A stretch of DNA of 64,000 nt from Akkermansia muciniphila (GTDB lineage Bacteria > Pseudomonadota > Gammaproteobacteria > Burkholderiales > Burkholderiaceae_C): positions 248,001-312,000 of the forward strand of contig CALQKH020000002.1 in the NCBI GenBank assembly GCA_943331105.2, read 5' to 3'. Below, piece after piece: positions 1-64,000 of the stretch; position 1 is the stretch's first letter, and every line of letters begins with the position of its first letter. The position numbers and the translations under genes are program-made. The notes below the pieces were generated by a model, which saw only the letters and a program-made list of their open reading frames with translations, did not search any database and was not told the DNA's origin.

Positions 1-116
1 GCCTGGGCATTGCACTTTTGGAGTCCATCGACAACGATGACCCGACAGCCCTGATCGGGCTGCCGCTCATCCGCACGGCCCGACTGCTGCGCCAAGCTGG
101 AGTCAAACTCCTTTGA
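1..116 (+). CDS. Maf-family nucleotide pyrophosphatase, C-terminal fragment
   Basis: Only the last 37 codons are inside the window; the reading frame starts at base 3 and ends with TGA at 114-116. The visible tail contains the run ALIGLPLIRTARLLRQAGV, which resembles the C-terminus of Maf/YceF proteins (the IGLPL...LLR pattern). Family members hydrolyse non-canonical or methylated nucleoside triphosphates. The stop codon overlaps the TTG start of the next gene (TTGA), so the two are probably translationally coupled. The subgroup cannot be told from this piece. Confidence 0.7.
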   Translation, partial: LGIALLESIDNDDPTALIGLPLIRTARLLRQAGVKLL

Positions 117-886
117 ACACCCCCACACCACCCAAGGGTCGCCTGTTTTTGGTGCCCACCCCCCTCGACTTCGGTTGTGCAGCGCAAGCGCCCATCCAGG
201 ATGTGCTGCCGAGCCACACCTTGGTTTGCGCCGCGCGCATCCAACACTGGGTGTGTGAAAACGCCAAAAGCACCCGGGCATTTTTGAAGCGCGTGGGCGA
301 AACCCACAGCTTGATCGCGTCTCTCCCCGAACAGACCATCACCGAACTGCCTCGCCACGTGCACAAAAAAGGCGATCACCAATCGGGTTTTGATGGCAAG
401 CCCCTCTTGGCCGCGGCTTTGCAGGGGCATGATGTGGGTTTGGTCAGTGAAGCAGGCATGCCTGCGGTCGCCGACCCCGGTAGCTCTGTGGTGCGCGCGG
501 CGCACGATTTGGGCATCACCGTGGTGCCCTTGGTGGGCCCGGTATCGCTGCTGCTGGCCCTGGCCGCCAGTGGTCTCAATGGCCAAAATTTCGCGTTTGT
601 GGGGTACTTACCGCAAGACACAGCGGAGCGGTCAGCGCGCCTTAAACAACTGGAATCGTTGGCCCTCAAAACCGGGCAAACCCAGCTGTGGATCGAAACC
701 CCTTACCGCAATGCCGCCATGTTGAGCGGCTTGCTGCAAAGCCTACAAACCCAAACCAGGCTGGCCATTGCCAGCGGCCTGACCTTGCCATCTGTGAATA
801 TCCAAAGCCACAGCGTGGGCCAATGGAAAAAGGGCCTCAAAGGCCCTGATGGACACACGCCCGCGGTCTACGCCATCGGGCCTTGA
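113..886 (+). CDS. RsmI-like SAM-dependent methyltransferase (tetrapyrrole methylase fold)
   Basis: A 257-residue protein with the tetrapyrrole methylase fold. Recognisable RsmI-type segments are VSEAGMPAVADPGS near residue 108, VVPLVGPVSLLLALAASGL near 135-155 and FVGYLP near 162. RsmI itself 2'-O-methylates C1402 of 16S rRNA, but this protein is shorter and diverged, with WIETPYRN where RsmI has a YESTHR-like segment, so it is better called an RsmI-like paralogue of unknown substrate. The TTG start is chosen because it overlaps the stop of the Maf gene and directly precedes the conserved N-terminus. The gene ends 19 bases from the convergent sppA stop. Confidence 0.8.
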   Translation: MNTPTPPKGRLFLVPTPLDFGCAAQAPIQDVLPSHTLVCAARIQHWVCENAKSTRAFLKRVGETHSLIASLPEQTITELPRHVHKKGDHQSGFDGKPLLAAALQGHDVGLVSEAGMPAVADPGSSVVRAAHDLGITVVPLVGPVSLLLALAASGLNGQNFAFVGYLPQDTAERSARLKQLESLALKTGQTQLWIETPYRNAAMLSGLLQSLQTQTRLAIASGLTLPSVNIQSHSVGQWKKGLKGPDGHTPAVYAIGP

Positions 887-905
887 TTTTTGGAATGTGC
901 GGTGA

Positions 906-1922
906 TCAGCGCAAGACCGCCGTGCGGTTCAACACACGAACAGAGCCCTCGCCCACCGCAACACCAAATCGCTTGACCAAGCGTTCGGCCACGTTTTCAC
1001 GCTGGGTGTAATCGATCACGTCAGGCGCTTTCACCACGTCTCTGGCCACGCCATCGATGCTGCCCAAACTGTCGGCCAAACCCAGATCCACGGCTTGCTG
1101 CCCGCTCCAAAACAAACCACTGAACATGTCTGGATGGTTTTTGAGCCGATCTCCCCTGCCCTTTTTCACCACGTCAATGAACTGCTTGTGGATTTGATCC
1201 AACATGGCCTGTGCATGCAAGCGCTGGGGCGCGGTTTGAGGACTGAAAGGGTCAAGAAAACCTTTGTTCTCACCGGCCGTCATCAAACGCCGCTCAACCC
1301 CCAACTTGTCCATCAAGCCTGTGAATCCAAAGCCATCCATGAGGACGCCAATGCTGCCAACCAGACTGGCTTTGTCCACAAAAATTTGATCGGCAGCTGC
1401 GGCAATGTAGTAAGCCGCCGAGGCACAAGACTCTTCCACCACGGCATAAATGGGTTTTTTGTGCAATGCCCGCAAGCGGTTGATCTCGTCGTTGATCAAC
1501 CCGGCTTGTACCGGACTGCCGCCGGGTGAATTGATCAACAACACCAAAGCCTTGGATCCGGGGTCTTCAAGTGCGGTACGCATGGAGGACATGATGTTTT
1601 CTGCACTGGCCTCCGTGTCAGAAGAAATTTCACCCACGATGGTGACCAAGGCTGTGTGCGGGAAGCTGGTACTGGTCGCAGGCGAGCCGAAACTAAAGAC
1701 TTGCCACAGAACAAAAACAACAATGCCCATCCAAGTCAAACGCAATCCCACTTTCCAACGGCGATCGCTTTGCTGCTCTTTCAAATTGGCAAAAGCCAGT
1801 TTTTCCAAGGTTTCGCGCGCCCAACTTTCCTGCGTGGCCAAAGCGGGCGCATGGACAGCGTCAGCCGAAGGCAAAGGAGAGTTTTCAAGGGGCTTGGACG
1901 TGTTGTCCTGGGGTTCTTGCAT
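906..1922 (-). CDS. sppA: Signal peptide peptidase SppA-type protease (S49 family)
   Basis: A 338-residue membrane protease of the short S49 type that degrades cleaved signal peptides. One transmembrane segment lies at about residues 58-80. The SPGG motif is near 132. The candidate nucleophile serine is in ESCASAAYY (about residue 168) and the general-base lysine in AGENKGFLDP (about 220). The 52-residue spacing equals that of the Ser/Lys dyad in Bacillus SppA. An ATG start at 1922 is preferred over a TTG at 1928 that overlaps the stop of the upstream Rieske gene. It is last in the rluC-HAD-Rieske-sppA set on this strand. Confidence 0.88.
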   Translation of the reverse strand: MQEPQDNTSKPLENSPLPSADAVHAPALATQESWARETLEKLAFANLKEQQSDRRWKVGLRLTWMGIVVFVLWQVFSFGSPATSTSFPHTALVTIVGEISSDTEASAENIMSSMRTALEDPGSKALVLLINSPGGSPVQAGLINDEINRLRALHKKPIYAVVEESCASAAYYIAAAADQIFVDKASLVGSIGVLMDGFGFTGLMDKLGVERRLMTAGENKGFLDPFSPQTAPQRLHAQAMLDQIHKQFIDVVKKGRGDRLKNHPDMFSGLFWSGQQAVDLGLADSLGSIDGVARDVVKAPDVIDYTQRENVAERLVKRFGVAVGEGSVRVLNRTAVLR

Positions 1923-1924
1923 GG

Positions 1925-2290
1925 TCAAAATTCGAGGGGTTTTAAGTTATAAGCAGTATGCCAGTGAACCACACCTTCACGCTCTGACAAGTCTATTTTG
2001 ACCAAGCCGCCTCGACACGGACCACCGGAGCAAGCACCGGTATCAGGCTGGTAAGTGGCGCCGTGCGTGGCGCACATCAACCAACGACCGGTGTTGTCAA
2101 AAAACCGGTCCGGTTGGTAATCCATCTCCATGGCCACATGGGTACAGCGGTTCAGATAGGCGTGCACCTGGCCTTGGTAACGGATGGCAAAAGCCCGGCA
2201 AGTCTGCCCGGCGTACACGATGTCAAAGGGCACAGCCCGCCCCCCGTTGACCAGGTCGGCGCTGTTGCACAAAGGGACTGTAGGCTCCAT
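1925..2290 (-). CDS. Small Rieske [2Fe-2S] protein
   Basis: A 121-residue single-domain Rieske protein. The cluster ligands are visible as CTH near residue 48 and CATH near residue 73. There is no membrane anchor and no oxygenase catalytic domain, so it is probably a soluble electron-transfer or NirD-like protein. It lies 12 bases after the HAD phosphatase gene and its end touches the sppA start, so it is co-transcribed with them. The electron-transfer partner is not apparent nearby. Confidence 0.8.
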   Translation of the reverse strand: MEPTVPLCNSADLVNGGRAVPFDIVYAGQTCRAFAIRYQGQVHAYLNRCTHVAMEMDYQPDRFFDNTGRWLMCATHGATYQPDTGACSGGPCRGGLVKIDLSEREGVVHWHTAYNLKPLEF

Positions 2291-2302
2291 GAACGCTCCG
2301 GA

Positions 2303-2971
2303 TCAGGCGTGTTGCAGCAACCAATCGTGCAGATCACGCACGCTGTGCGCCACATGACGCGGTTTCAGGGCATGGAAGGCCTCGGGCTCGTGAGCGCCGT
2401 AACTCACGCCCACGCTGGCACACCCGGCATTCAGCGCCATTTGCAGGTCGTGCGTGGTGTCTCCAACCATCAAGGTGCGCTCGGGTTCAACGCCAAACTC
2501 GCGCATCAACTCGTGCAGCATCAAGGGGCTGGGCTTGCCCGCAGTTTCATCGGCCGTGCGTGATCCGTCAAAACGGTGACGCAACTCGACCGCCTGCAGG
2601 GCCTCGTTCAGGCCATGGCGGCTTTTGCCGGTGGCCACCGTCAGCCAGTGGTGCCGGGCTTTCAGTTCGTCCAACATGACCAGCACGCCATCAAACAGGC
2701 TGATGTCGTTTTGGTGCTGAAGGTAATGGTGCCGGTAGCGTTCACCCAGGGCCGGGTATTTGTCCTTGGGTACATCGGGTGCGGCATGGGCCAACGCTGG
2801 CAAGAGGGACATGCCGATCACAAAAGAGGCCGCTTCTCGACTGGGCTCTTGCCCTCCCACATCGACCACCGCCCGCTGAATGCAGCGGGTGATGATGGCG
2901 GTGGAATCGAACAATGTGCCGTCCCAATCAAAAGCGATCAGGTCAAACTGACGGGGTCTGGAGTTGGGCAT
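2303..2971 (-). CDS. HAD-superfamily phosphatase, phosphoglycolate phosphatase-like
   Basis: A 222-residue HAD hydrolase. Motif I is DWDGTLFDST near residue 14 with the nucleophilic Asp, motif II is VATGKS near 115, and motif IV is MVGDTTHDLQMALNAG near 170. An alpha-helical cap sits between motifs I and II, as in the Gph subfamily. The gene overlaps the 3' end of rluC by 29 bases, an arrangement common in Burkholderiales. Phosphoglycolate is the likely but unproven substrate. Confidence 0.85.
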   Translation of the reverse strand: MPNSRPRQFDLIAFDWDGTLFDSTAIITRCIQRAVVDVGGQEPSREAASFVIGMSLLPALAHAAPDVPKDKYPALGERYRHHYLQHQNDISLFDGVLVMLDELKARHHWLTVATGKSRHGLNEALQAVELRHRFDGSRTADETAGKPSPLMLHELMREFGVEPERTLMVGDTTHDLQMALNAGCASVGVSYGAHEPEAFHALKPRHVAHSVRDLHDWLLQHA

Positions 2972-3959
2972 GGTTGATGTAGGTTTTCAATTCAGAAGGT
3001 AAATCGGCTTGCAGAGCAACGCGCTCGGCGGTCACCGGGTGGTTGAACTGCAAACGCCAAGCGTGCAAAAACATGCGTTTCAGGCCTGGGCTGGCCCCCG
3101 GCCTTTGCAACTGACGGTTCCAATCGAAATCACCGTATTTGTCGTCGCCCGCAATCGGGTGACCTTGCGAAGCCAGGTGGACCCGAATCTGGTGGGTGCG
3201 CCCAGTCTTGATGGTCACCTCCAGCAGCGTGGCACCCGGCAGGCGCTGCGCCACCTTGACCAGCGTGATCGAACGCATGCCGTCCGGGTCTTCTGCCGTG
3301 GTCACGCGCACGCGGCGCTCGCCTTCTTGACCATCTTGGCCAGGCAGCAGGAATTTATGCAACGGCTGGTCGATCACCTTGAGTTTGGAGGGCCAATCCC
3401 CTTTGACCAGCGCCAAATAGGTTTTACCGGTCTCGCGCTCACGAAATTGGTCTTGCAGATGTTTCAAAGCGCTGCGCTTTTTGGCTACCAGCAAAATGCC
3501 GCTGGTGTCACGGTCCAGGCGGTGCACCAATTCCAATAATTTGGCGTGCGGGCGGGCCTGGCGCAACTGCTCAATCACACCAAAACTCACCCCGGAGCCG
3601 CCATGCACGGCCACCCCTGACGGTTTGTCGATGGCCATCAGGCTGTCGTCTTCAAGCAAAACCGGAAATTCACGGCCAGGAGCAGGGTGCGCGACTTTCT
3701 CGGCCACTTTTTCAGAAACGCGTACAGGCGGCAAACGCACCTCGTCGCCGTTTTCCAGACGGGTTTCGGCCGAAGCCCGGCCCTTGTTGATGCGAACCTC
3801 ACCGCTTCGGATGATGCGGTAGACGTGCGTTTTGGGCACGCCTTTCAGATGACGCATTAAAAAGTTGTCCAAACGCTGCCCCGCCGACTCTTCGTCCACC
3901 AACAACCATTTGACAACAGGCGTGGTATCGGCCGTCTTGGACCCTATAATGTGATTCAC
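2943..3959 (-). CDS. rluC: 23S rRNA pseudouridine synthase RluC
   Basis: A 338-residue RluA-family enzyme. An S4 RNA-binding domain occupies about residues 15-75 (QRLDNFLMRHLKGVPKTHVY). The catalytic motif HRLDRDTSG near 145 contains the active-site Asp, and GRTHQIRVHL near 250 is the conserved C-terminal signature. The enzyme isomerises uridines 955, 2504 and 2580 of 23S rRNA in E. coli. The frame is open further upstream, but that extension has no family similarity; a GTG at 3959 just before the S4 domain is the most likely start. It is divergent from rne, the usual arrangement in proteobacteria. Confidence 0.9.
   Translation of the reverse strand: MNHIIGSKTADTTPVVKWLLVDEESAGQRLDNFLMRHLKGVPKTHVYRIIRSGEVRINKGRASAETRLENGDEVRLPPVRVSEKVAEKVAHPAPGREFPVLLEDDSLMAIDKPSGVAVHGGSGVSFGVIEQLRQARPHAKLLELVHRLDRDTSGILLVAKKRSALKHLQDQFRERETGKTYLALVKGDWPSKLKVIDQPLHKFLLPGQDGQEGERRVRVTTAEDPDGMRSITLVKVAQRLPGATLLEVTIKTGRTHQIRVHLASQGHPIAGDDKYGDFDWNRQLQRPGASPGLKRMFLHAWRLQFNHPVTAERVALQADLPSELKTYINHAQLQTPSV
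3945..3950 (+). promoter_or_regulatory. Candidate -10 box for rne
   Basis: A perfect TATAAT lies at 3945-3950 on the plus strand, at the rluC start region, about 600 bases before the rne start codon. A TTGACA at 3910-3915 is 29 bases away, too far to pair normally, so the -35 element is uncertain. Use of this box would give rne a leader of roughly 590 bases. Confidence 0.4.
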
Positions 3960-4550
3960 TGGCAGTTGGCTGTAAGTGGTTGATTCAAATGGAAATGAAT
4001 TCCTGCAAAGCTGGAGTTTAGTCCACCACCACCGCGCCAAACCAGATGGTCGATGCCACCCTCGGCACGATTTTGCAGACTGAAGGCCAGCGCCGACAGT
4101 GGCAAAACGCCCCGGAGGTTGGGCCGACGCCCAGAAACCCAGATACGGAATACCCCAAGTTGAGCAGCCCCCGAGGCTGCTCAACGGATCAAAGCGAGAT
4201 GGTTGTGTTGTTCGGAACTTTGCTGATGTGGATGAGATGGCTCACGAAGCCATGCGTCTTTGTCACGCCTTGTGACCGGCAGTTTGTCTTAGACACCGGG
4301 GGAAACCCCCGGCAGTGGACGAATATCCGCACACCTTTTGACTCGCCCCATCCACGCGCCACGACACCCATTCCTGTGCGCATGCACAGCTGAGTGGTCG
4401 GTCTACTTCGGCAGTTCCCTTCGTTTCAGGCGTCAGCTCCGGCAACGTGGGCTTTGCGGTTCTCAAGAACGCAAAGCCGGTTGTGTAAACAGGTTTTGAG
4501 TGCGGTCACTTTCTGCGCCAAAGCCAAGCTGAACAGAAAAGGAATGCATC
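3960..4550 (+). promoter_or_regulatory. Long structured 5' leader of rne
   Basis: This 590-base gene-free stretch separates rluC from rne. It contains three strong hairpins on the plus strand: a perfect 10-base-pair stem at 4160-4184 with a 5-base loop, a 7-base-pair G/C stem with an AAA loop at 4296-4312, and a 12-base-pair stem with one bulge at 4450-4478. A smaller GTCAC/GTGAC hairpin lies at 4262-4276. No convincing protein is encoded. In E. coli, RNase E represses itself by cleaving its own structured leader; a similar role here is inferred. Confidence 0.6.
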
Positions 4551-7500
4551 ATGAAACGGATGCTGATCAACGCCACGCAAGCTGAAGAGCGACGCTTGGC
4601 CATCGTCGATGGACAAAAACTCCTTGACTACGAAATCGAAATCGAAGGCCGCGAGCAACGCAAGGGCAACATCTATAAAGCTGTGGTGACCCGCGTCGAG
4701 CCCTCACTAGAGGCCTGTTTCGTTGACTATGGTGAAGACCGCCACGGTTTTTTGCCCTTCAAGGAAATCTCGCGCCAATACTTTGCTGAAGGCGTGTCCG
4801 TCAGCCAAGCCCGCATCCAAGACGTCATCAAAGAGGGCCAATCCCTGTTGGTGCAAGTCGAAAAAGAAGAGCGCGGCAACAAAGGCGCAGCCCTCACTAC
4901 CTTTGTCAGCTTGGCTGGCCGCTACGTGGTGCTCATGCCCAACAACCCGCGCGGTGGTGGCGTCAGCCGTCGCATTGAGGGCGACGACCGGGCCGAGCTC
5001 AAAGAAGCGATGGACCAACTGGAATACCCCAAGGGCATGTCCATCATCGCCCGCACCGCAGGCATTGGCCGCTCCGCGCCCGAGCTGCAATGGGACCTGA
5101 ACTACCTCCTTAAGCTGTGGTCCGCCATCGACGGCGCCACACAGGGCAAAGGTGCATTCCTGATTTACCAAGAATCGTCGCTGGTCATCCGCGCGATTCG
5201 TGACTATTTCAACAATGACATCGGCGACATCCTGATCGACACCGATGACATTTATGACCAGGCTCAACAGTTCATGAGCCACGTCATGCCAGAATTCGCG
5301 CCCCGCGTGAAACGTTACCGAGACGACGCGCCACTGTTTTCCCGCTTCCAGATCGAGCACCAAATCGAATCGGCTTACGCCCGCACCGTGCAACTGCCGT
5401 CCGGGGGGGCCATCGTGATCGACCACACCGAAGCTTTGGTGTCGGTGGACGTGAACTCGGCCCGAGCCATCAAGGGCGGCGACATCGAAGAAACCGCCAC
5501 CCGCACCAACTTGGAAGCTGCCGACGAAGTGGCCCGCCAGATGCGTTTGCGCGATCTGGGCGGCCTGATCGTGATCGACTTCATCGACATGGAAGAGGCC
5601 AAGAACCGCCGCGAGGTAGAAAACCGCTTGCGCGATGCGCTGCGCCAAGACCGTGCGCGCGTGCAATTCGGCTCGATCAGCAAGTTTGGCCTGCTGGAGA
5701 TGAGCCGCCAACGCTTGAAGCCTGCCTTGAGCGAGGGTGCGTCCATCCCCTGCCCTCGTTGCGGTGGTGCGGGCCACATCCGCGACACCGAGAGCTCGGC
5801 ACTGCAGATCTTGCGAATCATCCAGGAAGAGTCCATGAAGGACAACAGCGCCGCCGTGCACGCCCAAGTGCCCGTCGAAGTCGCATCTTTCCTGCTCAAC
5901 GAAAAGCGCTCCGAAATCGCCAAGATCGAGCTGCAGCAACGCATCAACGTGCTGCTGGTGCCCAACAAATCGCTTGAAACACCGCACTACAAGCTTGAGC
6001 GCTTGAAGCACGACGACCCGCGCCTGGACCGCATCGAAGCCAGCTACAAGATGGCGGAAGAGATCGAAGACGCGACCACCGTGACGCGCCGCTCCCAAGA
6101 GCCCACCAACAAACAAACGCCTGTCATCAAAGGCGTGCTGCCGGATGCACCTGCCCCCATGGCGCCGGTCAAGGCCGAGGCCCCTGTTGCCAAATCAACA
6201 GCCAAAGTGCCAGCACCTGCGCCAGTGCCTGCGGCCCCAGCCAGGGGTGGCTTCTTGACTTGGTTGAAGAACCTGTTCAGCGGGACGTCTTCTGAACCTG
6301 CTCCTGCAACTGCAGACAAAAAAGACGACAAGGCTCGCGATGCCCGCCGTGATGGTGGCCGTGGCGATGGTCGGCGTGGTGGGCGCGATGGTCGGCGCGG
6401 CGAACGCAGCGAAGCTGTCACGGGCGAAGTTCGCACGCCACGCGAAGGCGCTCGCCGAGGCGAAGGTCGAACTGAAGGCCGTGATGGCGAAACTCGGCCA
6501 GCGCGTGCTGAACGCACAGAACGTGGCGAGCGCACTGAGCGAGGTGAACGTCCCGCTCGCGAGGGCCGTCGCGAGGGCCGATCCGAAGTGCGTGCTGAAG
6601 GTCGGGGTGAGGGGCGCACCGACACACGTGCAGAAGCCCGCGCCGATGCGCCGCCAGAGCTCAATGCCGATGGCACCGAAGTGCGCCAGGAACGTGCGCC
6701 GCGCGAAGGTCGCCGCGACCGAGGTGAGCGTGGCGGTGAAGGACGTCGTGAACGCGGTGATCGGGGGGAACGTCGCCAAGCCGATGCGTCTGGCCCAGAG
6801 CTGAATGCCTCCGAAACATCGGCCAGCGCAGCGCTTAGCTTGGACGGCAACCAGTCGACCGAAGGCACCAACAGCACAGAAAACACCGGTGAGCGCCGTG
6901 AGCGCCGTTCACGTGACCGGTACGGTCGTGATCGCCGGGAGCGCAACGGTGAAACGCGTCAAGACAATGCGCCAGAAGAAGGCCAGGCTGAAATTGCAGC
7001 GTCATCAGACACGCCAGCCACAACTCCGGCGCAAGCCGAAGAGCGGCCGGCTGGACGTTCATACTTTGAACGTGCTCAGGCTTCATCTGCACCAGCGCCA
7101 TCAGCAACAGCACCGGACAGTCTCATCCCAGTGATTCCCGAAGCAGCACCGATGGCCGCAGCAGCCGCATCTTCAGCCGCCTTGGCAGAAGAAACACCCG
7201 CCAAAGCGCCTGCACCAACGCCGTTACCAACGCCGATCTCTGCACCTGTAACCGCTACGCCTGTTGCACCCGCAACGACCATGGCCTCAGCACCGACTGC
7301 AGCAACGACGCCAGCAGCACCCGTCAAGGGACTGCCGACCGTCAGCAGCTTCGATCTGCCCATCGAGAGCTTGGCGCAAATTGCCCAATCGTCTGGTTTG
7401 GTTTGGGTCAACTCTGACATGGCCAAAGTAGCTGCAGTGCAAGCGGCCATCGCTGCCGAACCCCAAGCAGTGCGTGTACCACGCGAGCGTCCTCCAGCTG

Positions 7501-7574
7501 TGGTCCTTGATGAAGGTCCCTTGGTCTTGGTGGAAACGCGCAAAGACCTGAACACACTGAAGGTACCCTTCTGA
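4551..7574 (+). CDS. rne: Ribonuclease E
   Basis: A 1007-residue endoribonuclease that starts mRNA decay and processes rRNA and tRNA. An S1 domain lies at about 37-120. The catalytic DNase-I-like core includes VDVNSARA near 300 and DFIDMEE near 345, with the metal-binding Asp residues. The zinc-link CPRCGG near 400 joins the dimer. After about residue 500 the protein is low complexity: an Ala/Pro segment, then an Arg/Glu/Gly-rich stretch at about 585-790 (repeats such as GERTERGERP), then another Ala/Pro segment. The tail ends in a conserved-looking piece near LAQIAQSSGLVWVNS. The N-terminus MKRMLINATQAEERR is canonical and follows an AAAAGGA ribosome site. Confidence 0.96.
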   Translation: MKRMLINATQAEERRLAIVDGQKLLDYEIEIEGREQRKGNIYKAVVTRVEPSLEACFVDYGEDRHGFLPFKEISRQYFAEGVSVSQARIQDVIKEGQSLLVQVEKEERGNKGAALTTFVSLAGRYVVLMPNNPRGGGVSRRIEGDDRAELKEAMDQLEYPKGMSIIARTAGIGRSAPELQWDLNYLLKLWSAIDGATQGKGAFLIYQESSLVIRAIRDYFNNDIGDILIDTDDIYDQAQQFMSHVMPEFAPRVKRYRDDAPLFSRFQIEHQIESAYARTVQLPSGGAIVIDHTEALVSVDVNSARAIKGGDIEETATRTNLEAADEVARQMRLRDLGGLIVIDFIDMEEAKNRREVENRLRDALRQDRARVQFGSISKFGLLEMSRQRLKPALSEGASIPCPRCGGAGHIRDTESSALQILRIIQEESMKDNSAAVHAQVPVEVASFLLNEKRSEIAKIELQQRINVLLVPNKSLETPHYKLERLKHDDPRLDRIEASYKMAEEIEDATTVTRRSQEPTNKQTPVIKGVLPDAPAPMAPVKAEAPVAKSTAKVPAPAPVPAAPARGGFLTWLKNLFSGTSSEPAPATADKKDDKARDARRDGGRGDGRRGGRDGRRGERSEAVTGEVRTPREGARRGEGRTEGRDGETRPARAERTERGERTERGERPAREGRREGRSEVRAEGRGEGRTDTRAEARADAPPELNADGTEVRQERAPREGRRDRGERGGEGRRERGDRGERRQADASGPELNASETSASAALSLDGNQSTEGTNSTENTGERRERRSRDRYGRDRRERNGETRQDNAPEEGQAEIAASSDTPATTPAQAEERPAGRSYFERAQASSAPAPSATAPDSLIPVIPEAAPMAAAAASSAALAEETPAKAPAPTPLPTPISAPVTATPVAPATTMASAPTAATTPAAPVKGLPTVSSFDLPIESLAQIAQSSGLVWVNSDMAKVAAVQAAIAAEPQAVRVPRERPPAVVLDEGPLVLVETRKDLNTLKVPF

Positions 7575-7604
7575 TCGAGGCACGGGTGTCTTGAGTCAAC
7601 ATGA

Positions 7605-7631
7605 AAACGGGCCTCAATGGCCCGTTTTTTT
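7605..7631 (+). terminator. Intrinsic terminator after rne
   Basis: A 9-base-pair stem (AAACGGGCC / GGCCCGTTT) with a TCAAT loop is followed by a run of T. It lies 31 bases after the rne stop. Confidence 0.88.
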
Positions 7632-7698
7632 GGCGAGTCCCTCAGCTCATGAGCTTCAGGCTTGCATTTACAAGATCAATTGCCAAAGCGATTTGAGA

Positions 7699-8994
7699 TC
7701 AATGGGCAGCGCACTGTGCGGCTTGTTTCCATGCCAGTAAGGCCTCATCAGCATCTTGGCGTTGCTCGGCCAATTCAGCAAGCGCCATCCATGCTTTTCG
7801 CTTGAGCGATGGGCTCTCCAAACTTTTCGTGGCTTGGGTCAACAACCCCTGGGCCTTCCCCCAAAGGCGATGGCGCAGACACAGCATGCCGGCCAAATAC
7901 TGCAAATGAGCAGCCCTGGGCTGTGCTTGCTGGGCACTCTCTAATCGGGCAAGCCAGACCAGTGCGTCAGGGGCATCGACGCCCGGCAAACAAGCATCCA
8001 GGGCATGTACCACACCAAGCAACTGATCTGACGACCAGTCCCGGTTTGACGACTGAACCAGTGCCCACAGGTCTTGCAACCAGGACCGCGCGGTTTGGGG
8101 GTCCCCCTCCAATTGCAACCATCGCACAACCGCTTGCGATGCCACCTCGGGCATCAAGCGCTGCGCTGGTGTCAAGCGCAGCCAAGTGCGCTGCAAGGTG
8201 TCCGCATCGTGCGTGTGTGAGATCAACTCCAAGACCAAGCGTGACACCAAACTTTCAGCGGCAGCGGGGGAAAAAGCCTTGTGCTTGGCCAGCAATGTGG
8301 CCGTCTCCAGCGCCTGTGCTGGCTGTCCGGACAAGCGGGCGGCTTTGAGCTGAAGTCGCATGGCCACCATGCGCCGACCGGCAGCAGGCGGTAATGCTTT
8401 GATTTTTCCCAAACTGGCAGCAGCATCACGGTCGTCCAACAACCAACGCGCCGACCGCAACAAAGAGCCCTCCATCAAGGTTTGGCCAGCGCTGCTTTGG
8501 TTATCGGCCGCTTGTGCCAAAGCCAAATTCAAATGGTGTTGCCGCTGTGCTTTGTCTTGCAATGCATGGCTGGCCTCGGCTGCCATGATGTGCGCCAGAG
8601 TTCGCAATGCAGCGGCATGCTCCAAATTCACACCCGCTGCCGCCAGCAATGCCTCTTTGTCCAAGGTTTGCTCGGCCGACTTTCGGGCCCGCAAAAATCG
8701 CCCCGCCATGAAGTGTCCGATTGAATCGAGCAAAGCGGCGTGGCTGGCTCTTTCTTTTTGTTGCAAACGCCAGCGCTGGGCTTTTTGGGGCAATGAAAAA
8801 AAAGCCTCCAGCGCTCGCTGGGCAAGTATCACCAGCAAAATCACCGACAAAACCATCAAAAAAGCGAGGTTGAGCGAGATGTCCACCCGGTGAGGGTAAA
8901 GAAACAAACTCACCGTGCCTTGGTTGTTTCCCGCAAGCCAAGCCCCAGCGGCAGCCAAGGCGAACAAAATGATGAGCCACAGAGCTGCACGCAT
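7699..8994 (-). CDS. hemY: Haem biosynthesis-associated protein HemY (TPR)
   Basis: A 431-residue inner-membrane protein of the HemY family. Two hydrophobic segments lie at about residues 4-22 and 40-62 and flank a short periplasmic loop. They are followed by a long alpha-helical, TPR-like soluble region rich in Ala and Leu. This is the gamma/beta-proteobacterial HemY, not protoporphyrinogen oxidase; its biochemical role in haem synthesis is not settled. It is last in the hemC-hemD-hemX-hemY series and follows hemX by 6 bases. Confidence 0.87.
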   Translation of the reverse strand: MRAALWLIILFALAAAGAWLAGNNQGTVSLFLYPHRVDISLNLAFLMVLSVILLVILAQRALEAFFSLPQKAQRWRLQQKERASHAALLDSIGHFMAGRFLRARKSAEQTLDKEALLAAAGVNLEHAAALRTLAHIMAAEASHALQDKAQRQHHLNLALAQAADNQSSAGQTLMEGSLLRSARWLLDDRDAAASLGKIKALPPAAGRRMVAMRLQLKAARLSGQPAQALETATLLAKHKAFSPAAAESLVSRLVLELISHTHDADTLQRTWLRLTPAQRLMPEVASQAVVRWLQLEGDPQTARSWLQDLWALVQSSNRDWSSDQLLGVVHALDACLPGVDAPDALVWLARLESAQQAQPRAAHLQYLAGMLCLRHRLWGKAQGLLTQATKSLESPSLKRKAWMALAELAEQRQDADEALLAWKQAAQCAAH

Positions 8995-9000
8995 GTTGAT

Positions 9001-10062
9001 TTACCTCCCAGCAGCAGCTGTGCTGAGGGCTGTCAAAGAAGCTTCAATGCGAGGCACCTCGGCCGTTCGAACTTGTTCAGTGGTTTGTTCTAATAACTGC
9101 AACAACTGTGTGGTACGACGGGATTGCGGCTCAGCGTAGCGACGCACCAAAATCGCCGAGGCATTGAGGTCGGCACGCACGCCATCCTTTTGTCGCGCCA
9201 GCAGTCCCAAGCGGGCATTGAGCAACTTGAGCTTGAGGTTTTCGCGCACGAAAAAGGCTTGCTCAGGCGACAGCAAGGCGGCCTCTGGGGTGTCAATCCG
9301 GCTGACCCTCAACAAACTTTTGAACTCATCTCCCATCCGGGTCAAACCAGCCATCCACCAAGTCGTTGGCACAGAGGACACCGTAGTCTCTGTCTGTTGG
9401 CGCAACTTGTTTTGCTGAGAATTGGCATCGTTGGCCAGCACAAGCCCATCCACCAAAGCGACACCTTCGTCAAGCTTGACCATCAAACCCGGCAAATCAA
9501 AGCTTGGCACGCTGTTGATTCGCTCCAAGTCTTTCTCCAGAGCCCGCGCCAGCGGCATCAGACGCGGCTGCGATGTTCGCTGGACCCGCCTTTGTGCCGA
9601 TTGCAGCGCCGCCAACAAAGGTTCTGTGCTGCCTGTCATCAAGGCTTGCTGCTGAGCAATGCGCAAAGCCGATTCGATGTCCACCAACAAATTTTCATCG
9701 CGCGAACGGGACAAGCTTTGCATCAAGTCTTCCAACTGGGCGCGTTGCAAAGCCACTTCGGCCAGTCTTGCCTCCATGAGCGCGATCCTGGCCGCGCTGT
9801 CCTGCACGGTTTCTTGGGCTTGTTTGGCCCAAGTCTTGGCCTCCAATGCCTGAACCCCAGAGTCCGCGCTTTGGCGAGCCAACTGCTCCTGGATACGTGA
9901 AAGTTTTTGCCACAAGAAAACCGAGGACAACAGGGCAAAAGTCGCCAAAGCGCCCACCAATGACAAAACCAGCCAAGAGCGCTGCGCCGCAGCAGGTGCG
10001 ACAGAAACAAGCGGCTCGTTGGCAGGCTGGGGGTCAGGGACGTCTACTGAGGGGGGTGTCAT
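9001..10062 (-). CDS. hemX: HemX, uroporphyrinogen-III C-methyltransferase-like membrane protein
   Basis: A 353-residue protein. One transmembrane segment lies at about residues 30-50, followed by a long coiled-coil region (about 55-130, e.g. KLSRIQEQLARQ) and a helical domain with DIESALRIAQQQALMTGS and a WWMAGL segment. This matches the HemX family, which lacks an SAM-binding methylase domain despite its usual annotation. Its start overlaps the hemD stop by 4 bases, so it is translated from the same mRNA. Confidence 0.85.
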   Translation of the reverse strand: MTPPSVDVPDPQPANEPLVSVAPAAAQRSWLVLSLVGALATFALLSSVFLWQKLSRIQEQLARQSADSGVQALEAKTWAKQAQETVQDSAARIALMEARLAEVALQRAQLEDLMQSLSRSRDENLLVDIESALRIAQQQALMTGSTEPLLAALQSAQRRVQRTSQPRLMPLARALEKDLERINSVPSFDLPGLMVKLDEGVALVDGLVLANDANSQQNKLRQQTETTVSSVPTTWWMAGLTRMGDEFKSLLRVSRIDTPEAALLSPEQAFFVRENLKLKLLNARLGLLARQKDGVRADLNASAILVRRYAEPQSRRTTQLLQLLEQTTEQVRTAEVPRIEASLTALSTAAAGR

Positions 10063-10910
10063 GCCATTGATTTTATAGACAGCGCTTGCGCCTCAAGGCC
10101 AGCCGGGACCAAATCAACACACGACCAACCCGATTGCTTCAACCTGAGGGCGATGCGCGGATGAGTAGCCAAAGCTTTGGCTTGATCCAAAATCAGATTG
10201 GGGCAAGCCTGCAAAAGGTGTTGGGCGGCCTCTGAACTGCTGAACAACCACCTGCTGTCGTCGTTCATGGCCAAGTGAGCACGGGTTTGTTGCGCATCGC
10301 TCAGGCGAGGAGCCCGGCGCACATACGCCACCGTCTGCAGCACCTCCAAACCCGTAGCCTCCATTTGCAAAGCCAGCCAGTCACGACCGGCCAGTTGACC
10401 GTGCGCATCGGCACCGCGCACGATCAATACCTGAACTGACGACGCTGCAGCGGCTGTACCCCTTGCCAAGCCCATGGCTTGGGTCGCAGCGACCACGCGC
10501 GGGGCCACCAAGGACCACAAGGCTTCCGAGTCAAATTGCGGCGCAGACTCGTCTGGTGAATCGATCAACTCGGCCGGCCAGCCTGCCGCCAGCAAAGCCG
10601 CTCGGGTGCCTGGTCCGGTCGACCAAGCGCGGCAAGATCCAATCGGCGAACCCGCAGGTCTCGACGCCAAAAAAAATCGAACGGCATTGGCACTGACAAA
10701 CATCACAGCCAAAAGCTGGGGCACAGCTTGCCACGCGGTCGTCAAAGGGGTTGAATCTTGCAAGCCGGTTATGTCTATCAAGGGCAGTGTCTCGCAAGCC
10801 ACCCCTCGCGCCTGCAAGGCATCGGCCCAAGCCTGCGCTTCGCGCTCGGGTCGGGTGACGATCACCCGCCAAGCGGCATCGGCCCGACGACTTGAAGGCG
10901 CCAGCGCCAT
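10059..10910 (-). CDS. hemD: Uroporphyrinogen-III synthase HemD
   Basis: A 283-residue enzyme that closes and inverts ring D of hydroxymethylbilane. Family features are VIVTRPEREAQAWADALQARG at the N-terminus, FVSANAVRFFL near residue 65 and LFSSSEAAQHLL near 210. The protein family is poorly conserved, so the call also rests on its place between hemC and hemX. The ATG at 10910 lies 14 bases after the hemC stop; an upstream extension of the frame runs inside hemC and is rejected. Confidence 0.87.
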   Translation of the reverse strand: MALAPSSRRADAAWRVIVTRPEREAQAWADALQARGVACETLPLIDITGLQDSTPLTTAWQAVPQLLAVMFVSANAVRFFLASRPAGSPIGSCRAWSTGPGTRAALLAAGWPAELIDSPDESAPQFDSEALWSLVAPRVVAATQAMGLARGTAAAASSVQVLIVRGADAHGQLAGRDWLALQMEATGLEVLQTVAYVRRAPRLSDAQQTRAHLAMNDDSRWLFSSSEAAQHLLQACPNLILDQAKALATHPRIALRLKQSGWSCVDLVPAGLEAQALSIKSMA

Positions 10911-10924
10911 GTCAGCACCAGACC

Positions 10925-11842
10925 TCAATGCGCTCCGCCGTCGCGCAGGGCCTGGGCTACGCTCAGGCCCAAAGCCTCGGCGGCCTCTAAGCCATCTGTG
11001 CTGGCATTCGCGTCGGCAGTGACCAAGGTGGCCGCACCTTCCGGATCGCCCCAAGCCGCTTGCAGCTTGAGCACACCGCCCTCGATGGTCGCATGCGCGG
11101 CCAAAGGCATGGAACAACTGCCGCCCATAGCGCGGCTGACGGCCCGCTCTGCCGCCACACGGCGCCACGAGGGCGCGTCGGCCAGCTGCGCCAGCAGGGC
11201 GCGCAAATCGGCCCGGTCGCTGCGGATCTCTATGCCCAAAGCGCCCTGGCCTGCTGCGGGCAGCATTTGCTCGGTTTCAAAAATATGACGAATCCGCTCA
11301 GACAGGCCCAAGCGCTTGAGGCCCGCAGCCGCCAGCACAATGCCCGCGTACTGGCCTTCGTCGAGTTTGCGCAGGCGCGTGTCCAAGTTGCCGCGCAGGG
11401 GCTCAATTGTCAAATCGGGGCGCAATGCCCGCAGCAGTACCGTGCGGCGCAGGCTCGATGTACCCACCACAGCGCCTTGCGGCAAGTCTTCCAAACGGGC
11501 GTACTGCGACGAAACCCAAGCGTCGCGGGGGTCTTCACGCTCCATCACGCAGGCCAGCTCAAAGCCCTCGGGCATGTCCATGGGCACATCTTTGAGCGAG
11601 TGCACCGCGATGTCGGCGTGGCCCTCTTGCAGCGCCACCTCCAATTCCTTGACGAACAAGCCCTTGCCGCCCACTTTGGACAAGCTGCGGTCCAAAATTT
11701 GGTCGCCCTGGGTGGTCATGCCCAGCAACTTGACGGTGTAGCCCAATCCTTCCAGCAAGGATTTGACATGCTCTGCTTGCCACAAGGCCAAACGGCTCTC
11801 TCGGGTGGCGATGACGATGGCGGGTTGGGTGGACTCGGTCAC
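10925..11842 (-). CDS. hemC: Porphobilinogen deaminase HemC
   Basis: A 305-residue enzyme that polymerises four porphobilinogens into hydroxymethylbilane. Conserved pieces are [12 protein letters not shown] at the N-terminus, [11 protein letters not shown] near 60, [11 protein letters not shown] near 80 and SSLRR near 130. [12 protein letters not shown] near 240 carries the cysteine that binds the dipyrromethane cofactor. It is first in the hem operon. The genes appear to share one promoter region upstream, next to the ppc remnant. Confidence 0.95.
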
Positions 11843-11919
11843 AGAAGGATTCCTGAAAAAAATTTTGATTGCAATTAAATGAAATCAACGGGTCAATTTG
11901 TCTCTCCGACAATGCTAGC

Positions 11920-12138
11920 ATGATGTCAAGAGAAATTGACACTTTTCAAAAGCTCTTTGCTGTCAACCCTGCGCTCGACCACTCGATCCGCCACCGCTTC
12001 CCCTTGATCGACCCACTGCACCACCTGCAAGTCGAGCTGATCCGCCGCTACCGGGCCGGAATTGCAGACGAACGCGCGCGGCGGGGCATCCACACTTCGA
12101 TCGATGGGATTGCGGCGGGTTTGCGTAACTCGGGTTGA
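11920..12138 (+). pseudogene. ppc: C-terminal remnant of phosphoenolpyruvate carboxylase (ppc)
   Basis: About 64 codons encode the C-terminal end of PEP carboxylase: [12 protein letters not shown], then [17 protein letters not shown], then the family-ending IAAGLRNSG. Intact enzymes are about 880-950 residues, so more than 90 percent of the gene is missing. The frame can be opened at ATG 11920, but all catalytic parts are absent. It is divergent from hemC, directly before argH. The simplest reading is an internal deletion that fused the ppc upstream region to its last 200 bases. Confidence 0.82.
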
Positions 12139-12184
12139 GCCTGTTTTCGGATGACCTCAGGTCGCCCGATAAAATCTTCAACCT

Positions 12185-13633
12185 ATGACAAACCAACTCG
12201 ACAAAAAATCCCAAGCTTGGTCCGCGCTTTTTTCTGAACCCATGAGCGAGTTGGTCAAGCGTTACACCGCCAGCGTGTTCTTTGACAAGCGCCTGTGGCA
12301 AGCCGACATCACCGGCAGCCTGGCCCACGCCGAGATGCTGGCCGCGCAAAACATCATCGCCGCCCAAGACCTGGCCGACATCCAACGCGGCATGGCGCAA
12401 ATCACGGATGAAATCGAATCCGGCGCTTTTGAGTGGAAGTTGGACCTGGAAGACGTGCATCTGAACATCGAGGCGCGTCTGACCCAGCTCGTGGGCATTG
12501 CTGGCAAACGCCTGCACACCGGGCGCAGCCGCAACGACCAGGTGGCCACCGACGTGCGCCTGTGGCTGCGCGGCGAGATGGACCTGATCATCGGCTTGCT
12601 GACCGACCTGCAAAAGTCACTTGTGGATGTAGCCGAGCGCAACGTCGAGGTCATACTGCCGGGCTTTACCCATCTGCAAGTGGCGCAGCCCGTGAGCTTT
12701 GCCCACCACCTGTTGGCCTATGTGGAAATGTTTGCCCGCGATGCTGAGCGCATGGTCGACGTGCGCCGCCGCACCAACCGCCTGCCATTGGGCAGCGCCG
12801 CTTTGGCCGGCACCACCTACCCGCTGGACCGCGAGCGCGTGGCGCGCACCCTGGGCATGGTCGACGAAGCGGGCAACCCGCAGGTCTGCCAAAACAGCCT
12901 GGACGGCGTGAGCGACCGCGACTTCGCCATCGAATTCACCGCCGCCGCCAGCCTGTGCATGGTGCACATCAGCCGCTTCTCTGAAGAGTTGATTTTGTGG
13001 ATGAGCCAGAACTTTGGTTTTGTGAAGATCGCCGACCGCTTCACCACAGGCTCGAGCATCATGCCGCAGAAGAAAAACCCCGATGTTCCCGAACTGGCAC
13101 GCGGCAAGACCGGCCGCGTGGTCGGCCACCTGATGGGTCTGATCACCCTGATGAAGGGCCAGCCCCTGGCCTACAACAAGGACAACCAGGAAGACAAAGA
13201 GCCGCTGTTCGACACCGTGGACACGCTCAAAGACACGCTGCGCATCTTCAGCGAAATGGTGGGTGGCCAGGTCAACCCCGCCACGGGCCAAAAAGAAGGC
13301 GGCATCACCGTCAACGCTGTCGCCATGGAAGCAGCCGTGAAAAAGGGCTATGCCACTGCCACCGACTTGGCCGACTACCTGGTGAAGAAGGGCTTGCCGT
13401 TTCGCGATGCCCACGAAGTGGTTGCCCACGCAGTCAAGACCGCACAAGGCTTGGGTGTGGACCTGTCTGAGCTGCCGCTCGAAACCCTGCAAAAGTTCGA
13501 CAACCGCATCGAAGCCGATGTGTTCGGGCCGCTCAGCCTGCACGGCTCGCTGAACGCTCGCAACACCTTGGGTGGCACGGCGCCGTCGCAAGTGCGCTTG
13601 CAAATTGCGCGTCACCGTACCCGACTGGTCTGA
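12185..13633 (+). CDS. argH: Argininosuccinate lyase
   Basis: A 482-residue enzyme that splits argininosuccinate to arginine and fumarate. Signature pieces are [10 protein letters not shown] near residue 97, [13 protein letters not shown] near 113 and the superfamily signature [12 protein letters not shown] near 290, whose serine is the catalytic acid. Length is slightly above the usual 460 because of an N-terminal extension. A -10-like GATAAAAT lies just upstream, near 12168. It follows the ppc remnant by 46 bases. Confidence 0.96.
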
Positions 13634-13642
13634 ACCCCCGTA

Positions 13643-14371
13643 CTATTTTTTCTGCACCGGGTTGGCCAGCAGCAATTGGGCCGGATAGGCCCGCATGAAT
13701 TCGCGGGCTTTTTCCAATGGGGCGCTGAGCCAAGCACCGTACGCGCCTTCGTTCAAAATGGCAGGCATGCGTTTTTCATTGCCGTTTTGGCCGTAGCGGT
13801 TCATCAGCGCGTGGCTGTTGGCGTTCACGGTGAGCAGGGTGAAGCTGACGATTTCTTCGTCGCCTTGTTTCCAGCACTCCCACAAGCCTGCCACGCCCAT
13901 GGGTTTGCCGTCCACCCGGGCAATCCGTGTGGGTACAGCTCTGCGGCTGCGCCAGTCGTCTTCGAAAAATGCTTGCATCGGGATAATGCAGCGCTGAGCA
14001 CGCAGCCACGTCTCGCGGGTGGGCGTGGCGGTGCTCATCGTTTCATAGCGGGTCACGGCCAACTTGGTGGAACGCAGCTTGGCGTCTGACGCCGACTTGA
14101 CCCAAGTGGGCACCAAACCAAACTGACCTTGGGCCAACTGCAAAAGCAACGGGGCGGCAGTTGAGGCTGGCTGGCTATGTTCTGCCTGTTCATTGTCAAG
14201 ATGGCTTTCTGGTGATCCCAAAGGGACAGCCTCGGGTGCAGCGGCTTTGCGAATGAAAAAGCCCAGCTGACGGGGCCAGACTTCTTTGCCCAGCAAGGCT
14301 TCGGGTGCGGCAATGCCAAAGGCCTCGGCGTACAGGTCGGGGCTTTTCAGGCATTCGTATTGGGTGCTCAT
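13643..14371 (-). CDS. SRAP (YedK/HMCES-like) protein with altered active site
   Basis: A 242-residue SRAP-fold protein. FGLVPTWVK, CIIPMQAFFE and KRMPAIL match the WG(L)xP, RCLxPxxxxxE and RMPxxL blocks. YedK/HMCES proteins covalently trap abasic sites in single-stranded DNA through Cys2. Here the start reads MSTQYEC, so residue 2 is Ser. The block usually reading NARxET is VTRYET, and the His before RMP is replaced (EKRMP). The catalytic Glu appears kept (FFED). The protein may be inactive for crosslinking or use different chemistry. The start at 14371 fits the family N-terminus; the open frame further upstream is not supported. Confidence 0.75.
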   Translation of the reverse strand: MSTQYECLKSPDLYAEAFGIAAPEALLGKEVWPRQLGFFIRKAAAPEAVPLGSPESHLDNEQAEHSQPASTAAPLLLQLAQGQFGLVPTWVKSASDAKLRSTKLAVTRYETMSTATPTRETWLRAQRCIIPMQAFFEDDWRSRRAVPTRIARVDGKPMGVAGLWECWKQGDEEIVSFTLLTVNANSHALMNRYGQNGNEKRMPAILNEGAYGAWLSAPLEKAREFMRAYPAQLLLANPVQKK

Positions 14372-14446
14372 GCGGGTGATGCTACCCCACCGCCCTGATG
14401 GGTGGACCTGATACGCTCTGGCCTCAATGACAACACCTGCCTTTTC

Positions 14447-14983
14447 ATGCTGATCCGCTTCAACAAACCTTATGGCGTGCTCAGTCAGTTCACCCCTGAG
14501 GGGCGTTGGACCGGGTTGGCAGACCACATCGATCTGCCCGGTGTGTACGTGGCCGGACGGCTAGACGCTGACAGCGAAGGCTTGCTGCTGCTGACCAGCG
14601 ATGGACAAGAACAGGCCCGCATTGCCGACCCGCGCTTCAAGATGGAAAAGACCTATCTGGTGCAGGTGGAGGGCATCGTGACCGACCAAGCCCTGACCGC
14701 ATTGGCCCGGGGCGTGAGTCTCAAGGACGGCCCCACACTGCCCGCCCGCGCCCGCGCCGTGGCGCCACCTGCTGAGTTGTGGTCCCGCAACCCACCGATT
14801 CGCGAAAGGCAAAGCATTCCCACCTCTTGGCTGGAACTGAGCATCCGCGAGGGCCGCAACCGCCAAATTAGGCGCATGACAGCGGCAGTGGGCCTGCCCA
14901 CACTGCGCCTGATACGGACTGCGATAGGGCCTTACAACCTGGATGGACTGCCCTCGGGCACTTGGCAAAAAATAACGCCATGA
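14447..14983 (+). CDS. rluE: RluE-type rRNA pseudouridine synthase
   Basis: A 178-residue RsuA-family enzyme without an N-terminal S4 domain, as in RluE, which modifies U2457 of 23S rRNA. It has [11 protein letters not shown] at the N-terminus, the catalytic [14 protein letters not shown] near 43 and the [11 protein letters not shown] block near 138. The ATG at 14447 places the conserved motif at the very N-terminus; an earlier in-frame ATG at 14402 has no family support. It diverges from the SRAP gene. Confidence 0.87.
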
Positions 14984-15077
14984 CAACGAACTGAGGCTGC
15001 ATGCATCTGCGCTGCTGAGCCAAATGGCCTGCGTCTTCAGACACAATCACTTATCTTTTACCTTGAATGGAACCCCC

Positions 15078-15716
15078 ATGTCTGACTTGCTGAACAAACT
15101 CGAATGGCGTTATGCCTGCAAAAAAATGGACCCAACCCAGGTCGTACCGCAAGACAAAGTGGACCGCATCGTGGAAGCCGCTCGATTGGCCCCCACCTCC
15201 AGCGGGTTGCAGCCGTTTGAGGTGTTTGTGGTCACCAACACCGAACTGCGTGAAAAAATCAAACCCAAGGCTTGGGGCCAAGCCCAGATCACAGACGGTT
15301 CGCACCTGTTGGTGTTTGCTGCCTGGGATAACTACACGGCCGACCGAATCAACATGATGTTTGACCTCACCAACGCTCAGCGGGGTGGCACCAACGAAGG
15401 CTGGGAAAATTACCGCCAGATGTTGCTCAAGAACTACCCTGCTCGAACACCCGAAGTGAACTTCGAGCACGCCGCACGCCAGGCTTACATCGGTTTGGGC
15501 GCTTCTTTGATTGCCGCTGCTTTCGAAGAAGTTGACGCCACGCCCATGGAAGGTTTTGACCCCAAAGCGGTGGACGAAATTTTGGGTTTGAGCGCCCGCG
15601 GCCTGCGCAGCGTGGTGATCGTGCCTCTGGGCTACCGCGCCAGCGAGGGCGATTGGTTGGTCAACTTGAAAAAGGTGCGCCGCCCCACCGCGCAATTTGT
15701 GACCGAGGTCAAATAA
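15078..15716 (+). CDS. NAD(P)H-dependent nitroreductase-family flavoprotein
   Basis: A 212-residue FMN-binding oxidoreductase of the NfsB type. The N-terminus MSDLLNKLEWRYACKKMD and APTSSGLQPFEVFVV near 40-55 form the FMN-binding region, and GLRSVVIVPLGYR near 178 is the C-terminal signature. Substrates of such enzymes are quinones, nitro-compounds or flavins; the physiological one is unknown. It has its own terminator downstream, so it is probably monocistronic. Confidence 0.85.
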   Translation: MSDLLNKLEWRYACKKMDPTQVVPQDKVDRIVEAARLAPTSSGLQPFEVFVVTNTELREKIKPKAWGQAQITDGSHLLVFAAWDNYTADRINMMFDLTNAQRGGTNEGWENYRQMLLKNYPARTPEVNFEHAARQAYIGLGASLIAAAFEEVDATPMEGFDPKAVDEILGLSARGLRSVVIVPLGYRASEGDWLVNLKKVRRPTAQFVTEVK

Positions 15717-15755
15717 TCGCAGCACCCGCCGAAGGCGAGCACGTTTCATACCCCG

Positions 15756-15782
15756 ACAAAGCCGCAAATCCTGCGGCTTTGT
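15756..15782 (+). terminator. Hairpin terminator after the nitroreductase gene
   Basis: An 11-base-pair stem (ACAAAGCCGCA / TGCGGCTTTGT) with an AATCC loop begins 40 bases after the stop codon. The following T-run is weak (GCTTTA). Confidence 0.65.
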
Positions 15783-15833
15783 GCTTTAACATCGGGTGCT
15801 TCCCAAGCCGGGATGTCTATCAAAGGAATCAAC

Positions 15834-15974
15834 ATGGCCAAAGGCGAACAACGCAGCAACAAAATGGCCAAAAAGCCAAAGAAAGACACATCACCCCCAA
15901 AGACCTTCACCTCGGACCGCCCCATGGCCCCGTCCACCTTTGTGGCGCCTCGCGGCAAGGTCAAAGACAAGTGA
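15834..15974 (+). CDS. Small basic conserved-type protein, 46 residues
   Basis: A short gene: ATG at 15834, TGA ending at 15974. An AAGGA ribosome site stands 6 bases before the start. The product is very basic at the N-terminus (KMAKKPKKD) and Pro/Thr/Ser-rich in the middle, ending in VAPRGKVKDK, which suggests nucleic-acid binding or disorder. There is no membrane segment. It lies between the nitroreductase terminator and rluA, and may share a transcript with rluA 40 bases on. Function unknown. Confidence 0.7.
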   Translation: MAKGEQRSNKMAKKPKKDTSPPKTFTSDRPMAPSTFVAPRGKVKDK

Positions 15975-16014
15975 TTTTTTCAGCCGAGCACCCTGCCCGC
16001 TCGGCTCGCCCTGC

Positions 16015-16701
16015 ATGACCCCGATCCATGAAGACGAGCACCTGCTGGTGTTGGAAAAACCCAGCGGCTTATTGTCTGTGCCCGGTCGCGGCCCGGACAA
16101 GCAGGATTGCTTGTCCAAGCGGGTGCAAGACCGCTACCCCGAAGCCCTGATCGTGCACCGACTCGATCAAGACACATCGGGCTTGTTGCTCATGGCCAGG
16201 GGCATTGAAGCTCAGCGTCGTCTGAGCAAACTGTTTGAAACTCGGCAAGTCAAAAAGCGCTACATCGCTGTGGTGGCAGGTCTGCCCTCGCAAACACAAG
16301 AACACGTGCCACCAGACGAAGACGGCTGGCGCACCATCGATGGCCCCATCCTGCTCGACTGGGAGCGCCGCCCACTGCACATCATTCATGCCGATGGCAA
16401 AGCCAGCCGCAGCCGATGGCGCACGCTAGAGACCAGTGCCAGCGCCAGCCTGATTGAACTGGAACCCGTTACAGGCCGCACCCATCAGTTGCGCGTACAC
16501 CTGCAAAGCATTGGCCACCCCATGCTGGGTGACTCGCTGTACGCACCGCCCAACACCAAGGCGCTGAGTCCCCGCTTGTTGCTGCACGCGCAAGAGCTGG
16601 CCTTTGTGCACCCCTTCACCGAGCAAGCTTTGGCATTCAAGGTCCCGGTGCAATGGTCGGCCCTATCGCCTTACATGGCCAGTCATCACCCCGGGGGTTG
16701 A
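16015..16701 (+). CDS. rluA: RluA-family pseudouridine synthase
   Basis: A 228-residue enzyme without an S4 domain, close in length to E. coli RluA (219), which modifies 23S U746 and tRNA U32. It has EDEHLLVLEKPSGLLSVPGR at the N-terminus, catalytic HRLDQDTSGLLL near 44, and GRTHQLRVHLQSIGHP near 152. The ATG at 16015 gives the expected family N-terminus. It converges with the DMT transporter gene, 4 bases away. Confidence 0.86.
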   Translation: MTPIHEDEHLLVLEKPSGLLSVPGRGPDKQDCLSKRVQDRYPEALIVHRLDQDTSGLLLMARGIEAQRRLSKLFETRQVKKRYIAVVAGLPSQTQEHVPPDEDGWRTIDGPILLDWERRPLHIIHADGKASRSRWRTLETSASASLIELEPVTGRTHQLRVHLQSIGHPMLGDSLYAPPNTKALSPRLLLHAQELAFVHPFTEQALAFKVPVQWSALSPYMASHHPGG

Positions 16702-16705
16702 TCAC

Positions 16706-17659
16706 TCAGGCTTGGCTTGCGAACTTGATTCGGCTCGACACCAGGCCACACAGCACCACCAAGGCCATGCCCGTGAAAGCCCAGGCATCAGGGATGTGGT
16801 CGAACAACCACCAACCGAGCAAGGTGGAAAAGCCCACAGCGGTGTACAAAAAAGGCGAGACCACGGAGGCTGGGGCTTTGGAAAAAGCCACGATCAGCAG
16901 GTACTGACCCAGCGTGGCGGCCAAGCCCACCAAAAGCAGCAGCAGCCATTCATTCAGACTTTGTGGCGTGACCCACGCATTGAACACCAGCAGCGTGCTC
17001 ACAGCCCAACCGACCCAGCCTGTGTAGAGCTGCATCACGGCGGGGTCTTCGGTGCGCGTCATGTGGCTAGTCACGGCCTGGAATACAGCGTAAGTCACCA
17101 CCACCGTCAGCGCCATCCAGCCCACCGTGCTGTCGACCTGCCCACCCGGGCGGATAACCAGCAAGGCCCCGACCAGGCCACCCACCACCATGAGCCAGCG
17201 CAGCGGTGAGACCTTCTCCTTCATGACAAAACGGGCCAATACCGTCAGCACCAAGGGCGTGAGCATGACGGTGGCGGTGAACTCGGCCACGGGCATGCGC
17301 TGCAAACAGTAAAAAGCCAACAGGCTGCACGACACCATGAGCAAGCCGCGCAGCAACTGCCAGCGCAAGCTGTGCGTGCGCCACATGGCGCGGCCCCGCA
17401 GTGGGGCCAGCACCAAGGTGGTGCCCAAGGCCTGCACGGCATAGCGAAACCACAGCACCATCACAGGCGAAACACTGAGCAAAACCCATTTGCTGGTGGC
17501 ATCGCTGAAACTCAGACTGGCCATGGCCAGCACAGCAAAAACGATGCCGGACCCCACCCAATGGGCTTGGCTCAATGGCGCTGACAATTGCGTTGGCTGG
17601 GTCACTGGGGGCTTCCAAATCGGTACTGCAAGATCTTGGCACAGCTTGTCGTTGAGCAC
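16706..17659 (-). CDS. EamA/DMT-family transporter
   Basis: A polytopic membrane protein of about 317 residues with roughly ten hydrophobic helices arranged as two EamA repeats. Examples are VGSGIVFAVLAMASLSF near the start, LTPLVLTVLARFVMKEK at the end of the first repeat, and ASVVSPFLYTAVGFSTLLGWW in the second. The glutamate/lysine after the fourth and ninth helices is typical of drug/metabolite transporters. Substrate unknown. The open frame runs upstream into the divergent ferredoxin gene; a GTG at 17659 is a plausible start but is not certain. Confidence 0.8.
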   Translation of the reverse strand: MLNDKLCQDLAVPIWKPPVTQPTQLSAPLSQAHWVGSGIVFAVLAMASLSFSDATSKWVLLSVSPVMVLWFRYAVQALGTTLVLAPLRGRAMWRTHSLRWQLLRGLLMVSCSLLAFYCLQRMPVAEFTATVMLTPLVLTVLARFVMKEKVSPLRWLMVVGGLVGALLVIRPGGQVDSTVGWMALTVVVTYAVFQAVTSHMTRTEDPAVMQLYTGWVGWAVSTLLVFNAWVTPQSLNEWLLLLLVGLAATLGQYLLIVAFSKAPASVVSPFLYTAVGFSTLLGWWLFDHIPDAWAFTGMALVVLCGLVSSRIKFASQA

Positions 17660-17717
17660 TGTCACGCAAAACCGTGGCGACCAAACCACAGGTTTTTGGC
17701 CGCTAAACTCACCCACC

Positions 17718-18008
17718 ATGTCCCCTGAAATACCTTTTTTCAACGCCTGCATCACGCCCGATGGCGTCAGTTTTGACGCCTGGAAATCACAAAGCTTGCT
17801 CGACTCAATGGAACAAGGCGGCTTGCAGTGGCCCAGTTCCTGCAGATCGGGCACTTGTCGCACCTGCATCGGGCAGCTGGTCTCTGGACAGGTGCACTAT
17901 GAGATGGCATGGCCCGGTCTCACGGCCGAAGAAAAAGCCGAGGGCTGTGTGCTGCCTTGTGTGGCAAAACCCCTCAGCGATGTGGTGCTGCGTGACCCAT
18001 TCGCCTGA
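17718..18008 (+). CDS. Plant-type [2Fe-2S] ferredoxin
   Basis: A 96-residue soluble ferredoxin. The cluster ligands are SCRSGTCRTC near residue 38 (C-x4-C-x2-C) and CVLPC near 78. Such proteins pass electrons to oxygenases or reductases; no partner enzyme lies next to it. It is divergent from the DMT transporter and converges on ntrC. The ATG at 17718 is the only start that fits the domain. Confidence 0.85.
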   Translation: MSPEIPFFNACITPDGVSFDAWKSQSLLDSMEQGGLQWPSSCRSGTCRTCIGQLVSGQVHYEMAWPGLTAEEKAEGCVLPCVAKPLSDVVLRDPFA

Positions 18009-18057
18009 AAAAATACAAGGCCATGGGGTCCAAGTTGGCCGTCTGAACCTGGATCAA

Positions 18058-19560
18058 TCAACTCTCGTCGATCCCTAGCTCCTGAATTTTTCGGGTGATG
18101 GTGTTGCGACCAATGCCCAGTTTCTGTGCAGCCTCAATCCGGCGACCGCGTGTGGTGGCCAAAGCAGCTTGGATCAAACTGGTCTCAAAACGTCGGGTCA
18201 GGGCATCCCACACATCGGTGCGCCCGGCATTCAACAAAGCCAAGGCCTCCTGCTCCAAACCCGCATCCCATACAGCGGCACCCGTGCTTGGCCCGAGCAG
18301 TGCAGCAGCATCCAAGCCTGCTGTAGCCACAAAATCTGCACTCAATGCACCATCATGACCTGAAGAAGCAGGGGTCAAAACAGGCACACCCGACACACCA
18401 CCCGTATCCAGCACTTCGGGCGGCAAATCCTTGACTTCGATGAGCTGCGATGGCGCCATGACGGTCAACCAATGGCAAATATTTTCCAGCTGGCGCACAT
18501 TGCCGGGGAATTGAAAATGACCCAGACGCTCCAGCGCAGCGTCGTCCATGCGTTTGGGTTCAACGCCCAGCTGCTGCGCACTGCGCTGCAGAAAATAGCG
18601 TGCCAAAACAGGCACATCTTCGCGCCTCTCACGCAGCGCAGGCAAACGCAAACGGATGACATTGAGGCGGTGGTAAAGGTCTTCGCGGAACACGCCTTCT
18701 TTGACACGCTGCTCGAGATCTTGGTGCGTGGCGGCAATCACGCGCACATTGGCTTTGACGGCGCTGTGGCCACCCACGCGGTAGAAGTTGCCATCCGACA
18801 GCACGCGCAGCAAGCGCGTCTGCAAATCGAAAGGCATGTCACCGATCTCATCCAAAAACAGTGTGCCACCATCGGCCTGTTCGAAGCGGCCTCGGCGCGA
18901 CGCTTGAGCACCTGTGAACGCACCACGCTCGTGTCCGAAGAGTTCACTCTCCAGCAGGTCTTTCGGAATGGCCGCTGTATTGATGGCCACAAAAGGTTGA
19001 TTGGCACGGGGAGAGTGTTTGTGCAGCGCATGCGCCACCAGCTCTTTGCCTGAACCCGACTCGCCCGTGATCAAGACCGTCACATGGCTTTGCGCCAAAC
19101 GGCCGATGCCGCGAAACACATCTTGCATCGCCGGGGCTTGCCCCAGCATTTCAGGCGCATCGACCATCTTTTCTTCGGCCACGTCTTCCCGCTGGCTCTC
19201 GCCCACGGCACGGCGGATCAGCTCCACCGCCTTGGGCAAATCAAAGGGTTTGGGCAAATACTCAAACGCGCCACTGGAAAATGCAGAAACGGCGCTGTCC
19301 AGATCCGAAAACGCGGTCATGATGATGACGGGTAAACCAGGCATGCGCTGCTTGATGGCCGTGAGCAAATCCAGGCCCGATCCACCGGGCATGCGGATGT
19401 CACTGACCAAGACCTGGGGCCCTTCACTTTCAGCCTCCAAAGCCTTCATCACCTCCCGTGGGTTGGTGAAACTGCGTGTAGGCAACCCTTCGCGCAGCAA
19501 TGCTTTTTCGAGCACAAAACGGATGGATTGGTCATCGTCTACGATCCAGATTGGCTTCAT
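18058..19560 (-). CDS. ntrC: Nitrogen regulation response regulator NtrC (NR-I)
   Basis: A 500-residue sigma-54 activator. The receiver domain is at 1-120 ([10 protein letters not shown], phospho-acceptor Asp in [13 protein letters not shown]). The AAA+ domain spans about 145-370, with Walker A GESGSGKE, the sigma-54 contact loop GAFTGA and Walker [11 protein letters not shown] Fis-type helix-turn-helix ends the protein ([19 protein letters not shown]). It is phosphorylated by NtrB under nitrogen limitation and should activate glnA through the upstream NtrC-type site. The ATG at 19560 directly precedes the receiver domain. Confidence 0.95.
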
Positions 19561-19596
19561 CAACGTAACGCTTTCAGTGTTCACGGGCATTGGCTT

Positions 19597-20658
19597 TCAG
19601 GGCAACGGAATCAAAATTTTGAAATCCGTCCGGCCGGGCTCGCTGTCACATTCGATCATGCCGTGGTGCTGTTGCACAAAGGTTTGCGCCAAAGTCAGCC
19701 CGAGGCCAGAACCGCCTTCACGTCCCGAAATCAACGGGAAGAAAATCCGGTCCTTGATCGAGTCTGGAACACCAGGCCCGTTGTCCATCACATGCAATTC
19801 CAATGCCAGGCGATACCGCTGTTTGCCAAAAGTGACCTGCCTCAAGATACGGGTACGCAGTGTGATCTGGCCATCGCCCTGAGCAATTCGCTCTTGCAGC
19901 GCTTGCGCAGCGTTGTGTGCGATGTTCAGCACCGCTTGAATCAGTTGCTCGCGGTCGCCCCGAAACTCCGGAATAGAGATGTCATAGTCTCGCAACACCT
20001 TCAGGCCGCGAGGGAATTCGGCCAATATCAGGGCCCTGACGCGCTCGCAGACTTCATGAATGTTCACGTCACCGACCACATGTGGCCTGCGATGCGGCGC
20101 AAGCAAGCGGTCCACCAGCGTTTGCAGGCGATCGGCCTCGTGGATGATGACTTGCGTGTACTCGGTCAGCTCTTTGTCATCCAGCTCCATCTCCAGCAAC
20201 TGGGCCGAGCCCCGAATACCTCCCAACGGGTTCTTGATCTCGTGCGCCAAATTGCGAATCAGCTCCTTGTTGGCCTGAGCTTGGTCCAGCAGGCGTTCCT
20301 CACGCTCTTGCCGCGTTTGCTGCTCCACAGGCATGAGCTCCACAATCACCTCATCGGGCTCATCTGTCGCGGCCACGATCACATGAACGGGCAAGATGTC
20401 TTCGTGGTGCAGACGGCGCAACTGTGCTTCATAACGCAAGGCGGCAAACTCGTTGGACTGTGCCCCCAACAAAGCCGTCATCAGCGGTTGGGGATCCAAA
20501 AAAAAATCAGGCAAGTGCATGTCGTACAGCGTTCGGCGCGACATGCCCAAAGCGTCTTCTAGGGCGGCATTGACAAAAAGGATCCGCCCCTGCCCCTGCA
20601 TCACCGCAACGGGGGTGGCCAATAAATCAAATGCTTGAAAACGGGCAACTTTACTCAT
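19597..20658 (-). CDS. ntrB: Nitrogen regulation sensor kinase NtrB (NR-II)
   Basis: A 353-residue soluble histidine kinase. A PAS domain occupies about 10-110. The H-box is LAHEIKNPLGGIRGSAQLLE near 135 with the phosphorylated His; the N-box, DNGPGVPD near 290 and GGSGLGLTLA near 320 form the ATPase domain. It has no transmembrane segment, as expected for a PII-controlled kinase. Its start overlaps the stop of the small exported-protein gene upstream by 4 bases, and it precedes ntrC, so all are in one operon. Confidence 0.94.
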   Translation of the reverse strand: MSKVARFQAFDLLATPVAVMQGQGRILFVNAALEDALGMSRRTLYDMHLPDFFLDPQPLMTALLGAQSNEFAALRYEAQLRRLHHEDILPVHVIVAATDEPDEVIVELMPVEQQTRQEREERLLDQAQANKELIRNLAHEIKNPLGGIRGSAQLLEMELDDKELTEYTQVIIHEADRLQTLVDRLLAPHRRPHVVGDVNIHEVCERVRALILAEFPRGLKVLRDYDISIPEFRGDREQLIQAVLNIAHNAAQALQERIAQGDGQITLRTRILRQVTFGKQRYRLALELHVMDNGPGVPDSIKDRIFFPLISGREGGSGLGLTLAQTFVQQHHGMIECDSEPGRTDFKILIPLP

Positions 20659-21209
20659 GGGGTGCGGGTGCTGACGACAGCCGGACGGCGTTCAAGCTCA
20701 CGTTGCAAACTTTCAATGTCACGTTGCGTGCGTTCAATGGAGGCCTTGAGCGAGGAGACCCGGTCCAAGTACCTTTGGTGGTGACGACTTTCAGAGGCCC
20801 ATTTGACCGGCTCCCCATCGTTGTACTCCTGCACCAATACGGTGAGTTGCTGTCGCGCCTTGTCCAACTCATGACCCACAATGGTGCGGGCATGCAGATC
20901 GCGTTCGGCTTGAAGTGCCGGTAAGGGACGAAACAACTCAGCACTGCGCGCTTCAGTGGATGCGGCGCTGGGCACGGGGGCAGGGGCACGAGCAGGCGAA
21001 GGTCTGGTTCCAGTGATGACCGTGACAGCCTGCGGCGCCAGGCGCTCGCACTGGCGAACATCACTGGGCGCGTTGGTGTATTCCTGACCGCAACGGTAAA
21101 TGGCTTCTTGGGCCGAAGCAACCCCCATAGCGGCGACCGACACACTGAAACCCAAGGCCCAGAGATGGCCCACCATGAAGCCGTTTTGGAAACGTCGAAG
21201 CGCGAGCAT
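20655..21209 (-). CDS. Secreted DUF4124-like protein in the glnA-ntrBC block
   Basis: A 184-residue exported protein. A signal peptide lies at about residues 1-35 (GFSVSVAAMGVASA followed by QE). Next comes a short domain with IYRCGQEYTNAP and a second Cys (VRQCERL), like DUF4124. The C-terminal part is a charged coiled coil (SLKASIERTQRDIESLQRELE). The start at 21209 follows an AAAGGAG ribosome site. Its stop overlaps the ntrB start by 4 bases, so its translation is coupled to the nitrogen sensor kinase. No function is known. Confidence 0.7.
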   Translation of the reverse strand: MLALRRFQNGFMVGHLWALGFSVSVAAMGVASAQEAIYRCGQEYTNAPSDVRQCERLAPQAVTVITGTRPSPARAPAPVPSAASTEARSAELFRPLPALQAERDLHARTIVGHELDKARQQLTVLVQEYNDGEPVKWASESRHHQRYLDRVSSLKASIERTQRDIESLQRELERRPAVVSTRTP

Positions 21210-21263
21210 GATTTGACTCCTTTGCCGACTGGCAGTGGACACCATCAAAACCCTATTGAACCA

Positions 21264-21290
21264 GAAAAAAAGGACGGCCGAAGCCGTCCT
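21264..21290 (-). terminator. Intrinsic terminator after glnA
   Basis: On the minus strand a perfect 8-base-pair stem (AGGACGGC / GCCGTCCT) with a TTCG tetraloop is followed by seven T. It lies about 40 bases after the glnA stop and separates glnA from the DUF4124-ntrB-ntrC genes. Confidence 0.9.
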
Positions 21291-21331
21291 GAGGGCGCAT
21301 TGCACAAGGCGTGCAATGGAACGCATGCCAA

Positions 21332-22747
21332 TCAGAGCGAGTAGTACATGTCGTATTCGACAGGCGAAACTTCGACACGGCTGCGGTTGACTTCTTGCAT
21401 CTTCAATTCGATGTAAGCGTCGATCCATGAGTCAGTGAACACGCCGCCTTTGGTCAAGAAAGCACGGTCTGCATTCAGTGCGTCCAAAGCTTGGTCCAAG
21501 CTGGAGCAAACGGTAGGGACCAATTTGTCTTCTTCTGGAGGCAAGTGGTACAGGTCTTTGGTCGCTGCTTCGCCTGGGTGAATCTTGTTTTCGATACCGT
21601 CCAAGCCCGCCATCAACAAGGCTGCGAAGCCGAGGTAAGGGTTGCACAGTGGATCGGGGAAGCGGGCTTCCACTCGACGGCCCTTGTCAGACGCGACGTT
21701 GGGGATGCGGATCGAAGCGGAGCGGTTCTTGGCCGAGTAAGCCAGCTTGACCGGCGCTTCGTAGTGAGGGACCAGGCGCTTGTAGCTGTTGGTGCCGGGA
21801 TTGGTGATCGCGTTCAAGGCGCGAGCGTGCTTGATGATGCCGCCGATGTAGTACAGGGCGAATTCAGACAAGCCAGCGTAGCCGTTGCCTGCGAACAGGT
21901 TCTTGCCGTCTTTCCAGATGGACTGGTGCACGTGCATGCCAGAACCGTTGTCCCCAGCGTAAGGCTTGGGCATGAAAGTGGCGGTTTTGCCGTAGGCGTT
22001 GGCCACGTTGTGGATCACGTACTTTTGCAACAGTGTCCAGTCAGCACGCTCCACAAGCGTGGAAAACTTGGTACCGATTTCGCACTGGCCAGCGCCTGCC
22101 ACTTCGTGGTGGTGCACTTCGACTGGGATGCCGACGGATTCGAGGATGAGCGACATCTCGCTGCGCATGTCGTGCGTGCTGTCAACTGGAGGCACTGGAA
22201 AGTAACCACCCTTGACGCGGTTGCGGTGGCCTTTGTTGCCGCCGTCCATCTTCGCGCCGCTGTTCCATGGGGCTTCGGCTTCGTCGATGGCGTAGAAGGT
22301 GTTGTTGGGCTCAGTGCTCCAGCGCACTTCGTCAAACAAGAAGAATTCTGGCTCGGGGCCGAAGTAAGCGGTGTCGCCCAAGCCCGATTGCTTGAGGTAC
22401 GTCTCGGCGCGCTTGGCGATGGAGCGGGGATCGCGCTCATAAGCCTTGCCATCTGTGGGCTCGATCACGTCGCAGATCAGGACCAGTGTGACTTCTTCAA
22501 AGAATGGGTCAATGATGGCGCTGTTGGCATCGGGAATGAGCAGCATGTCGGAGGCTTCGATGCCTTTCCAGCCGGCAATCGAAGAGCCATCAAAGGCCTG
22601 ACCGTCTTCGAACTTGCTTTCGTCAAACTGGGACACGGGCACCGTGATGTGCTGCCATTTGCCACGGGTATCGGTGAAACGGAAATCAACGAACTTGACT
22701 TCGTTGTCTTTCACCATGGTCATCACATCTGCGACGGTCTTGGCCAT
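21332..22747 (-). CDS. glnA: Glutamine synthetase type I
   Basis: A 471-residue dodecameric enzyme making glutamine from glutamate, ammonia and ATP. Visible signatures are FDGSSIAGW near 50, EPEFFLFD near 130, the metal-site [11 protein letters not shown] near 212 and the ATP-loop [16 protein letters not shown] near 260. The adenylylation tyrosine is kept in DLYHLPPEE near 398, so activity should be controlled by GlnE. The ATG at 22747 follows an AGGAGAA ribosome site. Transcription is predicted from the sigma-54 promoter just upstream. Confidence 0.97.
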
Positions 22748-22794
22748 CAAATTCTCCTGGATAAAAAGGGATTGAAAAGTTTACTGACAGGTCT

Positions 22795-22810
22795 TGCAGT
22801 TTTTGTGCCA
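22795..22810 (-). promoter_or_regulatory. Sigma-54 (RpoN) promoter of glnA
   Basis: On the minus strand the sequence TGGCACAAAAACTGCA matches the -24/-12 consensus with exactly 10 bases between GG and GC. It lies 48 bases before the glnA start, leaving a leader of roughly 35-40 bases. Confidence 0.82.
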
Positions 22811-22975
22811 ACTTGACACATTCAACCACTGCCAACAGACCGAGATTGTGCCCTGAGCGCATGCTTTTCTAGCTTTGCACTGCAGAAAAAAGCACAAGTC
22901 TTCACTCCAATCACGCACATTAACCCATGTGCCTCAAAAAAGCCAACTCTTCGGGTGGCCTCAAAATCCCAGCGA

Positions 22976-22992
22976 TGCACTTAAATAGTGCA
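22976..22992. promoter_or_regulatory. NtrC-type binding site upstream of glnA
   Basis: A perfect 17-base palindrome, TGCACT-TAAAT-AGTGCA, matches the NtrC consensus TGCACC-N5-GGTGCA. It is about 170 bases upstream of the sigma-54 promoter, a usual enhancer distance. A second, degenerate half-matching repeat (TGCGCA...GGTGCA) follows at 22995-23013 and may be a weaker site. Confidence 0.72.
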
Positions 22993-23020
22993 ATTGCGCA
23001 TTATATTGGTGCAAAATCAA

Positions 23021-23836
23021 TTACCGCACCATTTCGGGGCCATATTCCAATGAAAAAGCTTGCAAGCCTTGGCGCAGGCCCGCATAGGCGAGATGGGCTG
23101 CGGCGGGCTCGCCCTTGACACCCAATTCGATATGCCGCCCCCACTGAGGGTGGTCCACGCTCGGCAAACTGAAGACCTTGACCTCAGGGTGGGCCGCTTC
23201 AATGGCTTCCATGAGTGGGGTCAAAGTAGCCTCCATAGCGCCCAAAATGATGACCGACTTCTCAATGTACGCGTTGAGCCTGAAATGCGCACTGTAGTGG
23301 GTGTCTAAAACCGATTCGATCATGGGCCAAGCCATGACCGGGAAGCCGGGCACGAAATGAACGCAGCCTCCAGAAGCTCCTTGGCAGCTGAAACCGGGGA
23401 TTTTGTTGTATGGGTTGCGGATGATGGTCGCCCCTTGCGGAAACACACCCATGTTGAGACGGTGGATGTTGTCGGATCGCTCGGGTTCATAGGCGACGCC
23501 CTGCTCTTTGGCAGTGTCCTGCATGCGCTCTTGAATCAAAGCCTTGGCTTCTGGGTGCAAAACCAGTGGCACGTCCAGCGCCCGTCCTGCACATTGGCGG
23601 GTATGGTCATCCGGGGTCGCACCAATGCCGCCGCAGCTGAAGACCACGTCATTTGATTCAAAAGCCCGCTTCAGCGTGGCGGTGATGCGACCGGGGTCAT
23701 CACCGATGTATTCAGCCCAGCCCAGATTCAAGCCGCGAGCGGTCATCAATTCGATGACTTTGGGCAAATGTTTGTCCTGGCGTTTGCCGGACATGATTTC
23801 GTCGCCAATGATGATCAGTCCAAAGTGAGGGGTCAT
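23021..23836 (-). CDS. Molybdopterin-binding (CinA N-terminal/MoaB-like) domain protein
   Basis: A 271-residue protein with the MoCF/CinA-N domain. It has GLIIIGDEIMSGKRQDKHL at the N-terminus, VFSCGGIGATPDDHT near 65 and FVPGFPVMAWPMIES near 155. It lacks the C-terminal nicotinamide-nucleotide amidase domain of full CinA. Similar stand-alone proteins are called competence/damage-inducible protein A, but the activity is unproven. The start at 23836 fits the family; the frame is open a little further upstream. Confidence 0.8.
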   Translation of the reverse strand: MTPHFGLIIIGDEIMSGKRQDKHLPKVIELMTARGLNLGWAEYIGDDPGRITATLKRAFESNDVVFSCGGIGATPDDHTRQCAGRALDVPLVLHPEAKALIQERMQDTAKEQGVAYEPERSDNIHRLNMGVFPQGATIIRNPYNKIPGFSCQGASGGCVHFVPGFPVMAWPMIESVLDTHYSAHFRLNAYIEKSVIILGAMEATLTPLMEAIEAAHPEVKVFSLPSVDHPQWGRHIELGVKGEPAAAHLAYAGLRQGLQAFSLEYGPEMVR

Positions 23837-23873
23837 GGTGCTGGTGAAGGTCAGATGAGGGGGAACAAAGGGG

Positions 23874-24812
23874 TCAAGAGCCGCGCCGAGGATCGACATC
23901 GGTCACATCGGTTTTAGGGGAGTTGCTGAGCCCTTGCGAAACATTGGCAGCTAAACGGGCCTCAGAGTGCGGCGAGACAGGCTGCGCAGAAAAAATTTCA
24001 CCGGCAAAGCTTGGCGGTGCCTCAAGGCGCATGTCTTGCAAGGCACTCAAGGCGTAATGTGCAAACCATAAAGATGCAAACGCAAAAACCAAGGTGTAGA
24101 TCCAGATCGCCAAGGGCACCAAGATCACAAAAGCGGCTGCAAACAATGCGCCCGATGCCCAAACCAAGCTGGGTGCGGCGCCCATCATGCCAGTGATCAC
24201 GCCCATACCCAAAAGACTCAAACGGTGACGAGACAGCAGAGTTTGTCGCTCTGAGGGGCTGGCAAACTCGGCCAACACATCAAAAGCCATGATGCGGTAG
24301 GTGAGCCACCCCCAGATCAATGCGGGCAAAAGCATGGCCAAAGGCGGCACCAACCACATGGGCAAGGTGATCAACAAGGCCCCCAAGGCCAGCAACACAG
24401 ACCACAATGTCCAACCCAAACCGGACAAAACGCCTGCGCCGTGCTTTGGCTCTAGCCCAACAAAGCGCCTTTGGGCGACCATGCGGGCCAAGGCCGGCGT
24501 CATCAACCAAGAAACCAGCACCAGGCAAACGACAACCACCATGGGGGTGATCAGGAAAATGACCACCAAAGGCGCCACGACCGCTTTCAAATCAGGCAAG
24601 CCTACGCCTTCCAACCAGCGCCACACCGTGTCCAGCCAACTGGAGGCGTCCAAGCCCGTCCTCACCAGCGCGATGGCGTCATCCCAGTACAAGTAGCCCA
24701 GCAACCAGGACAGGGCGACCATCAAAAACAGGGGCAACAGCGACAAGCCGATGACACGGGGATGAAAGCAATATGCGCCAGCACGCCAAAATGAGTCCAT
24801 CAACAACTTCAT
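23874..24812 (-). CDS. EI24/CysZ-like multipass membrane protein
   Basis: A 312-residue protein with the EI24 domain. It has PRVIGLSLLPLFLMVALSWLLG at the N-terminus, a long hydrophobic pair near 80-110 (VVIFLITPMVVVVCLVLVSW), two more near 140-175 and a last pair near 215-260. The C-terminus is polar. CysZ, in the same superfamily, imports sulfate, but this gene is not near cys genes and its substrate is unknown. It is upstream of the MoCF gene on the same strand. Confidence 0.75.
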   Translation of the reverse strand: MKLLMDSFWRAGAYCFHPRVIGLSLLPLFLMVALSWLLGYLYWDDAIALVRTGLDASSWLDTVWRWLEGVGLPDLKAVVAPLVVIFLITPMVVVVCLVLVSWLMTPALARMVAQRRFVGLEPKHGAGVLSGLGWTLWSVLLALGALLITLPMWLVPPLAMLLPALIWGWLTYRIMAFDVLAEFASPSERQTLLSRHRLSLLGMGVITGMMGAAPSLVWASGALFAAAFVILVPLAIWIYTLVFAFASLWFAHYALSALQDMRLEAPPSFAGEIFSAQPVSPHSEARLAANVSQGLSNSPKTDVTDVDPRRGS

Positions 24813-24921
24813 GCCTTAAAGCTTAACAGCTGACAACAGCCGACCGCGTTACGGGTGCTTAACCGCCCACTTCAAAACGCCATCAAAATAGCGCTCATCT
24901 TTGAATTTGAAAGCCCCTCAG

Positions 24922-25746
24922 ATGCTTTTGCCCGTGAGCGAAAAAACAGACGTGTTTGGCATCCAGCTGGAGACCCAGTTCATACCAGCGCCAGCGGGCC
25001 AAGAACACCCTGTTCTGGTTTTTTTGCACGAAGGCCTCGGCAGTGTGCACATGTGGCGCGACTGGCCACGACTGCTTTGTCAGCAACTCGGCTGCGCTGG
25101 TTGGGTCTATTCTCGCCAAGGCTATGGCCTATCCGATGCCGTGGCAGATGTGCGGGGGCCCGCCAAGCAAAGCCCGGAAGGTCACATTCGAAGCGGCCGT
25201 CTCCAGCCAGACTACATGCACCGTGAGGCCCAAGTGGTCTTGCCAGAATTGCTAGACCGTTGGGGCATTCAAAGACCAGTTCTGATCGGTCACTCGGACG
25301 GCGGCACCATTGCTTTACTTCACGCCGCTCATAGCGATGTTCATGCTTGCATTGCCATGGCGCCCCATGTCATGGTCGAAGACATGTCGATTCAGGCCAT
25401 CCAATTGGCCCGCGAAGCCTTTGAAAAGGGCTCTTTGCGCGAACGCCTCAAGACTTTTCATGCAGACGTGGACTGCGCCTTTTGGCAATGGAACGATGTC
25501 TGGCTGAGCGAGGGCTTTCGCAGTTTTGACATGCGTGACACCCTGACCAAGATCCGCGCCCCAGTGCTGGCCATTCAGGGAGTGGACGACCCCTATGGCA
25601 GCATGGCTCACATCGAAGACATCGCGCGCCTTGCGCCCCAAACCCAATTGCTCCAACTGACCCGCTGCGGCCATTCTCCCCACCGGGACCAACCCTTGGC
25701 AGTGAATCAAACGATCGAGGCCTTTTTGAAGAACCTCAGGGCTTGA
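24922..25746 (+). CDS. Alpha/beta-fold hydrolase
   Basis: A 274-residue serine hydrolase. FLHEGLGSVHMW near 38 gives the oxyanion region, GHSDGG near 125 holds the nucleophilic serine, and GHSPHRDQP near the C-terminus has the catalytic His. The likely acid is in IQGVDDPYGS near 220. Substrate unknown. An ATG at 24922 is chosen; a TTG at 24901 in the same frame is possible. Its end overlaps the convergent rsuA gene by 11 bases. Confidence 0.82.
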   Translation: MLLPVSEKTDVFGIQLETQFIPAPAGQEHPVLVFLHEGLGSVHMWRDWPRLLCQQLGCAGWVYSRQGYGLSDAVADVRGPAKQSPEGHIRSGRLQPDYMHREAQVVLPELLDRWGIQRPVLIGHSDGGTIALLHAAHSDVHACIAMAPHVMVEDMSIQAIQLAREAFEKGSLRERLKTFHADVDCAFWQWNDVWLSEGFRSFDMRDTLTKIRAPVLAIQGVDDPYGSMAHIEDIARLAPQTQLLQLTRCGHSPHRDQPLAVNQTIEAFLKNLRA

Positions 25747-26479
25747 GCAAAGCCAAATCTTGCTCGGTCAGCCAGCGCCATTGACCAGGTGCCAAATCGT
25801 TCAACTCCAAACCGCCAATTCGTGACCGGTGCAGCCCTTCCACCCGGTTACCGACCGCCGCCAACATGCGCTTGACTTGGTGGTACTTACCTTCCTTCAA
25901 GGTCAACCTGAGGTGCAACTCTCCCACGGCCTCACAATCCGCGGCTTTCACGGGCTTGGGGTCATCGTCCAGCACCACGCCGCTGAGCAATTTATCCACC
26001 ATCTCTGTCGTGATCGGGTGCTTGGTCGTGACTTCATAGACCTTGGGCACATGGTGTTTGGGAGAGCTCATTTTGTGGATGAACTTCCCATCGTCGGTGA
26101 GAAGCAAAAGTCCCGTGGTGTCTTGGTCCAGCCGCCCAACCGCCTGCACCCCCTGAACCGCCGCTTTTTGAGGGCGCTGACGCAAAGGTGGTGGCAGCAA
26201 GGTGTAAATGCTCGGCCAAGTCGATGGCTTTTGAGAACATTCGGTTCCTGCAGGCTTGTTCAGCATCAAATAAGCCTGCGCTGCGAAGGGCCAGTCTTCC
26301 CCTTGCACCTGAAACCGAAGGCCATGAAGGTCGAAAAAATCACCCGCATCGACCACGGTCTCGCCATGGACTTGCACATGACCTTGCTGGATCAATCCAG
26401 CACAGACCCGCCGGGTGCCAAAACCCTGACTGAACAAAATGTCTTCCAGGCGCATGGGTTTAAGAGTTGGAACATTCAT
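25736..26479 (-). CDS. rsuA: RsuA-family 16S rRNA pseudouridine synthase
   Basis: A 247-residue enzyme. The S4 domain lies at about 8-60 (LEDILFSQGFGTRR). LMLNKPAG near 73, catalytic AVGRLDQDTTGLLLLT near 115 and LKEGKYHQVKRMLAAVGN near 195 are the family blocks. RsuA makes pseudouridine 516 in 16S rRNA. The start is either ATG 26479 or ATG 26455; both give an intact S4 domain. It diverges from the small hypothetical gene on the other strand. Confidence 0.88.
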   Translation of the reverse strand: MNVPTLKPMRLEDILFSQGFGTRRVCAGLIQQGHVQVHGETVVDAGDFFDLHGLRFQVQGEDWPFAAQAYLMLNKPAGTECSQKPSTWPSIYTLLPPPLRQRPQKAAVQGVQAVGRLDQDTTGLLLLTDDGKFIHKMSSPKHHVPKVYEVTTKHPITTEMVDKLLSGVVLDDDPKPVKAADCEAVGELHLRLTLKEGKYHQVKRMLAAVGNRVEGLHRSRIGGLELNDLAPGQWRWLTEQDLALLKP

Positions 26480-26529
26480 GGGGCATGATTGTCGCTTCGA
26501 AAACACCTTCAACCCACAGCCTTTTGAAG

Positions 26530-26814
26530 ATGACCCAGAACTCAAGTCCGCTGGACGCTATGACGCATGCCCTCAAGCAGTGCGAGCAAGGCGAAACATC
26601 CACCGCCAAAATGGTACAAATTTGGCGCGCACAAGCGGCTCAATTACCCCTGCCTTCAAGATACGGCGAAGTGCTGAATGGGCAGCTGGATCGCATGGAG
26701 TCCAGCGCTTTGTTCAGCGAGGAAAGTTGTTCTTTCAGCCAAAAAGACCAGCTGGACGCTTTGAGAATTTGGCTTGAAAAAGCACGTGAACAACTGAACC
26801 GCCCAGTCTTGTGA
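26530..26814 (+). CDS. Hypothetical protein, 94 residues
   Basis: A small soluble acidic to neutral protein, predicted mainly helical. It has MTHALKQCEQGETSTAKMV near the N-terminus and LDALRIWLEKAREQL near the C-terminus, with LPSRYGEVLNGQLDRME in the middle. No signal peptide or membrane segment. It is divergent from rsuA. I do not recognise the family. The ATG at 26530 is preferred because the upstream extension overlaps the rsuA start. Confidence 0.6.
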   Translation: MTQNSSPLDAMTHALKQCEQGETSTAKMVQIWRAQAAQLPLPSRYGEVLNGQLDRMESSALFSEESCSFSQKDQLDALRIWLEKAREQLNRPVL

Positions 26815-26886
26815 TGCGCTTGGCTTGAGCACGCAAGCCTGACCGACCGCCGACCAGACCCCACAGCCTAGGTCTCATCCTCATGC

Positions 26887-27474
26887 TCAGTAAACGGTGC
26901 AGGCCTGCTCAAAAGACAATCGTGGATGACGCGGGAAAAGCTTGCTGCTGTCGCCATAGCCCAAATTGATCAAGAAATTGGCTGTGAATCGGCCATCTGG
27001 GAAGAATTCGGCATTCACCTTGGCCAAGTCTACGCCGCTCATTGGACCGCAATCGAGTCCCAAAGCACGTGCGGCAATCATGAAATAAGCGCCGCTCAAA
27101 GTGCCATTGCGTGATGCAGTCCCTTGGGCCATTGCCGCATTGCCTTCAAACAATGCTTTGGCATTCGGATTGCTCGGAAAAACAAAGGGCATGTGCTCAA
27201 AGAACTGGCTGTCGGTTGCCACAATCACACACACCGGTGCCGATTGGGTTTTGACCACATTGCCCGGACTCAAAGCGGGCATGAGTCTTTGCTTGGCCGC
27301 ATCGCTGGTCAGAAACACGTAACGCGCAGGCTGCGAGTTCATGGATGTCGCCCCCATCTTGGCGATGTCGTAGATCTCCTGCAACAAGGCCGCGGGCACA
27401 GGTTTGTCTAAAAAACCATTGGCCGTGCGGGCGTCCAAGAACAGCTGCTGGAGAGAGGCATTGTCAATTTTCAT
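26887..27474 (-). CDS. RutE-like malonic semialdehyde reductase / nitroreductase-family protein
   Basis: A 195-residue flavin oxidoreductase of the RutE type. It has ARTANGFLDKPVPAALLQEIYD near the N-terminus, ATSMNSQPARYVF near 43 in the FMN-binding region and ALGLDCGPMSGVD near 138. RutE reduces malonic semialdehyde to 3-hydroxypropionate in pyrimidine breakdown; the other rut genes are not here, so the real substrate is open. The start at 27474 lies 29 bases after the stop of the Bug gene upstream. Confidence 0.8.
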   Translation of the reverse strand: MKIDNASLQQLFLDARTANGFLDKPVPAALLQEIYDIAKMGATSMNSQPARYVFLTSDAAKQRLMPALSPGNVVKTQSAPVCVIVATDSQFFEHMPFVFPSNPNAKALFEGNAAMAQGTASRNGTLSGAYFMIAARALGLDCGPMSGVDLAKVNAEFFPDGRFTANFLINLGYGDSSKLFPRHPRLSFEQACTVY

Positions 27475-27503
27475 GGGGCTTGTCTGAGTGAAGAGTAAAG
27501 TGT

Positions 27504-28511
27504 TTATTCTGCCTTGATGCCGATGTCGCGAACCAATTTGGACCAGCGCTCGACATCTCTGCGAACCAAAGCCCGCGTCTGATCGGCGTTCAGGCTCAGT
27601 GGCTTGCCACCCGCTTTGCGAAAAGTTTCTTGTAAATCGGGCTGTGCAATCACCTTGGCCAGTTCGTTGCGCAAGCGGTCTTGAATGTCCATCGGTGTCC
27701 TTTTGGGCACGAAATAACCAAACCAAGACTCCAAGTCCAGGTTAGCAACACCACTTTCCACAACGGTGGGAACATCTGGGTGCATGGGATTGCGCTCAGC
27801 ACCCGAGACGGCCAAGGCCTTCACACTGCCAGCGTTCACGTGCACACGGGCCGTGGACGATAAATCAAAGAAAAGGTCAACGCGACCACCTAATAAATCC
27901 AAATACGCGGCCTGCGCGCCCCGATACGGAACGTGCACAAGGTCAGTGCCGGCCAAATGCCACAAAGCCGCTGGCAGCACATGCTGGCCCGATCCGACAC
28001 CCGCTGAAGCGTAAGACAATTTGCCAGGATTGGCTTTGGCGAATGCAACGAGGTCTTTGAGCGAATTGAGAGGGAGGTCCTTGCGCGCCATGAGCGTGTA
28101 GCTGTAACTCACGGCCAGGCCGACCGGCTCAAAGTCGCGCAAACTGTCGTAAGACAATTTGTCGTACAAGCCCATGTTGAGCGCAATATTGGAGACCGAA
28201 CCCACCAAAATCGAATAACCATCCGGATCGGCTTTGGCCGCCGCGTCCGTACCCACCAGCGTGCCCGAACCAGACCTGTTTTCGACCACGATACTCTGTC
28301 CCAGCGATTTGGACAACCGCTCGGCCAACGCACGCGCGACAAAGTCAAAACCACCGCCTGGTGGCTGAGGAACGATCACCTTCAAGGGGCGGTTAGGGTA
28401 TCCCCCTTGCGCCCAAACACCAGGCGTCAAGCCCAACATGCCCATGGCTGGCAGTGCCCGCAAGATGCCACGACGATCCGCGTTCACCCCAAAAATTTGT
28501 TCTTTGTTCAT
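27504..28511 (-). CDS. Bug-family solute-binding protein (TTT type), copy 1
   Basis: A 335-residue periplasmic binding protein of the tripartite tricarboxylate transporter type. An N-terminal export signal lies at about residues 1-35 (DRRGILRALPAMGMLGLTPGVWA). The mature start YPNRPLKVIVPQPPGGGFD and GTLVGTDAAAKADPDGY are family hallmarks. The ATG at 28511 follows a CAAGGAGAC ribosome site. It is the last gene of the YciI-Dabb-SnoaL-Bug arm and probably binds that pathway's carboxylate substrate. No TctA or TctB gene is nearby. Confidence 0.88.
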   Translation of the reverse strand: MNKEQIFGVNADRRGILRALPAMGMLGLTPGVWAQGGYPNRPLKVIVPQPPGGGFDFVARALAERLSKSLGQSIVVENRSGSGTLVGTDAAAKADPDGYSILVGSVSNIALNMGLYDKLSYDSLRDFEPVGLAVSYSYTLMARKDLPLNSLKDLVAFAKANPGKLSYASAGVGSGQHVLPAALWHLAGTDLVHVPYRGAQAAYLDLLGGRVDLFFDLSSTARVHVNAGSVKALAVSGAERNPMHPDVPTVVESGVANLDLESWFGYFVPKRTPMDIQDRLRNELAKVIAQPDLQETFRKAGGKPLSLNADQTRALVRRDVERWSKLVRDIGIKAE

Positions 28512-28546
28512 CCGTGTCTCCTTGAGAAAAGTGTGCCTCAATGTGC

Positions 28547-29164
28547 TCAGCGCTCTAGGGCACCACCGGCCAACCAGCGTGCGCCACGTCGGTAGAGTTC
28601 TTCGACCACAGGCCCTTTGAGCATGGGCATGTCCATCTTGACCGTATAACCAATCCGCGTTTGTATATACGCCAAATGGCGATAACCCTCTGGGAAGGTC
28701 GCCAGCGCGGCAGTATCCAACTTCAACACGGCTGTCGAGTCCACGGGGTCGATGCGGTCTTTTTCATAGATGGGCTGACGGTGCAGCAGCTTCCATTCAC
28801 CCTCGTGACGGATGACAAAATCGTAAAAACGACCTGTGCACACCACATCGCACAATACAGGGCCGTTTTCGCCCTCCACCATACCCCGCTGAGAGATGGT
28901 CATTTTGGTCTGGGCTATGGCACGGTCACCCACCACTTCGATGGCAGAACCGCCCAAAAAATGCAAGATGCTGACCCCTTTGGCCCAACCCTCTTGCGTC
29001 ACACGGATGAACTCACGGAAGGGCCCCTGAAACCAGGTGGCCATCATCACGCCTTCGGGATGCCAAACCGTTGCGAAACGATCCCAGTCACCCGCGTCAC
29101 GCCAAACCGCCCAGCGCTCGACCATTTGACGCACCCGTAATTCGTCACTGAATGATGGGTTCAT
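28547..29164 (-). CDS. SnoaL-like (NTF2-fold) protein
   Basis: A 205-residue protein of the SnoaL_4 type. RQMVERWAVWRDAGDWDRFATVWHPEGVM at the N-terminus and FYDFVIRHEGEWKLLHRQPIYEKDRI near 115-140 are typical of the fold, found in cyclases, hydratases and small subunits of ring-hydroxylating enzymes. It has an extra C-terminal 60 residues. Upstream is Dabb, downstream Bug copy 1, on one transcript. Its place in a catabolic cluster suggests a role as hydratase or isomerase, but the reaction is unknown. Confidence 0.78.
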   Translation of the reverse strand: MNPSFSDELRVRQMVERWAVWRDAGDWDRFATVWHPEGVMMATWFQGPFREFIRVTQEGWAKGVSILHFLGGSAIEVVGDRAIAQTKMTISQRGMVEGENGPVLCDVVCTGRFYDFVIRHEGEWKLLHRQPIYEKDRIDPVDSTAVLKLDTAALATFPEGYRHLAYIQTRIGYTVKMDMPMLKGPVVEELYRRGARWLAGGALER

Positions 29165-29182
29165 GCTTTATCTCCTGAAAAA

Positions 29183-29485
29183 TCAATGGGGGGTGTAATC
29201 CACTTGGAAACGGGAAGTTCGCAAATTTGCCACCTCCTCCTTCACGCGCAGGTGCTCTGGGTGACTGGCGTACGCGTTCAAAGCGTCCTGGGTGTCAAAC
29301 TCTGTGTACAAAACCACGTCGCAGGCATAGTCAATGCGGCTGGTGTCAATGCCCAACTCAAGGTGCAATAGACCCGGGATTTGGCCCCGTAAGCTTTCGA
29401 AACTGCTTTTCAACTGCGCGATGGACGTCGCTTTTTCTGCTTCAGATGTGCCTCGTACATGCCACATCACAATGTGTTTGATCAT
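29183..29485 (-). CDS. Dabb (stress-responsive alpha/beta barrel) protein
   Basis: A 100-residue dimeric alpha/beta-barrel protein. MIKHIVMWHVRG at the start, LGIDTSRIDYACDVVLYTEFDTQDALNAY near 45-75 and YASHPEHLRV are family hallmarks. The HPEH histidine is usual. Relatives include olivetolic acid cyclase and stress-induced proteins. It sits 12 bases from the YciI gene and 18 from the SnoaL gene, within the divergent cluster. Confidence 0.82.
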   Translation of the reverse strand: MIKHIVMWHVRGTSEAEKATSIAQLKSSFESLRGQIPGLLHLELGIDTSRIDYACDVVLYTEFDTQDALNAYASHPEHLRVKEEVANLRTSRFQVDYTPH

Positions 29486-29497
29486 GTCATCGCCTTT

Positions 29498-29803
29498 TTA
29501 AGTCACAGAAGGGAAGCCCGTTTTTTGAGGCCATAGGTTGACAAATGCATGGACTGCCACGCTGCCATACAAACCCGCCTGCGTGAAAGGCTCTTGATCC
29601 AACCATGCAAGGGCAGCCTCACGGTCTGGAAAGTCCATCACCAACAAGCTGCCCAACATGGTTTGGCCATCGTCCTGCATGAGCGGCCCGGCAAAAGCAA
29701 CCCGATCAGCCACAGTGGACAAATAGGCCTTGTGGGTAGGACGCAAGCGCAGACGCAACTCAGCGCTATGGGGTTTGTCCATCAGGACGAATGAGAAAAG
29801 CAT
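29498..29803 (-). CDS. YciI-family protein
   Basis: A 101-residue protein of the YciI fold (ferredoxin-like, related to muconolactone isomerase). RPTHKAYLSTVADRVAFAGPL near 22-45 and GSLLVMDFPDREAALAWLDQEPF near 50-75 match. Such proteins can be small lyases or isomerases. It is the first gene of the left arm, divergent from the intradiol dioxygenase. Confidence 0.82.
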   Translation of the reverse strand: MLFSFVLMDKPHSAELRLRLRPTHKAYLSTVADRVAFAGPLMQDDGQTMLGSLLVMDFPDREAALAWLDQEPFTQAGLYGSVAVHAFVNLWPQKTGFPSVT

Positions 29804-30113
29804 TATTTGAGTTTTGACATCGAATCACCAAATTTTTGCATGGGCAAACTCCGCAAGGAGTCGTGTACAAGACACCCCTCCTTTTTATTTTTGCTGATGA
29901 TGGCAAGAGGTGCATGACGAGTTCGACCCAGCCGCAAGAGGGCGACCCTGAAGCTCACAAACAGGGCGCCCAATCGGCTGTCCAAAAAAGATTCGAAAGG
30001 GCAAGCAAGCATTGAGACCATCCAATCCATTCGGGACTGATTCGATTTTCAAAAAGTCGCGCCAAACATCAAGCCCCGTTCCACTTAACAACACCATTTC
30101 ACGAAAGACTTCC
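29804..30113. promoter_or_regulatory. Divergent promoter region of the dioxygenase cluster
   Basis: This 310-base gap separates the two arms of the cluster. It holds a TTGACA at 29814-29819 on the plus strand and a terminator-like hairpin at 29855-29892. The remainder has no convincing gene. No regulator gene adjoins it, so the controlling protein is not known. Confidence 0.55.
29855..29892 (+). terminator. Terminator-like hairpin in the leader of the dioxygenase operon
   Basis: Outer arms AAGGAG (29855-29860) and CTCCTT (29878-29883) enclose inner arms GTGT and ACAC, followed on the plus strand by TTTATTTTT. It lies about 220 bases before the dioxygenase start. It could be an attenuator, or a terminator blocking read-through into the operon. 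Confidence 0.5.
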
Positions 30114-31007
30114 ATGGCAAATCCAGAGACGCACGACATCGCGCAGGCAGTTATTGACAGAATGGCTGATAGCCAAGACCCCCGGTTCAAAGCCGTGATG
30201 ACGTCACTGGTCAAACATGTTCATGCTTTTCTTGAAGAAATGCAGATCACACCCGAAGAGTGGATGAATACCATCGAGTTTTTGACCGCCACGGGCAAAA
30301 TGTGCGATGAAAAAAGGCAAGAGTTCATTTTGCTGTCCGACACCTTGGGCATATCCATGGCGGTGGTGGCCATCGCGCAAGCCAAAGGGTCGGCATCTCT
30401 CAAACACAACCCACCCCAACTGGCGCCCACAGAAGCCACCGTGCTCGGCCCATTCTTTTGGGAGGGCGCGCCTGAGTTGCCCTTGGGCTCAGACATCCGG
30501 GGCAGCAGTTCTGGCACACCCGCTCTGTACTGCGGCCGCGTCACCGATACCGCAGGTCAACCCATTGCCCATTGCACTTTGGATGTTTGGTCTGGGGATT
30601 CTGATGGTTTTTACGATTTGCAAAAAGGCGCTGAAGCCCCGATGGAGCTTCGAGCACGATTTCACACCGACGCTCAAGGGCAGTACAGTTTTTGGTCGAT
30701 CAGGCCCACTTGCTACCCGGTGCCGGACGATGGTCCGGTTGGCGTGATGCTCCGGAAAATGGGCAGACACCCATTCCGTCCCGGACACATGCACACGATG
30801 CTCAGCGCAGCAGGACATGAAACCTTGATCACCCACTTGTTTGTGGCAGATAGCCCTTACCTCGAATCCGATGCCGTATTTGGCGTGCGCAACAGTTTGA
30901 TTGTTCCGTTTCAAGCGCACCCAGCTGGTACCGCGCCTGATGGCACCCAGATGTCTGAGCCTTACCACGTGGCCCAATTTGATTTCGCCTTGGTGCCCAC
31001 CGTTTAA
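30114..31007 (+). CDS. Intradiol ring-cleavage dioxygenase, hydroxyquinol 1,2-dioxygenase-like
   Basis: A 297-residue Fe(III) dioxygenase. A helical Dioxygenase_N domain lies at about 10-100 and the catalytic beta-barrel follows (VLGPFFWEGAPEL near 110). The metal ligands are visible: Tyr in GFYDLQ, Tyr in TCYPVPDDGPVG, and two His in RPGHMHTML. GFYDLQ resembles the GFYDVQ of hydroxyquinol enzymes. It should open a catechol or trihydroxybenzene ring between two adjacent hydroxyls. It heads an operon with the citryl-CoA-lyase-like, CoA-transferase and Bug genes. No maleylacetate reductase gene is present. Confidence 0.87.
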   Translation: MANPETHDIAQAVIDRMADSQDPRFKAVMTSLVKHVHAFLEEMQITPEEWMNTIEFLTATGKMCDEKRQEFILLSDTLGISMAVVAIAQAKGSASLKHNPPQLAPTEATVLGPFFWEGAPELPLGSDIRGSSSGTPALYCGRVTDTAGQPIAHCTLDVWSGDSDGFYDLQKGAEAPMELRARFHTDAQGQYSFWSIRPTCYPVPDDGPVGVMLRKMGRHPFRPGHMHTMLSAAGHETLITHLFVADSPYLESDAVFGVRNSLIVPFQAHPAGTAPDGTQMSEPYHVAQFDFALVPTV

Positions 31008-31036
31008 ATCGTCAACCCACTTACCGGAGTGTTATC

Positions 31037-31840
31037 GTGAAAATTGGCAAAGCCACCGTTCCAAGATCGGCGATCTGTACGTCAAACCAAGACACGATCG
31101 TCGTGCGCGGCGCAGACTTGGCGCGCGATCTGATTGGGCACATCAATTTTGGGGATTATTTCTTCCTGCTTTTGACTGGCAAGCGTGCCGACAGCGCCAC
31201 CAGTGCCGTCCTCAACGCCACCTTGGTCGCGATTGCAGAGCATGGTTTGGTGCCCAGCGTTCAAGCCGCACGGATGACACTGGCTGCAGCACCCGACGCC
31301 ATGCAAGGCGCTGTTGCAGCGGGTCTGCTGGGATCGGGCTCGGTCATATTGGGTGCATCAGAAACTGCTGGGCGACTTTACTTGGCCATTGAAAAGGAGT
31401 CAGCCAATCATGGTGGCGATCTGAGAGCAGCAGCTCGGGTTGTTCTGAGCGATCTGCGTGCACGCAAGTTACCCATCGCTGGCTATGGGCACCCCGAACA
31501 CAAAAGCCAAGACCCTCGCGTTGGACGTCTCTTTGAAGTCTCTGCACAAGCGGGTGGTGGTCAAAAATACATTGAAATGGCCAAAATGGTCGAGGACCTG
31601 ATGCCTGAGGTCGTCGGCAAACCACTCAAGCTGAATGTGTCTGGCGCCATACCGGCCGTGTTGCTGGGCGTCGGCTTTCCAGTCAATGCACTGAAGGGTG
31701 TTCCCATGTTGGCACGCACGGCCAGTTTGATCGCCCATTTGAACGAAGAGATGGAGGACAGCATTGGTTTTGCGCTGTCTTACCAAGCCACTCGCGAGCA
31801 GGAATACACTGGCGAGATGCCTTTGGGTGACGACGCATGA
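31037..31840 (+). CDS. Citryl-CoA lyase / citrate-synthase-like protein
   Basis: A 267-residue short citrate-synthase-fold protein. The histidines matching citrate synthase His274 and His320 appear in ANHGGD near 117 and GYGHPEHKSQDPR near 155. The position of the catalytic Asp375 seems replaced: LNVSGAIPAVLL near 197 has Ser. Such stand-alone domains are annotated citryl-CoA lyase but are not proven to act on citryl-CoA. The GTG start at 31037 follows an ACCGGAG site. The stop overlaps the CoA-transferase start by 4 bases, suggesting they act in sequence: CoA activation, then C-C cleavage. Confidence 0.8.
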   Translation: MKIGKATVPRSAICTSNQDTIVVRGADLARDLIGHINFGDYFFLLLTGKRADSATSAVLNATLVAIAEHGLVPSVQAARMTLAAAPDAMQGAVAAGLLGSGSVILGASETAGRLYLAIEKESANHGGDLRAAARVVLSDLRARKLPIAGYGHPEHKSQDPRVGRLFEVSAQAGGGQKYIEMAKMVEDLMPEVVGKPLKLNVSGAIPAVLLGVGFPVNALKGVPMLARTASLIAHLNEEMEDSIGFALSYQATREQEYTGEMPLGDDA

Positions 31841-33015
31841 CCCAAGTTCTCGCAGACCTCAAAGTGGTCGAGCATGGCACCTTCATCACTGGTCCGGCAG
31901 CTTCTATGCTTTTGGCAGATTTGGGCGCAGATGTCGTGAAGGTGGAGCTGCCTGGAACAGGCGACCCATTTCGCGCCTTCAAGGGTGAGCTTTACAGCCC
32001 ACACTTTCAGACCTACAACCGAAACAAGCGCAGCATCACCCTCAACACCAAAGACAAAGCCGACTTGGCAAAATTCGATGCGCTGATTGCCGAAGCCGAT
32101 GTTTACATCCAAAATTTTCGGCCTGGCTTTGCGGAGCTAATTGGCGCTGGACATGAGCGTCTTCGCGCCATCAATCCCCGACTCATCTATTGCGCCATCA
32201 GTGGGTTTGGCCCTACTGGACCGTATGCCAAACGTCCCAGTTACGACACGGTGGCTCAAGCCGTCAGTGGTTTTTTAGGCTTGCTGATCAATCCAGCAGA
32301 TCCACGCGTCGTAGGCCCTGCTATGGCCGATTCTCTTACAGGTTTTTATGCGGCTTATGGCGTGCTGGGGGCGCTGTATGAACGCAATACCACCGGCCAA
32401 GGTCGGCTGGTAGAGGTCTCCATGATGGAGGCCATGACCCATTTCAACTTGGATGCATTCACACATCTCTTTTCGGCACAAGAGGTCATGGGCCCTTTTA
32501 GCCGCCCCAATGTGTCGCAGTCGTATGTCATGTGTTGCAGCGATGGCCTGTGGCTGGCTTTGCACATGTCTTCGCCACCCAAGTTCTGGGAGGGTCTGGC
32601 CAATGCTATGGAAAGAGAAGATATTTTCCAAGACCCCCGATTCTCAAGCCGTCAAGCGCGCATTGATCACCAGCAAGATCTGATGCTGGTGCTCAGAGAT
32701 ATTTTCAAACTTCGCACGCGAGCAGATTGGTGCGCGCGTTTGGTGGCACAAGACGTACCCCATGCCCCCATGTACACCACCGAGGAAGTCCCCCACGATT
32801 CACAAGCACAACATCTGGAGCTTTTTGTGGAAGCGCCTCACCCTACCAGTGGTGTTTTTAAGACTGTGCGATCACCCGTTTCCTTTGACGGCAAAAGGTC
32901 TTTAGACGTCACCGCCCCCCCTCTGTTGGGTCAGCACAACGATGAATTCAATGCAGGTTGGCCCGTACGCAAAGGTCTGGCAAGGTTGGCGGCCAATGAC
33001 CACCAACTTCCCTGA
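31837..33015 (+). CDS. Class III CoA-transferase (CaiB/BaiF family)
   Basis: A 392-residue enzyme that moves CoA between carboxylates. LKVVEHGTFITGPAASMLLADLGADVVKVE at the N-terminus is diagnostic. The likely catalytic Asp is in MADSLTGFYAAYG near 168. YNRNKRSITLNTK near 65 and FSRPNVSQSYVM near 220 also fit. It is coupled to the citryl-CoA-lyase-like gene and followed by Bug copy 2. The likely substrate is the open-chain acid made by the dioxygenase, by inference from context. Confidence 0.88.
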   Translation: MTQVLADLKVVEHGTFITGPAASMLLADLGADVVKVELPGTGDPFRAFKGELYSPHFQTYNRNKRSITLNTKDKADLAKFDALIAEADVYIQNFRPGFAELIGAGHERLRAINPRLIYCAISGFGPTGPYAKRPSYDTVAQAVSGFLGLLINPADPRVVGPAMADSLTGFYAAYGVLGALYERNTTGQGRLVEVSMMEAMTHFNLDAFTHLFSAQEVMGPFSRPNVSQSYVMCCSDGLWLALHMSSPPKFWEGLANAMEREDIFQDPRFSSRQARIDHQQDLMLVLRDIFKLRTRADWCARLVAQDVPHAPMYTTEEVPHDSQAQHLELFVEAPHPTSGVFKTVRSPVSFDGKRSLDVTAPPLLGQHNDEFNAGWPVRKGLARLAANDHQLP

Positions 33016-33065
33016 TAAATCAGCATCAATTTGTTTTCTCCCTCCCTCACACATAAGGAAATGAC

Positions 33066-34052
33066 ATGCGCTTCTCAAGAAGAACCCTGGCAAAAATAAC
33101 GACTCTTGGTGCTTTGCTGACATTGGCCAATGTCACTCAAGCCCAAACCGCCGCTCCAGCAGACTGGCCCAACAAAGCCATTCGAATCGTGGTCGGATTT
33201 CCACCAGGAACGGCACCAGACGTCTTTGCCCGCATGTACGGTGACCAGGTATCCAAGAAGCTCGGGGTTCCCGTTGTGATCGACAACAAACCAGGTGCTG
33301 CCACCAACTTGGCAACCGATCTCGTTGCCAAAGCACCGAGCGATGGCTACACCGTTTTGTACGGCTTATCGACCGCATTCACCCTCAACCCATTCATCTA
33401 TTCGAAACTGCCTTTTGATCCCGCCAAGGACTTGGTGCCTGTGGCCACCACCATGGTTCAAGGCTTGGTGTTGATCACCAATCCCAAGTTTCCAGCCAAC
33501 AACATTCGCGAACTGGCCGCTGCAGCGCGGGCCAAGCCTGGCGCGATTTCACATGCATCCTACGGTGCGGGCAGCCCATCGCACATGATTGCCGAGTGGT
33601 TCAAAGATGAAGCCAAAATCGACATGCTCCATGTGCCCTACCGCACACCGCCCATGACCGATTTAATTGGCGGACAGGTCGATACATTGATGGAGCCCAT
33701 CTCCACGGCAGTGCCCATGATTGCTGGTGGCCGTGCCAAAGCACTGGCTTATTCGGGAGCAACGCGCCATCCATCCTTGCCAGATGTGCCCACATTTGCT
33801 GAAATTTACCCAGGACTGACAGTGATGTCGTGGCACGGCATCTGGGCACCTTCTGGCGTTCCCATACCCATTGTTAACCGGTTACACACAGCATTTGTGG
33901 AAGTGACGAGAGATCCAGAGATGCAAAAACGCATCAAGGATTTGAACGTAGAGCCGCTGGGTATCTCCAGAAGCGAAATGTCCGCGTTGGTTCGTCGCGA
34001 TGCCGAGATTTTCAGCAAGATCGCCAAAGCCAAGAACATCACCTTGGACTGA
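33066..34052 (+). CDS. Bug-family solute-binding protein (TTT type), copy 2
   Basis: A 328-residue periplasmic protein. A signal peptide at about 1-26 ends in NVTQAQT. WPNKAIRIVVGFPPGTAPDVFAR, DNKPGAATNLATDLVAKAPSDGY and LPDVPTFAEIYPG are family blocks. It is 50 bases after the CoA-transferase gene and closes the right arm; its own terminator follows. It probably presents the pathway's substrate to an uptake system elsewhere in the genome. Confidence 0.88.
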   Translation: MRFSRRTLAKITTLGALLTLANVTQAQTAAPADWPNKAIRIVVGFPPGTAPDVFARMYGDQVSKKLGVPVVIDNKPGAATNLATDLVAKAPSDGYTVLYGLSTAFTLNPFIYSKLPFDPAKDLVPVATTMVQGLVLITNPKFPANNIRELAAAARAKPGAISHASYGAGSPSHMIAEWFKDEAKIDMLHVPYRTPPMTDLIGGQVDTLMEPISTAVPMIAGGRAKALAYSGATRHPSLPDVPTFAEIYPGLTVMSWHGIWAPSGVPIPIVNRLHTAFVEVTRDPEMQKRIKDLNVEPLGISRSEMSALVRRDAEIFSKIAKAKNITLD

Positions 34053-34104
34053 GTTGGGGGACATGGCCCTTTGGATGGATCCAAAAACCTGTTCTTTCAT
34101 GAAA

Positions 34105-34135
34105 AAGGGGCGCTTACACAAGCGCCCCTTTTTTT
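34105..34135. terminator. Bidirectional intrinsic terminator
   Basis: A perfect 11-base-pair stem (AAGGGGCGCTT / AAGCGCCCCTT) with an ACAC loop has a T-run on one side and an A-run on the other. It lies between two convergent Bug genes and can stop both. Confidence 0.9.
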
Positions 34136-34157
34136 AAGTCAAGCTTAAGGTGTGAGC

Positions 34158-35144
34158 TCAAGAATCGGCACGGAAACCCAGTGCTCTGACCAATCGGCCA
34201 GAGAACTCGGTATCGGCCTTCATGCGTTCGGCAAACTGTTCCTGCGTGGTGGGCGTCACTTGGACAGCCAAAGGCGCCACGGCTTCAGCCACATCCGGCT
34301 GAGACAGTGCGGCACGCAGCAAGTTGGAAGCGCGGTCACGTATGGCAGCAGGGGCCGTGGCGGGCAAGAAGAAGCCAAACCATTCGCGCATGACCAGTTC
34401 ATCAAAACCCTGCTCCCGGTAAGTGGCCACATTGGGGACAAAGGTGGACCGAGTGGGGCCCGATGTGGCCAAAATGCGTGCACGACCTGTGGCGTGGTGC
34501 TGAATCCAGTCGCCCAAAGGCGAGGACATCGAGGTGATTTGCCCACCCAGAAGCTGAGGTACGCCAGGGCCGGAGCCGGCGAAGGGCACGTTCAAGGATT
34601 GGATGTCGGCAATTTGGGCAAAACGCCCTGCCAACAAATGTGGCATGGAGCCAGCACCCGGGTTACCCACCGTGGCTTTGCCAGGGTTGGCTTTGGCCCA
34701 AGCCACGTACTGGCGCAAATTCGTCACTTCAGCAGGCACGGCTGGGCCCACCACGAAGGCATGGTCGGTGGCGTGACCAATGCTGATGGGCGCGACATCG
34801 GCCTGCGAGTAAGGCAGCTTGGAATAAGAGTGAGGGTACACAGTCAACATGGACGCAGGCGTGTACAACATCGTTGCACCGTCGCCTGCTGCGGCTTTCA
34901 AGGTGGACACGCCAATTTGGCCACCCGCCCCTGGGCGGTTTTCAATGATGATGTTGGTGGCATAGACACCGCGCAGCTTCTCACCGATGCGACGCGCGAA
35001 CGCGTCGGTGGTTCCACCCGGTGGAAAGCCCACCACAATCCTCAAAGTCTCTGGAATGGCTTGCGCGAAGGCAGGCAAGTTCCCCAAGCCTAAAGCAGCA
35101 ACAGCACTGGCGCCCTGAATCAGGGTTTGACGACGGGTTTTCAT
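34158..35144 (-). CDS. Bug-family solute-binding protein (TTT type), copy 3
   Basis: A 328-residue periplasmic protein with a twin-Arg-like signal at 1-28 (RRQTLIQGASAVAALG). LRIVVGFPPGGTTDAFARR and NRPGAGGQIGVSTLKAAAGDG are family blocks. The ATG at 35144 follows an AGGAGTC ribosome site. It stands alone, convergent with copy 2. Whether it serves the same pathway is not clear. Confidence 0.87.
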   Translation of the reverse strand: MKTRRQTLIQGASAVAALGLGNLPAFAQAIPETLRIVVGFPPGGTTDAFARRIGEKLRGVYATNIIIENRPGAGGQIGVSTLKAAAGDGATMLYTPASMLTVYPHSYSKLPYSQADVAPISIGHATDHAFVVGPAVPAEVTNLRQYVAWAKANPGKATVGNPGAGSMPHLLAGRFAQIADIQSLNVPFAGSGPGVPQLLGGQITSMSSPLGDWIQHHATGRARILATSGPTRSTFVPNVATYREQGFDELVMREWFGFFLPATAPAAIRDRASNLLRAALSQPDVAEAVAPLAVQVTPTTQEQFAERMKADTEFSGRLVRALGFRADS

Positions 35145-35292
35145 GTTTGACTCCTGGTTTTTGATGTTGAAGGTGAAAACCAATCCATCGTAAGCGAGCA
35201 AGTTCAATCAACCAAATGAAATCAAGGCGAATCCTTACATTTCATAAGCATTTGATGCAAAAATAAAACACAAGGATACGGCCTTCAAGGCC

Positions 35293-37497
35293 TCATTTGG
35301 CAATGGGTGCAATGCTGCTGAATTGGTCGGTCCACAACCTCAAACCGGGTTGGTCTTGAGGCTCATGCCTTAGAAAACGACCCGCTGCATCCCTTACCTC
35401 GCGGTTCACAGAAGGGTAGGCTTTCAGGTAAGCCTGATCCTGGGTCATGATGAAGTGCAAGTTTCTGCGTATATTGCGAACCTCGTCAGCAGCTTGAGAT
35501 TTGTGCCGAAACGCCATGCCCAAGCCCTCAGACTGCGCCTTCACGACGGGGTACAGGTTGAGATAGGCGTTGGTGATGTTGATGGCAATGTAACCGTCAG
35601 GTTTGAGGTGATCGCGGTAAATCTGGAAGGCTTCCCGCGTCAGCAGATGGATGGGCACCGATCCGCCAGTGAACGCGTCCAGCACAATCACGTCATAAAG
35701 CTTGTCTTTGGGCAACTGCTCCATGCGCAGCCGCGCGTCACCCAACAAAATATTTTGCTCGCGCGCTTTGCAAGAGGACAGGTTGTCAAACCATTCTTGT
35801 GCAAATCGTACGGCTGCTGGATTGATCTCGTAAAAATCGTAAGCATCTTCTTCCCGGGCAAAATTGGCCAAGGTTCCGGCGCCCAGACCAATGAGCGCCA
35901 CCGAAAGATTCGGCTTTTGCGACATGGCCCACAACAGGGTTTCGCCTATGCCGCTGTCGCGAGCGTAGTAAGTGGTGGGCACATGTCGAAGGGTCTCAGA
36001 CAAAAACTGCTGGCCATGGGTCACGTTGCCACTGAAAAACACCCTGTCGTTGCGCTCAGGTTCGTTCAAAAATCGGCGTTCTTTGACCGAAACCGTGCCG
36101 TAAAAATTTCTGTCTTGGTCCAGCAGTACTTCTGTGCGGTCCGCTTTGCGCACCTCGCGCCAAGACCACGGGTTTTGCATGGCCACCAACAAAGCCACCA
36201 TGATGATGGCTGTGAATACGCCCACAAGACGCTCCCCCAAGCCAGGACGCTTTGAGTCTGAGCGAAACAACACTTGGCAGGCCAACAAAGCCACCAAAAC
36301 CAACGCCATCAGCCATTCGTGGTAATCGTCAAACCATTGGGTTGCCACCAAGGTGACAAACAGTCCACCGAATGCCCCACCCACGGACATGCACAGGTAA
36401 AACTCAGTCAGGCGACGTGTATCCACAGGTCGGCGCTTGTAAAGCTCTCCATGGCAGAGCATGCAAACCACAAACAACAAGGCGAAATGCGACCAACGCA
36501 CTTCGTTGACGCCATAGTCCCACTCAATGCCCAACCAACGCGGAATGTCACTCATACCGGCAGTGACCAGCAGCAACACCAAGGTCAAAAAGGCAAACAA
36601 CTTGGGGCGGTACCACCGAGGGTGGTCAAAGGTCAGGATGAAAGTGACCAAGTACAGGCCCAGGGTGGAGATCCACAACCGGGGCTCTGGCGCCACGTCG
36701 TGGCTGATTTGATCGGTGGCGGCAATGAAAACCAGTGAGGCCAATGCGGGCAAAGCAACCCACGAAAACCGCTGTGCCAATGATGTCGTGGCTTGATTGG
36801 CGTCTTGTTCATTGGCTTTGGGCAATAAGGCCTCTTCGCCTTGACCTTTGGCGGCAAGAGCGTTCGCAGGCTTGTTTTGCCAAGCTCCCAAAGCTACCGG
36901 CAAACAAAGCAGGACGAAGACCCAAAACCCGGCTGTCCAGAGTTGTCCCATTTCTTGCTGTTCGAGCCATGGTTCCAAAACATATGGAAAAGACAACAGG
37001 GCCAAAAAAGAACCCACATTGGACAATGCGTACAAACGGAAAACAGACGATGCGTGTGCCGTGCTGGTGAACCAGTGTTGAACCAAGGGCCCGGTGGTGG
37101 CGAGACAAAAATAAGGCAAGCCAACGCTGACACCCAAAATGAACAAGACCTGAAACACAGGTGAGTCGGGGGACTCTGGCCGCAGTTCTGCTCCTGGCAA
37201 TACCCTGGAGGCCAACAGGGCAGCGATCACCAACAAAACCACATGGATCCGTGCCTGTATTTGGCGAGACGGCACCTTGGCCAACGCATGCGCATACAGG
37301 TAACCCAAGCACAACAAGGTCTGAAAAAACAGCATGGCTGTGGTCCAAACCGCAGGACTGCCACCAAACCATGGAAGTATTTGCTTGCTCAGCAGGGGCT
37401 GAACTTGGAACAACAAAAAAGCGCTCGTGAATATCGTGAGTGCGAATGGCAGAAAACTCCAAGGGTTTGAAGATTGATGGGCAAGGTGAGGATTCAT
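35293..37497 (-). CDS. Spermidine-synthase-like protein with N-terminal membrane domain
   Basis: A 734-residue two-part protein. Residues about 15-420 have a dozen or so hydrophobic helices (e.g. FALTIFTSAFLLFQVQPLL, the start typical of fused MFS/spermidine synthases). Residues about 500-734 form a methyltransferase-like spermidine synthase domain: ALIGLGAGTLANFA is the nucleotide-binding loop, YDFYEINPAAVRFA follows, and YDVIVLDAFTGGSVP holds the Asp region. Many such fusions lack polyamine synthase activity, so the substrate is open. It is divergent from the exported methyltransferase gene, with 430 bases between. Confidence 0.8.
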   Translation of the reverse strand: MNPHLAHQSSNPWSFLPFALTIFTSAFLLFQVQPLLSKQILPWFGGSPAVWTTAMLFFQTLLCLGYLYAHALAKVPSRQIQARIHVVLLVIAALLASRVLPGAELRPESPDSPVFQVLFILGVSVGLPYFCLATTGPLVQHWFTSTAHASSVFRLYALSNVGSFLALLSFPYVLEPWLEQQEMGQLWTAGFWVFVLLCLPVALGAWQNKPANALAAKGQGEEALLPKANEQDANQATTSLAQRFSWVALPALASLVFIAATDQISHDVAPEPRLWISTLGLYLVTFILTFDHPRWYRPKLFAFLTLVLLLVTAGMSDIPRWLGIEWDYGVNEVRWSHFALLFVVCMLCHGELYKRRPVDTRRLTEFYLCMSVGGAFGGLFVTLVATQWFDDYHEWLMALVLVALLACQVLFRSDSKRPGLGERLVGVFTAIIMVALLVAMQNPWSWREVRKADRTEVLLDQDRNFYGTVSVKERRFLNEPERNDRVFFSGNVTHGQQFLSETLRHVPTTYYARDSGIGETLLWAMSQKPNLSVALIGLGAGTLANFAREEDAYDFYEINPAAVRFAQEWFDNLSSCKAREQNILLGDARLRMEQLPKDKLYDVIVLDAFTGGSVPIHLLTREAFQIYRDHLKPDGYIAINITNAYLNLYPVVKAQSEGLGMAFRHKSQAADEVRNIRRNLHFIMTQDQAYLKAYPSVNREVRDAAGRFLRHEPQDQPGLRLWTDQFSSIAPIAK

Positions 37498-37930
37498 GGT
37501 TTTGATGATGTCAACAAAAGTGCGATAAACATTCGCTTAACAGGAATGATGGTCTAACAAAAATTATCGGAGATGAGCTACGCTTGATTGATCAATGATC
37601 TTGGCGCAAACCGATTAATGCTGACAGGTAAAAAGATTAGATTTTTAAGCTAAACGGCGCAGATTCTACAAGCCAAAGATCGGAGCATGTACCCTCTGAG
37701 CAAGCGCATAAACCTTTTTAAAAAAGGTTTTGTCGGCACCCTATTTAAGCACCGTCTCACTGCAATTTTTCCTCGAAGAAAATCGTTGAAACCAAGGGTT
37801 TATACGGAACACTGCTGTCTTCCTCAGCTCATCAAAGCTGCACTTTGAAATGGTTTAATTGAACCGTATGAGTTTGGACTTCCGCATTTTTTTGAAGTAC
37901 CCAACTGAATTTAAACATCAGGAGTTTTGA
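37498..37930. other. Gene-free AT-richer region between divergent genes
   Basis: This 433-base gap separates the spermidine-synthase-like gene from the methyltransferase gene. It is clearly richer in A and T than its surroundings and holds a near-perfect palindrome at 37710-37730 (AAACCTTTTT / AAAAAGGTTT). No convincing protein was found. It probably contains both promoters. Confidence 0.55.
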
Positions 37931-38788
37931 ATGCATTCGACGCGTTTCTTTATGGCCACACTGATGGCGTGTTCCATGACTCTGGCTCAAGCCTCTTCGA
38001 CAGCTGGAGCAGCCGACCCTAAAGCACCCAACGCTGCCTATGAGCCCATTCGGGGTCAAGCGGGCAAAGATGTGATCTGGATCCCCACACCCGAAGGTCT
38101 GATCGACAAAATGCTGGCTGCAGCCAAAGTCACCGAACAAGACCGTTTGTTCGACCTGGGTGCCGGTGACGGGATCATCGCCATTACGGCTGCGCGCAAG
38201 TTTGGCGCGCAATCGGTGGGCATTGAGTACAACCCCGACATGGCCCAATTTGCCCGTCGTAAGGTCAATGAGGCGGGACTGAACAACAAGGTCCGAATCA
38301 TCACTGGCGACATCTTCAAAGAAGACTTCACATCAGCGACTGTCGTCACGCTTTACCTGATGCCGCATCTGAACCTTCAGCTTCGACCCACTTTGCTCAA
38401 AATGAAACCAGGCACCCGCGTGGTGTCGCACGCATTCACGATGGGCGATTGGGAGCCTGACGAAACCATGCAACACGAGTACTCACGCGCTTATTACTGG
38501 ATGGTGCCTGCGCAGGTTGCAGGTGACTGGGTCATCACGGGCTTGGAAGGCGGTCCTGTGCGCTTGAGAATGAACCAAACCTTTCAACACATAGGCGGCA
38601 CCATGACCCGTGGCGGCGTGACTCAAGCGCTCATGGGCGCAAAACTTCAGGGTGAAGAACTCAAATTCCGCTTCAGCACGCCCGACCAAACCGTCCACAC
38701 ATTCACGGGGAAGGTGGAGGGCAAACGCATGACCGGCAGCGTGAGTTCAGGCTTCACAAACGCTTCCATTGAAGGCGTTCGTCAGTGA
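37931..38788 (+). CDS. Class I SAM-dependent methyltransferase with signal peptide
   Basis: A 285-residue protein. The N-terminal 27 residues look like a signal peptide (FMATLMACSMTLAQASSTAGA). Next come VIWIPTPEGLIDKMLAAA near 48, the SAM motif FDLGAGDGIIAI near 74, and the acidic VGIEYNPDM near 95. After about 200 a distinct beta-rich C-terminal part follows (FTGKVEGKRMTGSVSS). An enzyme needing SAM would not be expected outside the cytoplasm, so either the signal is not cleaved or the enzyme has another role. It is followed at 40 bases by an APC permease. Confidence 0.75.
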   Translation: MHSTRFFMATLMACSMTLAQASSTAGAADPKAPNAAYEPIRGQAGKDVIWIPTPEGLIDKMLAAAKVTEQDRLFDLGAGDGIIAITAARKFGAQSVGIEYNPDMAQFARRKVNEAGLNNKVRIITGDIFKEDFTSATVVTLYLMPHLNLQLRPTLLKMKPGTRVVSHAFTMGDWEPDETMQHEYSRAYYWMVPAQVAGDWVITGLEGGPVRLRMNQTFQHIGGTMTRGGVTQALMGAKLQGEELKFRFSTPDQTVHTFTGKVEGKRMTGSVSSGFTNASIEGVRQ

Positions 38789-38828
38789 TCTTCTCGTTCT
38801 CCGAACTTTCCCACTTTTTTCTCAGACC

Positions 38829-40196
38829 ATGAACGCCGAAAAAACAGCCCCCGTGAATATGTTGCGCTTGCTTCATCCTTTGTCAGCCATTGCACTGATC
38901 GTCGGCATCGTGATTGGCGCCGGCATTTTCAAAACCCCATCGATGGTGGCGGGCATCAGCGGCGATGCTGGCTGGGCCTTGGTTCTTTGGGTTGCTGGAG
39001 GGCTCATCTCCATCATCGGTGCACTGTGCTATGCCGAACTGTGCACGGCATACCCCAGTGCTGGCGGTGACTACCATTTTCTAAAGCGCGCCTTTGGGCG
39101 TGATTTTTCTTTCATTTACGGATGGTCGCGCGCCACCATCATCAACACGGGCTCTATCGCCCTTTTGGCTTTTGTTTTCGGTGATTACATGAGCACACTG
39201 GTGCCCTTGGGTGCTTTTTCGAGTGCCATCTGGGCGTTGGGCGTTGTGGTTTTTCTGACAGCTGTCAACTTTCTCGGCATACAAGCCTCCTCCAAAATCC
39301 AGAACTGGCTGACCGCAACAGAAATCGTCGGATTGCTGGCCATTGTGGTGGCGGGTTTTTGGGTGGATGCCCCCGCCTCAGGGGCAATCCAATGGTTCGC
39401 ACAAGCGCCCGCGGCCTCACAGTGGGGTCTGTGTTTGGTCTTTGTTTTGCTGACCTTTGGCGGCTGGAACGAATCCGCTTACATCTCTGCCGAATTGCAA
39501 GGTGGCCCGCGTACCATGGTCTGGGTCATCCTGGCCAGCATGGTCGCTTTGGCCGCGATTTATTTGCTGGTCAATGTGGCGCTGCTCATGGGCTTGGGTT
39601 TGAGTGGCTTGAGTCAGAGCAAAACTGCAGCGGCCGACCTGCTGGGTTTGGCATTCGGTCCTTGGGCGCAAAAGGCTTTGGGATTGTTCGTGGCCATTGC
39701 TGCATTGACCAGCATCAACGCCACCATGTTTGTCGGCGCTCGCACCAACTTCGCGGTTGGCACTGATTGGAAGGCCCTGCGCAAATTGGGGCAGTGGCAA
39801 TTGGAGATCGGTAGCCCCAAACCCGCCTTGCTGCTGCAAGCTCTCATCAGCATCGGTTTGATCATCTTGGGCACGCAAGAAGCCGATGGCTTTTCTGCCA
39901 TGGTCGAGTTCACTGCCCCTGTCTTTTGGGGATTCTTGTTTTTGGTGGGTCTGTCTTTGATCTGGTTGCGGCAAACAGATGGCCAGACCACCAGACCGTT
40001 CAAAGTGCCGCTCTATCCCATCTTGCCACTTGTTTTTTGTGCCGTCTGCGCCTGGTTGACTTATTCCAGCATCACTTACGCCATCTCGCAAAAGGCGATT
40101 CATGTCTCTATGTGGCTCATTGCCAGTGGTGTCCTGGCTTTGCTGATTTTGCGAATCCGTGAAAACTCCATCGACAAACTTTCAGCCCAGACCTGA
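38829..40196 (+). CDS. APC-family amino acid permease
   Basis: A 455-residue membrane protein with about twelve helices. ALIVGIVIGAGIFKTPSMVAG near 18-38 holds the GxG-containing first helix of the APC superfamily, and YAELCTAYPSAGGDYHFLKRAFG near 70 is the second-helix signature. FGGWNESAYISAELQGGPRTM near 215 fits sixth-helix motifs. The substrate is probably an amino acid or related amine. The start at 38829 is chosen because an earlier ATG overlaps the methyltransferase gene. An acyl-CoA synthetase gene begins 4 bases after its end. Confidence 0.85.
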   Translation: MNAEKTAPVNMLRLLHPLSAIALIVGIVIGAGIFKTPSMVAGISGDAGWALVLWVAGGLISIIGALCYAELCTAYPSAGGDYHFLKRAFGRDFSFIYGWSRATIINTGSIALLAFVFGDYMSTLVPLGAFSSAIWALGVVVFLTAVNFLGIQASSKIQNWLTATEIVGLLAIVVAGFWVDAPASGAIQWFAQAPAASQWGLCLVFVLLTFGGWNESAYISAELQGGPRTMVWVILASMVALAAIYLLVNVALLMGLGLSGLSQSKTAAADLLGLAFGPWAQKALGLFVAIAALTSINATMFVGARTNFAVGTDWKALRKLGQWQLEIGSPKPALLLQALISIGLIILGTQEADGFSAMVEFTAPVFWGFLFLVGLSLIWLRQTDGQTTRPFKVPLYPILPLVFCAVCAWLTYSSITYAISQKAIHVSMWLIASGVLALLILRIRENSIDKLSAQT

Positions 40197-40200
40197 TCCG

Positions 40201-41829
40201 ATGAAAACGCCATTTCCTGCTTTTGACTACGAGGCTGCTCGCGCCCATTTTTCTTACACCGTTCCAGAGTTTTTTAACTTTGGATTTGACGTGGTGGACA
40301 AACGTGCTCAGACGAATGACAAGCTGGCCTTGATCGCTATTGACCGAAGCGGCCAGAACGTCACGCACTACCATTACAGCGACCTTGAGCGTGAGTCGAA
40401 CCGTTTCGCAAACGCCCTGTTGGCTCTGGGTGTTGGCAAAGGTGACTCGGTATTGGTGGTGCTCCCGCGCATTGCACAGTGGTATTTTGTGCTGTTGGGT
40501 TGCGCCAAAATCGGGGCCATTGCCATGCCTGGTACCAACCAACTCAAAGCCAAAGATCTGGAGTACCGGGTCAACCGATCCGGCGCATCGGTGGCCGTGG
40601 TGGGCACCCCCCATGCAAAGGCCCTTGAATCGATCGAATCAGTTTGCCCAACCCTCCAACACAAAATACTGGTGGGCGATAGCAAAGCCGGTTGGTATTC
40701 GTTTGAAGACATGTGCGCGGCGCAATCGCCCGGCATAGACCGCCAAAAAATCCCGCTCACCCGATCGGATGAGTGCATGCTGATCTATTTCACCTCTGGC
40801 ACCACCTCACTGCCCAAGATGGTCGAAAGAGACCACGCCTACGCCTTGGCCCATTCGATCACTGGGCGTTACTGGCAAGACTTGCGCGAAAGTGATGTGC
40901 ACTGGACCTTGACCGATACCGGCTGGGCCAAAGCTGCCTGGGGCCTGCTTTACCCCCCATTGACAGCCGGCGCCACCATCGTGCTTTACGACGGTGAAGG
41001 GTTTGATCTGCCAATGCATTTGGACATCATTGCCAAATACAAAGTGAGCACGTTTTGCGCACCGCCCACTGTTTACCGCGTGATGGCCAAGGCCGATTTA
41101 TCGGGCGCTGACTTCAGCTCGCTTCGCCACTGTTTTGGTGCAGGTGAACCCCTCAACCCAGAGGCCATGCGGGCTTGGAAGATCGCTACGGGATGCGACA
41201 TTTACGACGGTTATGGCCAAACGGAAACGATCAACATCGTGGCCAATTTCCCGGGCATGGCGATTCGACCTGGCTCTATGGGCAAACCTTGCCCCGGTTT
41301 GCATGTCGATGTGATCGATGATGATGGTCAAGTGGTGGCCGATGATGAGGTGGGGCACATTGCCGTCAAGGTCACAGACCCTTATCCTCCAGGTCTTTTC
41401 CGTGGCTATTATGGTGACCCCCAAACGACCGCCAAGGCGTTTCGGCATGGCTGGTACTACACGGGTGATACCGCCAAACGAGACAACGACGGCTACATCT
41501 GGTTTGTGGGCCGCTCGGACGACATCATCTCGTCCTCCAGCTACCGGATCAGTCCTTTTGAGGTGGAGTCGACCCTCATCGAACACCCCGCCGTGGCGGA
41601 AGCCGCTGTGATTGGCAAACCCGATGAATTGCGCGGCGAAATCGTCAAGGCCTTCATCATTCTGGCAAAGGGTTACACGGCTTCAGACGCGCTGGCTGTC
41701 GAGATTCAAAATTTCGTCAAAGAGCAAACCGCGCCCTACAAATACCCCAGAGAGATCGAATTCAGGGACACACTGCCCAAGACCATCTCCGGAAAAATTC
41801 GAAGGGTGGAGTTGCGTGGCGAAGGGTAA
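40201..41829 (+). CDS. AMP-forming acyl-CoA synthetase (medium-chain/benzoate type)
   Basis: A 542-residue ANL enzyme. The P-loop-like YFTSGTTSLPKMVERDH near 198 binds ATP, GYGQTET near 340 is the acid-binding loop, and YYTGDTAKRDNDGYIWFVGRSDD near 420 is the A8 hinge. The catalytic lysine is in PKTISGKIRRVELRG at the C-terminus. It resembles medium-chain and benzoyl-CoA ligases and activates a carboxylate to its CoA thioester. With the preceding permease it may form an uptake-and-activation pair; the substrate is unknown. Confidence 0.88.
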   Translation: MKTPFPAFDYEAARAHFSYTVPEFFNFGFDVVDKRAQTNDKLALIAIDRSGQNVTHYHYSDLERESNRFANALLALGVGKGDSVLVVLPRIAQWYFVLLGCAKIGAIAMPGTNQLKAKDLEYRVNRSGASVAVVGTPHAKALESIESVCPTLQHKILVGDSKAGWYSFEDMCAAQSPGIDRQKIPLTRSDECMLIYFTSGTTSLPKMVERDHAYALAHSITGRYWQDLRESDVHWTLTDTGWAKAAWGLLYPPLTAGATIVLYDGEGFDLPMHLDIIAKYKVSTFCAPPTVYRVMAKADLSGADFSSLRHCFGAGEPLNPEAMRAWKIATGCDIYDGYGQTETINIVANFPGMAIRPGSMGKPCPGLHVDVIDDDGQVVADDEVGHIAVKVTDPYPPGLFRGYYGDPQTTAKAFRHGWYYTGDTAKRDNDGYIWFVGRSDDIISSSSYRISPFEVESTLIEHPAVAEAAVIGKPDELRGEIVKAFIILAKGYTASDALAVEIQNFVKEQTAPYKYPREIEFRDTLPKTISGKIRRVELRGEG

Positions 41830-41831
41830 AG

Positions 41832-43133
41832 TCAATCGGTCGAACCGCCCAAGCTTTTGAGGATGCCAGACCAAAGCGCATCGCGCATTTGGTAAGGTCG
41901 CATGTCTTGCCTTCCGCTGGCTTGGTCGTTCACCGAGGTTTGAACCATCACGATGCCCGTCTTTGGCTGAACAAGAATGTGTTGACCATGAATGCCTTGA
42001 AGGGCGAATGTCCGCTCTTTAAAGGGCATCAACCAAGTTTGGTAACCATATCCGTGTCCGGGCGTGGCAACCCGGGGACGAAACGCTGGCGGCTGCCTTG
42101 CTGAGTCGGTGGCGTCCAGTAAAAATTGACGCGGAATGACCGATACCCCATCTCGAAAACCATCATTGGCCAGCAAAATACCTAGGCGAGCATAATCGCG
42201 CAAAGTGGCATTGAAACTTCCGCCGGTGCCCTCACCTCGGTCGGTTCCTGCCAGCAACCAACGGGCTTCCGACTCAGCACCCATAGGCTTCCAAAGCCAC
42301 TCTTCGGTCAATTGGCTGATGCTCATGCCGCTGGCCCGTGCCAGCACCCTGCCCACAATTTCTGTCTCAATCGTGGCGTACTTGAACCGCACGCCCTGCT
42401 CCACCTCGCGCGAGGTCTTGGTATTGAGAAATTCAACAATTTTTTCGGGTCGCATACGATTTTCGGGCAGGTTCAACACCCTCCCCCACACCCAAATATC
42501 GTCATCGGGAGTCCAGGTATACAACTCGCGAAAAGGGACTCCAGAGGCCATGCGAAGCAAGTTTCGAATACTCGTTTGACCATAAGCTGATGGCGATATT
42601 TCTGGCCAATAATCAGCGGCCTTGTCATCCAATGAGCGAATCATGCCTTTCTCATGCGCGATGCCCACCAGCATGGCCGTGACCGTTTTCGCCATGGAAA
42701 ACGATCGAAATCGCATGTTTGGCTGTCGGTCGTATTGGTAGCGTTCAGCCACCACTTGGCCATCTTTGATGACGATCAATCCCGTGGTTTTGGTGTCGGC
42801 CAAGAAATCATCCAGTGTTTTGCTAGAAAACCCCCAGCGGTAAGTGATGGGCGGACCACCCACCATCGCTGGCAAGTGCAAAACTTGATCGGATGCTCGA
42901 ACCACCGCGCTGATGGCCACTTTGTCATTGCTTGACCATGTCCCAACTCTGCACTCTGGACGAGTCAGAGCTTGGGGACACACCGGATAACCCTGCTTCA
43001 TACCCAAACGCTCTGCATCTGGCCCATCTGCACGGGTTTTGAGGGTATCGGCGGAACAAGCCATACCGACCCCAAACAAAAACCAAAAAAGAACTGCCGA
43101 TAAAAAGTTTTTCAAGAATGTTTGCTGACCCAT
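41832..43133 (-). CDS. Exported serine hydrolase, beta-lactamase class C fold
   Basis: A 433-residue protein. A hydrophobic signal at about 7-24 ends in GVGMAC, possibly a lipobox. The SxxK motif is SMAK in FRSFSMAKTVTAM near 150. A YxT/N-like element is FKYATIE near 260, and a HGQHI segment near 395 stands in the third-motif region. These enzymes include esterases and D-amino peptidases. The start at 43133 is preferred; a further in-frame ATG is at 43163. It converges on the acyl-CoA synthetase gene with 2 bases between. Confidence 0.8.
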   Translation of the reverse strand: MGQQTFLKNFLSAVLFWFLFGVGMACSADTLKTRADGPDAERLGMKQGYPVCPQALTRPECRVGTWSSNDKVAISAVVRASDQVLHLPAMVGGPPITYRWGFSSKTLDDFLADTKTTGLIVIKDGQVVAERYQYDRQPNMRFRSFSMAKTVTAMLVGIAHEKGMIRSLDDKAADYWPEISPSAYGQTSIRNLLRMASGVPFRELYTWTPDDDIWVWGRVLNLPENRMRPEKIVEFLNTKTSREVEQGVRFKYATIETEIVGRVLARASGMSISQLTEEWLWKPMGAESEARWLLAGTDRGEGTGGSFNATLRDYARLGILLANDGFRDGVSVIPRQFLLDATDSARQPPAFRPRVATPGHGYGYQTWLMPFKERTFALQGIHGQHILVQPKTGIVMVQTSVNDQASGRQDMRPYQMRDALWSGILKSLGGSTD

Positions 43134-43212
43134 GGTCCACCTTGGAAGTCGAATAACAGCCATTGCTTTGCGGGTCTTCCAAAATGACAGACAGCAGCCG
43201 CATCATCGTGAA

Positions 43213-43644
43213 TCAGTAACGCATAGACCCCTGAAGAACCGCCATAGTGACTCTGGAGATGCAAACCAGTTGACCCGCATCGTTGTAAATTTTGACCTCC
43301 CAGACATGAGAGCTTCTACCGATGTGAAGTGGACGGGCTTCGCCATGAACCCATCCAGAGGTCACAGCCCGGACATGGTTGGCATTGATTTCCTGACCTA
43401 CACAATGGAAATGATCTGGGTCCACCACATAAGCTGCCGCCCATGAAGCCAAGGTCTCGCAGAAAGCCACGGAGACACCTCCGTGCAAAACACCTGCGGG
43501 TTGACGGGTTCGAGGATCCACAGGCATGCGGCCTCTCAAAAAATCCTCCCCCGCCTCAAGGATTTCAATGCCCAAATGACCGTTGGCACAAGCCTTGCCT
43601 TTTTGGTTAACAAGATCAATGGGAAAAGGAAGATGCCAAATCAT
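43213..43644 (-). CDS. Hotdog-fold acyl-CoA thioesterase (MenI/YdiI-like)
   Basis: A 143-residue thioesterase. RMPVDPRTRQPAGVLHGG near 38-55, the helix VSVAFCETLAS with catalytic Glu near 62, and EINANHVRAVTSG near 84 closely match YdiI/EntH-type enzymes, which hydrolyse aromatic and DHNA-CoA thioesters. It is near the acyl-CoA synthetase but on the opposite strand. The natural acyl group is not known. Confidence 0.86.
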   Translation of the reverse strand: MIWHLPFPIDLVNQKGKACANGHLGIEILEAGEDFLRGRMPVDPRTRQPAGVLHGGVSVAFCETLASWAAAYVVDPDHFHCVGQEINANHVRAVTSGWVHGEARPLHIGRSSHVWEVKIYNDAGQLVCISRVTMAVLQGSMRY

Positions 43645-43711
43645 AGGCGGTTTGGATGGATCAAAAAACTCATAAAAAGTTTATCGCCGAAGAGTCAGCG
43701 AGTCCAAAACA

Positions 43712-43840
43712 TCAACTGTTTCGGTTGACCAACTCCACAAGCACTGCGATGACGCACAAGACAATAGAAAAAACAAATATACCCACAGCGTAATAGCCTG
43801 CAGAAATATTTCGAATGTTGGAAATTTTCAGTTTATTCAT
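43712..43840 (-). CDS. Small single-pass membrane protein, 42 residues
   Basis: A short open frame: ATG at 43840, TGA ending at 43712. The sequence starts MNKLKISNIRNISAG and then has a clear hydrophobic helix (YYAVGIFVFSIVLCVIAVLV), ending in ELVNRNS. The ribosome site is weak. It lies in the gap between the thioesterase and the D-hydroxyacid dehydrogenase. No function can be named. Confidence 0.45.
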   Translation of the reverse strand: MNKLKISNIRNISAGYYAVGIFVFSIVLCVIAVLVELVNRNS

Positions 43841-43933
43841 GACCCATTCTCGCATGGCACCCACACTGCAATCAAAGGCTAATTGATACAACAGTTTGAA
43901 AAAACCACAAGATCTCTTCAGACGCCGAAGCGT

Positions 43934-44911
43934 TCAGGTCCAGGAAAAGTTCGGAACGACTCCGGGATTGGCCAAATTTTGTGGTTTGCGGTCTGCAAAT
44001 GCATTCACGTTGTCAAATGCCATTCCGAAATAATGTTCGTAGTTGTCACGTTCAACATAGCCAATGTGCGGGGTGCACAAGGCATTGGGTAATTTGAGCA
44101 AAGGATGATCAGCAGATAACACCGGCTCGGACTCATAAACATCCACCGCAGCGAACCCTGGCCGGCCTGATTGCAAAGCCTCAACCAATGCACCATGCAC
44201 AAGCAACTCGGCTCTGCTGGTGTTGACCCATAAGGCGCTCGGCTTCATGGAGGCCAGGTCTTCCAAAGTGACCAAACCACGGGTTTGAGCGTTTAACCTG
44301 ACATGCAGACTGATCACATCACTGGCGGCTAAAAACTCAGCGCGTGATGTCGCCAGCTCGAACCCATCGGCTTGGGCTCTGCTCATGGAGCCCTCACGAC
44401 CCCAAACCCAAACATGCATGCCGAAAGCGCGGCCAAACAAAGCCACCTGTCGACCAATGCGCCCATAGCCCCATATGCCCAGGCGCTGCCCAGACAATTG
44501 TTGCCCCAAGTACCCTTGCCACAGACCATCTTGCATGCGACGCGCTTCACTCAACAAGTGACGTCGACTGGCCAAGATCAACGCCCAAGTCAGCTCTGCT
44601 GTTGCTGATCCCGTTCCTTGACCCTCTGACACCGCCACACCGCGCGCAGTGCAAGCGACCAAGTCAACATGTCCCGCAATTTTTCCAGTTTGGCTAATGA
44701 GCCTCAAGCTGGGTACCTGGTCCAAGATGCCTGCACTGATGGCCGTACGCTCGCGCGTCAAAACGACCGCATCAAAGCCCTGCAAACGCGCTGCCAAGTC
44801 ATGGCCTTTGACAGTGTCATGAAATACCACCACCTCATGCCCGACCAGTTTTGAAAAGCAATTCAGGTTTTGAATGCAGTTTTGGTAGTCGTCAAGAATC
44901 GCCACACGCAT
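43934..44911 (-). CDS. D-isomer-specific 2-hydroxyacid dehydrogenase
   Basis: A 325-residue NAD-dependent dehydrogenase. The Rossmann motif GIWGYGRIGRQVA is near 145. The catalytic residues fit: Arg in VNTSRAELL near 232, Glu in VDVYESEPV near 260, and His in CTPHIGYVERDNYE near 283. It reduces 2-oxoacids or oxidises D-2-hydroxyacids. It is the last gene of the five-gene operon that starts with Bug copy 5; an Ldh-type dehydrogenase in the same operon usually has the opposite stereospecificity. Confidence 0.86.
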   Translation of the reverse strand: MRVAILDDYQNCIQNLNCFSKLVGHEVVVFHDTVKGHDLAARLQGFDAVVLTRERTAISAGILDQVPSLRLISQTGKIAGHVDLVACTARGVAVSEGQGTGSATAELTWALILASRRHLLSEARRMQDGLWQGYLGQQLSGQRLGIWGYGRIGRQVALFGRAFGMHVWVWGREGSMSRAQADGFELATSRAEFLAASDVISLHVRLNAQTRGLVTLEDLASMKPSALWVNTSRAELLVHGALVEALQSGRPGFAAVDVYESEPVLSADHPLLKLPNALCTPHIGYVERDNYEHYFGMAFDNVNAFADRKPQNLANPGVVPNFSWT

Positions 44912-44931
44912 ACGTTCGCCTTTGGGTGGGT

Positions 44932-45975
44932 CTATTCAAGTTTGATGCCCAGTTGATCCACCATGCGTTTCCAATGCTGTAAGTCGGCACGAATGATTTG
45001 CTGGAATTCGGCTGGGGGCATGCCACCGGGCTCAATGCCTTGAGCTTTGAAAAGATCTCTCACTTCACGAGTTGCCAATGCAGCTTTCACTTCTGAATGC
45101 AAGCGATCTAAAGTGGCTTGGGGTGTGCCAGCTTTGGCCATTAAACCGTACCAAGCTCGGATATCAAAACCAGGATAACCCTGCTCAGCAATGCTGGGGA
45201 CATCGGGCAGGCCTTCAAAACGACGGGCAGGTGCTACGGCCAAAGCACGCAGTTTTCCAGCTTGAATCTGGGACAAGGCCGAACTCATGTCCAAAAACAT
45301 GAATTGCACTTGTCCACCCAACAAATCTTGCAATGCAGGACCGGCGCCTCGGTAGGGCACATGTGTGACCCGAATGTCTGCACGAGAGGCAAACATGGCT
45401 CCAGCCAAGTGAGCTGAAGTCCCGTTGCCAGAAGAGGCGTAAGCCATGGTGCCAGGTTTCGCTTTGGCTAGGGCCACCAAACCAGCCAGATCTTTGGCCG
45501 GGAAGTCGGGCTTGACCACCAGCGCATGAGGAATAAAACCCACTACCGTGACCGCACTGAAATCTCGGGCAATGTCATAGGGGTAATTGGGCATCAGCGC
45601 CGGATTGGTCACCGCCAAAATAGACGGAAACATGAGAGTGTGACCGTCTGCGGGTTGCCGGACGATTTCGCCGAAACCAATCAATCCCCCACCACCCGGC
45701 TTGTTGTCAACCACCACAGGCTGCCCCATCGATGCCGCCATGTTTTTACTGATCGCTCGGGCCATCAGGTCAGTGGGGCCGCCAGGTGCAAACGGCACCA
45801 CCAAACGCACCGGCTTGTTCGGGAAATCAGTCGCATTGGATTGGGCATGGGCCTTGTGTGCAAAAGAACCCAGCACCATCACCGAGCTCAAAAACAATGC
45901 GCGAGCGAACCAGCGATCAGACCGATGCGCACCAGAGGGTAAGCCAGCAGTCTGGCATTGGAGGAAGAAAAGCAT
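44932..45975 (-). CDS. Bug-family solute-binding protein (TTT type), copy 4
   Basis: A 347-residue periplasmic protein. A signal peptide at about 20-44 ends in HKAHAQS. FPNKPVRLVVPFAPGGPTDLMAR and NKPGGGGLIGFGE are family blocks. The ATG at 45975 follows a GGAGACA ribosome site. It is 20 bases upstream of the D-hydroxyacid dehydrogenase gene. Confidence 0.88.
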   Translation of the reverse strand: MLFFLQCQTAGLPSGAHRSDRWFARALFLSSVMVLGSFAHKAHAQSNATDFPNKPVRLVVPFAPGGPTDLMARAISKNMAASMGQPVVVDNKPGGGGLIGFGEIVRQPADGHTLMFPSILAVTNPALMPNYPYDIARDFSAVTVVGFIPHALVVKPDFPAKDLAGLVALAKAKPGTMAYASSGNGTSAHLAGAMFASRADIRVTHVPYRGAGPALQDLLGGQVQFMFLDMSSALSQIQAGKLRALAVAPARRFEGLPDVPSIAEQGYPGFDIRAWYGLMAKAGTPQATLDRLHSEVKAALATREVRDLFKAQGIEPGGMPPAEFQQIIRADLQHWKRMVDQLGIKLE

Positions 45976-46081
45976 CTCGGTGTCTCCGTTTTTTTAATCA
46001 ATTGTTGGGCCGAAGAAGCAGCTTTGGCTGAAACCCATTCCAGCCCCTGTGTCCACCTGCTGCCCATTCAAAAACAAACGT

Positions 46082-46480
46082 TTATTTGTTGTGCTCAGCG
46101 GTAATAGGCCTTGTCTCACCGCTTTCAGTCAACGTGCGCGTGGCGTTGACAGAGGCATAAGTCCAAAAAATCTTCATCGGCTCGGTGTCCGATTTGTTGC
46201 GAAAACGGTGTGGCACGTTGGGAGGGATAAAAGTGGTGTCATGCGGCTTGAGTTCATGCACCTCGCCATCTATGTCCAGAAAAGCATGCCCCGTCAGCAA
46301 CATCACGCTTTCTTCACAGTTGTGTGAGTGAAAAGGAATGGCTGTTTTGGGCGCAAATTCGGTGATGCCGTTGATGAAAGTTGTAGCGCCCAATGCGGGC
46401 AGCACCAAAGGGGTTGTCCGCGCCCCACCGCCACGGTCATGGCTTTTGAGTTGATCAGGTTGTAGAACAGCGTGTTTCAT
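46082..46480 (-). CDS. Cupin-domain protein
   Basis: A 132-residue single-cupin protein. The metal-binding motifs are PFHSHNCEESVMLLTG near 47-62 (HxH...E) and PPNVPHRFRNKS near 90 (His). It could be a small dioxygenase, isomerase or sugar-binding protein. It lies in the middle of the hydroxyacid operon, 36 bases downstream of the Ldh gene. Confidence 0.82.
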   Translation of the reverse strand: MKHAVLQPDQLKSHDRGGGARTTPLVLPALGATTFINGITEFAPKTAIPFHSHNCEESVMLLTGHAFLDIDGEVHELKPHDTTFIPPNVPHRFRNKSDTEPMKIFWTYASVNATRTLTESGETRPITAEHNK

Positions 46481-46516
46481 AGGGACTCCTTAAAAGTTGC
46501 GCAGCTTAGCGCCAAA

Positions 46517-47587
46517 TCATGCCAATTCGTCGTGATGCAAAGAGGCGATACCCAACTCCACAGCCAACGCATGGAGGTCGGCCACCAAAGCGGGCGCCAA
46601 GGGAATGCCATCACGCTGATATCGACCGCGTTTTTCGTGACTTTGTTCGCCGGGCACCCAAATCCGCTCAACACCGGGCAGCTTTTCACTGTTTCGCAAA
46701 TCGCGCACCAAAGCATCGACCTGAAGTTTGAAATGCTCAGGGTCACCAAACGCTGACAAGTCAATCACCAGTATCGCTTGCCCTGTATTGGTCACGCTGA
46801 CATGGTCTGCATTGAAGTCAATGACATCGCGCCCCATGGCAGCGCCGCCCAAGGTGCCCGCCAAAAGACCCACCACCAATGCCAGACCATAGCCTTTGTG
46901 TTCACCAATGGGCAACAAGAAACCATCGCCTGCTTTGTTGGGATCCAACAAAGGCTGGCCCTGACGGTCAATCATCCAGCCTGGCGGCATCATTTCTCCG
47001 CGCTTGGCTTTGGCTTTGACCTTGCCATACGCAGCGACCGTGGTCGCCATATCCAGAACAACAGGGGGTTCATCCAGCGTTGGAATACCTGCTGATATCG
47101 GGTTGGTTGACAGCAACATGTCTGTACCTCCCCATGGCGGCAAATGATTGGCGTTGCCCACAGCGAAATACAGACCCAACATGTTGTGCTGGAGTGGGCG
47201 CCGAGAATAAAGAGACGCAGGCCCGGCGTGGTTACTCCATCGCGTACTGACCCAAGCAACACCCGTTTCGCTGGCTTTTTGGATGGCCAAATCTACCGCT
47301 TGGGAAACCACCAAGTGCCCCATGCCATTGTCACCGTCCAAAACGGCCATGGCTGCCCGCTCTTGCACCACTCGAATTTTGGGGTTTTTATTGATACCGC
47401 CTGCGCGTATTCGCTTGATGTATTGAGGTAAACGGATGACACCGTGACCGTCAGATCCTTGCAAGTCAGCCTCAGCCATGAGCTGAGCAATCAGATGGGC
47501 ATCCTTTTTTGGAATACCTTGGCTGATGAAGGCGGCTTCAATGAAAGATTGAAGCGCACCAAACGGAATATGAATAGAAGAACTCAT
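46517..47587 (-). CDS. Ldh-family NAD(P)-dependent hydroxyacid dehydrogenase
   Basis: A 356-residue enzyme of the malate/L-lactate/sulfolactate (ComC-like) family. HGVIRLPQYIKRIRAGGINKNP near 54 with the catalytic His, RWSNHAGPASLYSRR near 122 and GEHKGYGLALVVGLLAGTL near 228 match the family. It oxidises a 2-hydroxyacid to an oxoacid. It begins 9 bases after the Bug copy 5 stop, so they are co-transcribed. Confidence 0.88.
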   Translation of the reverse strand: MSSSIHIPFGALQSFIEAAFISQGIPKKDAHLIAQLMAEADLQGSDGHGVIRLPQYIKRIRAGGINKNPKIRVVQERAAMAVLDGDNGMGHLVVSQAVDLAIQKASETGVAWVSTRWSNHAGPASLYSRRPLQHNMLGLYFAVGNANHLPPWGGTDMLLSTNPISAGIPTLDEPPVVLDMATTVAAYGKVKAKAKRGEMMPPGWMIDRQGQPLLDPNKAGDGFLLPIGEHKGYGLALVVGLLAGTLGGAAMGRDVIDFNADHVSVTNTGQAILVIDLSAFGDPEHFKLQVDALVRDLRNSEKLPGVERIWVPGEQSHEKRGRYQRDGIPLAPALVADLHALAVELGIASLHHDELA

Positions 47588-47596
47588 CTGAAAATC

Positions 47597-48577
47597 TTAA
47601 TCAGCACGGATGCCTTTTTCTTGGATCAGTTTGCGGTACAACTCAAATTGGGTGCGGGTCGCTGCACCGAACTCAGCTGGGGTGGTGCCCCGGGGAGTGA
47701 CGCCCAAACCGATGAGTTTTTCGCGTGTCGCTGGATCGTTCATGGCTTTGCGCGACTCCTCGCTGAGTCTGTCCACGATGAACTTGGGTGTTCCAGCAGG
47801 TGCGACCATCGCAAACCACGAATTGAACGTAAAGTCTTTCAGGCCTGCTTCGGTGAATGTAGGCGTCTGAGGGTATTGGACCAAACGAGCGGGTGTTGAA
47901 ACTGCCAAAAGTCTGAGCTTGCCCGACTGAATCAAAGCAGTCACGGTGCCGAGACCTTGCATGGCGGCATCGACCTCGCCTGCAGCCACAGCAACGGCAG
48001 CAGGTGTTGCCCCTTTGTAAGGCACATGCATCAAATCAACATTGGCCCGGTTGGCCACCAACGCCATACCAATGTGCTGGGGGCTACCGTTTCCACCAGA
48101 ACTGTAGTTGAGCTTGTTGGGGCTTGCTTTGGCCGCATTTAAAAAATCAGACAATGTTTTGTAGGGTCCATCCGCCTTGACGACCAAACCCCATTCAATG
48201 GTGCCCACCAAAGAAATGGGCTCAAAGTCAGTCAACGCGTTCCAAGGCATCTTGGGAATGAGATGCGGAACCATGGTCAAAATGCTGTCGTTATAGCCGC
48301 CAATGGTGTAACCGTCAGGTGCCGCTCGGGCCACACGCTCGGCGCCAATCAAACCAGAAGAGCCGGTGATGTTTTCGATCACAAAGCCTTGCCCCATGTT
48401 TTCAGCCATCTTCAGTGTCAACACACGAGCTGCATTGTCAACAGCACTGCCTGCAGCCAACGGAATGATCATCCTGATGGGTTTTTGCGGATAGGCCGTC
48501 TGCGCACTGCAAATAGCGCCTATGCCCCATAAAGCCAGCCAAGCAAGCGTACGGATCTTTTTAATTTGTTGATTCAC
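47597..48577 (-). CDS. Bug-family solute-binding protein (TTT type), copy 5
   Basis: A 326-residue periplasmic protein. A signal peptide at about 1-24 (LAWLALWGIGAICSAQ) is followed by YPQKPIRMIIPLAAGSAVDNAAR. SSGLIGAERVARAAPDGY and YPQTPTFTEAGL are family blocks. The GTG at 48577 follows a GGAGAC site. It heads the five-gene operon, divergent from the LysR gene. Confidence 0.87.
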   Translation of the reverse strand: MNQQIKKIRTLAWLALWGIGAICSAQTAYPQKPIRMIIPLAAGSAVDNAARVLTLKMAENMGQGFVIENITGSSGLIGAERVARAAPDGYTIGGYNDSILTMVPHLIPKMPWNALTDFEPISLVGTIEWGLVVKADGPYKTLSDFLNAAKASPNKLNYSSGGNGSPQHIGMALVANRANVDLMHVPYKGATPAAVAVAAGEVDAAMQGLGTVTALIQSGKLRLLAVSTPARLVQYPQTPTFTEAGLKDFTFNSWFAMVAPAGTPKFIVDRLSEESRKAMNDPATREKLIGLGVTPRGTTPAEFGAATRTQFELYRKLIQEKGIRAD

Positions 48578-48701
48578 TCTTTGTCTCCAAACGGGTTGAT
48601 TAAAACAACACACATCAAGATTAAAAGTTGATTTCGGTGCTGTCCAATACTCTTTTCATTTTTTGCCATAGCATATTGAAATAACACAAAGCCATGAATC
48701 C

Positions 48702-49631
48702 ATGCATTTGCGAACTATTCAATACTTTTTAGCCATTGCTGACGCTGGCAGCTTGACCGCAGCAGCAGCGGCGATCCCCTTGGCACAGCCAGCCCTCACG
48801 CGTCAAATGCGTGATCTTGAAAAAGACATGGGAGTTCAACTTTTGCAACGCCTGCCAAGAGGCGTCCTGTTGACCCCTGCTGGCGTGACTTTTTACGAGT
48901 CCGCCCAGAGGATCCTGAACGAAGCGGCCATGCTTCGGCAACGTTTGTCGCACCAGAAAAACAACCAACACGCCCGAGTAGTTCTGGGAGTGTCGCCCAC
49001 CTTGGCAAGGGTTTTGCTGCCCGGGTTGCTCGAAAACTGCTTCAATATTTTGGACAAAGTCGAATTGAGAACGCGTGAGGCGTTTACACCCGCCTTGATG
49101 GATTGGCTCGAAAAAGGCGTGATCGATATGGCCATCATGACCAACCCGGGCCCTGGTCGAAACTTCTCCTATTTGCCTCTTTTGGGTGAACCCTTCGCAT
49201 TGGTTTCCAACAAATCCATGCGCTTGGGGTCGGTTGTGTCGATCCATCATTTAATACGAATTCCGCTGCTGATGACCAGTTTGCACCGCCACTTGGTTGA
49301 GAAGCAAATGCAAGCTCTGGGCATGCAGCTGAATGTCCACTCGGAAATTGATTCCGTTGACTCTATTCGCGAATTGATTTCGCGTGGACCATGGGCAACC
49401 GTCATGCCCGTGTCGGTTTTCAAAGACCTGCCTGTCGACACCCACATCACCATGTCAGAAATCTCTGGCATTCAAATCAACAGAATGCTGGTGCTGGCCA
49501 CCCGAATGAATGCAAAGAGCAGTCAAGAACTGAGTCAGGTTCAAGAACTGGTTGAATCCGAAGTTTCACGCTTGATGCGACACGGTGTGTTCAGCTTTGG
49601 CGGCTCATCACCGGCCAATCTGGGGGTTTAA
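48702..49631 (+). CDS. LysR-family transcriptional regulator
   Basis: A 309-residue regulator. The winged helix-turn-helix is at 1-60 (TIQYFLAIADAGSLTAAAAAIPL..QPALTRQMRDLE). The effector-binding domain follows from about residue 90. It is divergent from the Bug copy 5 operon with 124 bases between, so it very likely controls that operon, with a carboxylate from the pathway as inducer. Confidence 0.9.
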   Translation: MHLRTIQYFLAIADAGSLTAAAAAIPLAQPALTRQMRDLEKDMGVQLLQRLPRGVLLTPAGVTFYESAQRILNEAAMLRQRLSHQKNNQHARVVLGVSPTLARVLLPGLLENCFNILDKVELRTREAFTPALMDWLEKGVIDMAIMTNPGPGRNFSYLPLLGEPFALVSNKSMRLGSVVSIHHLIRIPLLMTSLHRHLVEKQMQALGMQLNVHSEIDSVDSIRELISRGPWATVMPVSVFKDLPVDTHITMSEISGIQINRMLVLATRMNAKSSQELSQVQELVESEVSRLMRHGVFSFGGSSPANLGV

Positions 49632-49660
49632 AACCGACGCCATCAGACAATTGGATTTTT

Positions 49661-50116
49661 TCAAGCCTGGGGCGGGCGACTTTTGAGTTCTCGCAGCAGC
49701 AAAGACAGCATCTGCTTTTGTTTGTCGTCAGAGGCTTCTTTCAGGGCACCCTCCAGGACGACGCTGATCTCAGACGCCTCCACCAGCTCCATGTCCCAAT
49801 CCGGGAACAATCGGTCACGCATTTCGTCCTCTTCACTCAGCACAACCACATTCAAATGGCGAGGGTCATCCGCAATGATCTTCATCAGGCTAGAAACGTT
49901 ATCCCGGGGACCTTCGAGCCATTGGAAGAATATTCCACTGCCATACACCAACAAACCCGTGATGCCATAGCGCGGGTTGTGATGTTTGGCCGTGGCAATG
50001 ATCTTGCCCACTTCACCAGGCTGCATCGCGGGTGCCGCTAGGCTGCAATAAATGAGGTTGTAAAGGGACCGCCCCTCAAGACCCTCATCATGCTGCGTAC
50101 TTGGGGTGTGATGCAT
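49661..50116 (-). CDS. BLUF-domain blue-light photoreceptor
   Basis: A 151-residue short BLUF protein. The FAD-binding residues of the photocycle are visible: Tyr in LYNLIYCSLA near 19, Asn in KHHNPRYGITGLLVYG near 47, and Gln in FFQWLEGP near 65. The tail after about residue 100 is a helical cap, with no separate effector domain, as in BlrB- or PixD-like proteins. The ATG at 50116 follows an AAGGAAAA site. It is 37 bases after the Coq7-like gene on the same strand. Confidence 0.88.
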   Translation of the reverse strand: MHHTPSTQHDEGLEGRSLYNLIYCSLAAPAMQPGEVGKIIATAKHHNPRYGITGLLVYGSGIFFQWLEGPRDNVSSLMKIIADDPRHLNVVVLSEEDEMRDRLFPDWDMELVEASEISVVLEGALKEASDDKQKQMLSLLLRELKSRPPQA

Positions 50117-50153
50117 GAATTTTTCCTTGTGATTGTTTAGAGTCTTGGCGCCA

Positions 50154-50714
50154 TTAAACACGTCGAGCCAAAACCACCGCCACTTCAGAGCCCCAACCCA
50201 CAGTCCAACACCACGCCCGTAGAAACCAAGGACGCAATGGACCCGCCAATACTGCTGCCTCATCCCTGTGGTGTTGTTCGTCAGCTTGACACTTGACCAA
50301 CATCTCTAACAAACCTTCAGGACCGCCATGTTGGTTGATGTGATCGATCTGCTGTTGGTAATGTCGGTCAACAAAGGTTTCAACCGCTTCGATCGTGGCG
50401 TAGACAGCATGCGATCCGAACAATGCGGGCAAAGCACCCGTCAGCCAACCTGCCAAACGCCAAGGTCCTAAAAGAGAACTTCGCAAGCTCACTGGCAACC
50501 ACACCTCGACCAATGCCAAGTGCTCTGCCTCGGTTGTGCCGTGCATGTGTGCAAAAGCAAGCATTTGTGGGTCTCCTCGCCACTGAGCAACCGCCGCGAT
50601 GCCTCGGTAAATGCTCACCGCGCCGGTTTCACCAGCATGGTCAGAGCGCAACTCACGCTCTAAAAATAGGGACAGAGGCATTGACAACATAAAACCCAAA
50701 TGGTCCCCCAGCAC
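50154..50714 (-). CDS. Demethoxyubiquinone hydroxylase-like protein (Coq7 family)
   Basis: A 186-residue di-iron protein. The ligands fit: Glu in ELRSDHAGETGA near 22, ExxH in TEAEHLALVE near 55, Glu in ATIEAVETFVDRHY near 105 and ExxH in DEQHHRDE near 145. Coq7 hydroxylates demethoxyubiquinone in ubiquinone synthesis. The GTG at 50714 is one possible start; ATGs at 50690 and 50681 also keep all ligands. It follows the DUF411 gene by 15 bases. Confidence 0.85.
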   Translation of the reverse strand: MLGDHLGFMLSMPLSLFLERELRSDHAGETGAVSIYRGIAAVAQWRGDPQMLAFAHMHGTTEAEHLALVEVWLPVSLRSSLLGPWRLAGWLTGALPALFGSHAVYATIEAVETFVDRHYQQQIDHINQHGGPEGLLEMLVKCQADEQHHRDEAAVLAGPLRPWFLRAWCWTVGWGSEVAVVLARRV

Positions 50715-50729
50715 TTGCGGGACAACTGG

Positions 50730-51209
50730 TTAGACCATTCGCCCATGGGCGGGGTAACGCTGAAAGCTTTTGAAAGTGCCATCTTTTTGCACCAGCAGCA
50801 CATCAAAGGCGTCTTTTTTGCCCTTGTATTCTGGGCCATCCATACCAGGACTGCCAATGGGCATGCCGGGCACAGAAAGGCCCAAAGCAAGCGGGCGCTC
50901 TTTGAGTAAACGGCGAATATCGGCCGCGGGAACATGCCCCTCAATGACGTAACCTTGAACAGTCGCGGTGTGGCAAGAACCTAATTTTTCAGGCATGCCC
51001 AATCTTTGACGAGCAGCGGTATTGCCCACATCGCGCACATTGACCTTGAACCCATTGGCCTGCAAATGCTCCACCCACAGTTGGCAGCAACCACAATTGG
51101 GATCTTTCCAAATTTCCATCGTGGTCGATTGAGCGAATGCGGTTGTTTGCAAGATCGACGTCGACAATCCCGTTAAAAAAGCGGCTTGGAGCCATTGGCG
51201 TCTTTGCAT
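50730..51209 (-). CDS. DUF411 metal-binding protein, exported
   Basis: A 159-residue protein. A twin-Arg-like signal lies at about 1-27 (RRQWLQAAFLTGLSTS). The domain shows WKDPNCGCCQLWVEHL near 34 with a CxCC metal-binding cluster, a further Cys in KLGSCHTA near 80, then YVIEGHVPAADI and GLSVPGMPIGSPGMD. DUF411 proteins often sit near copper or metal resistance genes; none is seen here. It is first in a probable operon with the Coq7-like and BLUF genes. Confidence 0.83.
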   Translation of the reverse strand: MQRRQWLQAAFLTGLSTSILQTTAFAQSTTMEIWKDPNCGCCQLWVEHLQANGFKVNVRDVGNTAARQRLGMPEKLGSCHTATVQGYVIEGHVPAADIRRLLKERPLALGLSVPGMPIGSPGMDGPEYKGKKDAFDVLLVQKDGTFKSFQRYPAHGRMV

Positions 51210-51573
51210 GGTGGTTTTAAAAGGTGATGTCAGATGACACCATCATGCACCCTGGGCAATGCCCCCTGCCCCAATAAGCCAAATGCGTTGTGTATCGGAT
51301 GGGTCATGAGTCCAATCGGACTAAAGATGGTCGCCGATCAGGCCATACCCATTTTGGCGATGCCAGTTTCAATTATCTGCACTGCGGCTTGGCCCTGTAA
51401 CCTGCGCGTCTTGCTTCAGGAATGACACTGTGTACAAACATGGTTCTGCCATTCAAGTTGTTTTCCATGTTGAATATTTTCAAACATGAGGTTGTGACTT
51501 GTCTGTTGTTCAGAGGGAGCGGCTCTCCCTGTCAATTTGCTTGGATTCATCAATAAATCTGGAGACCTGTCTT
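51210..51573. other. Intergenic region before Bug copy 6
   Basis: A 364-base gap between two divergent genes. No convincing gene is present; the short open frames have no recognisable content. A 7-base inverted repeat (AACATGG at 51437-51443 and CCATGTT at 51465-51471) lies roughly 100 bases before the Bug gene and may be an operator. Confidence 0.45.
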
Positions 51574-52560
51574 ATGAAACGTCGTGAATTACTGACACAA
51601 GCGGCGGCTGCAGCCACCGGCCTGGCACTGCCCAATGCTTTTGCGCAAACAGCGAGTTACCCGAACCGCCCAATACGTTTGATCGTTCCCTTCCCTGCCG
51701 GTGTGTCTCCTGACGTGGTGGCCCGGTTGATCGGCGACAAACTGAGCAATGCCATGGGCCAGCCCGTGCTGATCGACAATCGCCCCGGAGCCGGCGGCAT
51801 GATTGGCGCTTTGGCTGCAGCGGCCACGCCGGCTGACGGCTACACCTTGTTTTACAGTGTCAAGGCGTCACACGCGATCGCACCCAATGTGTACCGCGAT
51901 CCCAAGTACAACCCACCTCGTGACTTCAAAGCCGTTAGCCAACTGCTGCTGGTTCCGCATGTGTTGACCGCCACCCTCAAAGCGCCCTATAACAACATGC
52001 GAGAGCTGGTCGACTACGCCAAAAAGAATCCCGGCAAAATCGACTTCGCTTCCCTGGGTGTGGGCTCTCAGCCCCATGTGGCTTTAGAAGCTTGGTCGCA
52101 AAGACTGGGCATCAAGCTCAACCATGTGCCCTACAAAACCAACCCTTCACCCGATGTGATGAGCGGCGTGATCAGCCTGTCGGTAGAAGCCTCCACTACA
52201 GCCATTCCATTGATCAAAACAGGCAAAGTCAAGGCACTGGGTATTTCAGGTGCTCAGCGCATCCCCAGTTTGCCAGATGTGCCCACCATGACCGAATTTG
52301 ATGCCAACCTCGATGTCAACGGTGTGATCGGAAGCTCTTGGCACGGTATTTTTGCCCCAACGGGTACGCCCAACGATGTGATCGCCAAGCTCAATGCTGA
52401 GATCGTCAAGATCGTCAAAACGCCCGAAATTCAAGCCCGGATGTTGGACTTGGGCCTGACGCCCACCGGCACGACCTCGGCAGCGTTGGACGCAGTGGCC
52501 AACTCTGACTACGCCTTTTGGAACAAAGTGGTCAACGACCTGAACATCAAAGTGGATTGA
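51574..52560 (+). CDS. Bug-family solute-binding protein (TTT type), copy 6
   Basis: A 328-residue periplasmic protein with a signal at about 1-25 (KRRELLTQAAAAATG). YPNRPIRLIVPFPAGVSPDVVAR, NRPGAGGMIGALAAAATPADGY and LPDVPTMTEFD are family blocks. The ATG at 51574 follows a CTGGAGACC site. It precedes an NAD(P)-dependent oxidoreductase gene by 70 bases. Confidence 0.88.
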   Translation: MKRRELLTQAAAAATGLALPNAFAQTASYPNRPIRLIVPFPAGVSPDVVARLIGDKLSNAMGQPVLIDNRPGAGGMIGALAAAATPADGYTLFYSVKASHAIAPNVYRDPKYNPPRDFKAVSQLLLVPHVLTATLKAPYNNMRELVDYAKKNPGKIDFASLGVGSQPHVALEAWSQRLGIKLNHVPYKTNPSPDVMSGVISLSVEASTTAIPLIKTGKVKALGISGAQRIPSLPDVPTMTEFDANLDVNGVIGSSWHGIFAPTGTPNDVIAKLNAEIVKIVKTPEIQARMLDLGLTPTGTTSAALDAVANSDYAFWNKVVNDLNIKVD

Positions 52561-52630
52561 AGACGTCCAGTGATTGTTTTGCGTTCAACAGCGTTTACCC
52601 TAAGGTCAATTTGACCGCTGGGCTCGGCTC

Positions 52631-53557
52631 ATGACCCAACTTGCTTCCAAACTGCTAAAAAACCAACCCATCCTGCCCATCAAACGCATAGGCGTCTTGG
52701 GCGTTGGAATCATGGGATTGGCCATGGCCACCAACTTGGTCAAAGCCGGCTTTCAAGTGTCCGGCTATGACCCCAATCCCAAAGCGCTCAAGCGACTGAA
52801 AGCTGCAGGCGGCAAAGCGCAGCCCAACGCCGCTGCAATGGCTGCTGAAGTGGACGTGATCATTTGCGCTTTACCCGGACCGCAGGCATTGCATGAGGCC
52901 ATCCAACAGATCGTTGCCAGTGGCAACCGTCAACTCGTCGTGATGGAAACCAGCACACTGGATATTCAAGACAAAAAGACGGCGCGTGAAGCTCTTAAGA
53001 CACACTCGATCGTGATGCTCGACTGCCCCTTATCGGGTACAGGGGCTCAAGCTGCAGTCAAAGATCTCACCGTGTATGCGAGTGGGCCAAGATCGGTCAT
53101 ACGACGCTTGACGCCGGTTTTTGAGGGCTTTGCCAAGAACTGCTTCGATCTGGGGCAGTTTGGCAACGGCATGAAGATGAAGCTGATGGCCAATTTGCTG
53201 GTTGCTGTTCACAACGTAGCCACCGCAGAAGCTCTTTTGCTGGGGCAACGTTGGGGGATTGCACCGTCGAGAGCCGTCAAGGTGCTCAGCGACGGCGCTG
53301 GAGGCTCTCGCATGCTGCAAATAAGAGGGCCTCTGATGGAAAATGAAGGTTGGACCCATGCCACCATGAAAGTGGCGATTTGGCAAAAAGACATGGCCCT
53401 GATTGCTTCTGCATTGGCTGAAGCCCAAGTGCCAGCTCCGGTCTTCTCGTCGACTGTTCCGGTTTATAACGCGGCCATGGCTTTGGGTCACGGCGAACAC
53501 GACACAGCGTCGGTTTTCAACGTCTTGTCGAGAATGTCATCTTCAACATCTAAGTGA
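52631..53557 (+). CDS. 3-hydroxyisobutyrate dehydrogenase-family oxidoreductase
   Basis: A 308-residue enzyme of the beta-hydroxyacid dehydrogenase family. The Rossmann motif is IGVLGVGIMGLAMATNL near 20. DCPLSGTGAQAAV near 136 is the substrate-binding loop, and the catalytic Lys is in GNGMKMKLMANLL near 180. It oxidises or reduces a 3-hydroxyacid or related substrate. It follows Bug copy 6, which probably supplies the substrate. Confidence 0.86.
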   Translation: MTQLASKLLKNQPILPIKRIGVLGVGIMGLAMATNLVKAGFQVSGYDPNPKALKRLKAAGGKAQPNAAAMAAEVDVIICALPGPQALHEAIQQIVASGNRQLVVMETSTLDIQDKKTAREALKTHSIVMLDCPLSGTGAQAAVKDLTVYASGPRSVIRRLTPVFEGFAKNCFDLGQFGNGMKMKLMANLLVAVHNVATAEALLLGQRWGIAPSRAVKVLSDGAGGSRMLQIRGPLMENEGWTHATMKVAIWQKDMALIASALAEAQVPAPVFSSTVPVYNAAMALGHGEHDTASVFNVLSRMSSSTSK

Positions 53558-53655
53558 CCATAATGCCAGCGCCTGAGCGCAACGCCTCTCCGCGGTCAGA
53601 CCCTGAAGCCAAGTATCAGTGGACATCTCACGATGTCTAGATCAGATGAGGCTGT

Positions 53656-54081
53656 TTAGCCTGCAAACAAACCGACCGCTTGAATGCCGGATACGCAAAT
53701 CTGCTCATCTTCATCGCCAGTGCCTCCACTGGCTCCAGCCGCACCCAGAATTTGACCGCTTGCATCCTTGATCAGAACTGCGCCAGGTTGCGCTAAAAAT
53801 TTACCTTCTGCAGTGGCGGCCAATGCAACGAAAAAGTTAGGATTGTCTTTGGCGCGTTCAGCCAAAGCGCGGCTTGACGAACCCATGCCCACAGCACCCC
53901 ACGCCTTCCCTCTTGCAATGTCAAAGCGGAACATGCTAGCGCCGTCTTCTCGTACAAAAGCCATCAACTGTCCAGATGCATCGAGAACCACAACACCCAT
54001 CGGTTTGAACTGGGCCGACCGCGCAGCGCTGAGCGCGCCTTGACATATTTTGAGTGCTTGTTCGCAGGTCAATGTATTCAC
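53656..54081 (-). CDS. GlcG/HbpS-family protein
   Basis: A 141-residue protein of the GlcG/HbpS (haem-degrading/binding-like) family. VVVLDASGQLMAFVREDGA near 30-48, a KAWGAVGMGSSS segment, and the glycine-rich GAAGASGGTGDEDEQI near 113-128 match. Members are often found with oxidoreductases in catabolic clusters. Function uncertain; it converges on the 3-hydroxyacid dehydrogenase gene. Confidence 0.83.
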   Translation of the reverse strand: MNTLTCEQALKICQGALSAARSAQFKPMGVVVLDASGQLMAFVREDGASMFRFDIARGKAWGAVGMGSSSRALAERAKDNPNFFVALAATAEGKFLAQPGAVLIKDASGQILGAAGASGGTGDEDEQICVSGIQAVGLFAG

Positions 54082-54399
54082 GATGATTCCTTGTTTATAA
54101 AAATTTGAAGCCCATCAGACTACCAGAACGTACCATGAAGCTTGTCTTATTTTTGACAAGAATGGATGGGTTGATGAGCTGACAACAAGCTATCGCTGCG
54201 ATAGGCCAATTCACAGAGGACTCTGGTTATTTACAGGTCTTGAGTTTTCGCCAAAAGAGTGGCTTGGTGCACAACCAACAGTCTCGATTTTGCGCTCTGC
54301 TGTCGCTCAGAAATGCTTGATTTGCCGCTCAGAAAATTCTTATGATTGCCAAACAAGCTGATTCAATGAAACTTTTTTGACCGAATGAAAGGCACCGTG
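54082..54399. other. Divergent intergenic region with an inverted repeat
   Basis: A 318-base gap between the GlcG and SDR genes. It holds an inverted repeat at 54141-54160 (CTTGTC, 8 bases, GACAAG), a candidate operator. No gene was seen. Confidence 0.5.
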
Positions 54400-55176
54400 A
54401 TGAATCAAACGCCAAGTCCTCAGCAGCGCATTGCCATGGTGACCGGTGGCGCCATGGGTATCGGTGCAGAAGTTTGTGCGCACCTCTCGGCAGCAGGCCA
54501 CTTTGTTTTGGTGGCCGACCAAAACATACAAGAGGCCACAGCAACTGCACATCGCCTGTCAGGGCTTGGCGGCAAAGCCATGGCGGTGAGTCTCGATGTG
54601 GGATCTTCAGAATCCATTGCCCAAACTTTTTCGGTGATTGGAAATGACTTTGGCCGCTGCGACATGCTGGTTAACTGTGCCGGCATCGCCAAAGTTTTTC
54701 CTTTTTTAGACTTCCCGCTTGATCATTTTGTCGCCACGATGAATGTCAATGTCACGGGGACACTGCTTTGCTCACAAGCCGCAGCGCGGCTTATGCTGCC
54801 CAATCAATGGGGCCGCATTGTCAACATCGCTTCTGTGGCAGGCATCAGAGCGGTTGGCTCCGGGCGAACAGCCTACGGAACATCCAAAGCCGCTGTCATC
54901 GCTTTGACGCGACAAATGGCCGTTGAATTGGCTGACCACGGCATCACAGCCAATGCAGTCGCGCCAGGTCCAGTGGATACACCCATGACCCGCACTTTGC
55001 ACAACGATAGATTCCGCGAGGAATACACCAAAGCCATCCCCATGAACCGTTACGGATCCACCACAGAAATAGCCGCCGCGGTCATGTATCTGGTGTCTGA
55101 AGCCGCTGCTTACACATCGGGTATTGTCTTACCGGTTGACGGTGGTTTTCTGGCTTCTGGCGCACGCAGCCTTTGA
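54400..55176 (+). CDS. Short-chain dehydrogenase/reductase (SDR)
   Basis: A 258-residue classical SDR. The cofactor motif TGGAMGIGAEV is near 15. VNCAGIAKVF near 92, the catalytic Ser in IVNIASVAG near 143, and YGTSKAAV near 160 with the Tyr-x3-Lys pair are intact. It oxidises an alcohol or reduces a ketone; the substrate is unknown. It is followed after 27 bases by an epoxide-hydrolase-like gene, so the two may act in sequence. Confidence 0.88.
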   Translation: MNQTPSPQQRIAMVTGGAMGIGAEVCAHLSAAGHFVLVADQNIQEATATAHRLSGLGGKAMAVSLDVGSSESIAQTFSVIGNDFGRCDMLVNCAGIAKVFPFLDFPLDHFVATMNVNVTGTLLCSQAAARLMLPNQWGRIVNIASVAGIRAVGSGRTAYGTSKAAVIALTRQMAVELADHGITANAVAPGPVDTPMTRTLHNDRFREEYTKAIPMNRYGSTTEIAAAVMYLVSEAAAYTSGIVLPVDGGFLASGARSL

Positions 55177-55203
55177 TTTTGACAAACCGAATCGAAAGAA
55201 AAC

Positions 55204-56112
55204 ATGGTTCCTGCACTTCAATTTGTGGACACATCCTTGTTGCGCATAGGCTATGAGGAGTGGAATCCAGATGCGTCTCGGACAGTGATCTTGCTCCACG
55301 GATGGCCTGACAGTCCCCGCACTTGGGCTGCCATTGCACCAGGCTTAGCCGAAGCTGGTTGGCGCGTGCTGGTTCCAGCACTCCGCGGTTTTTTGCCCAC
55401 TCGGTTTTTAAATGACGAAACGCCACGCACGGGTCAACTTGCATCACTGGGTTGTGACTTGCTTGAGTTCATTGACGCGCTTGGCCTCAAAACACCTGCA
55501 CTGGTAGGTCACGATTGGGGCGCACGGGCAGTGGCCATTGCCTGCGGTCTGAGGCCTGGTGTTGCCAGTCATTTGGTCATGTTGTCAGTAGCCTACGGTA
55601 CCAACGATCCTGCGCAGACATTGAGCATGTTACAGGTCCGCAATTATTGGTACCACTGGTTCATGGCAACACCTCGGGGCCAGCAAACCGTCCGAGAAGA
55701 CGGACGCCATTTTGCCCAAACCATGTGGGACACGTGGTCTCCAGCGGGTTGGTATTCACAAGAAGAGTTTGCGGCCACTGCGCAAGCTTTTGACAACGCC
55801 GATTGGGCAGACATCACGCTGCACTCTTACTGCCACCGATGGGGGCATGCGCCTGCAGATCCGCGTTATGCCAGCGAAGAAATGCTCCTGAACCCGGCAC
55901 CCGTCTTAGAAGTCCCCACTTTATTGCTGCATGGCGATGCAGATGGCGTGAATCATCCCAGCAGCAGTTTGGGTAAAGAAATATTTTTCCGCGGTCTTTA
56001 CCAACGCGTATTGATTGCCGACGCGGGTCACTTTCCGCAGCGTGAAAAACCAGCAGATGTGCTTGCGACCCTACTCGGTTTTATGAATCAAAAAAATCAA
56101 TCGAAGGCGTGA
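55204..56112 (+). CDS. Alpha/beta hydrolase, epoxide-hydrolase-like
   Basis: A 302-residue protein. LLHGWPDSPRTWA near 30 has the HGxP oxyanion motif. The nucleophile is Asp in GHDWGARAVA near 101, as in epoxide hydrolases and haloalkane dehalogenases. The catalytic His is in DAGHFPQREKP near 280. It could open an epoxide or remove a halogen. It follows the SDR gene. Confidence 0.83.
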   Translation: MVPALQFVDTSLLRIGYEEWNPDASRTVILLHGWPDSPRTWAAIAPGLAEAGWRVLVPALRGFLPTRFLNDETPRTGQLASLGCDLLEFIDALGLKTPALVGHDWGARAVAIACGLRPGVASHLVMLSVAYGTNDPAQTLSMLQVRNYWYHWFMATPRGQQTVREDGRHFAQTMWDTWSPAGWYSQEEFAATAQAFDNADWADITLHSYCHRWGHAPADPRYASEEMLLNPAPVLEVPTLLLHGDADGVNHPSSSLGKEIFFRGLYQRVLIADAGHFPQREKPADVLATLLGFMNQKNQSKA

Positions 56113-56188
56113 GCTTGTGTGACGCAATTTTGGTCATCAAGAATTGGCCCACAGCCATTCACACACAGCACGCGAACAGGCTGCTTGG

Positions 56189-56995
56189 TCAAATTAAGAC
56201 CGTCAGTTTTTGTTTGGCCCTCTCTAATTCGGGCAACAACTTTTCGATGATTTTTGCAATGTCCATTCGGCTTGTCGCAACCGACAAACTCATGGCGGCA
56301 ACGACTCGACCTTGTCTGTCGCTGATGGGGACTGCTATCGATCTCAATCCCAACTCTAATTCTTGATCACAAATTGCGTAGCCCTGCTGCTTGGCCAACT
56401 CAATCTGACCCAGCACATCGGCAATTTGAGTTTTGGTCTTGGCTGTCAGCATCGGACGGTTCATTCTGTTCAAAATGAACAAGGTCCAGTCCTTGGGCTG
56501 GCCCGCGAGCAAAACTCGCCCGGTTGCGCTCGCATAGGCTGGCAACCGTGCACCTGCGCTCAGCCCCACAGACAAACTTCTTCGGTGTGTTGCCCTCGCC
56601 ACAAAAACAACGTCTTGCATGTCTAAAACAGCCATGGAAGCAGATTCCCTGGTGGTTTCAGCTGCCATCTCTAATATAGGTTGCGCCAGACGCGTCAAAT
56701 CATCACTGAGAACGAAGGCCGAACCCAATCTCAAGGCGCGTGGGGCTAATTGAAATTGCCGTCCTGTTTGCAAGGCATAGCCCAAACGGCACAGTGTATG
56801 CAATGAGCGCCGAACCGAAGCCTTGGTGTTTCCTGTCATCTCGGAGATTTCAGTCAATGTCGCCGAAGCACGTAAACGACCAAAAGCTTCAATGATGGCC
56901 AAGCCTTTTTCCAGCGCAATCACATAGTCTCGGTCAACAACTGCTGCCGAATCGGTCTCATTTTGATCACGCCCATGTTTCACGATACACCCCAT
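56189..56995 (-). CDS. tphR: IclR-family regulator of the terephthalate operon (TphR-like)
   Basis: A 268-residue IclR regulator. The helix-turn-helix is at about 30-80 (ATLTEISEMTGNTKASVRRSLHTL). The effector domain follows, with SVGLSAGARLPAYASATGRVLLAG near 140-165. It is divergent from tphC and should respond to terephthalate; the name TphR rests on its position and on the family of the known regulator. A 15-base palindrome directly upstream is a likely binding site. Confidence 0.85.
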   Translation of the reverse strand: MGCIVKHGRDQNETDSAAVVDRDYVIALEKGLAIIEAFGRLRASATLTEISEMTGNTKASVRRSLHTLCRLGYALQTGRQFQLAPRALRLGSAFVLSDDLTRLAQPILEMAAETTRESASMAVLDMQDVVFVARATHRRSLSVGLSAGARLPAYASATGRVLLAGQPKDWTLFILNRMNRPMLTAKTKTQIADVLGQIELAKQQGYAICDQELELGLRSIAVPISDRQGRVVAAMSLSVATSRMDIAKIIEKLLPELERAKQKLTVLI

Positions 56996-56997
56996 CA

Positions 56998-57012
56998 GTT
57001 CGCTGTGCGAAC
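56998..57012. promoter_or_regulatory. IclR-type operator between tphR and tphC
   Basis: A perfect inverted repeat, GTTCG-CTGTG-CGAAC, lies 2 bases upstream of the tphR start and 100 bases before tphC. Its shape matches the GTTCG-N5-CGxAC sites known for IclR-type regulators of aromatic acid pathways such as PcaU/PcaR. Confidence 0.65.
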
Positions 57013-57112
57013 ATTATTTGTGATTTTCTTGATTTGACCCGTCACCAAGCCTAAACTTTCTCGGCGTGAAGTTTTTCATGTTGCCCCCTGAATCCATCCA
57101 TCAAAGGAAATC

Positions 57113-58108
57113 ATGACCCATTCAAAAATGGCCATCCAACGCCGAATCGTCATTTCATCCATGGTCTTGGGCATGTGCTCAATGATGTCGACCCCTACAT
57201 TTGCGCAAACCGACTCAACAGCGAAACCCTTGCGCATGGTGGTTCCATTTCCCGCTGGAGGTACAGCCGATGTGCTGCCCAGGATCTTGGCCGAAAAAAT
57301 GCGCGATGCCTATCCAGCAGGTATCTTGATTGAAAACCGAACAGGCGCCGGCGGGAATGTGGGGGGGGAATTCGTCGCGCGAGCAGAACCTGATGGCACG
57401 ACTTTGTTGGTATCGCCGCCAGGCCCTGTGGCGATCAACCACAACCTTTACAAGACCATGACGTTTGATCCCACGAAATGGGTACCCATCACGGTGATCG
57501 CAACGGTTCCAAACGTCTTGGCGGTATCGAACAAACTGCCCGTCAGTAACTTCAATGAATTTGTGGCTTACTTGAAAGCCAACCCTGAAAAAGTTTCATA
57601 TGCATCTCAGGGCAACGGGTCGACTTCGCATCTGACCGCCAACCTTTTCATGCAATTGACTGGTACCCGAATGCTTCACGTTCCTTACCGTGGCACAGCA
57701 CCCGCATTGAACGATTTGGTCAGTGGTCAGGTGGATGTTTTCTTTGACAACATTGCATCATCCGCGCAATTTCACACCGCAAAGCGCATCAAAGTTTTGG
57801 CTGTGGCAGACACGCGTCGCTCGCGAGCATTGCCAGATGTTTCAACTTTTTCAGAGCTGAATCTACCGGCCATGCAGGCGGTAACTTTTTTCAGCGTGGT
57901 TGCCCCGCCCGGCACCCCTGCGACCGTCGCCCGGCGAATTCACGGCCAACTCGCTGCTGCCATGGCATTGCCTGATGTGAAAGAAAAATTCGCAGCCCAG
58001 GGTGCAGAGCCAGGAGGTCAAACACCTGAGAACACTGCCACCTTCATTCAAAACGAATCGGCCAAGTGGAAGAAAGTGATCAGCACAGCCAATGTGACCT
58101 TGGATTGA
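57113..58108 (+). CDS. tphC: Terephthalate-binding Bug protein TphC-like, copy 7
   Basis: A 331-residue periplasmic protein. A signal peptide at about 1-31 ends in [46 protein letters not shown] and [12 protein letters not shown] are family blocks. The ATG at 57113 follows an AAAGGAAA site. It is first in the tph operon. In Comamonas, TphC feeds terephthalate to a TTT transporter, whose membrane genes are not in this window. Confidence 0.88.
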
Positions 58109-58116
58109 TCGAACCC

Positions 58117-59349
58117 ATGCAAATCAAAGCGATCCAATGGGCAAAAGAACTGAGCAGGGTCCCTTATGCCGTTTATGCCGACACGAACGTCAGAGACATT
58201 GAAGAGGCTCAAATTTTCCAAGGTCCAACATGGAATTACCTTTGCCTAGAAGCTGAACTGACAGAGCCTGGCTGCTACAGAACCACGTTTGTGGGGGAAA
58301 CACCCGTGATCGTGGTTCGCGACAACGATGGTGAAATTTATGCATTCGAAAATCGTTGCGCCCATCGTGGCGCATTGATCGCTTTAGAAAAATCTGGAAA
58401 AGCCGACAGCTTTCAGTGTGTTTATCATGCCTGGACATACAACCGACAGGGCGACTTGACTGGGGTTGCATTTGAAAAAGGTGTGCGCGGTCAAGGAGGC
58501 ATGGGTGAAAGCTTCTGCAAATCAGACCATGGTCCAAGAAAACTCAGAGTCGCCACTTTTTGTGGGCTGATCTTTGCCAGCTTCGACGAAGATGTACCTC
58601 CCATTGAAGAATATTTGGGCGAAGAAATCTGCGACCGCATTGAACGCGTGCTGCATAAACCTGTCAAGGTGATTGGACGATTTACACAAGCCCTGCCAAA
58701 CGATTGGAAGCTGTATTGTGAAAACGTGAGGGACAGCTATCACGCCAGTCTTTTGCACATGTTCTTCACCACCTTTGAGATCAATCGCCTGTCTCAAAAG
58801 GGCGGCGTGATTGTTGACGAATCGGGTGGCAACCATGTGAGCTTTTCCATGATTGACCCTGCCGCCAAGGACACCTCTTACAAGGATCAAGGACTGCGTT
58901 CGGACCAAGATCGTTATCGGCTCAAAGACACCAGTTTATTGGCAGGATTCAACGAATGGCCGGATGGCATCAGTTTACAAATTCTGTCTGTTTTTCCTGG
59001 TTTTGTGCTTCAACAAATTCAGAACTGCTTGGCCGTTAGGCAGTTACTGCCCAAGGGCCATGAACGAAGTGAACTGAACTGGGTGTACCTCGGCTTTGAG
59101 GACGATACGCCAGATCAACTCAAAGCGCGGCTCAAACAAAGCAACCTGGTTGGCCCTGCTGGTTTCATATCCATGGAGGACGGTGCTGTGGGCGGTTTTG
59201 TCCAAAGAGGTATTACCGGTGCAAACGACAAGCAAGCGGTTGTTGAAATGGGCGGTCACGATGTCGCCAGTGGAGAAGGTCGAGCCACAGAAACTTCGGT
59301 CAGGGGATTTTGGAAAGCATATCGCCATCACATGGGTATCCAAGAATGA
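58117..59349 (+). CDS. tphA2: Terephthalate 1,2-dioxygenase, large oxygenase subunit
   Basis: A 410-residue ring-hydroxylating oxygenase. The Rieske cluster ligands are [10 protein letters not shown] near 88 and CVYHAWTY near 108. The mononuclear iron ligands are in [13 protein letters not shown] near 205-218. Long stretches such as [20 protein letters not shown] and [17 protein letters not shown] agree with my recollection of Comamonas TphA2. With tphA3 and tphA1 it adds two oxygens to terephthalate. The ATG at 58117 gives a length equal to known TphA2 (about 413). The stop overlaps tphA3 by 4 bases. Confidence 0.92.
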
Positions 59350-59810
59350 TCGACTTATTGAGTTTGATGGCTTTTCAGGCCGCTTATGCCTCCACCATTG
59401 ACAGTGATCAACTTGAACTGTGGCCTGATTTTTTCACGCACGACACTTTTTACCGAATAACGCATGTCGAAAACGAAATGGAGAACTTGCCTGCAGGCAT
59501 CGTGTGGGCTGACTCGCGCCACATGCTCGAGGACCGTGTTGCGGCGCTGCGTGAGGCCAATATCTATGAAAAACAACGCTACCGACACCTGATGGGCATA
59601 CCCCTGCTGAAGTCTGCAGACTCCAGCTTTGCAACCGCTGACACACCTTTCATGGTGGCAAGAATCATGGCCAGTGGTGAAACTGAACTTTTTGCGACCG
59701 GGGTTTACAGAGATCGCTTTGTCAAACAAGACGGTCGTCTGCTTTTGGCCGAGCGCGTGGTGGTGTGCGACAGCACTGTCACCGACACGCTGATGGCATT
59801 GCCACTGTGA
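59346..59810 (+). CDS. tphA3: Terephthalate 1,2-dioxygenase, small oxygenase subunit
   Basis: A 154-residue NTF2-fold beta subunit. [21 protein letters not shown] near 50-70, [16 protein letters not shown] near 71 and [16 protein letters not shown] at the C-terminus match TphA3 in sequence and in length (154). It stabilises the large subunit in an alpha3-beta3 oxygenase. It starts at ATG 59346 inside the tphA2 stop (ATGA). Confidence 0.92.
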
Positions 59811-59815
59811 GCCCA

Positions 59816-60796
59816 ATGAGCACCACCGCTTTATCGCGTATTGCTTTGACTGTGGGTGATCCTCATGGCATCGGACCAGAAATTGCACTCAAGGCTCTGG
59901 CCTCTCTCGATGTCCAGGAACTCGCACAAATCACCCTGTTCGCGCCCATCGATGTTCTGACGGCAACTGCCAATCAATCCGGTCTTCATCGTTTGCTCGC
60001 CCAATTGAATTGGATCGAAGCAGGCACACTTTCCGGACCAGTCACACCGGGAAGGATAGACCCCGCAGCCGGACGCAGCGCCATCGAAAGCGCGACTGCA
60101 GCCATCCAAGCTTGTCGTTCAGGCCTTTACGACTGTGTTGTTGCCGGTCCACACCACGAAACAGCCATTGCACAAGCGGGCATCGAGTTCAGTGGATACC
60201 CCAGCTTGGTGGCGTCTGTATGCGAAATGCCACAAGGAAGCGTTTTTTTGATGCTCGTCGGAGCTGGCCTCAAAATTGTGCATGTCACTTTGCATGAAAG
60301 CGTCGAAACTGCTTTGAGAAGGCTGGATACCGACCTCGTGGTCTCAGCGGCTCAAGCCGGGGTGAGTGCATGCATGCGGTTAGGTGATTCGAATCCAACA
60401 ATTGGCATCTTTGGCATCAACCCTCATGCTTCAGAAGGCAGCCTGTTTGGGCCCCATGATTTGGCATGCACAGTTCCTGCGGCAGAACTTCTTCGCAAGT
60501 CAGGTTTGAATGTCAGCCCTCCAGCTGGGGCCGATGTCCTTTTGTCAGAGCACGCCACCAAGCCTCACGGGCTTTATGTAGCCATGTTTCATGACCAAGG
60601 TCATATTCCTATTAAATTGCTGGCACCACATGCAGCCAGCGCTTTTTCAATTGGTGCCAATGTCTTATTGACCACCACTGGCCATGGCTGCGCCATGGAC
60701 ATTGCAGGATCTGGCCAGGCCCAACCCGACGCTCTGCTCCGTAGTCTCAAGACTGTCTTAAAAATGCCTCCTGCGAATTCAAAAAACAAGTCTTGA
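59816..60796 (+). CDS. tphB: cis-Dihydrodiol (DCD) dehydrogenase TphB
   Basis: A 326-residue dehydrogenase of the PdxA fold. VGDPHGIGPEIALKALASL near 14, the metal-binding VAGPHHETAIAQAG near 110 and HDQGHIPIKLLAPH near 262 match TphB. It oxidises 1,2-dihydroxy-3,5-cyclohexadiene-1,4-dicarboxylate to protocatechuate and carbon dioxide. By fold alone it would be called 4-hydroxythreonine-4-phosphate dehydrogenase, but its place between tphA3 and tphA1 and its sequence favour TphB. A GTG at 59807 overlapping the tphA3 stop is an alternative start. Confidence 0.9.
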   Translation: MSTTALSRIALTVGDPHGIGPEIALKALASLDVQELAQITLFAPIDVLTATANQSGLHRLLAQLNWIEAGTLSGPVTPGRIDPAAGRSAIESATAAIQACRSGLYDCVVAGPHHETAIAQAGIEFSGYPSLVASVCEMPQGSVFLMLVGAGLKIVHVTLHESVETALRRLDTDLVVSAAQAGVSACMRLGDSNPTIGIFGINPHASEGSLFGPHDLACTVPAAELLRKSGLNVSPPAGADVLLSEHATKPHGLYVAMFHDQGHIPIKLLAPHAASAFSIGANVLLTTTGHGCAMDIAGSGQAQPDALLRSLKTVLKMPPANSKNKS

Positions 60797-60798
60797 CC

Positions 60799-61806
60799 AT
60801 GAGCTACCAAGTCCACATCGCAGGTTCAGATGTCAGTTTTGGTTGCGATCCAGGTGTTTTTATATTGGATGCAGCGCTCAAGGCGGGCATACAAATTCCT
60901 TATGCATGCAGAAAAGGCGCATGCGGCAACTGTGCTGTTCGCATAGAGTCCGGACAAGTACAGAGGTTTGTGACCCACCCCGAAACCTCTGCTGCGGGCG
61001 ATGATCTTTTGTGCCAATGTAGGCCACAAAGTGACCTCATCATCCGACCTGCAGACTGGCGTCAAGGTCAACCTAACGAAACCAAGCGTCTTCAGGTCAA
61101 GGTGTATCGCAACACGGCTGTTGCGCCCGATGTCAGCATGCTGCACTTGAGACTGCCTGCAGGGCAAAGGGCGAAATTCAAAGCAGGACAATACTTGGAT
61201 GTTTTGTTGCCAGATGGCCATCGCCGCAGTTATTCAATGGCGAATCCGCCACATGAAAGTGATGTGCTTCAAATTCATGTACGTCATGTAGAGGGTGGCC
61301 GTTTCAGTCAAATGGCAAGCGGCCTAACTGCCGGAGACATGCTGGAAGTTGAATTTCCCTTTGGACAAGTCACGATTTCAAACGATCCCAATGATCCGCT
61401 TCTGTGCGTGTGCGGCGGCACCGGATTTGCACCCATCAAATCTTTGTTGGACGACATGGCCAAACAGAAATCTGCGAGGCCTGTCACTTTAATTTGGGGA
61501 TCCCGTGATTTAGCTGGTCTGTACTTGTTGCCACAAATCGATAAGTGGAAGAAGTCATTGCCCAACTTTCAATTTGTAGCAGCCATTGAAATGGCTGTTG
61601 AGCCGCAAGATTTCGAAGTCTTTCAAGGGCGCGTTGACCAAGCCATTACTTCCAAGGCCAGCAGCTTGGCACCCAAAGAAGTCTACTGTTGTGGCAGCTC
61701 AGCCATGGTGACTGCCGTGAAAAAAATATGCCTGGATACCCTGCAAGTTGAGGCTTCTCAATTTCATGCAGACGAATTTGTTATGAATCCGTTGCAATGC
61801 AAATGA
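60799..61806 (+). CDS. tphA1: Terephthalate dioxygenase reductase TphA1
   Basis: A 335-residue electron-transfer protein. The N-terminal plant-type [2Fe-2S] domain has CRKGACGNC near 37 and LLCQC near 72. An FAD domain follows (RSYSMANPPHESD near 140) and an NAD domain (CVCGGTGFAPIKSLL near 200). It passes electrons from NADH to TphA2A3. The length matches Comamonas TphA1 (336). The ATG at 60799 lies 2 bases after the tphB stop. It closes the operon. Confidence 0.92.
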   Translation: MSYQVHIAGSDVSFGCDPGVFILDAALKAGIQIPYACRKGACGNCAVRIESGQVQRFVTHPETSAAGDDLLCQCRPQSDLIIRPADWRQGQPNETKRLQVKVYRNTAVAPDVSMLHLRLPAGQRAKFKAGQYLDVLLPDGHRRSYSMANPPHESDVLQIHVRHVEGGRFSQMASGLTAGDMLEVEFPFGQVTISNDPNDPLLCVCGGTGFAPIKSLLDDMAKQKSARPVTLIWGSRDLAGLYLLPQIDKWKKSLPNFQFVAAIEMAVEPQDFEVFQGRVDQAITSKASSLAPKEVYCCGSSAMVTAVKKICLDTLQVEASQFHADEFVMNPLQCK

Positions 61807-61919
61807 GAAGTACCATTGAGTTCGTCAATGCCTCTTGGATGAGCTGATGAACACGTCGATTGCATCACTGACGTTGAAGAGCCTTCACCCTAAGGCAGAC
61901 CACTCAACAAGCCGGAGGC

Positions 61920-62969
61920 TTATGCATCCAAAGATTGCATTACCTTGGCAATGCATTCATTGGTTTTGGCTGCATCAATCCAACGCATGATGCAAACCAA
62001 CTCCAACACAGGGTCTACCCATGTGATGGATGAACCCGCACCAATGGCAAACCATGAACTGCGGGGCGCATCTTTGAACAGTACGCCGTCTTTGTTCAAC
62101 CAAATCAGGTAGCCATAGTAGGGTGCTACATCACAGGGCCGCTGCATCATTTGGAGCCATTGCTTTGACAAAATTTGTCGGCCATTGAATTGCCCTTGTT
62201 CCATGAGCATGAGACCAATGCGCGCTTGGTCCATGGCCGAGATGGAGATACCACCACCCCAATGACTTCCACCTGGTACCGACATCATGCGTTGACCATT
62301 GACTTGGGTTAAGCCTTGCTCATACCCCACCCATTGGAATGGATCTGAACATCCCAGAGGTTTTCTGAAAAATTCCTCAAACACTTCAGGCAACGGCCGC
62401 TTGAACAGATGCAGCAAGGCCAAAGACAATTGGTTGATGCGAACGTCGTTGTATTCAAACTTAGTGCCCGGTTCAACCAAGGGTCTCGCTTCGCCCTTGA
62501 TCCCTTCTGCTTGCCCGGTTTGGTAGGCCAGCCAACGGTACCGGTCAACTTGTTCCGGGATACCTAAGCAAGTCCCCTCCCATTCGCTGGTTTGCTGCAA
62601 TAAATGGTGCCAGGTGATGCGCGACAAACGATCACCTTCAAAGCCAATGCCGGGACATTGTTGAACGACCGGGGTATGAACATCTTCCAAAAGCCCTTGG
62701 TCAAATGCCAAACCCGCCAGTAGGGCCAAGTAAGTTTTGGCAACGCTGAAGGTCAGGTCTGCCTTGTGAGGTTCTCCCCATTCGACCAACATCTTGTTTT
62801 TATGAAATAAAACCCCAGAAACAGGACCACGCCCATGGATCGGACCGTACAGGCGGTTGTAGGGCGGGGGATCCAAATCGTGGATACCCCAAGGCGGCGA
62901 TGTGTCGCGCGACCACGAAGTTTCACAAGATTGGATGAATGCAATGGTCTCAGCCAGGGAATGGTTCAT
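61920..62969 (-). CDS. Beta-lactamase-fold serine hydrolase
   Basis: A 349-residue protein. SxxK is SVAK in LTFSVAKTYLALLAG near 77, and YxN is in KFEYNDVRINQLS near 172. GGGISISAMDQARIGLMLMEQG near 243-265 is typical of class C-like esterases. There is no signal peptide with this start; the frame can be extended to 63104. It converges on the tph operon. Whether it hydrolyses an ester linked to terephthalate metabolism is not known. Confidence 0.8.
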   Translation of the reverse strand: MNHSLAETIAFIQSCETSWSRDTSPPWGIHDLDPPPYNRLYGPIHGRGPVSGVLFHKNKMLVEWGEPHKADLTFSVAKTYLALLAGLAFDQGLLEDVHTPVVQQCPGIGFEGDRLSRITWHHLLQQTSEWEGTCLGIPEQVDRYRWLAYQTGQAEGIKGEARPLVEPGTKFEYNDVRINQLSLALLHLFKRPLPEVFEEFFRKPLGCSDPFQWVGYEQGLTQVNGQRMMSVPGGSHWGGGISISAMDQARIGLMLMEQGQFNGRQILSKQWLQMMQRPCDVAPYYGYLIWLNKDGVLFKDAPRSSWFAIGAGSSITWVDPVLELVCIMRWIDAAKTNECIAKVMQSLDA

Positions 62970-63172
62970 GTTGACAACCGAAAATTGTTGGCGATCTGAT
63001 GGTGAGCATGAAGGATGATGCACAGGAGCATCATCCTTGCTTGTTGTGAATAGAACGTTCGCGGGGGCGACTCCAGATGAGATGCGCTTATGGCTTACAG
63101 ACAAATAAACCCCACAAGTAACAGATTATTTACACATTAAATTGTCAGATTTTTGTTACATTGATCTAATAT

Positions 63173-63478
63173 GTGAACTTGAGACTAGGTAAACCACCAA
63201 TTCAGGTGGCCCTCATCAGGGAGATTGCCTTGAACATTTACATCTATCTGTTCCTCTTGTTTGGCTGTGTTTTCGGCCTCTCAACGTTCTCTTATATGCA
63301 CCTCTTCAGCGAGGGGCCACACAAAGTTGAGACGGCGCAAAATGGCTCCACTTTGGGCGGTCGCGTTTTGTGGGCCATGGTCTGCACTTTTTTGTGGCCA
63401 ATCATGATCCTCACTGGTCTCAACTCAGCCAGGATTCTGGCCAAGCGCAAACGGCAGACGGTGGCTGCGAACCACTGA
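63173..63478 (+). CDS. Small two-helix membrane protein
   Basis: About 101 residues with two hydrophobic helices (IYIYLFLLFGCVFGLSTFSYM near 22-43 and VLWAMVCTFLWPIMILTGL near 66-84) and a basic C-terminus (ARILAKRKRQ). The start is uncertain: GTG 63173 or a TTG just before the first helix. Function unknown. The region before it is richer in A/T. Confidence 0.6.
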   Translation: MNLRLGKPPIQVALIREIALNIYIYLFLLFGCVFGLSTFSYMHLFSEGPHKVETAQNGSTLGGRVLWAMVCTFLWPIMILTGLNSARILAKRKRQTVAANH

Positions 63479-63493
63479 TTTAACCTCGACGAC

Positions 63494-64000
63494 TCAATCA
63501 GCGTAGCCTGGGTTGATGCGATCCAGGATGCGCATATTGGCTTCAAAATAAAGTCTTTCGCGGTCGCCACGGGGGTGGCGGTCATTGCCGGAAGGATGAA
63601 GGACACGTTGAATGACATCGTCACTCAAGATGTTCAAGGCTTTGCCCGTGCTCATGGCCAAGACTTGTGTTTGACAAGCTTTTTCCAGTTTATACAAGCG
63701 GCGATAAGCTTGTGCCACCGTATCGCCAATGGTCACAACCCCATGGTTTTTCATGAACAAAACTGTCTTGTCACCCATCAATGCGGCAAGACGTTCACCT
63801 TCTTCTAAAGACGATGCCAAACCTGTATAGGTATCGTCATAAGCGATGCGCCCATGAAAAAAAGCAGCCGTTTGGGTAGCGGGTAACAAACGATTGTCTT
63901 GCAACATGTTCAGCGCGGTGGCCCAAGGTTGATGTGTATGCAAAACCACTTTTGCACCGGTTAATCGGTGCAGGGGCGCATGAATGCTTTGGGCCGAAAG
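63494..64000 (-). CDS. Class II aldolase/adducin-family protein, 5' end outside the window
   Basis: The frame is open to the window edge; about 168 codons are visible. Zinc-site histidines appear in VVLHTHQPWATAL, and MKNHGVVTIGDTVAQAYRRLYKLEKAC gives the third metal His and a family signature. PLHRLTGAKVV lies just upstream. Such enzymes cleave or isomerise sugar phosphates or hydroxyacids. The N-terminal part with the substrate-binding region is missing, so the substrate cannot be assigned. Confidence 0.85.
   Translation of the reverse strand, partial: LSAQSIHAPLHRLTGAKVVLHTHQPWATALNMLQDNRLLPATQTAAFFHGRIAYDDTYTGLASSLEEGERLAALMGDKTVLFMKNHGVVTIGDTVAQAYRRLYKLEKACQTQVLAMSTGKALNILSDDVIQRVLHPSGNDRHPRGDRERLYFEANMRILDRINPGYAD

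Follow-up and report, generated by a model that had tools for sequence, protein, structure and literature searches.

How might an organism complete the degradation of an aromatic ring opened by an intradiol dioxygenase, when the surrounding genes encode neither a lactonising enzyme nor a maleylacetate reductase? The question is raised by a divergent gene cluster within the 64,000-nucleotide stretch of DNA analysed here (the window), in which a dioxygenase gene is followed by genes for a citrate-synthase-fold relative of citryl-CoA lyase (CCL) and a class III CoA-transferase.

Gene content of the divergent locus

Profile and reading-frame checks located every gene named in the initial annotation (Table 1); all were intact and had kept the residues that were checked. 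The gene list was incomplete, however, having overlooked a RutE/nitroreductase-like gene that lies 29 bases past the left Bug gene on the same minus strand. We place it in the left arm, since YCII-Dabb-SnoaL-Bug-RutE occur in this order upstream of CCL at 17 of 80 relative loci. Membership of the third, convergent Bug/TctC gene is uncertain. The CCL and CoA-transferase reading frames overlap by 4 bases (31837-31840). The two arms diverge in the window and share one direction in relatives. No consensus promoter was found in the divergent intergenic region, and neither a LysR regulator nor a thiolase was present among the ten genes scanned at the locus; the cluster also contains no hydratase gene.

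Table 1. Features of the cluster and its immediate neighbours, in window coordinates.
Feature	Coordinates	Strand	Evidence
RutE/nitroreductase-like FMN enzyme	26887..27474	-	NF003768 (malonic semialdehyde reductase) 272.6 bits vs cut-off 152; PF00881
Bug/TctC periplasmic binding protein 1	27504..28541	-	PF03401 E 5.8e-67
SnoaL_4 protein, AGDC1/PPP2-like aromatic-acid decarboxylase candidate	28547..29164	-	PDB 7jmr E 2.2e-26, 6w54 E 1.2e-22
Dabb ferredoxin-like protein	29183..29485	-	PF07876 E 8.9e-24; 3fmb E 6.8e-11
YciI-family (YCII) protein	29498..29803	-	PF03795; 4lbh (TftG) E 2.2e-7, 1mwq (HI0828) E 2.6e-7
Divergent intergenic region	29804..30113	.	between left and right arms
Intradiol dioxygenase, CCL-linked clade, hydroxyquinol-1,2-dioxygenase-like	30114..31007, ATG at 30114	+	PF00775/PF04444; 1tmx E 6.4e-75
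CCL, citrate-synthase-fold 'citryl-CoA lyase' relative	31037..31840	+	NF004868 (citryl-CoA lyase) 313.9 bits vs curated cut-off 193; 6hxp alignment
Class III (CaiB/BaiF) CoA-transferase	31837..33015	+	PF02515 E 3.7e-100
Bug/TctC periplasmic binding protein 2	33066..34052	+	PF03401
Third Bug/TctC protein, convergent	34158..35207	-	PF03401

A conserved unit of dioxygenase, CCL and CoA-transferase

The proposal that the dioxygenase, CoA-transferase and lyase-like genes belong together was supported by a survey of relative loci, in which they were jointly conserved. For 61 relative CCL loci, 5 kb of flanking sequence was available on either side; a CoA-activating gene lay within 5 kb of CCL in every one of them (60 CoA-transferases and one AMP-ligase) and a ring-cleavage dioxygenase in 46; in 44 a dioxygenase was adjacent to CCL (within 300 bases, same strand). 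This linkage is far beyond chance, and intradiol dioxygenase, CCL and class III CoA-transferase thus form a conserved unit. Bug and LysR genes were found within the same distance in 53 and 50 loci, respectively. Of the 15 loci with no recognised dioxygenase within 5 kb, nine are Bordetella/Achromobacter loci with a CoA-transferase-CCL-Bug arrangement, and four encode a VOC protein instead. Outside the 61, neither a CoA-activating gene nor a dioxygenase was recognised beside the CCL of an Agrobacterium plasmid (L034), and no CoA-activating gene was recognised at L147.

The right arm without the left arm is common in other genomes. CCL with CoA activation also occurs beside LigB/LigA-like genes, VOC proteins and an out-of-clade intradiol enzyme (G447). 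The LigB partner at L146, the only LigB scanned, matched class III extradiol models best and a gallate dioxygenase model third, all below their cut-offs. At four loci (L033, L099, L170 and L232) an aconitase-type LeuC gene adjoins CCL, with LeuD too in three; such enzymes could hydrate a maleate-like product.

All 62 rows of directly CCL-linked intradiol dioxygenases placed in the tree fell into one clade (support 100/96), which in its FastTree version comprises 66 rows, 62 of them distinct; two more distant intradiol dioxygenases from elsewhere fall outside it. Both clade members recovered by a CCL-independent survey were themselves CCL-linked. The clade excludes the characterised hydroxyquinol dioxygenases 1tmx, 3n9t and 8r2x, which nevertheless share its wider family; the placement of these PDB rows on long branches is itself unsure. 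The four iron ligands (two Tyr, two His) are kept in 66/66 clade rows, and so is the Leu/Asp pair of 1tmx, which we take to select hydroxyquinol. At several other positions the pocket is unlike that of hydroxyquinol dioxygenases, and its signature RPGH is again found in 66/66 rows; of 50 others, 46 have A instead of the G. Given these pocket differences, and the presence in many relatives of a second hydroxyquinol dioxygenase of classical appearance, the clade may act on a substrate other than hydroxyquinol. The window genome encodes a single intradiol dioxygenase, the second enzyme of the relatives being absent. In the CoA-transferase, Asp165, presumably the catalytic Asp of this class, is invariant (86/86 rows).

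Residue changes in CCL and the left-arm proteins

Fold and profile score both agree with the description of CCL as citryl-CoA-lyase-like, but its residues weaken the case for a true citryl-CoA lyase reaction. Position 202, aligned with the Asp of the LNVD motif and by our assumption equivalent to D375 of citrate synthase and D1026 of ACLY, is Asp in 6hxp and the Chlorobium ATP-citrate lyase. It is Ser in the window, and 99 Ser and 24 Thr occupy it in the 123 fetched rows, several of which are copies of the same gene; the name citryl-CoA lyase fails at this position. The His274-type residue of citrate synthase has likewise gone (Ile, Phe or Val in 123/123), and an added His155 is invariant (123/123). 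Four further residues, H69, H152, R161 and R227, are invariant in all 123 rows and are presumably the substrate-side residues of the fold: H152, the GxGH histidine, would correspond to catalytic H320 of citrate synthase, and the arginines to those that bind the acid there. CCL thus shares fold, length and the GYGH and DPR motifs with 6hxp and the CCL module of ACLY, as well as a CoA-ester substrate implied by its neighbours, and differs from them in the Ser/Thr for Asp, in the loss of the His274-type residue of 6hxp, in the extra His155 and in its aromatic-catabolic context. Because the catalytic Asp of citryl-CoA lyases is missing, homology would not by itself imply C–C cleavage. CoA activation followed by a CCL reaction on the thioester, as initially suggested, is the natural reading of the conserved gene set.

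In the left arm, the SnoaL protein most closely resembles AGDC1 and PPP2, hydroxybenzoate decarboxylases that need no cofactor and act on gallate and protocatechuate (7jmr, 6w54; PMC7862292). It keeps eight of ten AGDC1 active-site positions: the His86-Asp40 dyad (H68, D23), the Trp35/Trp61 clamp (W18/W44), Arg39 (R22), Thr60 (T43), Gln192 (Q168) and Tyr150. Unlike AGDC1, it is bacterial and operon-borne, and has Arg for Tyr146 and Leu70 for Glu88. In AGDC1, Glu88 forms the potassium site and the E88A mutant is dead. All ten positions are identical in 33/33 bacterial SnoaL rows (the window and its copies included), Leu70 among them. TftG (4lbh) is the solved structure nearest to the YciI protein, although in overall similarity it scores scarcely better than HI0828. 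The RutE/nitroreductase-like enzyme is probably a quinone-type reductase; its gene also accompanies intradiol dioxygenases at loci without a nearby CCL. In relatives, left-arm-type genes sit with the second hydroxyquinol-type dioxygenase and a maleylacetate reductase. Because of the AGDC1-like SnoaL, the TftG-like YciI and these ordinary hydroxyquinol modules, the small left-arm proteins probably act before ring cleavage. The earlier idea that they hydrate or isomerise the cleavage product finds little support.

A possible lower route and its rivals

Maleylacetate reductase is absent from the whole window genome, extending to the genome an absence first remarked for the locus; the best match, 32% identical over part of the query, reads as a generic Fe-alcohol dehydrogenase. 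With two positive controls, the reductase was absent from 11 of the 14 CCL genomes searched, the window's included; it was found in the other three, and in G180 (locus L211), left out of the 14. The identity of the query rests on its relatives, ten of the twelve annotated matches among the best 25 being so named; against NCBIfam it matched Fe-alcohol dehydrogenases only, all below cut-off. Four of the 61 loci have a maleylacetate reductase gene no more than 5 kb from CCL, and nine more have one at another place in the fetched stretch; at Bordetella locus L082 (= L153) it is the second gene after CCL. The window genome has no PF02426 match for muconolactone isomerase (2 of 14 controls have one), but 11 matches to enolase-superfamily model PF13378, nine over cut-off; this model is not specific for muconate cycloisomerase, and a cycloisomerase-like enzyme elsewhere in the genome is possible.

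The widely conserved gene set most likely serves the catabolism of aromatics and, given the loss of the usual catalytic residue from CCL, probably finishes with a reaction that has yet to be described. We tentatively propose, at somewhat less than an even chance, that the locus encodes a lower pathway which degrades a trihydroxylated aromatic without recourse to maleylacetate reductase and ends in CCL splitting a CoA ester. We infer its reactions, substrate and products as follows. The SnoaL protein would decarboxylate a hydroxybenzoate-type acid. Hydroxylation would follow, probably by an unlinked MhpA-type enzyme encoded on contig C15, 72% identical to one encoded upstream in some relatives. 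The nitroreductase-like and YciI proteins would keep the easily oxidised triol reduced or strip a substituent, and the dioxygenase would open the triol to a maleylacetate-like 3-oxo dicarboxylate. The CoA-transferase would then form the CoA ester of this product, and CCL, with Ser202 for Asp and the added His155, would split the thioester's carbon chain without NADH; in the plain hydroxyquinol case, maleylacetyl-CoA would yield acetyl-CoA and maleate or fumarate.

The substrate might instead have one more carboxylate or a different arrangement of hydroxyls, as in gallate- or pyrogallol-like compounds, its hydrated product being a citrate-like tertiary alcohol that CCL cuts in citryl-CoA fashion to acetyl-CoA and a keto acid. 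The RPGH pocket, the likeness of SnoaL to gallate decarboxylase, the third-ranked gallate dioxygenase model for the LigB of L146, the LeuC/LeuD-type hydratase genes and the kept acid-binding arginines all point this way; the reading is nonetheless unlikely, given the retained Leu/Asp pair, a window cluster without a hydratase gene and the loss of the citryl-CoA lyase Asp. That same loss, with that of the His274-type residue and the gain of His155, suits a CCL that breaks no C–C bond but hydrolyses, hydrates or isomerises the CoA ester, leaving general thiolases and beta-oxidation to finish; by their PDB titles, Asp-to-Ala mutants of ATP-citrate lyase were solved with citryl-CoA (6znw) or substrates (7rig). 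We rate this about as unlikely, as fold and substrate-side residues remain those of C–C lyases and synthases, and no thiolase is among the genes scanned.

It is improbable that the genes serve separate pathways, CoA-transferase, CCL and Bug protein degrading an imported carboxylic acid while the dioxygenase hitch-hikes. The dioxygenase-less loci and the frequency of Bug partners would fit, but the directly linked dioxygenases all fall into one clade, the two members of it from the independent survey are both CCL-linked, other ring-cleavage-type genes stand at CCL elsewhere and the three window genes are tightly packed. Hardly credible is a decayed, non-functional hydroxyquinol cluster from which the second dioxygenase, the reductase and the LysR gene have disappeared: many relatives do have all three alongside, and the window genome lacks both enzymes, but its genes are intact with their checked residues kept, and the right arm by itself is common elsewhere.

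The proposed route can be set against known systems. Degradation of itaconate and citramalate likewise proceeds by CoA transfer and then a C–C lyase acting on the CoA ester, whereas the window is tied to a ring-cleavage dioxygenase and has a citrate-synthase-fold protein rather than a CitE-type lyase. With the tft/tcp hydroxyquinol pathway (PMC3975901), the locus shares a hydroxyquinol-type intradiol dioxygenase, a nitroreductase-like gene and a TftG-like YciI; it differs in having a CoA-transferase and CCL and a dioxygenase in its own clade, and in lacking maleylacetate reductase both locally and genome-wide. Searches of the open-access literature found no comparable pathway described. Slightly more doubtful than the proposal for this locus, though still a real prospect, is its generalisation: an undescribed lower aromatic route of Pseudomonadota that joins ring cleavage, CoA activation and a split by a citrate-synthase-fold family with Ser/Thr for Asp and an added His, dispenses with maleylacetate reductase, and pairs its CoA module with several ring-cleavage oxygenases.

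If this is true, a group now named citryl-CoA lyase would be misnamed, the catalytic Asp occurring in 0/123 fetched rows (several of them same-gene copies), and at least the CCL branch examined here would be part of aromatic catabolism. The SnoaL protein is a candidate for a bacterial decarboxylase of aromatics that needs no cofactor, and CCL gives a clean way to test how the chemistry of citrate synthase may be rebuilt without its Asp. Polaromonas, Ramlibacter and Hydrogenophaga could then finish the breakdown of trihydroxybenzenes without maleylacetate reductase.

Gene content and conservation of the CCL neighbourhood

The open reading frames and family names of the initial annotation were confirmed in position and by family matches. 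All the genes it named are present; it overlooked a RutE/nitroreductase-like gene in the left arm, where intergenic gaps measure 5 to 29 bases. The window covers positions 248001-312000 of contig C2 in a Burkholderiales genome of 99.93% completeness.

Genes of the cluster and its immediate border in the window
Feature	Position	Strand	Remark
RutE/nitroreductase-like	26887-27474	-	
Left-arm Bug	27504-28541	-	
SnoaL_4 (SnoaL)	28547-29164	-	
Dabb	29183-29485	-	
YciI	29498-29803	-	
Intradiol dioxygenase	30114-31007	+	best start ATG 30114
Citrate-synthase-fold, citryl-CoA-lyase-like protein (CCL)	31037-31840	+	
Class III CoA-transferase	31837-33015	+	overlaps the CCL gene by 4 bases
Right-arm Bug	33066-34052	+	
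Third Bug/TctC gene	34158-35207		convergent, immediately past the cluster

Scanning genome contigs with a six-row CCL alignment yielded 301 relatives, of which the best 80 loci were kept; 61 of these 80 extend 5 kb or more to either side of CCL, and neighbours within 5 kb were counted by tblastn. A CoA-activating gene was found in all 61 (60 CoA-transferases and one AMP-ligase). A ring-cleavage dioxygenase was present in 46, in 44 cases within 300 bases and on the same strand, and Bug and LysR genes in 53 and 50, respectively. Left-arm families were less frequent (RutE-like 23, Dabb 22, SnoaL 19 and YciI 15 of 61). Maleylacetate reductase occurred within 5 kb of CCL in 4 of the 61, and anywhere within the fetched stretch in 13 of these testable relatives. 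The core of dioxygenase, CoA-transferase and lyase-like protein picked out by the initial annotation is a conserved arrangement: the three genes are consecutive and on the same strand in the order dioxygenase-CCL-CoA-transferase in 43 of the 80 loci, and as CoA-transferase-dioxygenase-CCL in a further 14. In 17 of 80, CCL is preceded by the complete left arm with its genes ordered as in the window.

Because the loci were collected via CCL, they are silent on the frequency of CCL-free dioxygenases. As a CCL-independent check, a dioxygenase search of 300 Burkholderiales genomes matched 48. Among the 30 matches that came with roughly 1.5 kb of flanking sequence, two (the window and genome G171) belonged to the window's dioxygenase clade, and CCL adjoins both. 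CCL is an uncommon protein: at E 1e-50 it was detected in 32 of the 399 Burkholderiales genomes searched (Thr-type paralogues counted in), and at E 1e-60 in 12 of the 398 from Pseudomonadota. The arrangement is real and conserved, and apparently undescribed: no report of it was found in a search of open-access papers.

The CCL-linked dioxygenases and the CCL protein

The window dioxygenase is of the hydroxyquinol 1,2-dioxygenase type (PDB 1tmx, E 6.4e-75) and retains all iron ligands. Enzymes with CCL within 1.6 kb were classed as CCL-linked; duplicate sequences and those no longer than 240 residues were excluded before tree building, together with the intradiol-like dioxygenase of locus L148 (Cupriavidus pBB2). 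A maximum-likelihood tree built from 113 rows placed the 62 CCL-linked intradiol dioxygenases in a single clade (100/96); the placement of PDB rows was unsure owing to long branches. FastTree, from which L110_374 was additionally omitted, recovered the same clade from 66 CCL-linked rows (62 distinct; 0.991). Two intradiol enzymes near CCL fall outside it, that of genome G447 and the very divergent L148 enzyme, which is 27% identical and lies about 1.7 kb from its CCL with an AMP-ligase in between. The clade has an altered pocket. All 66 clade rows have Gly immediately ahead of the first ligand His, where 46 of 50 others have Ala; the Phe of VFGPF is replaced by Gln, Leu or Glu (Leu being shared with 14 of the 50 others); and the residue following the second ligand His is mostly Met or Thr. 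In 1tmx, selection of hydroxyquinol is by residues of the pocket. Dioxygenases of YciI operons and those linked to maleylacetate reductase lie outside the clade and mostly resemble PnpC (3n9t) at the pocket positions.

CCL scores above the NCBIfam citryl-CoA lyase subfamily cut-off. An AF2 model (pLDDT 76.8, pTM 0.74; best PDB match 6hxp), used for the fold only, confirmed the citrate-synthase fold. A figure legend of PMC5518231 gives H274, H320 and D375 as involved in citrate synthase catalysis. When aligned with 6hxp and Chlorobium ATP-citrate lyase, the Asp of the LNVD motif corresponds to Ser202 of the window CCL; this position is occupied by Ser (99 rows) or Thr (24) across 123 locus rows, which include three copies of the window's gene and two each of G171 and one Bordetella locus. 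The His274-type site holds Ile, Phe or Val throughout, and His155, a Tyr in 6hxp, is invariant, as are H69, H152, R161 and R227. PDB titles include a D541A form of ATP-citrate lyase solved with citryl-CoA, and D1026A forms of the human enzyme together with substrates or products; these aspartates are presumably that of the LNVD motif. A true citryl-CoA lyase was rejected, since the catalytic residue is absent. CCL thus retains the fold and the acid-binding side without the known catalytic set.

As CCL has a CoA-activating neighbour in every testable locus, its substrate is likely a CoA ester. Outside the 61, neither a CoA-activating gene nor a dioxygenase was recognised with the CCL of an Agrobacterium plasmid (L034), and the stretch separating CCL from LigB in Neorhizobium L147 yielded no recognised CoA-activating gene. 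A second 'citryl-CoA lyase' clade (L122-L145; 24 rows, 31-41% identical) carries Thr at the catalytic Asp position, and Bug or AMP-ligase genes adjoin in several of its loci.

The left arm and the rest of the genome

SnoaL matches PPP2 (7jmr, E 2.2e-26) and the gallate decarboxylase AGDC1 (6w54, E 1.2e-22) over near full length. At ten AGDC1 positions taken from PMC7862292, the window protein keeps eight, among them the His-Asp dyad and tryptophan clamp, but has Leu at the potassium-site Glu88 and Arg at Tyr146. Mutation at one of these two positions abolishes AGDC1 activity, so that SnoaL would be said to work like AGDC1 rather than to be AGDC1. The window protein has the dyad and clamp of the fungal enzyme; previously named lactic-bacterial homologues seem, according to PMC7862292, to be without the catalytic His. 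The ten letters are identical in 33 of 33 bacterial rows, and the shared Arg for Tyr146 may indicate that the substrate bears a further acid group.

The nearest structure to YciI is TftG (4lbh, E 2.2e-7), with HI0828 almost equal. Chlorophenol routes contain TftG, a hydroxybenzoquinone reductase and the nitroreductase-like tcpB, and pass maleylacetate to maleylacetate reductase (review, PMC3975901). At CCL-free loci, YciI (L209), SnoaL (L199) and RutE-like genes (L211, L213) stand alongside dioxygenase-reductase modules, and in many relatives a second, classical-looking dioxygenase heads the YciI operon. Given the SnoaL and YciI likenesses, these routes and the CCL-free loci, the left arm would best be read as upstream equipment for hydroxyquinol-type degradation. 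The initial annotation had its small proteins perhaps hydrating or isomerising the cleavage product, a role dropped because nearest solved relatives and gene neighbours indicate an upstream one.

The window genome contains one PF00775 dioxygenase and no match to muconolactone isomerase. Maleylacetate reductase was not found in it: the best match (L151), 32% identical over part of the query, was rejected because it reads as a generic Fe-alcohol dehydrogenase. The query, which we take to be a maleylacetate reductase as initially named, gave only Fe-alcohol-dehydrogenase matches in NCBIfam, all below cut-off; among its best 25 plasmid relatives, 13 are unannotated, the remaining 12 being named as maleylacetate reductase (10) or putative alcohol dehydrogenase (2). 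Of 14 CCL-bearing genomes searched at E 1e-100 or better, with controls G049 and G204 both positive, three have the reductase (G171, G325 and G668) and 11 lack it; a CCL-bearing genome outside the 14, G180, also has one (L211).

PF17645 (maleate isomerase) had no match in the window genome, nor in any control. Aconitase-type genes include LeuC/LeuD copies (L240, L241) away from the cluster; they were dropped as maleate-hydrating pathway members for want of linkage, though one could hydrate maleate. At L240:6803-11574 (contig C6), unlinked to the cluster, a LeuC/LeuD-type hydratase that could process a maleate-like product accompanies two Bug genes and a presumably RraA-like gene. An MhpA-type hydroxylase on contig C15, 72% identical to that of a Polaromonas cluster, could supply the third hydroxyl.

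Partners at other loci and a proposed route

CCL with CoA activation adjoins LigB/LigA-like genes in Aminobacter, Sinorhizobium, Martelella and G668, and the out-of-clade intradiol enzyme in G447. It lies near VOC proteins (glyoxalase/dioxygenase superfamily, dioxygenase activity putative) in the Alcanivorax-type L086 and several other Pseudomonadota. The factor common to these loci is CCL with CoA activation. Counting against a tie to ring cleavage are the 15 of 61 loci with no recognised dioxygenase within 5 kb, nine of them Bordetella or Achromobacter; four of the 15 have a VOC protein. In Bordetella L082 (= L153), maleylacetate reductase lies two genes after CCL; L153:7426-11613 reads CoA-transferase, CCL, Bug, maleylacetate reductase, without a dioxygenase, and a hybrid route via 3-oxoadipate is possible there.

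A MetE-C-like protein recurs near CCL (L035:6974-7999, L115:7025-8050 and L234:5564-6595), matching PF01717 in L115 and annotated as uroporphyrinogen decarboxylase family in L035; it possibly provides a demethylating step for methoxylated aromatics. LeuC adjoins CCL in L033, L099, L170 and L232, and LeuD does so too except in L170, where LeuC alone was called. The Burkholderia glumae plasmid operon at L033:8104-15633 encodes a CCL-clade dioxygenase, CCL, an MhpA-type hydroxylase, CoA-transferase, LeuC, LeuD and a TIM-barrel isomerase, and may be the fullest form of the pathway.

The core idea of the initial annotation stands; its reading of the left arm is not supported. In the route we propose, decarboxylation and hydroxylation would give a triol maintained in its reduced state, and intradiol cleavage would yield a maleylacetate-like acid. 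After CoA transfer onto this acid, CCL would split the β-keto thioester into acetyl-CoA and a C4 acid with no requirement for NADH. The altered dioxygenase pocket and carbon protonation without the aspartate are left unexplained by this route. Fumarylacetoacetate is cleaved in homogentisate degradation, and the CCL step would resemble a thioester counterpart of that reaction. Such splitting of the thioester by CCL would account for the presence of LeuC/LeuD partners as well as for the absence of the reductase.
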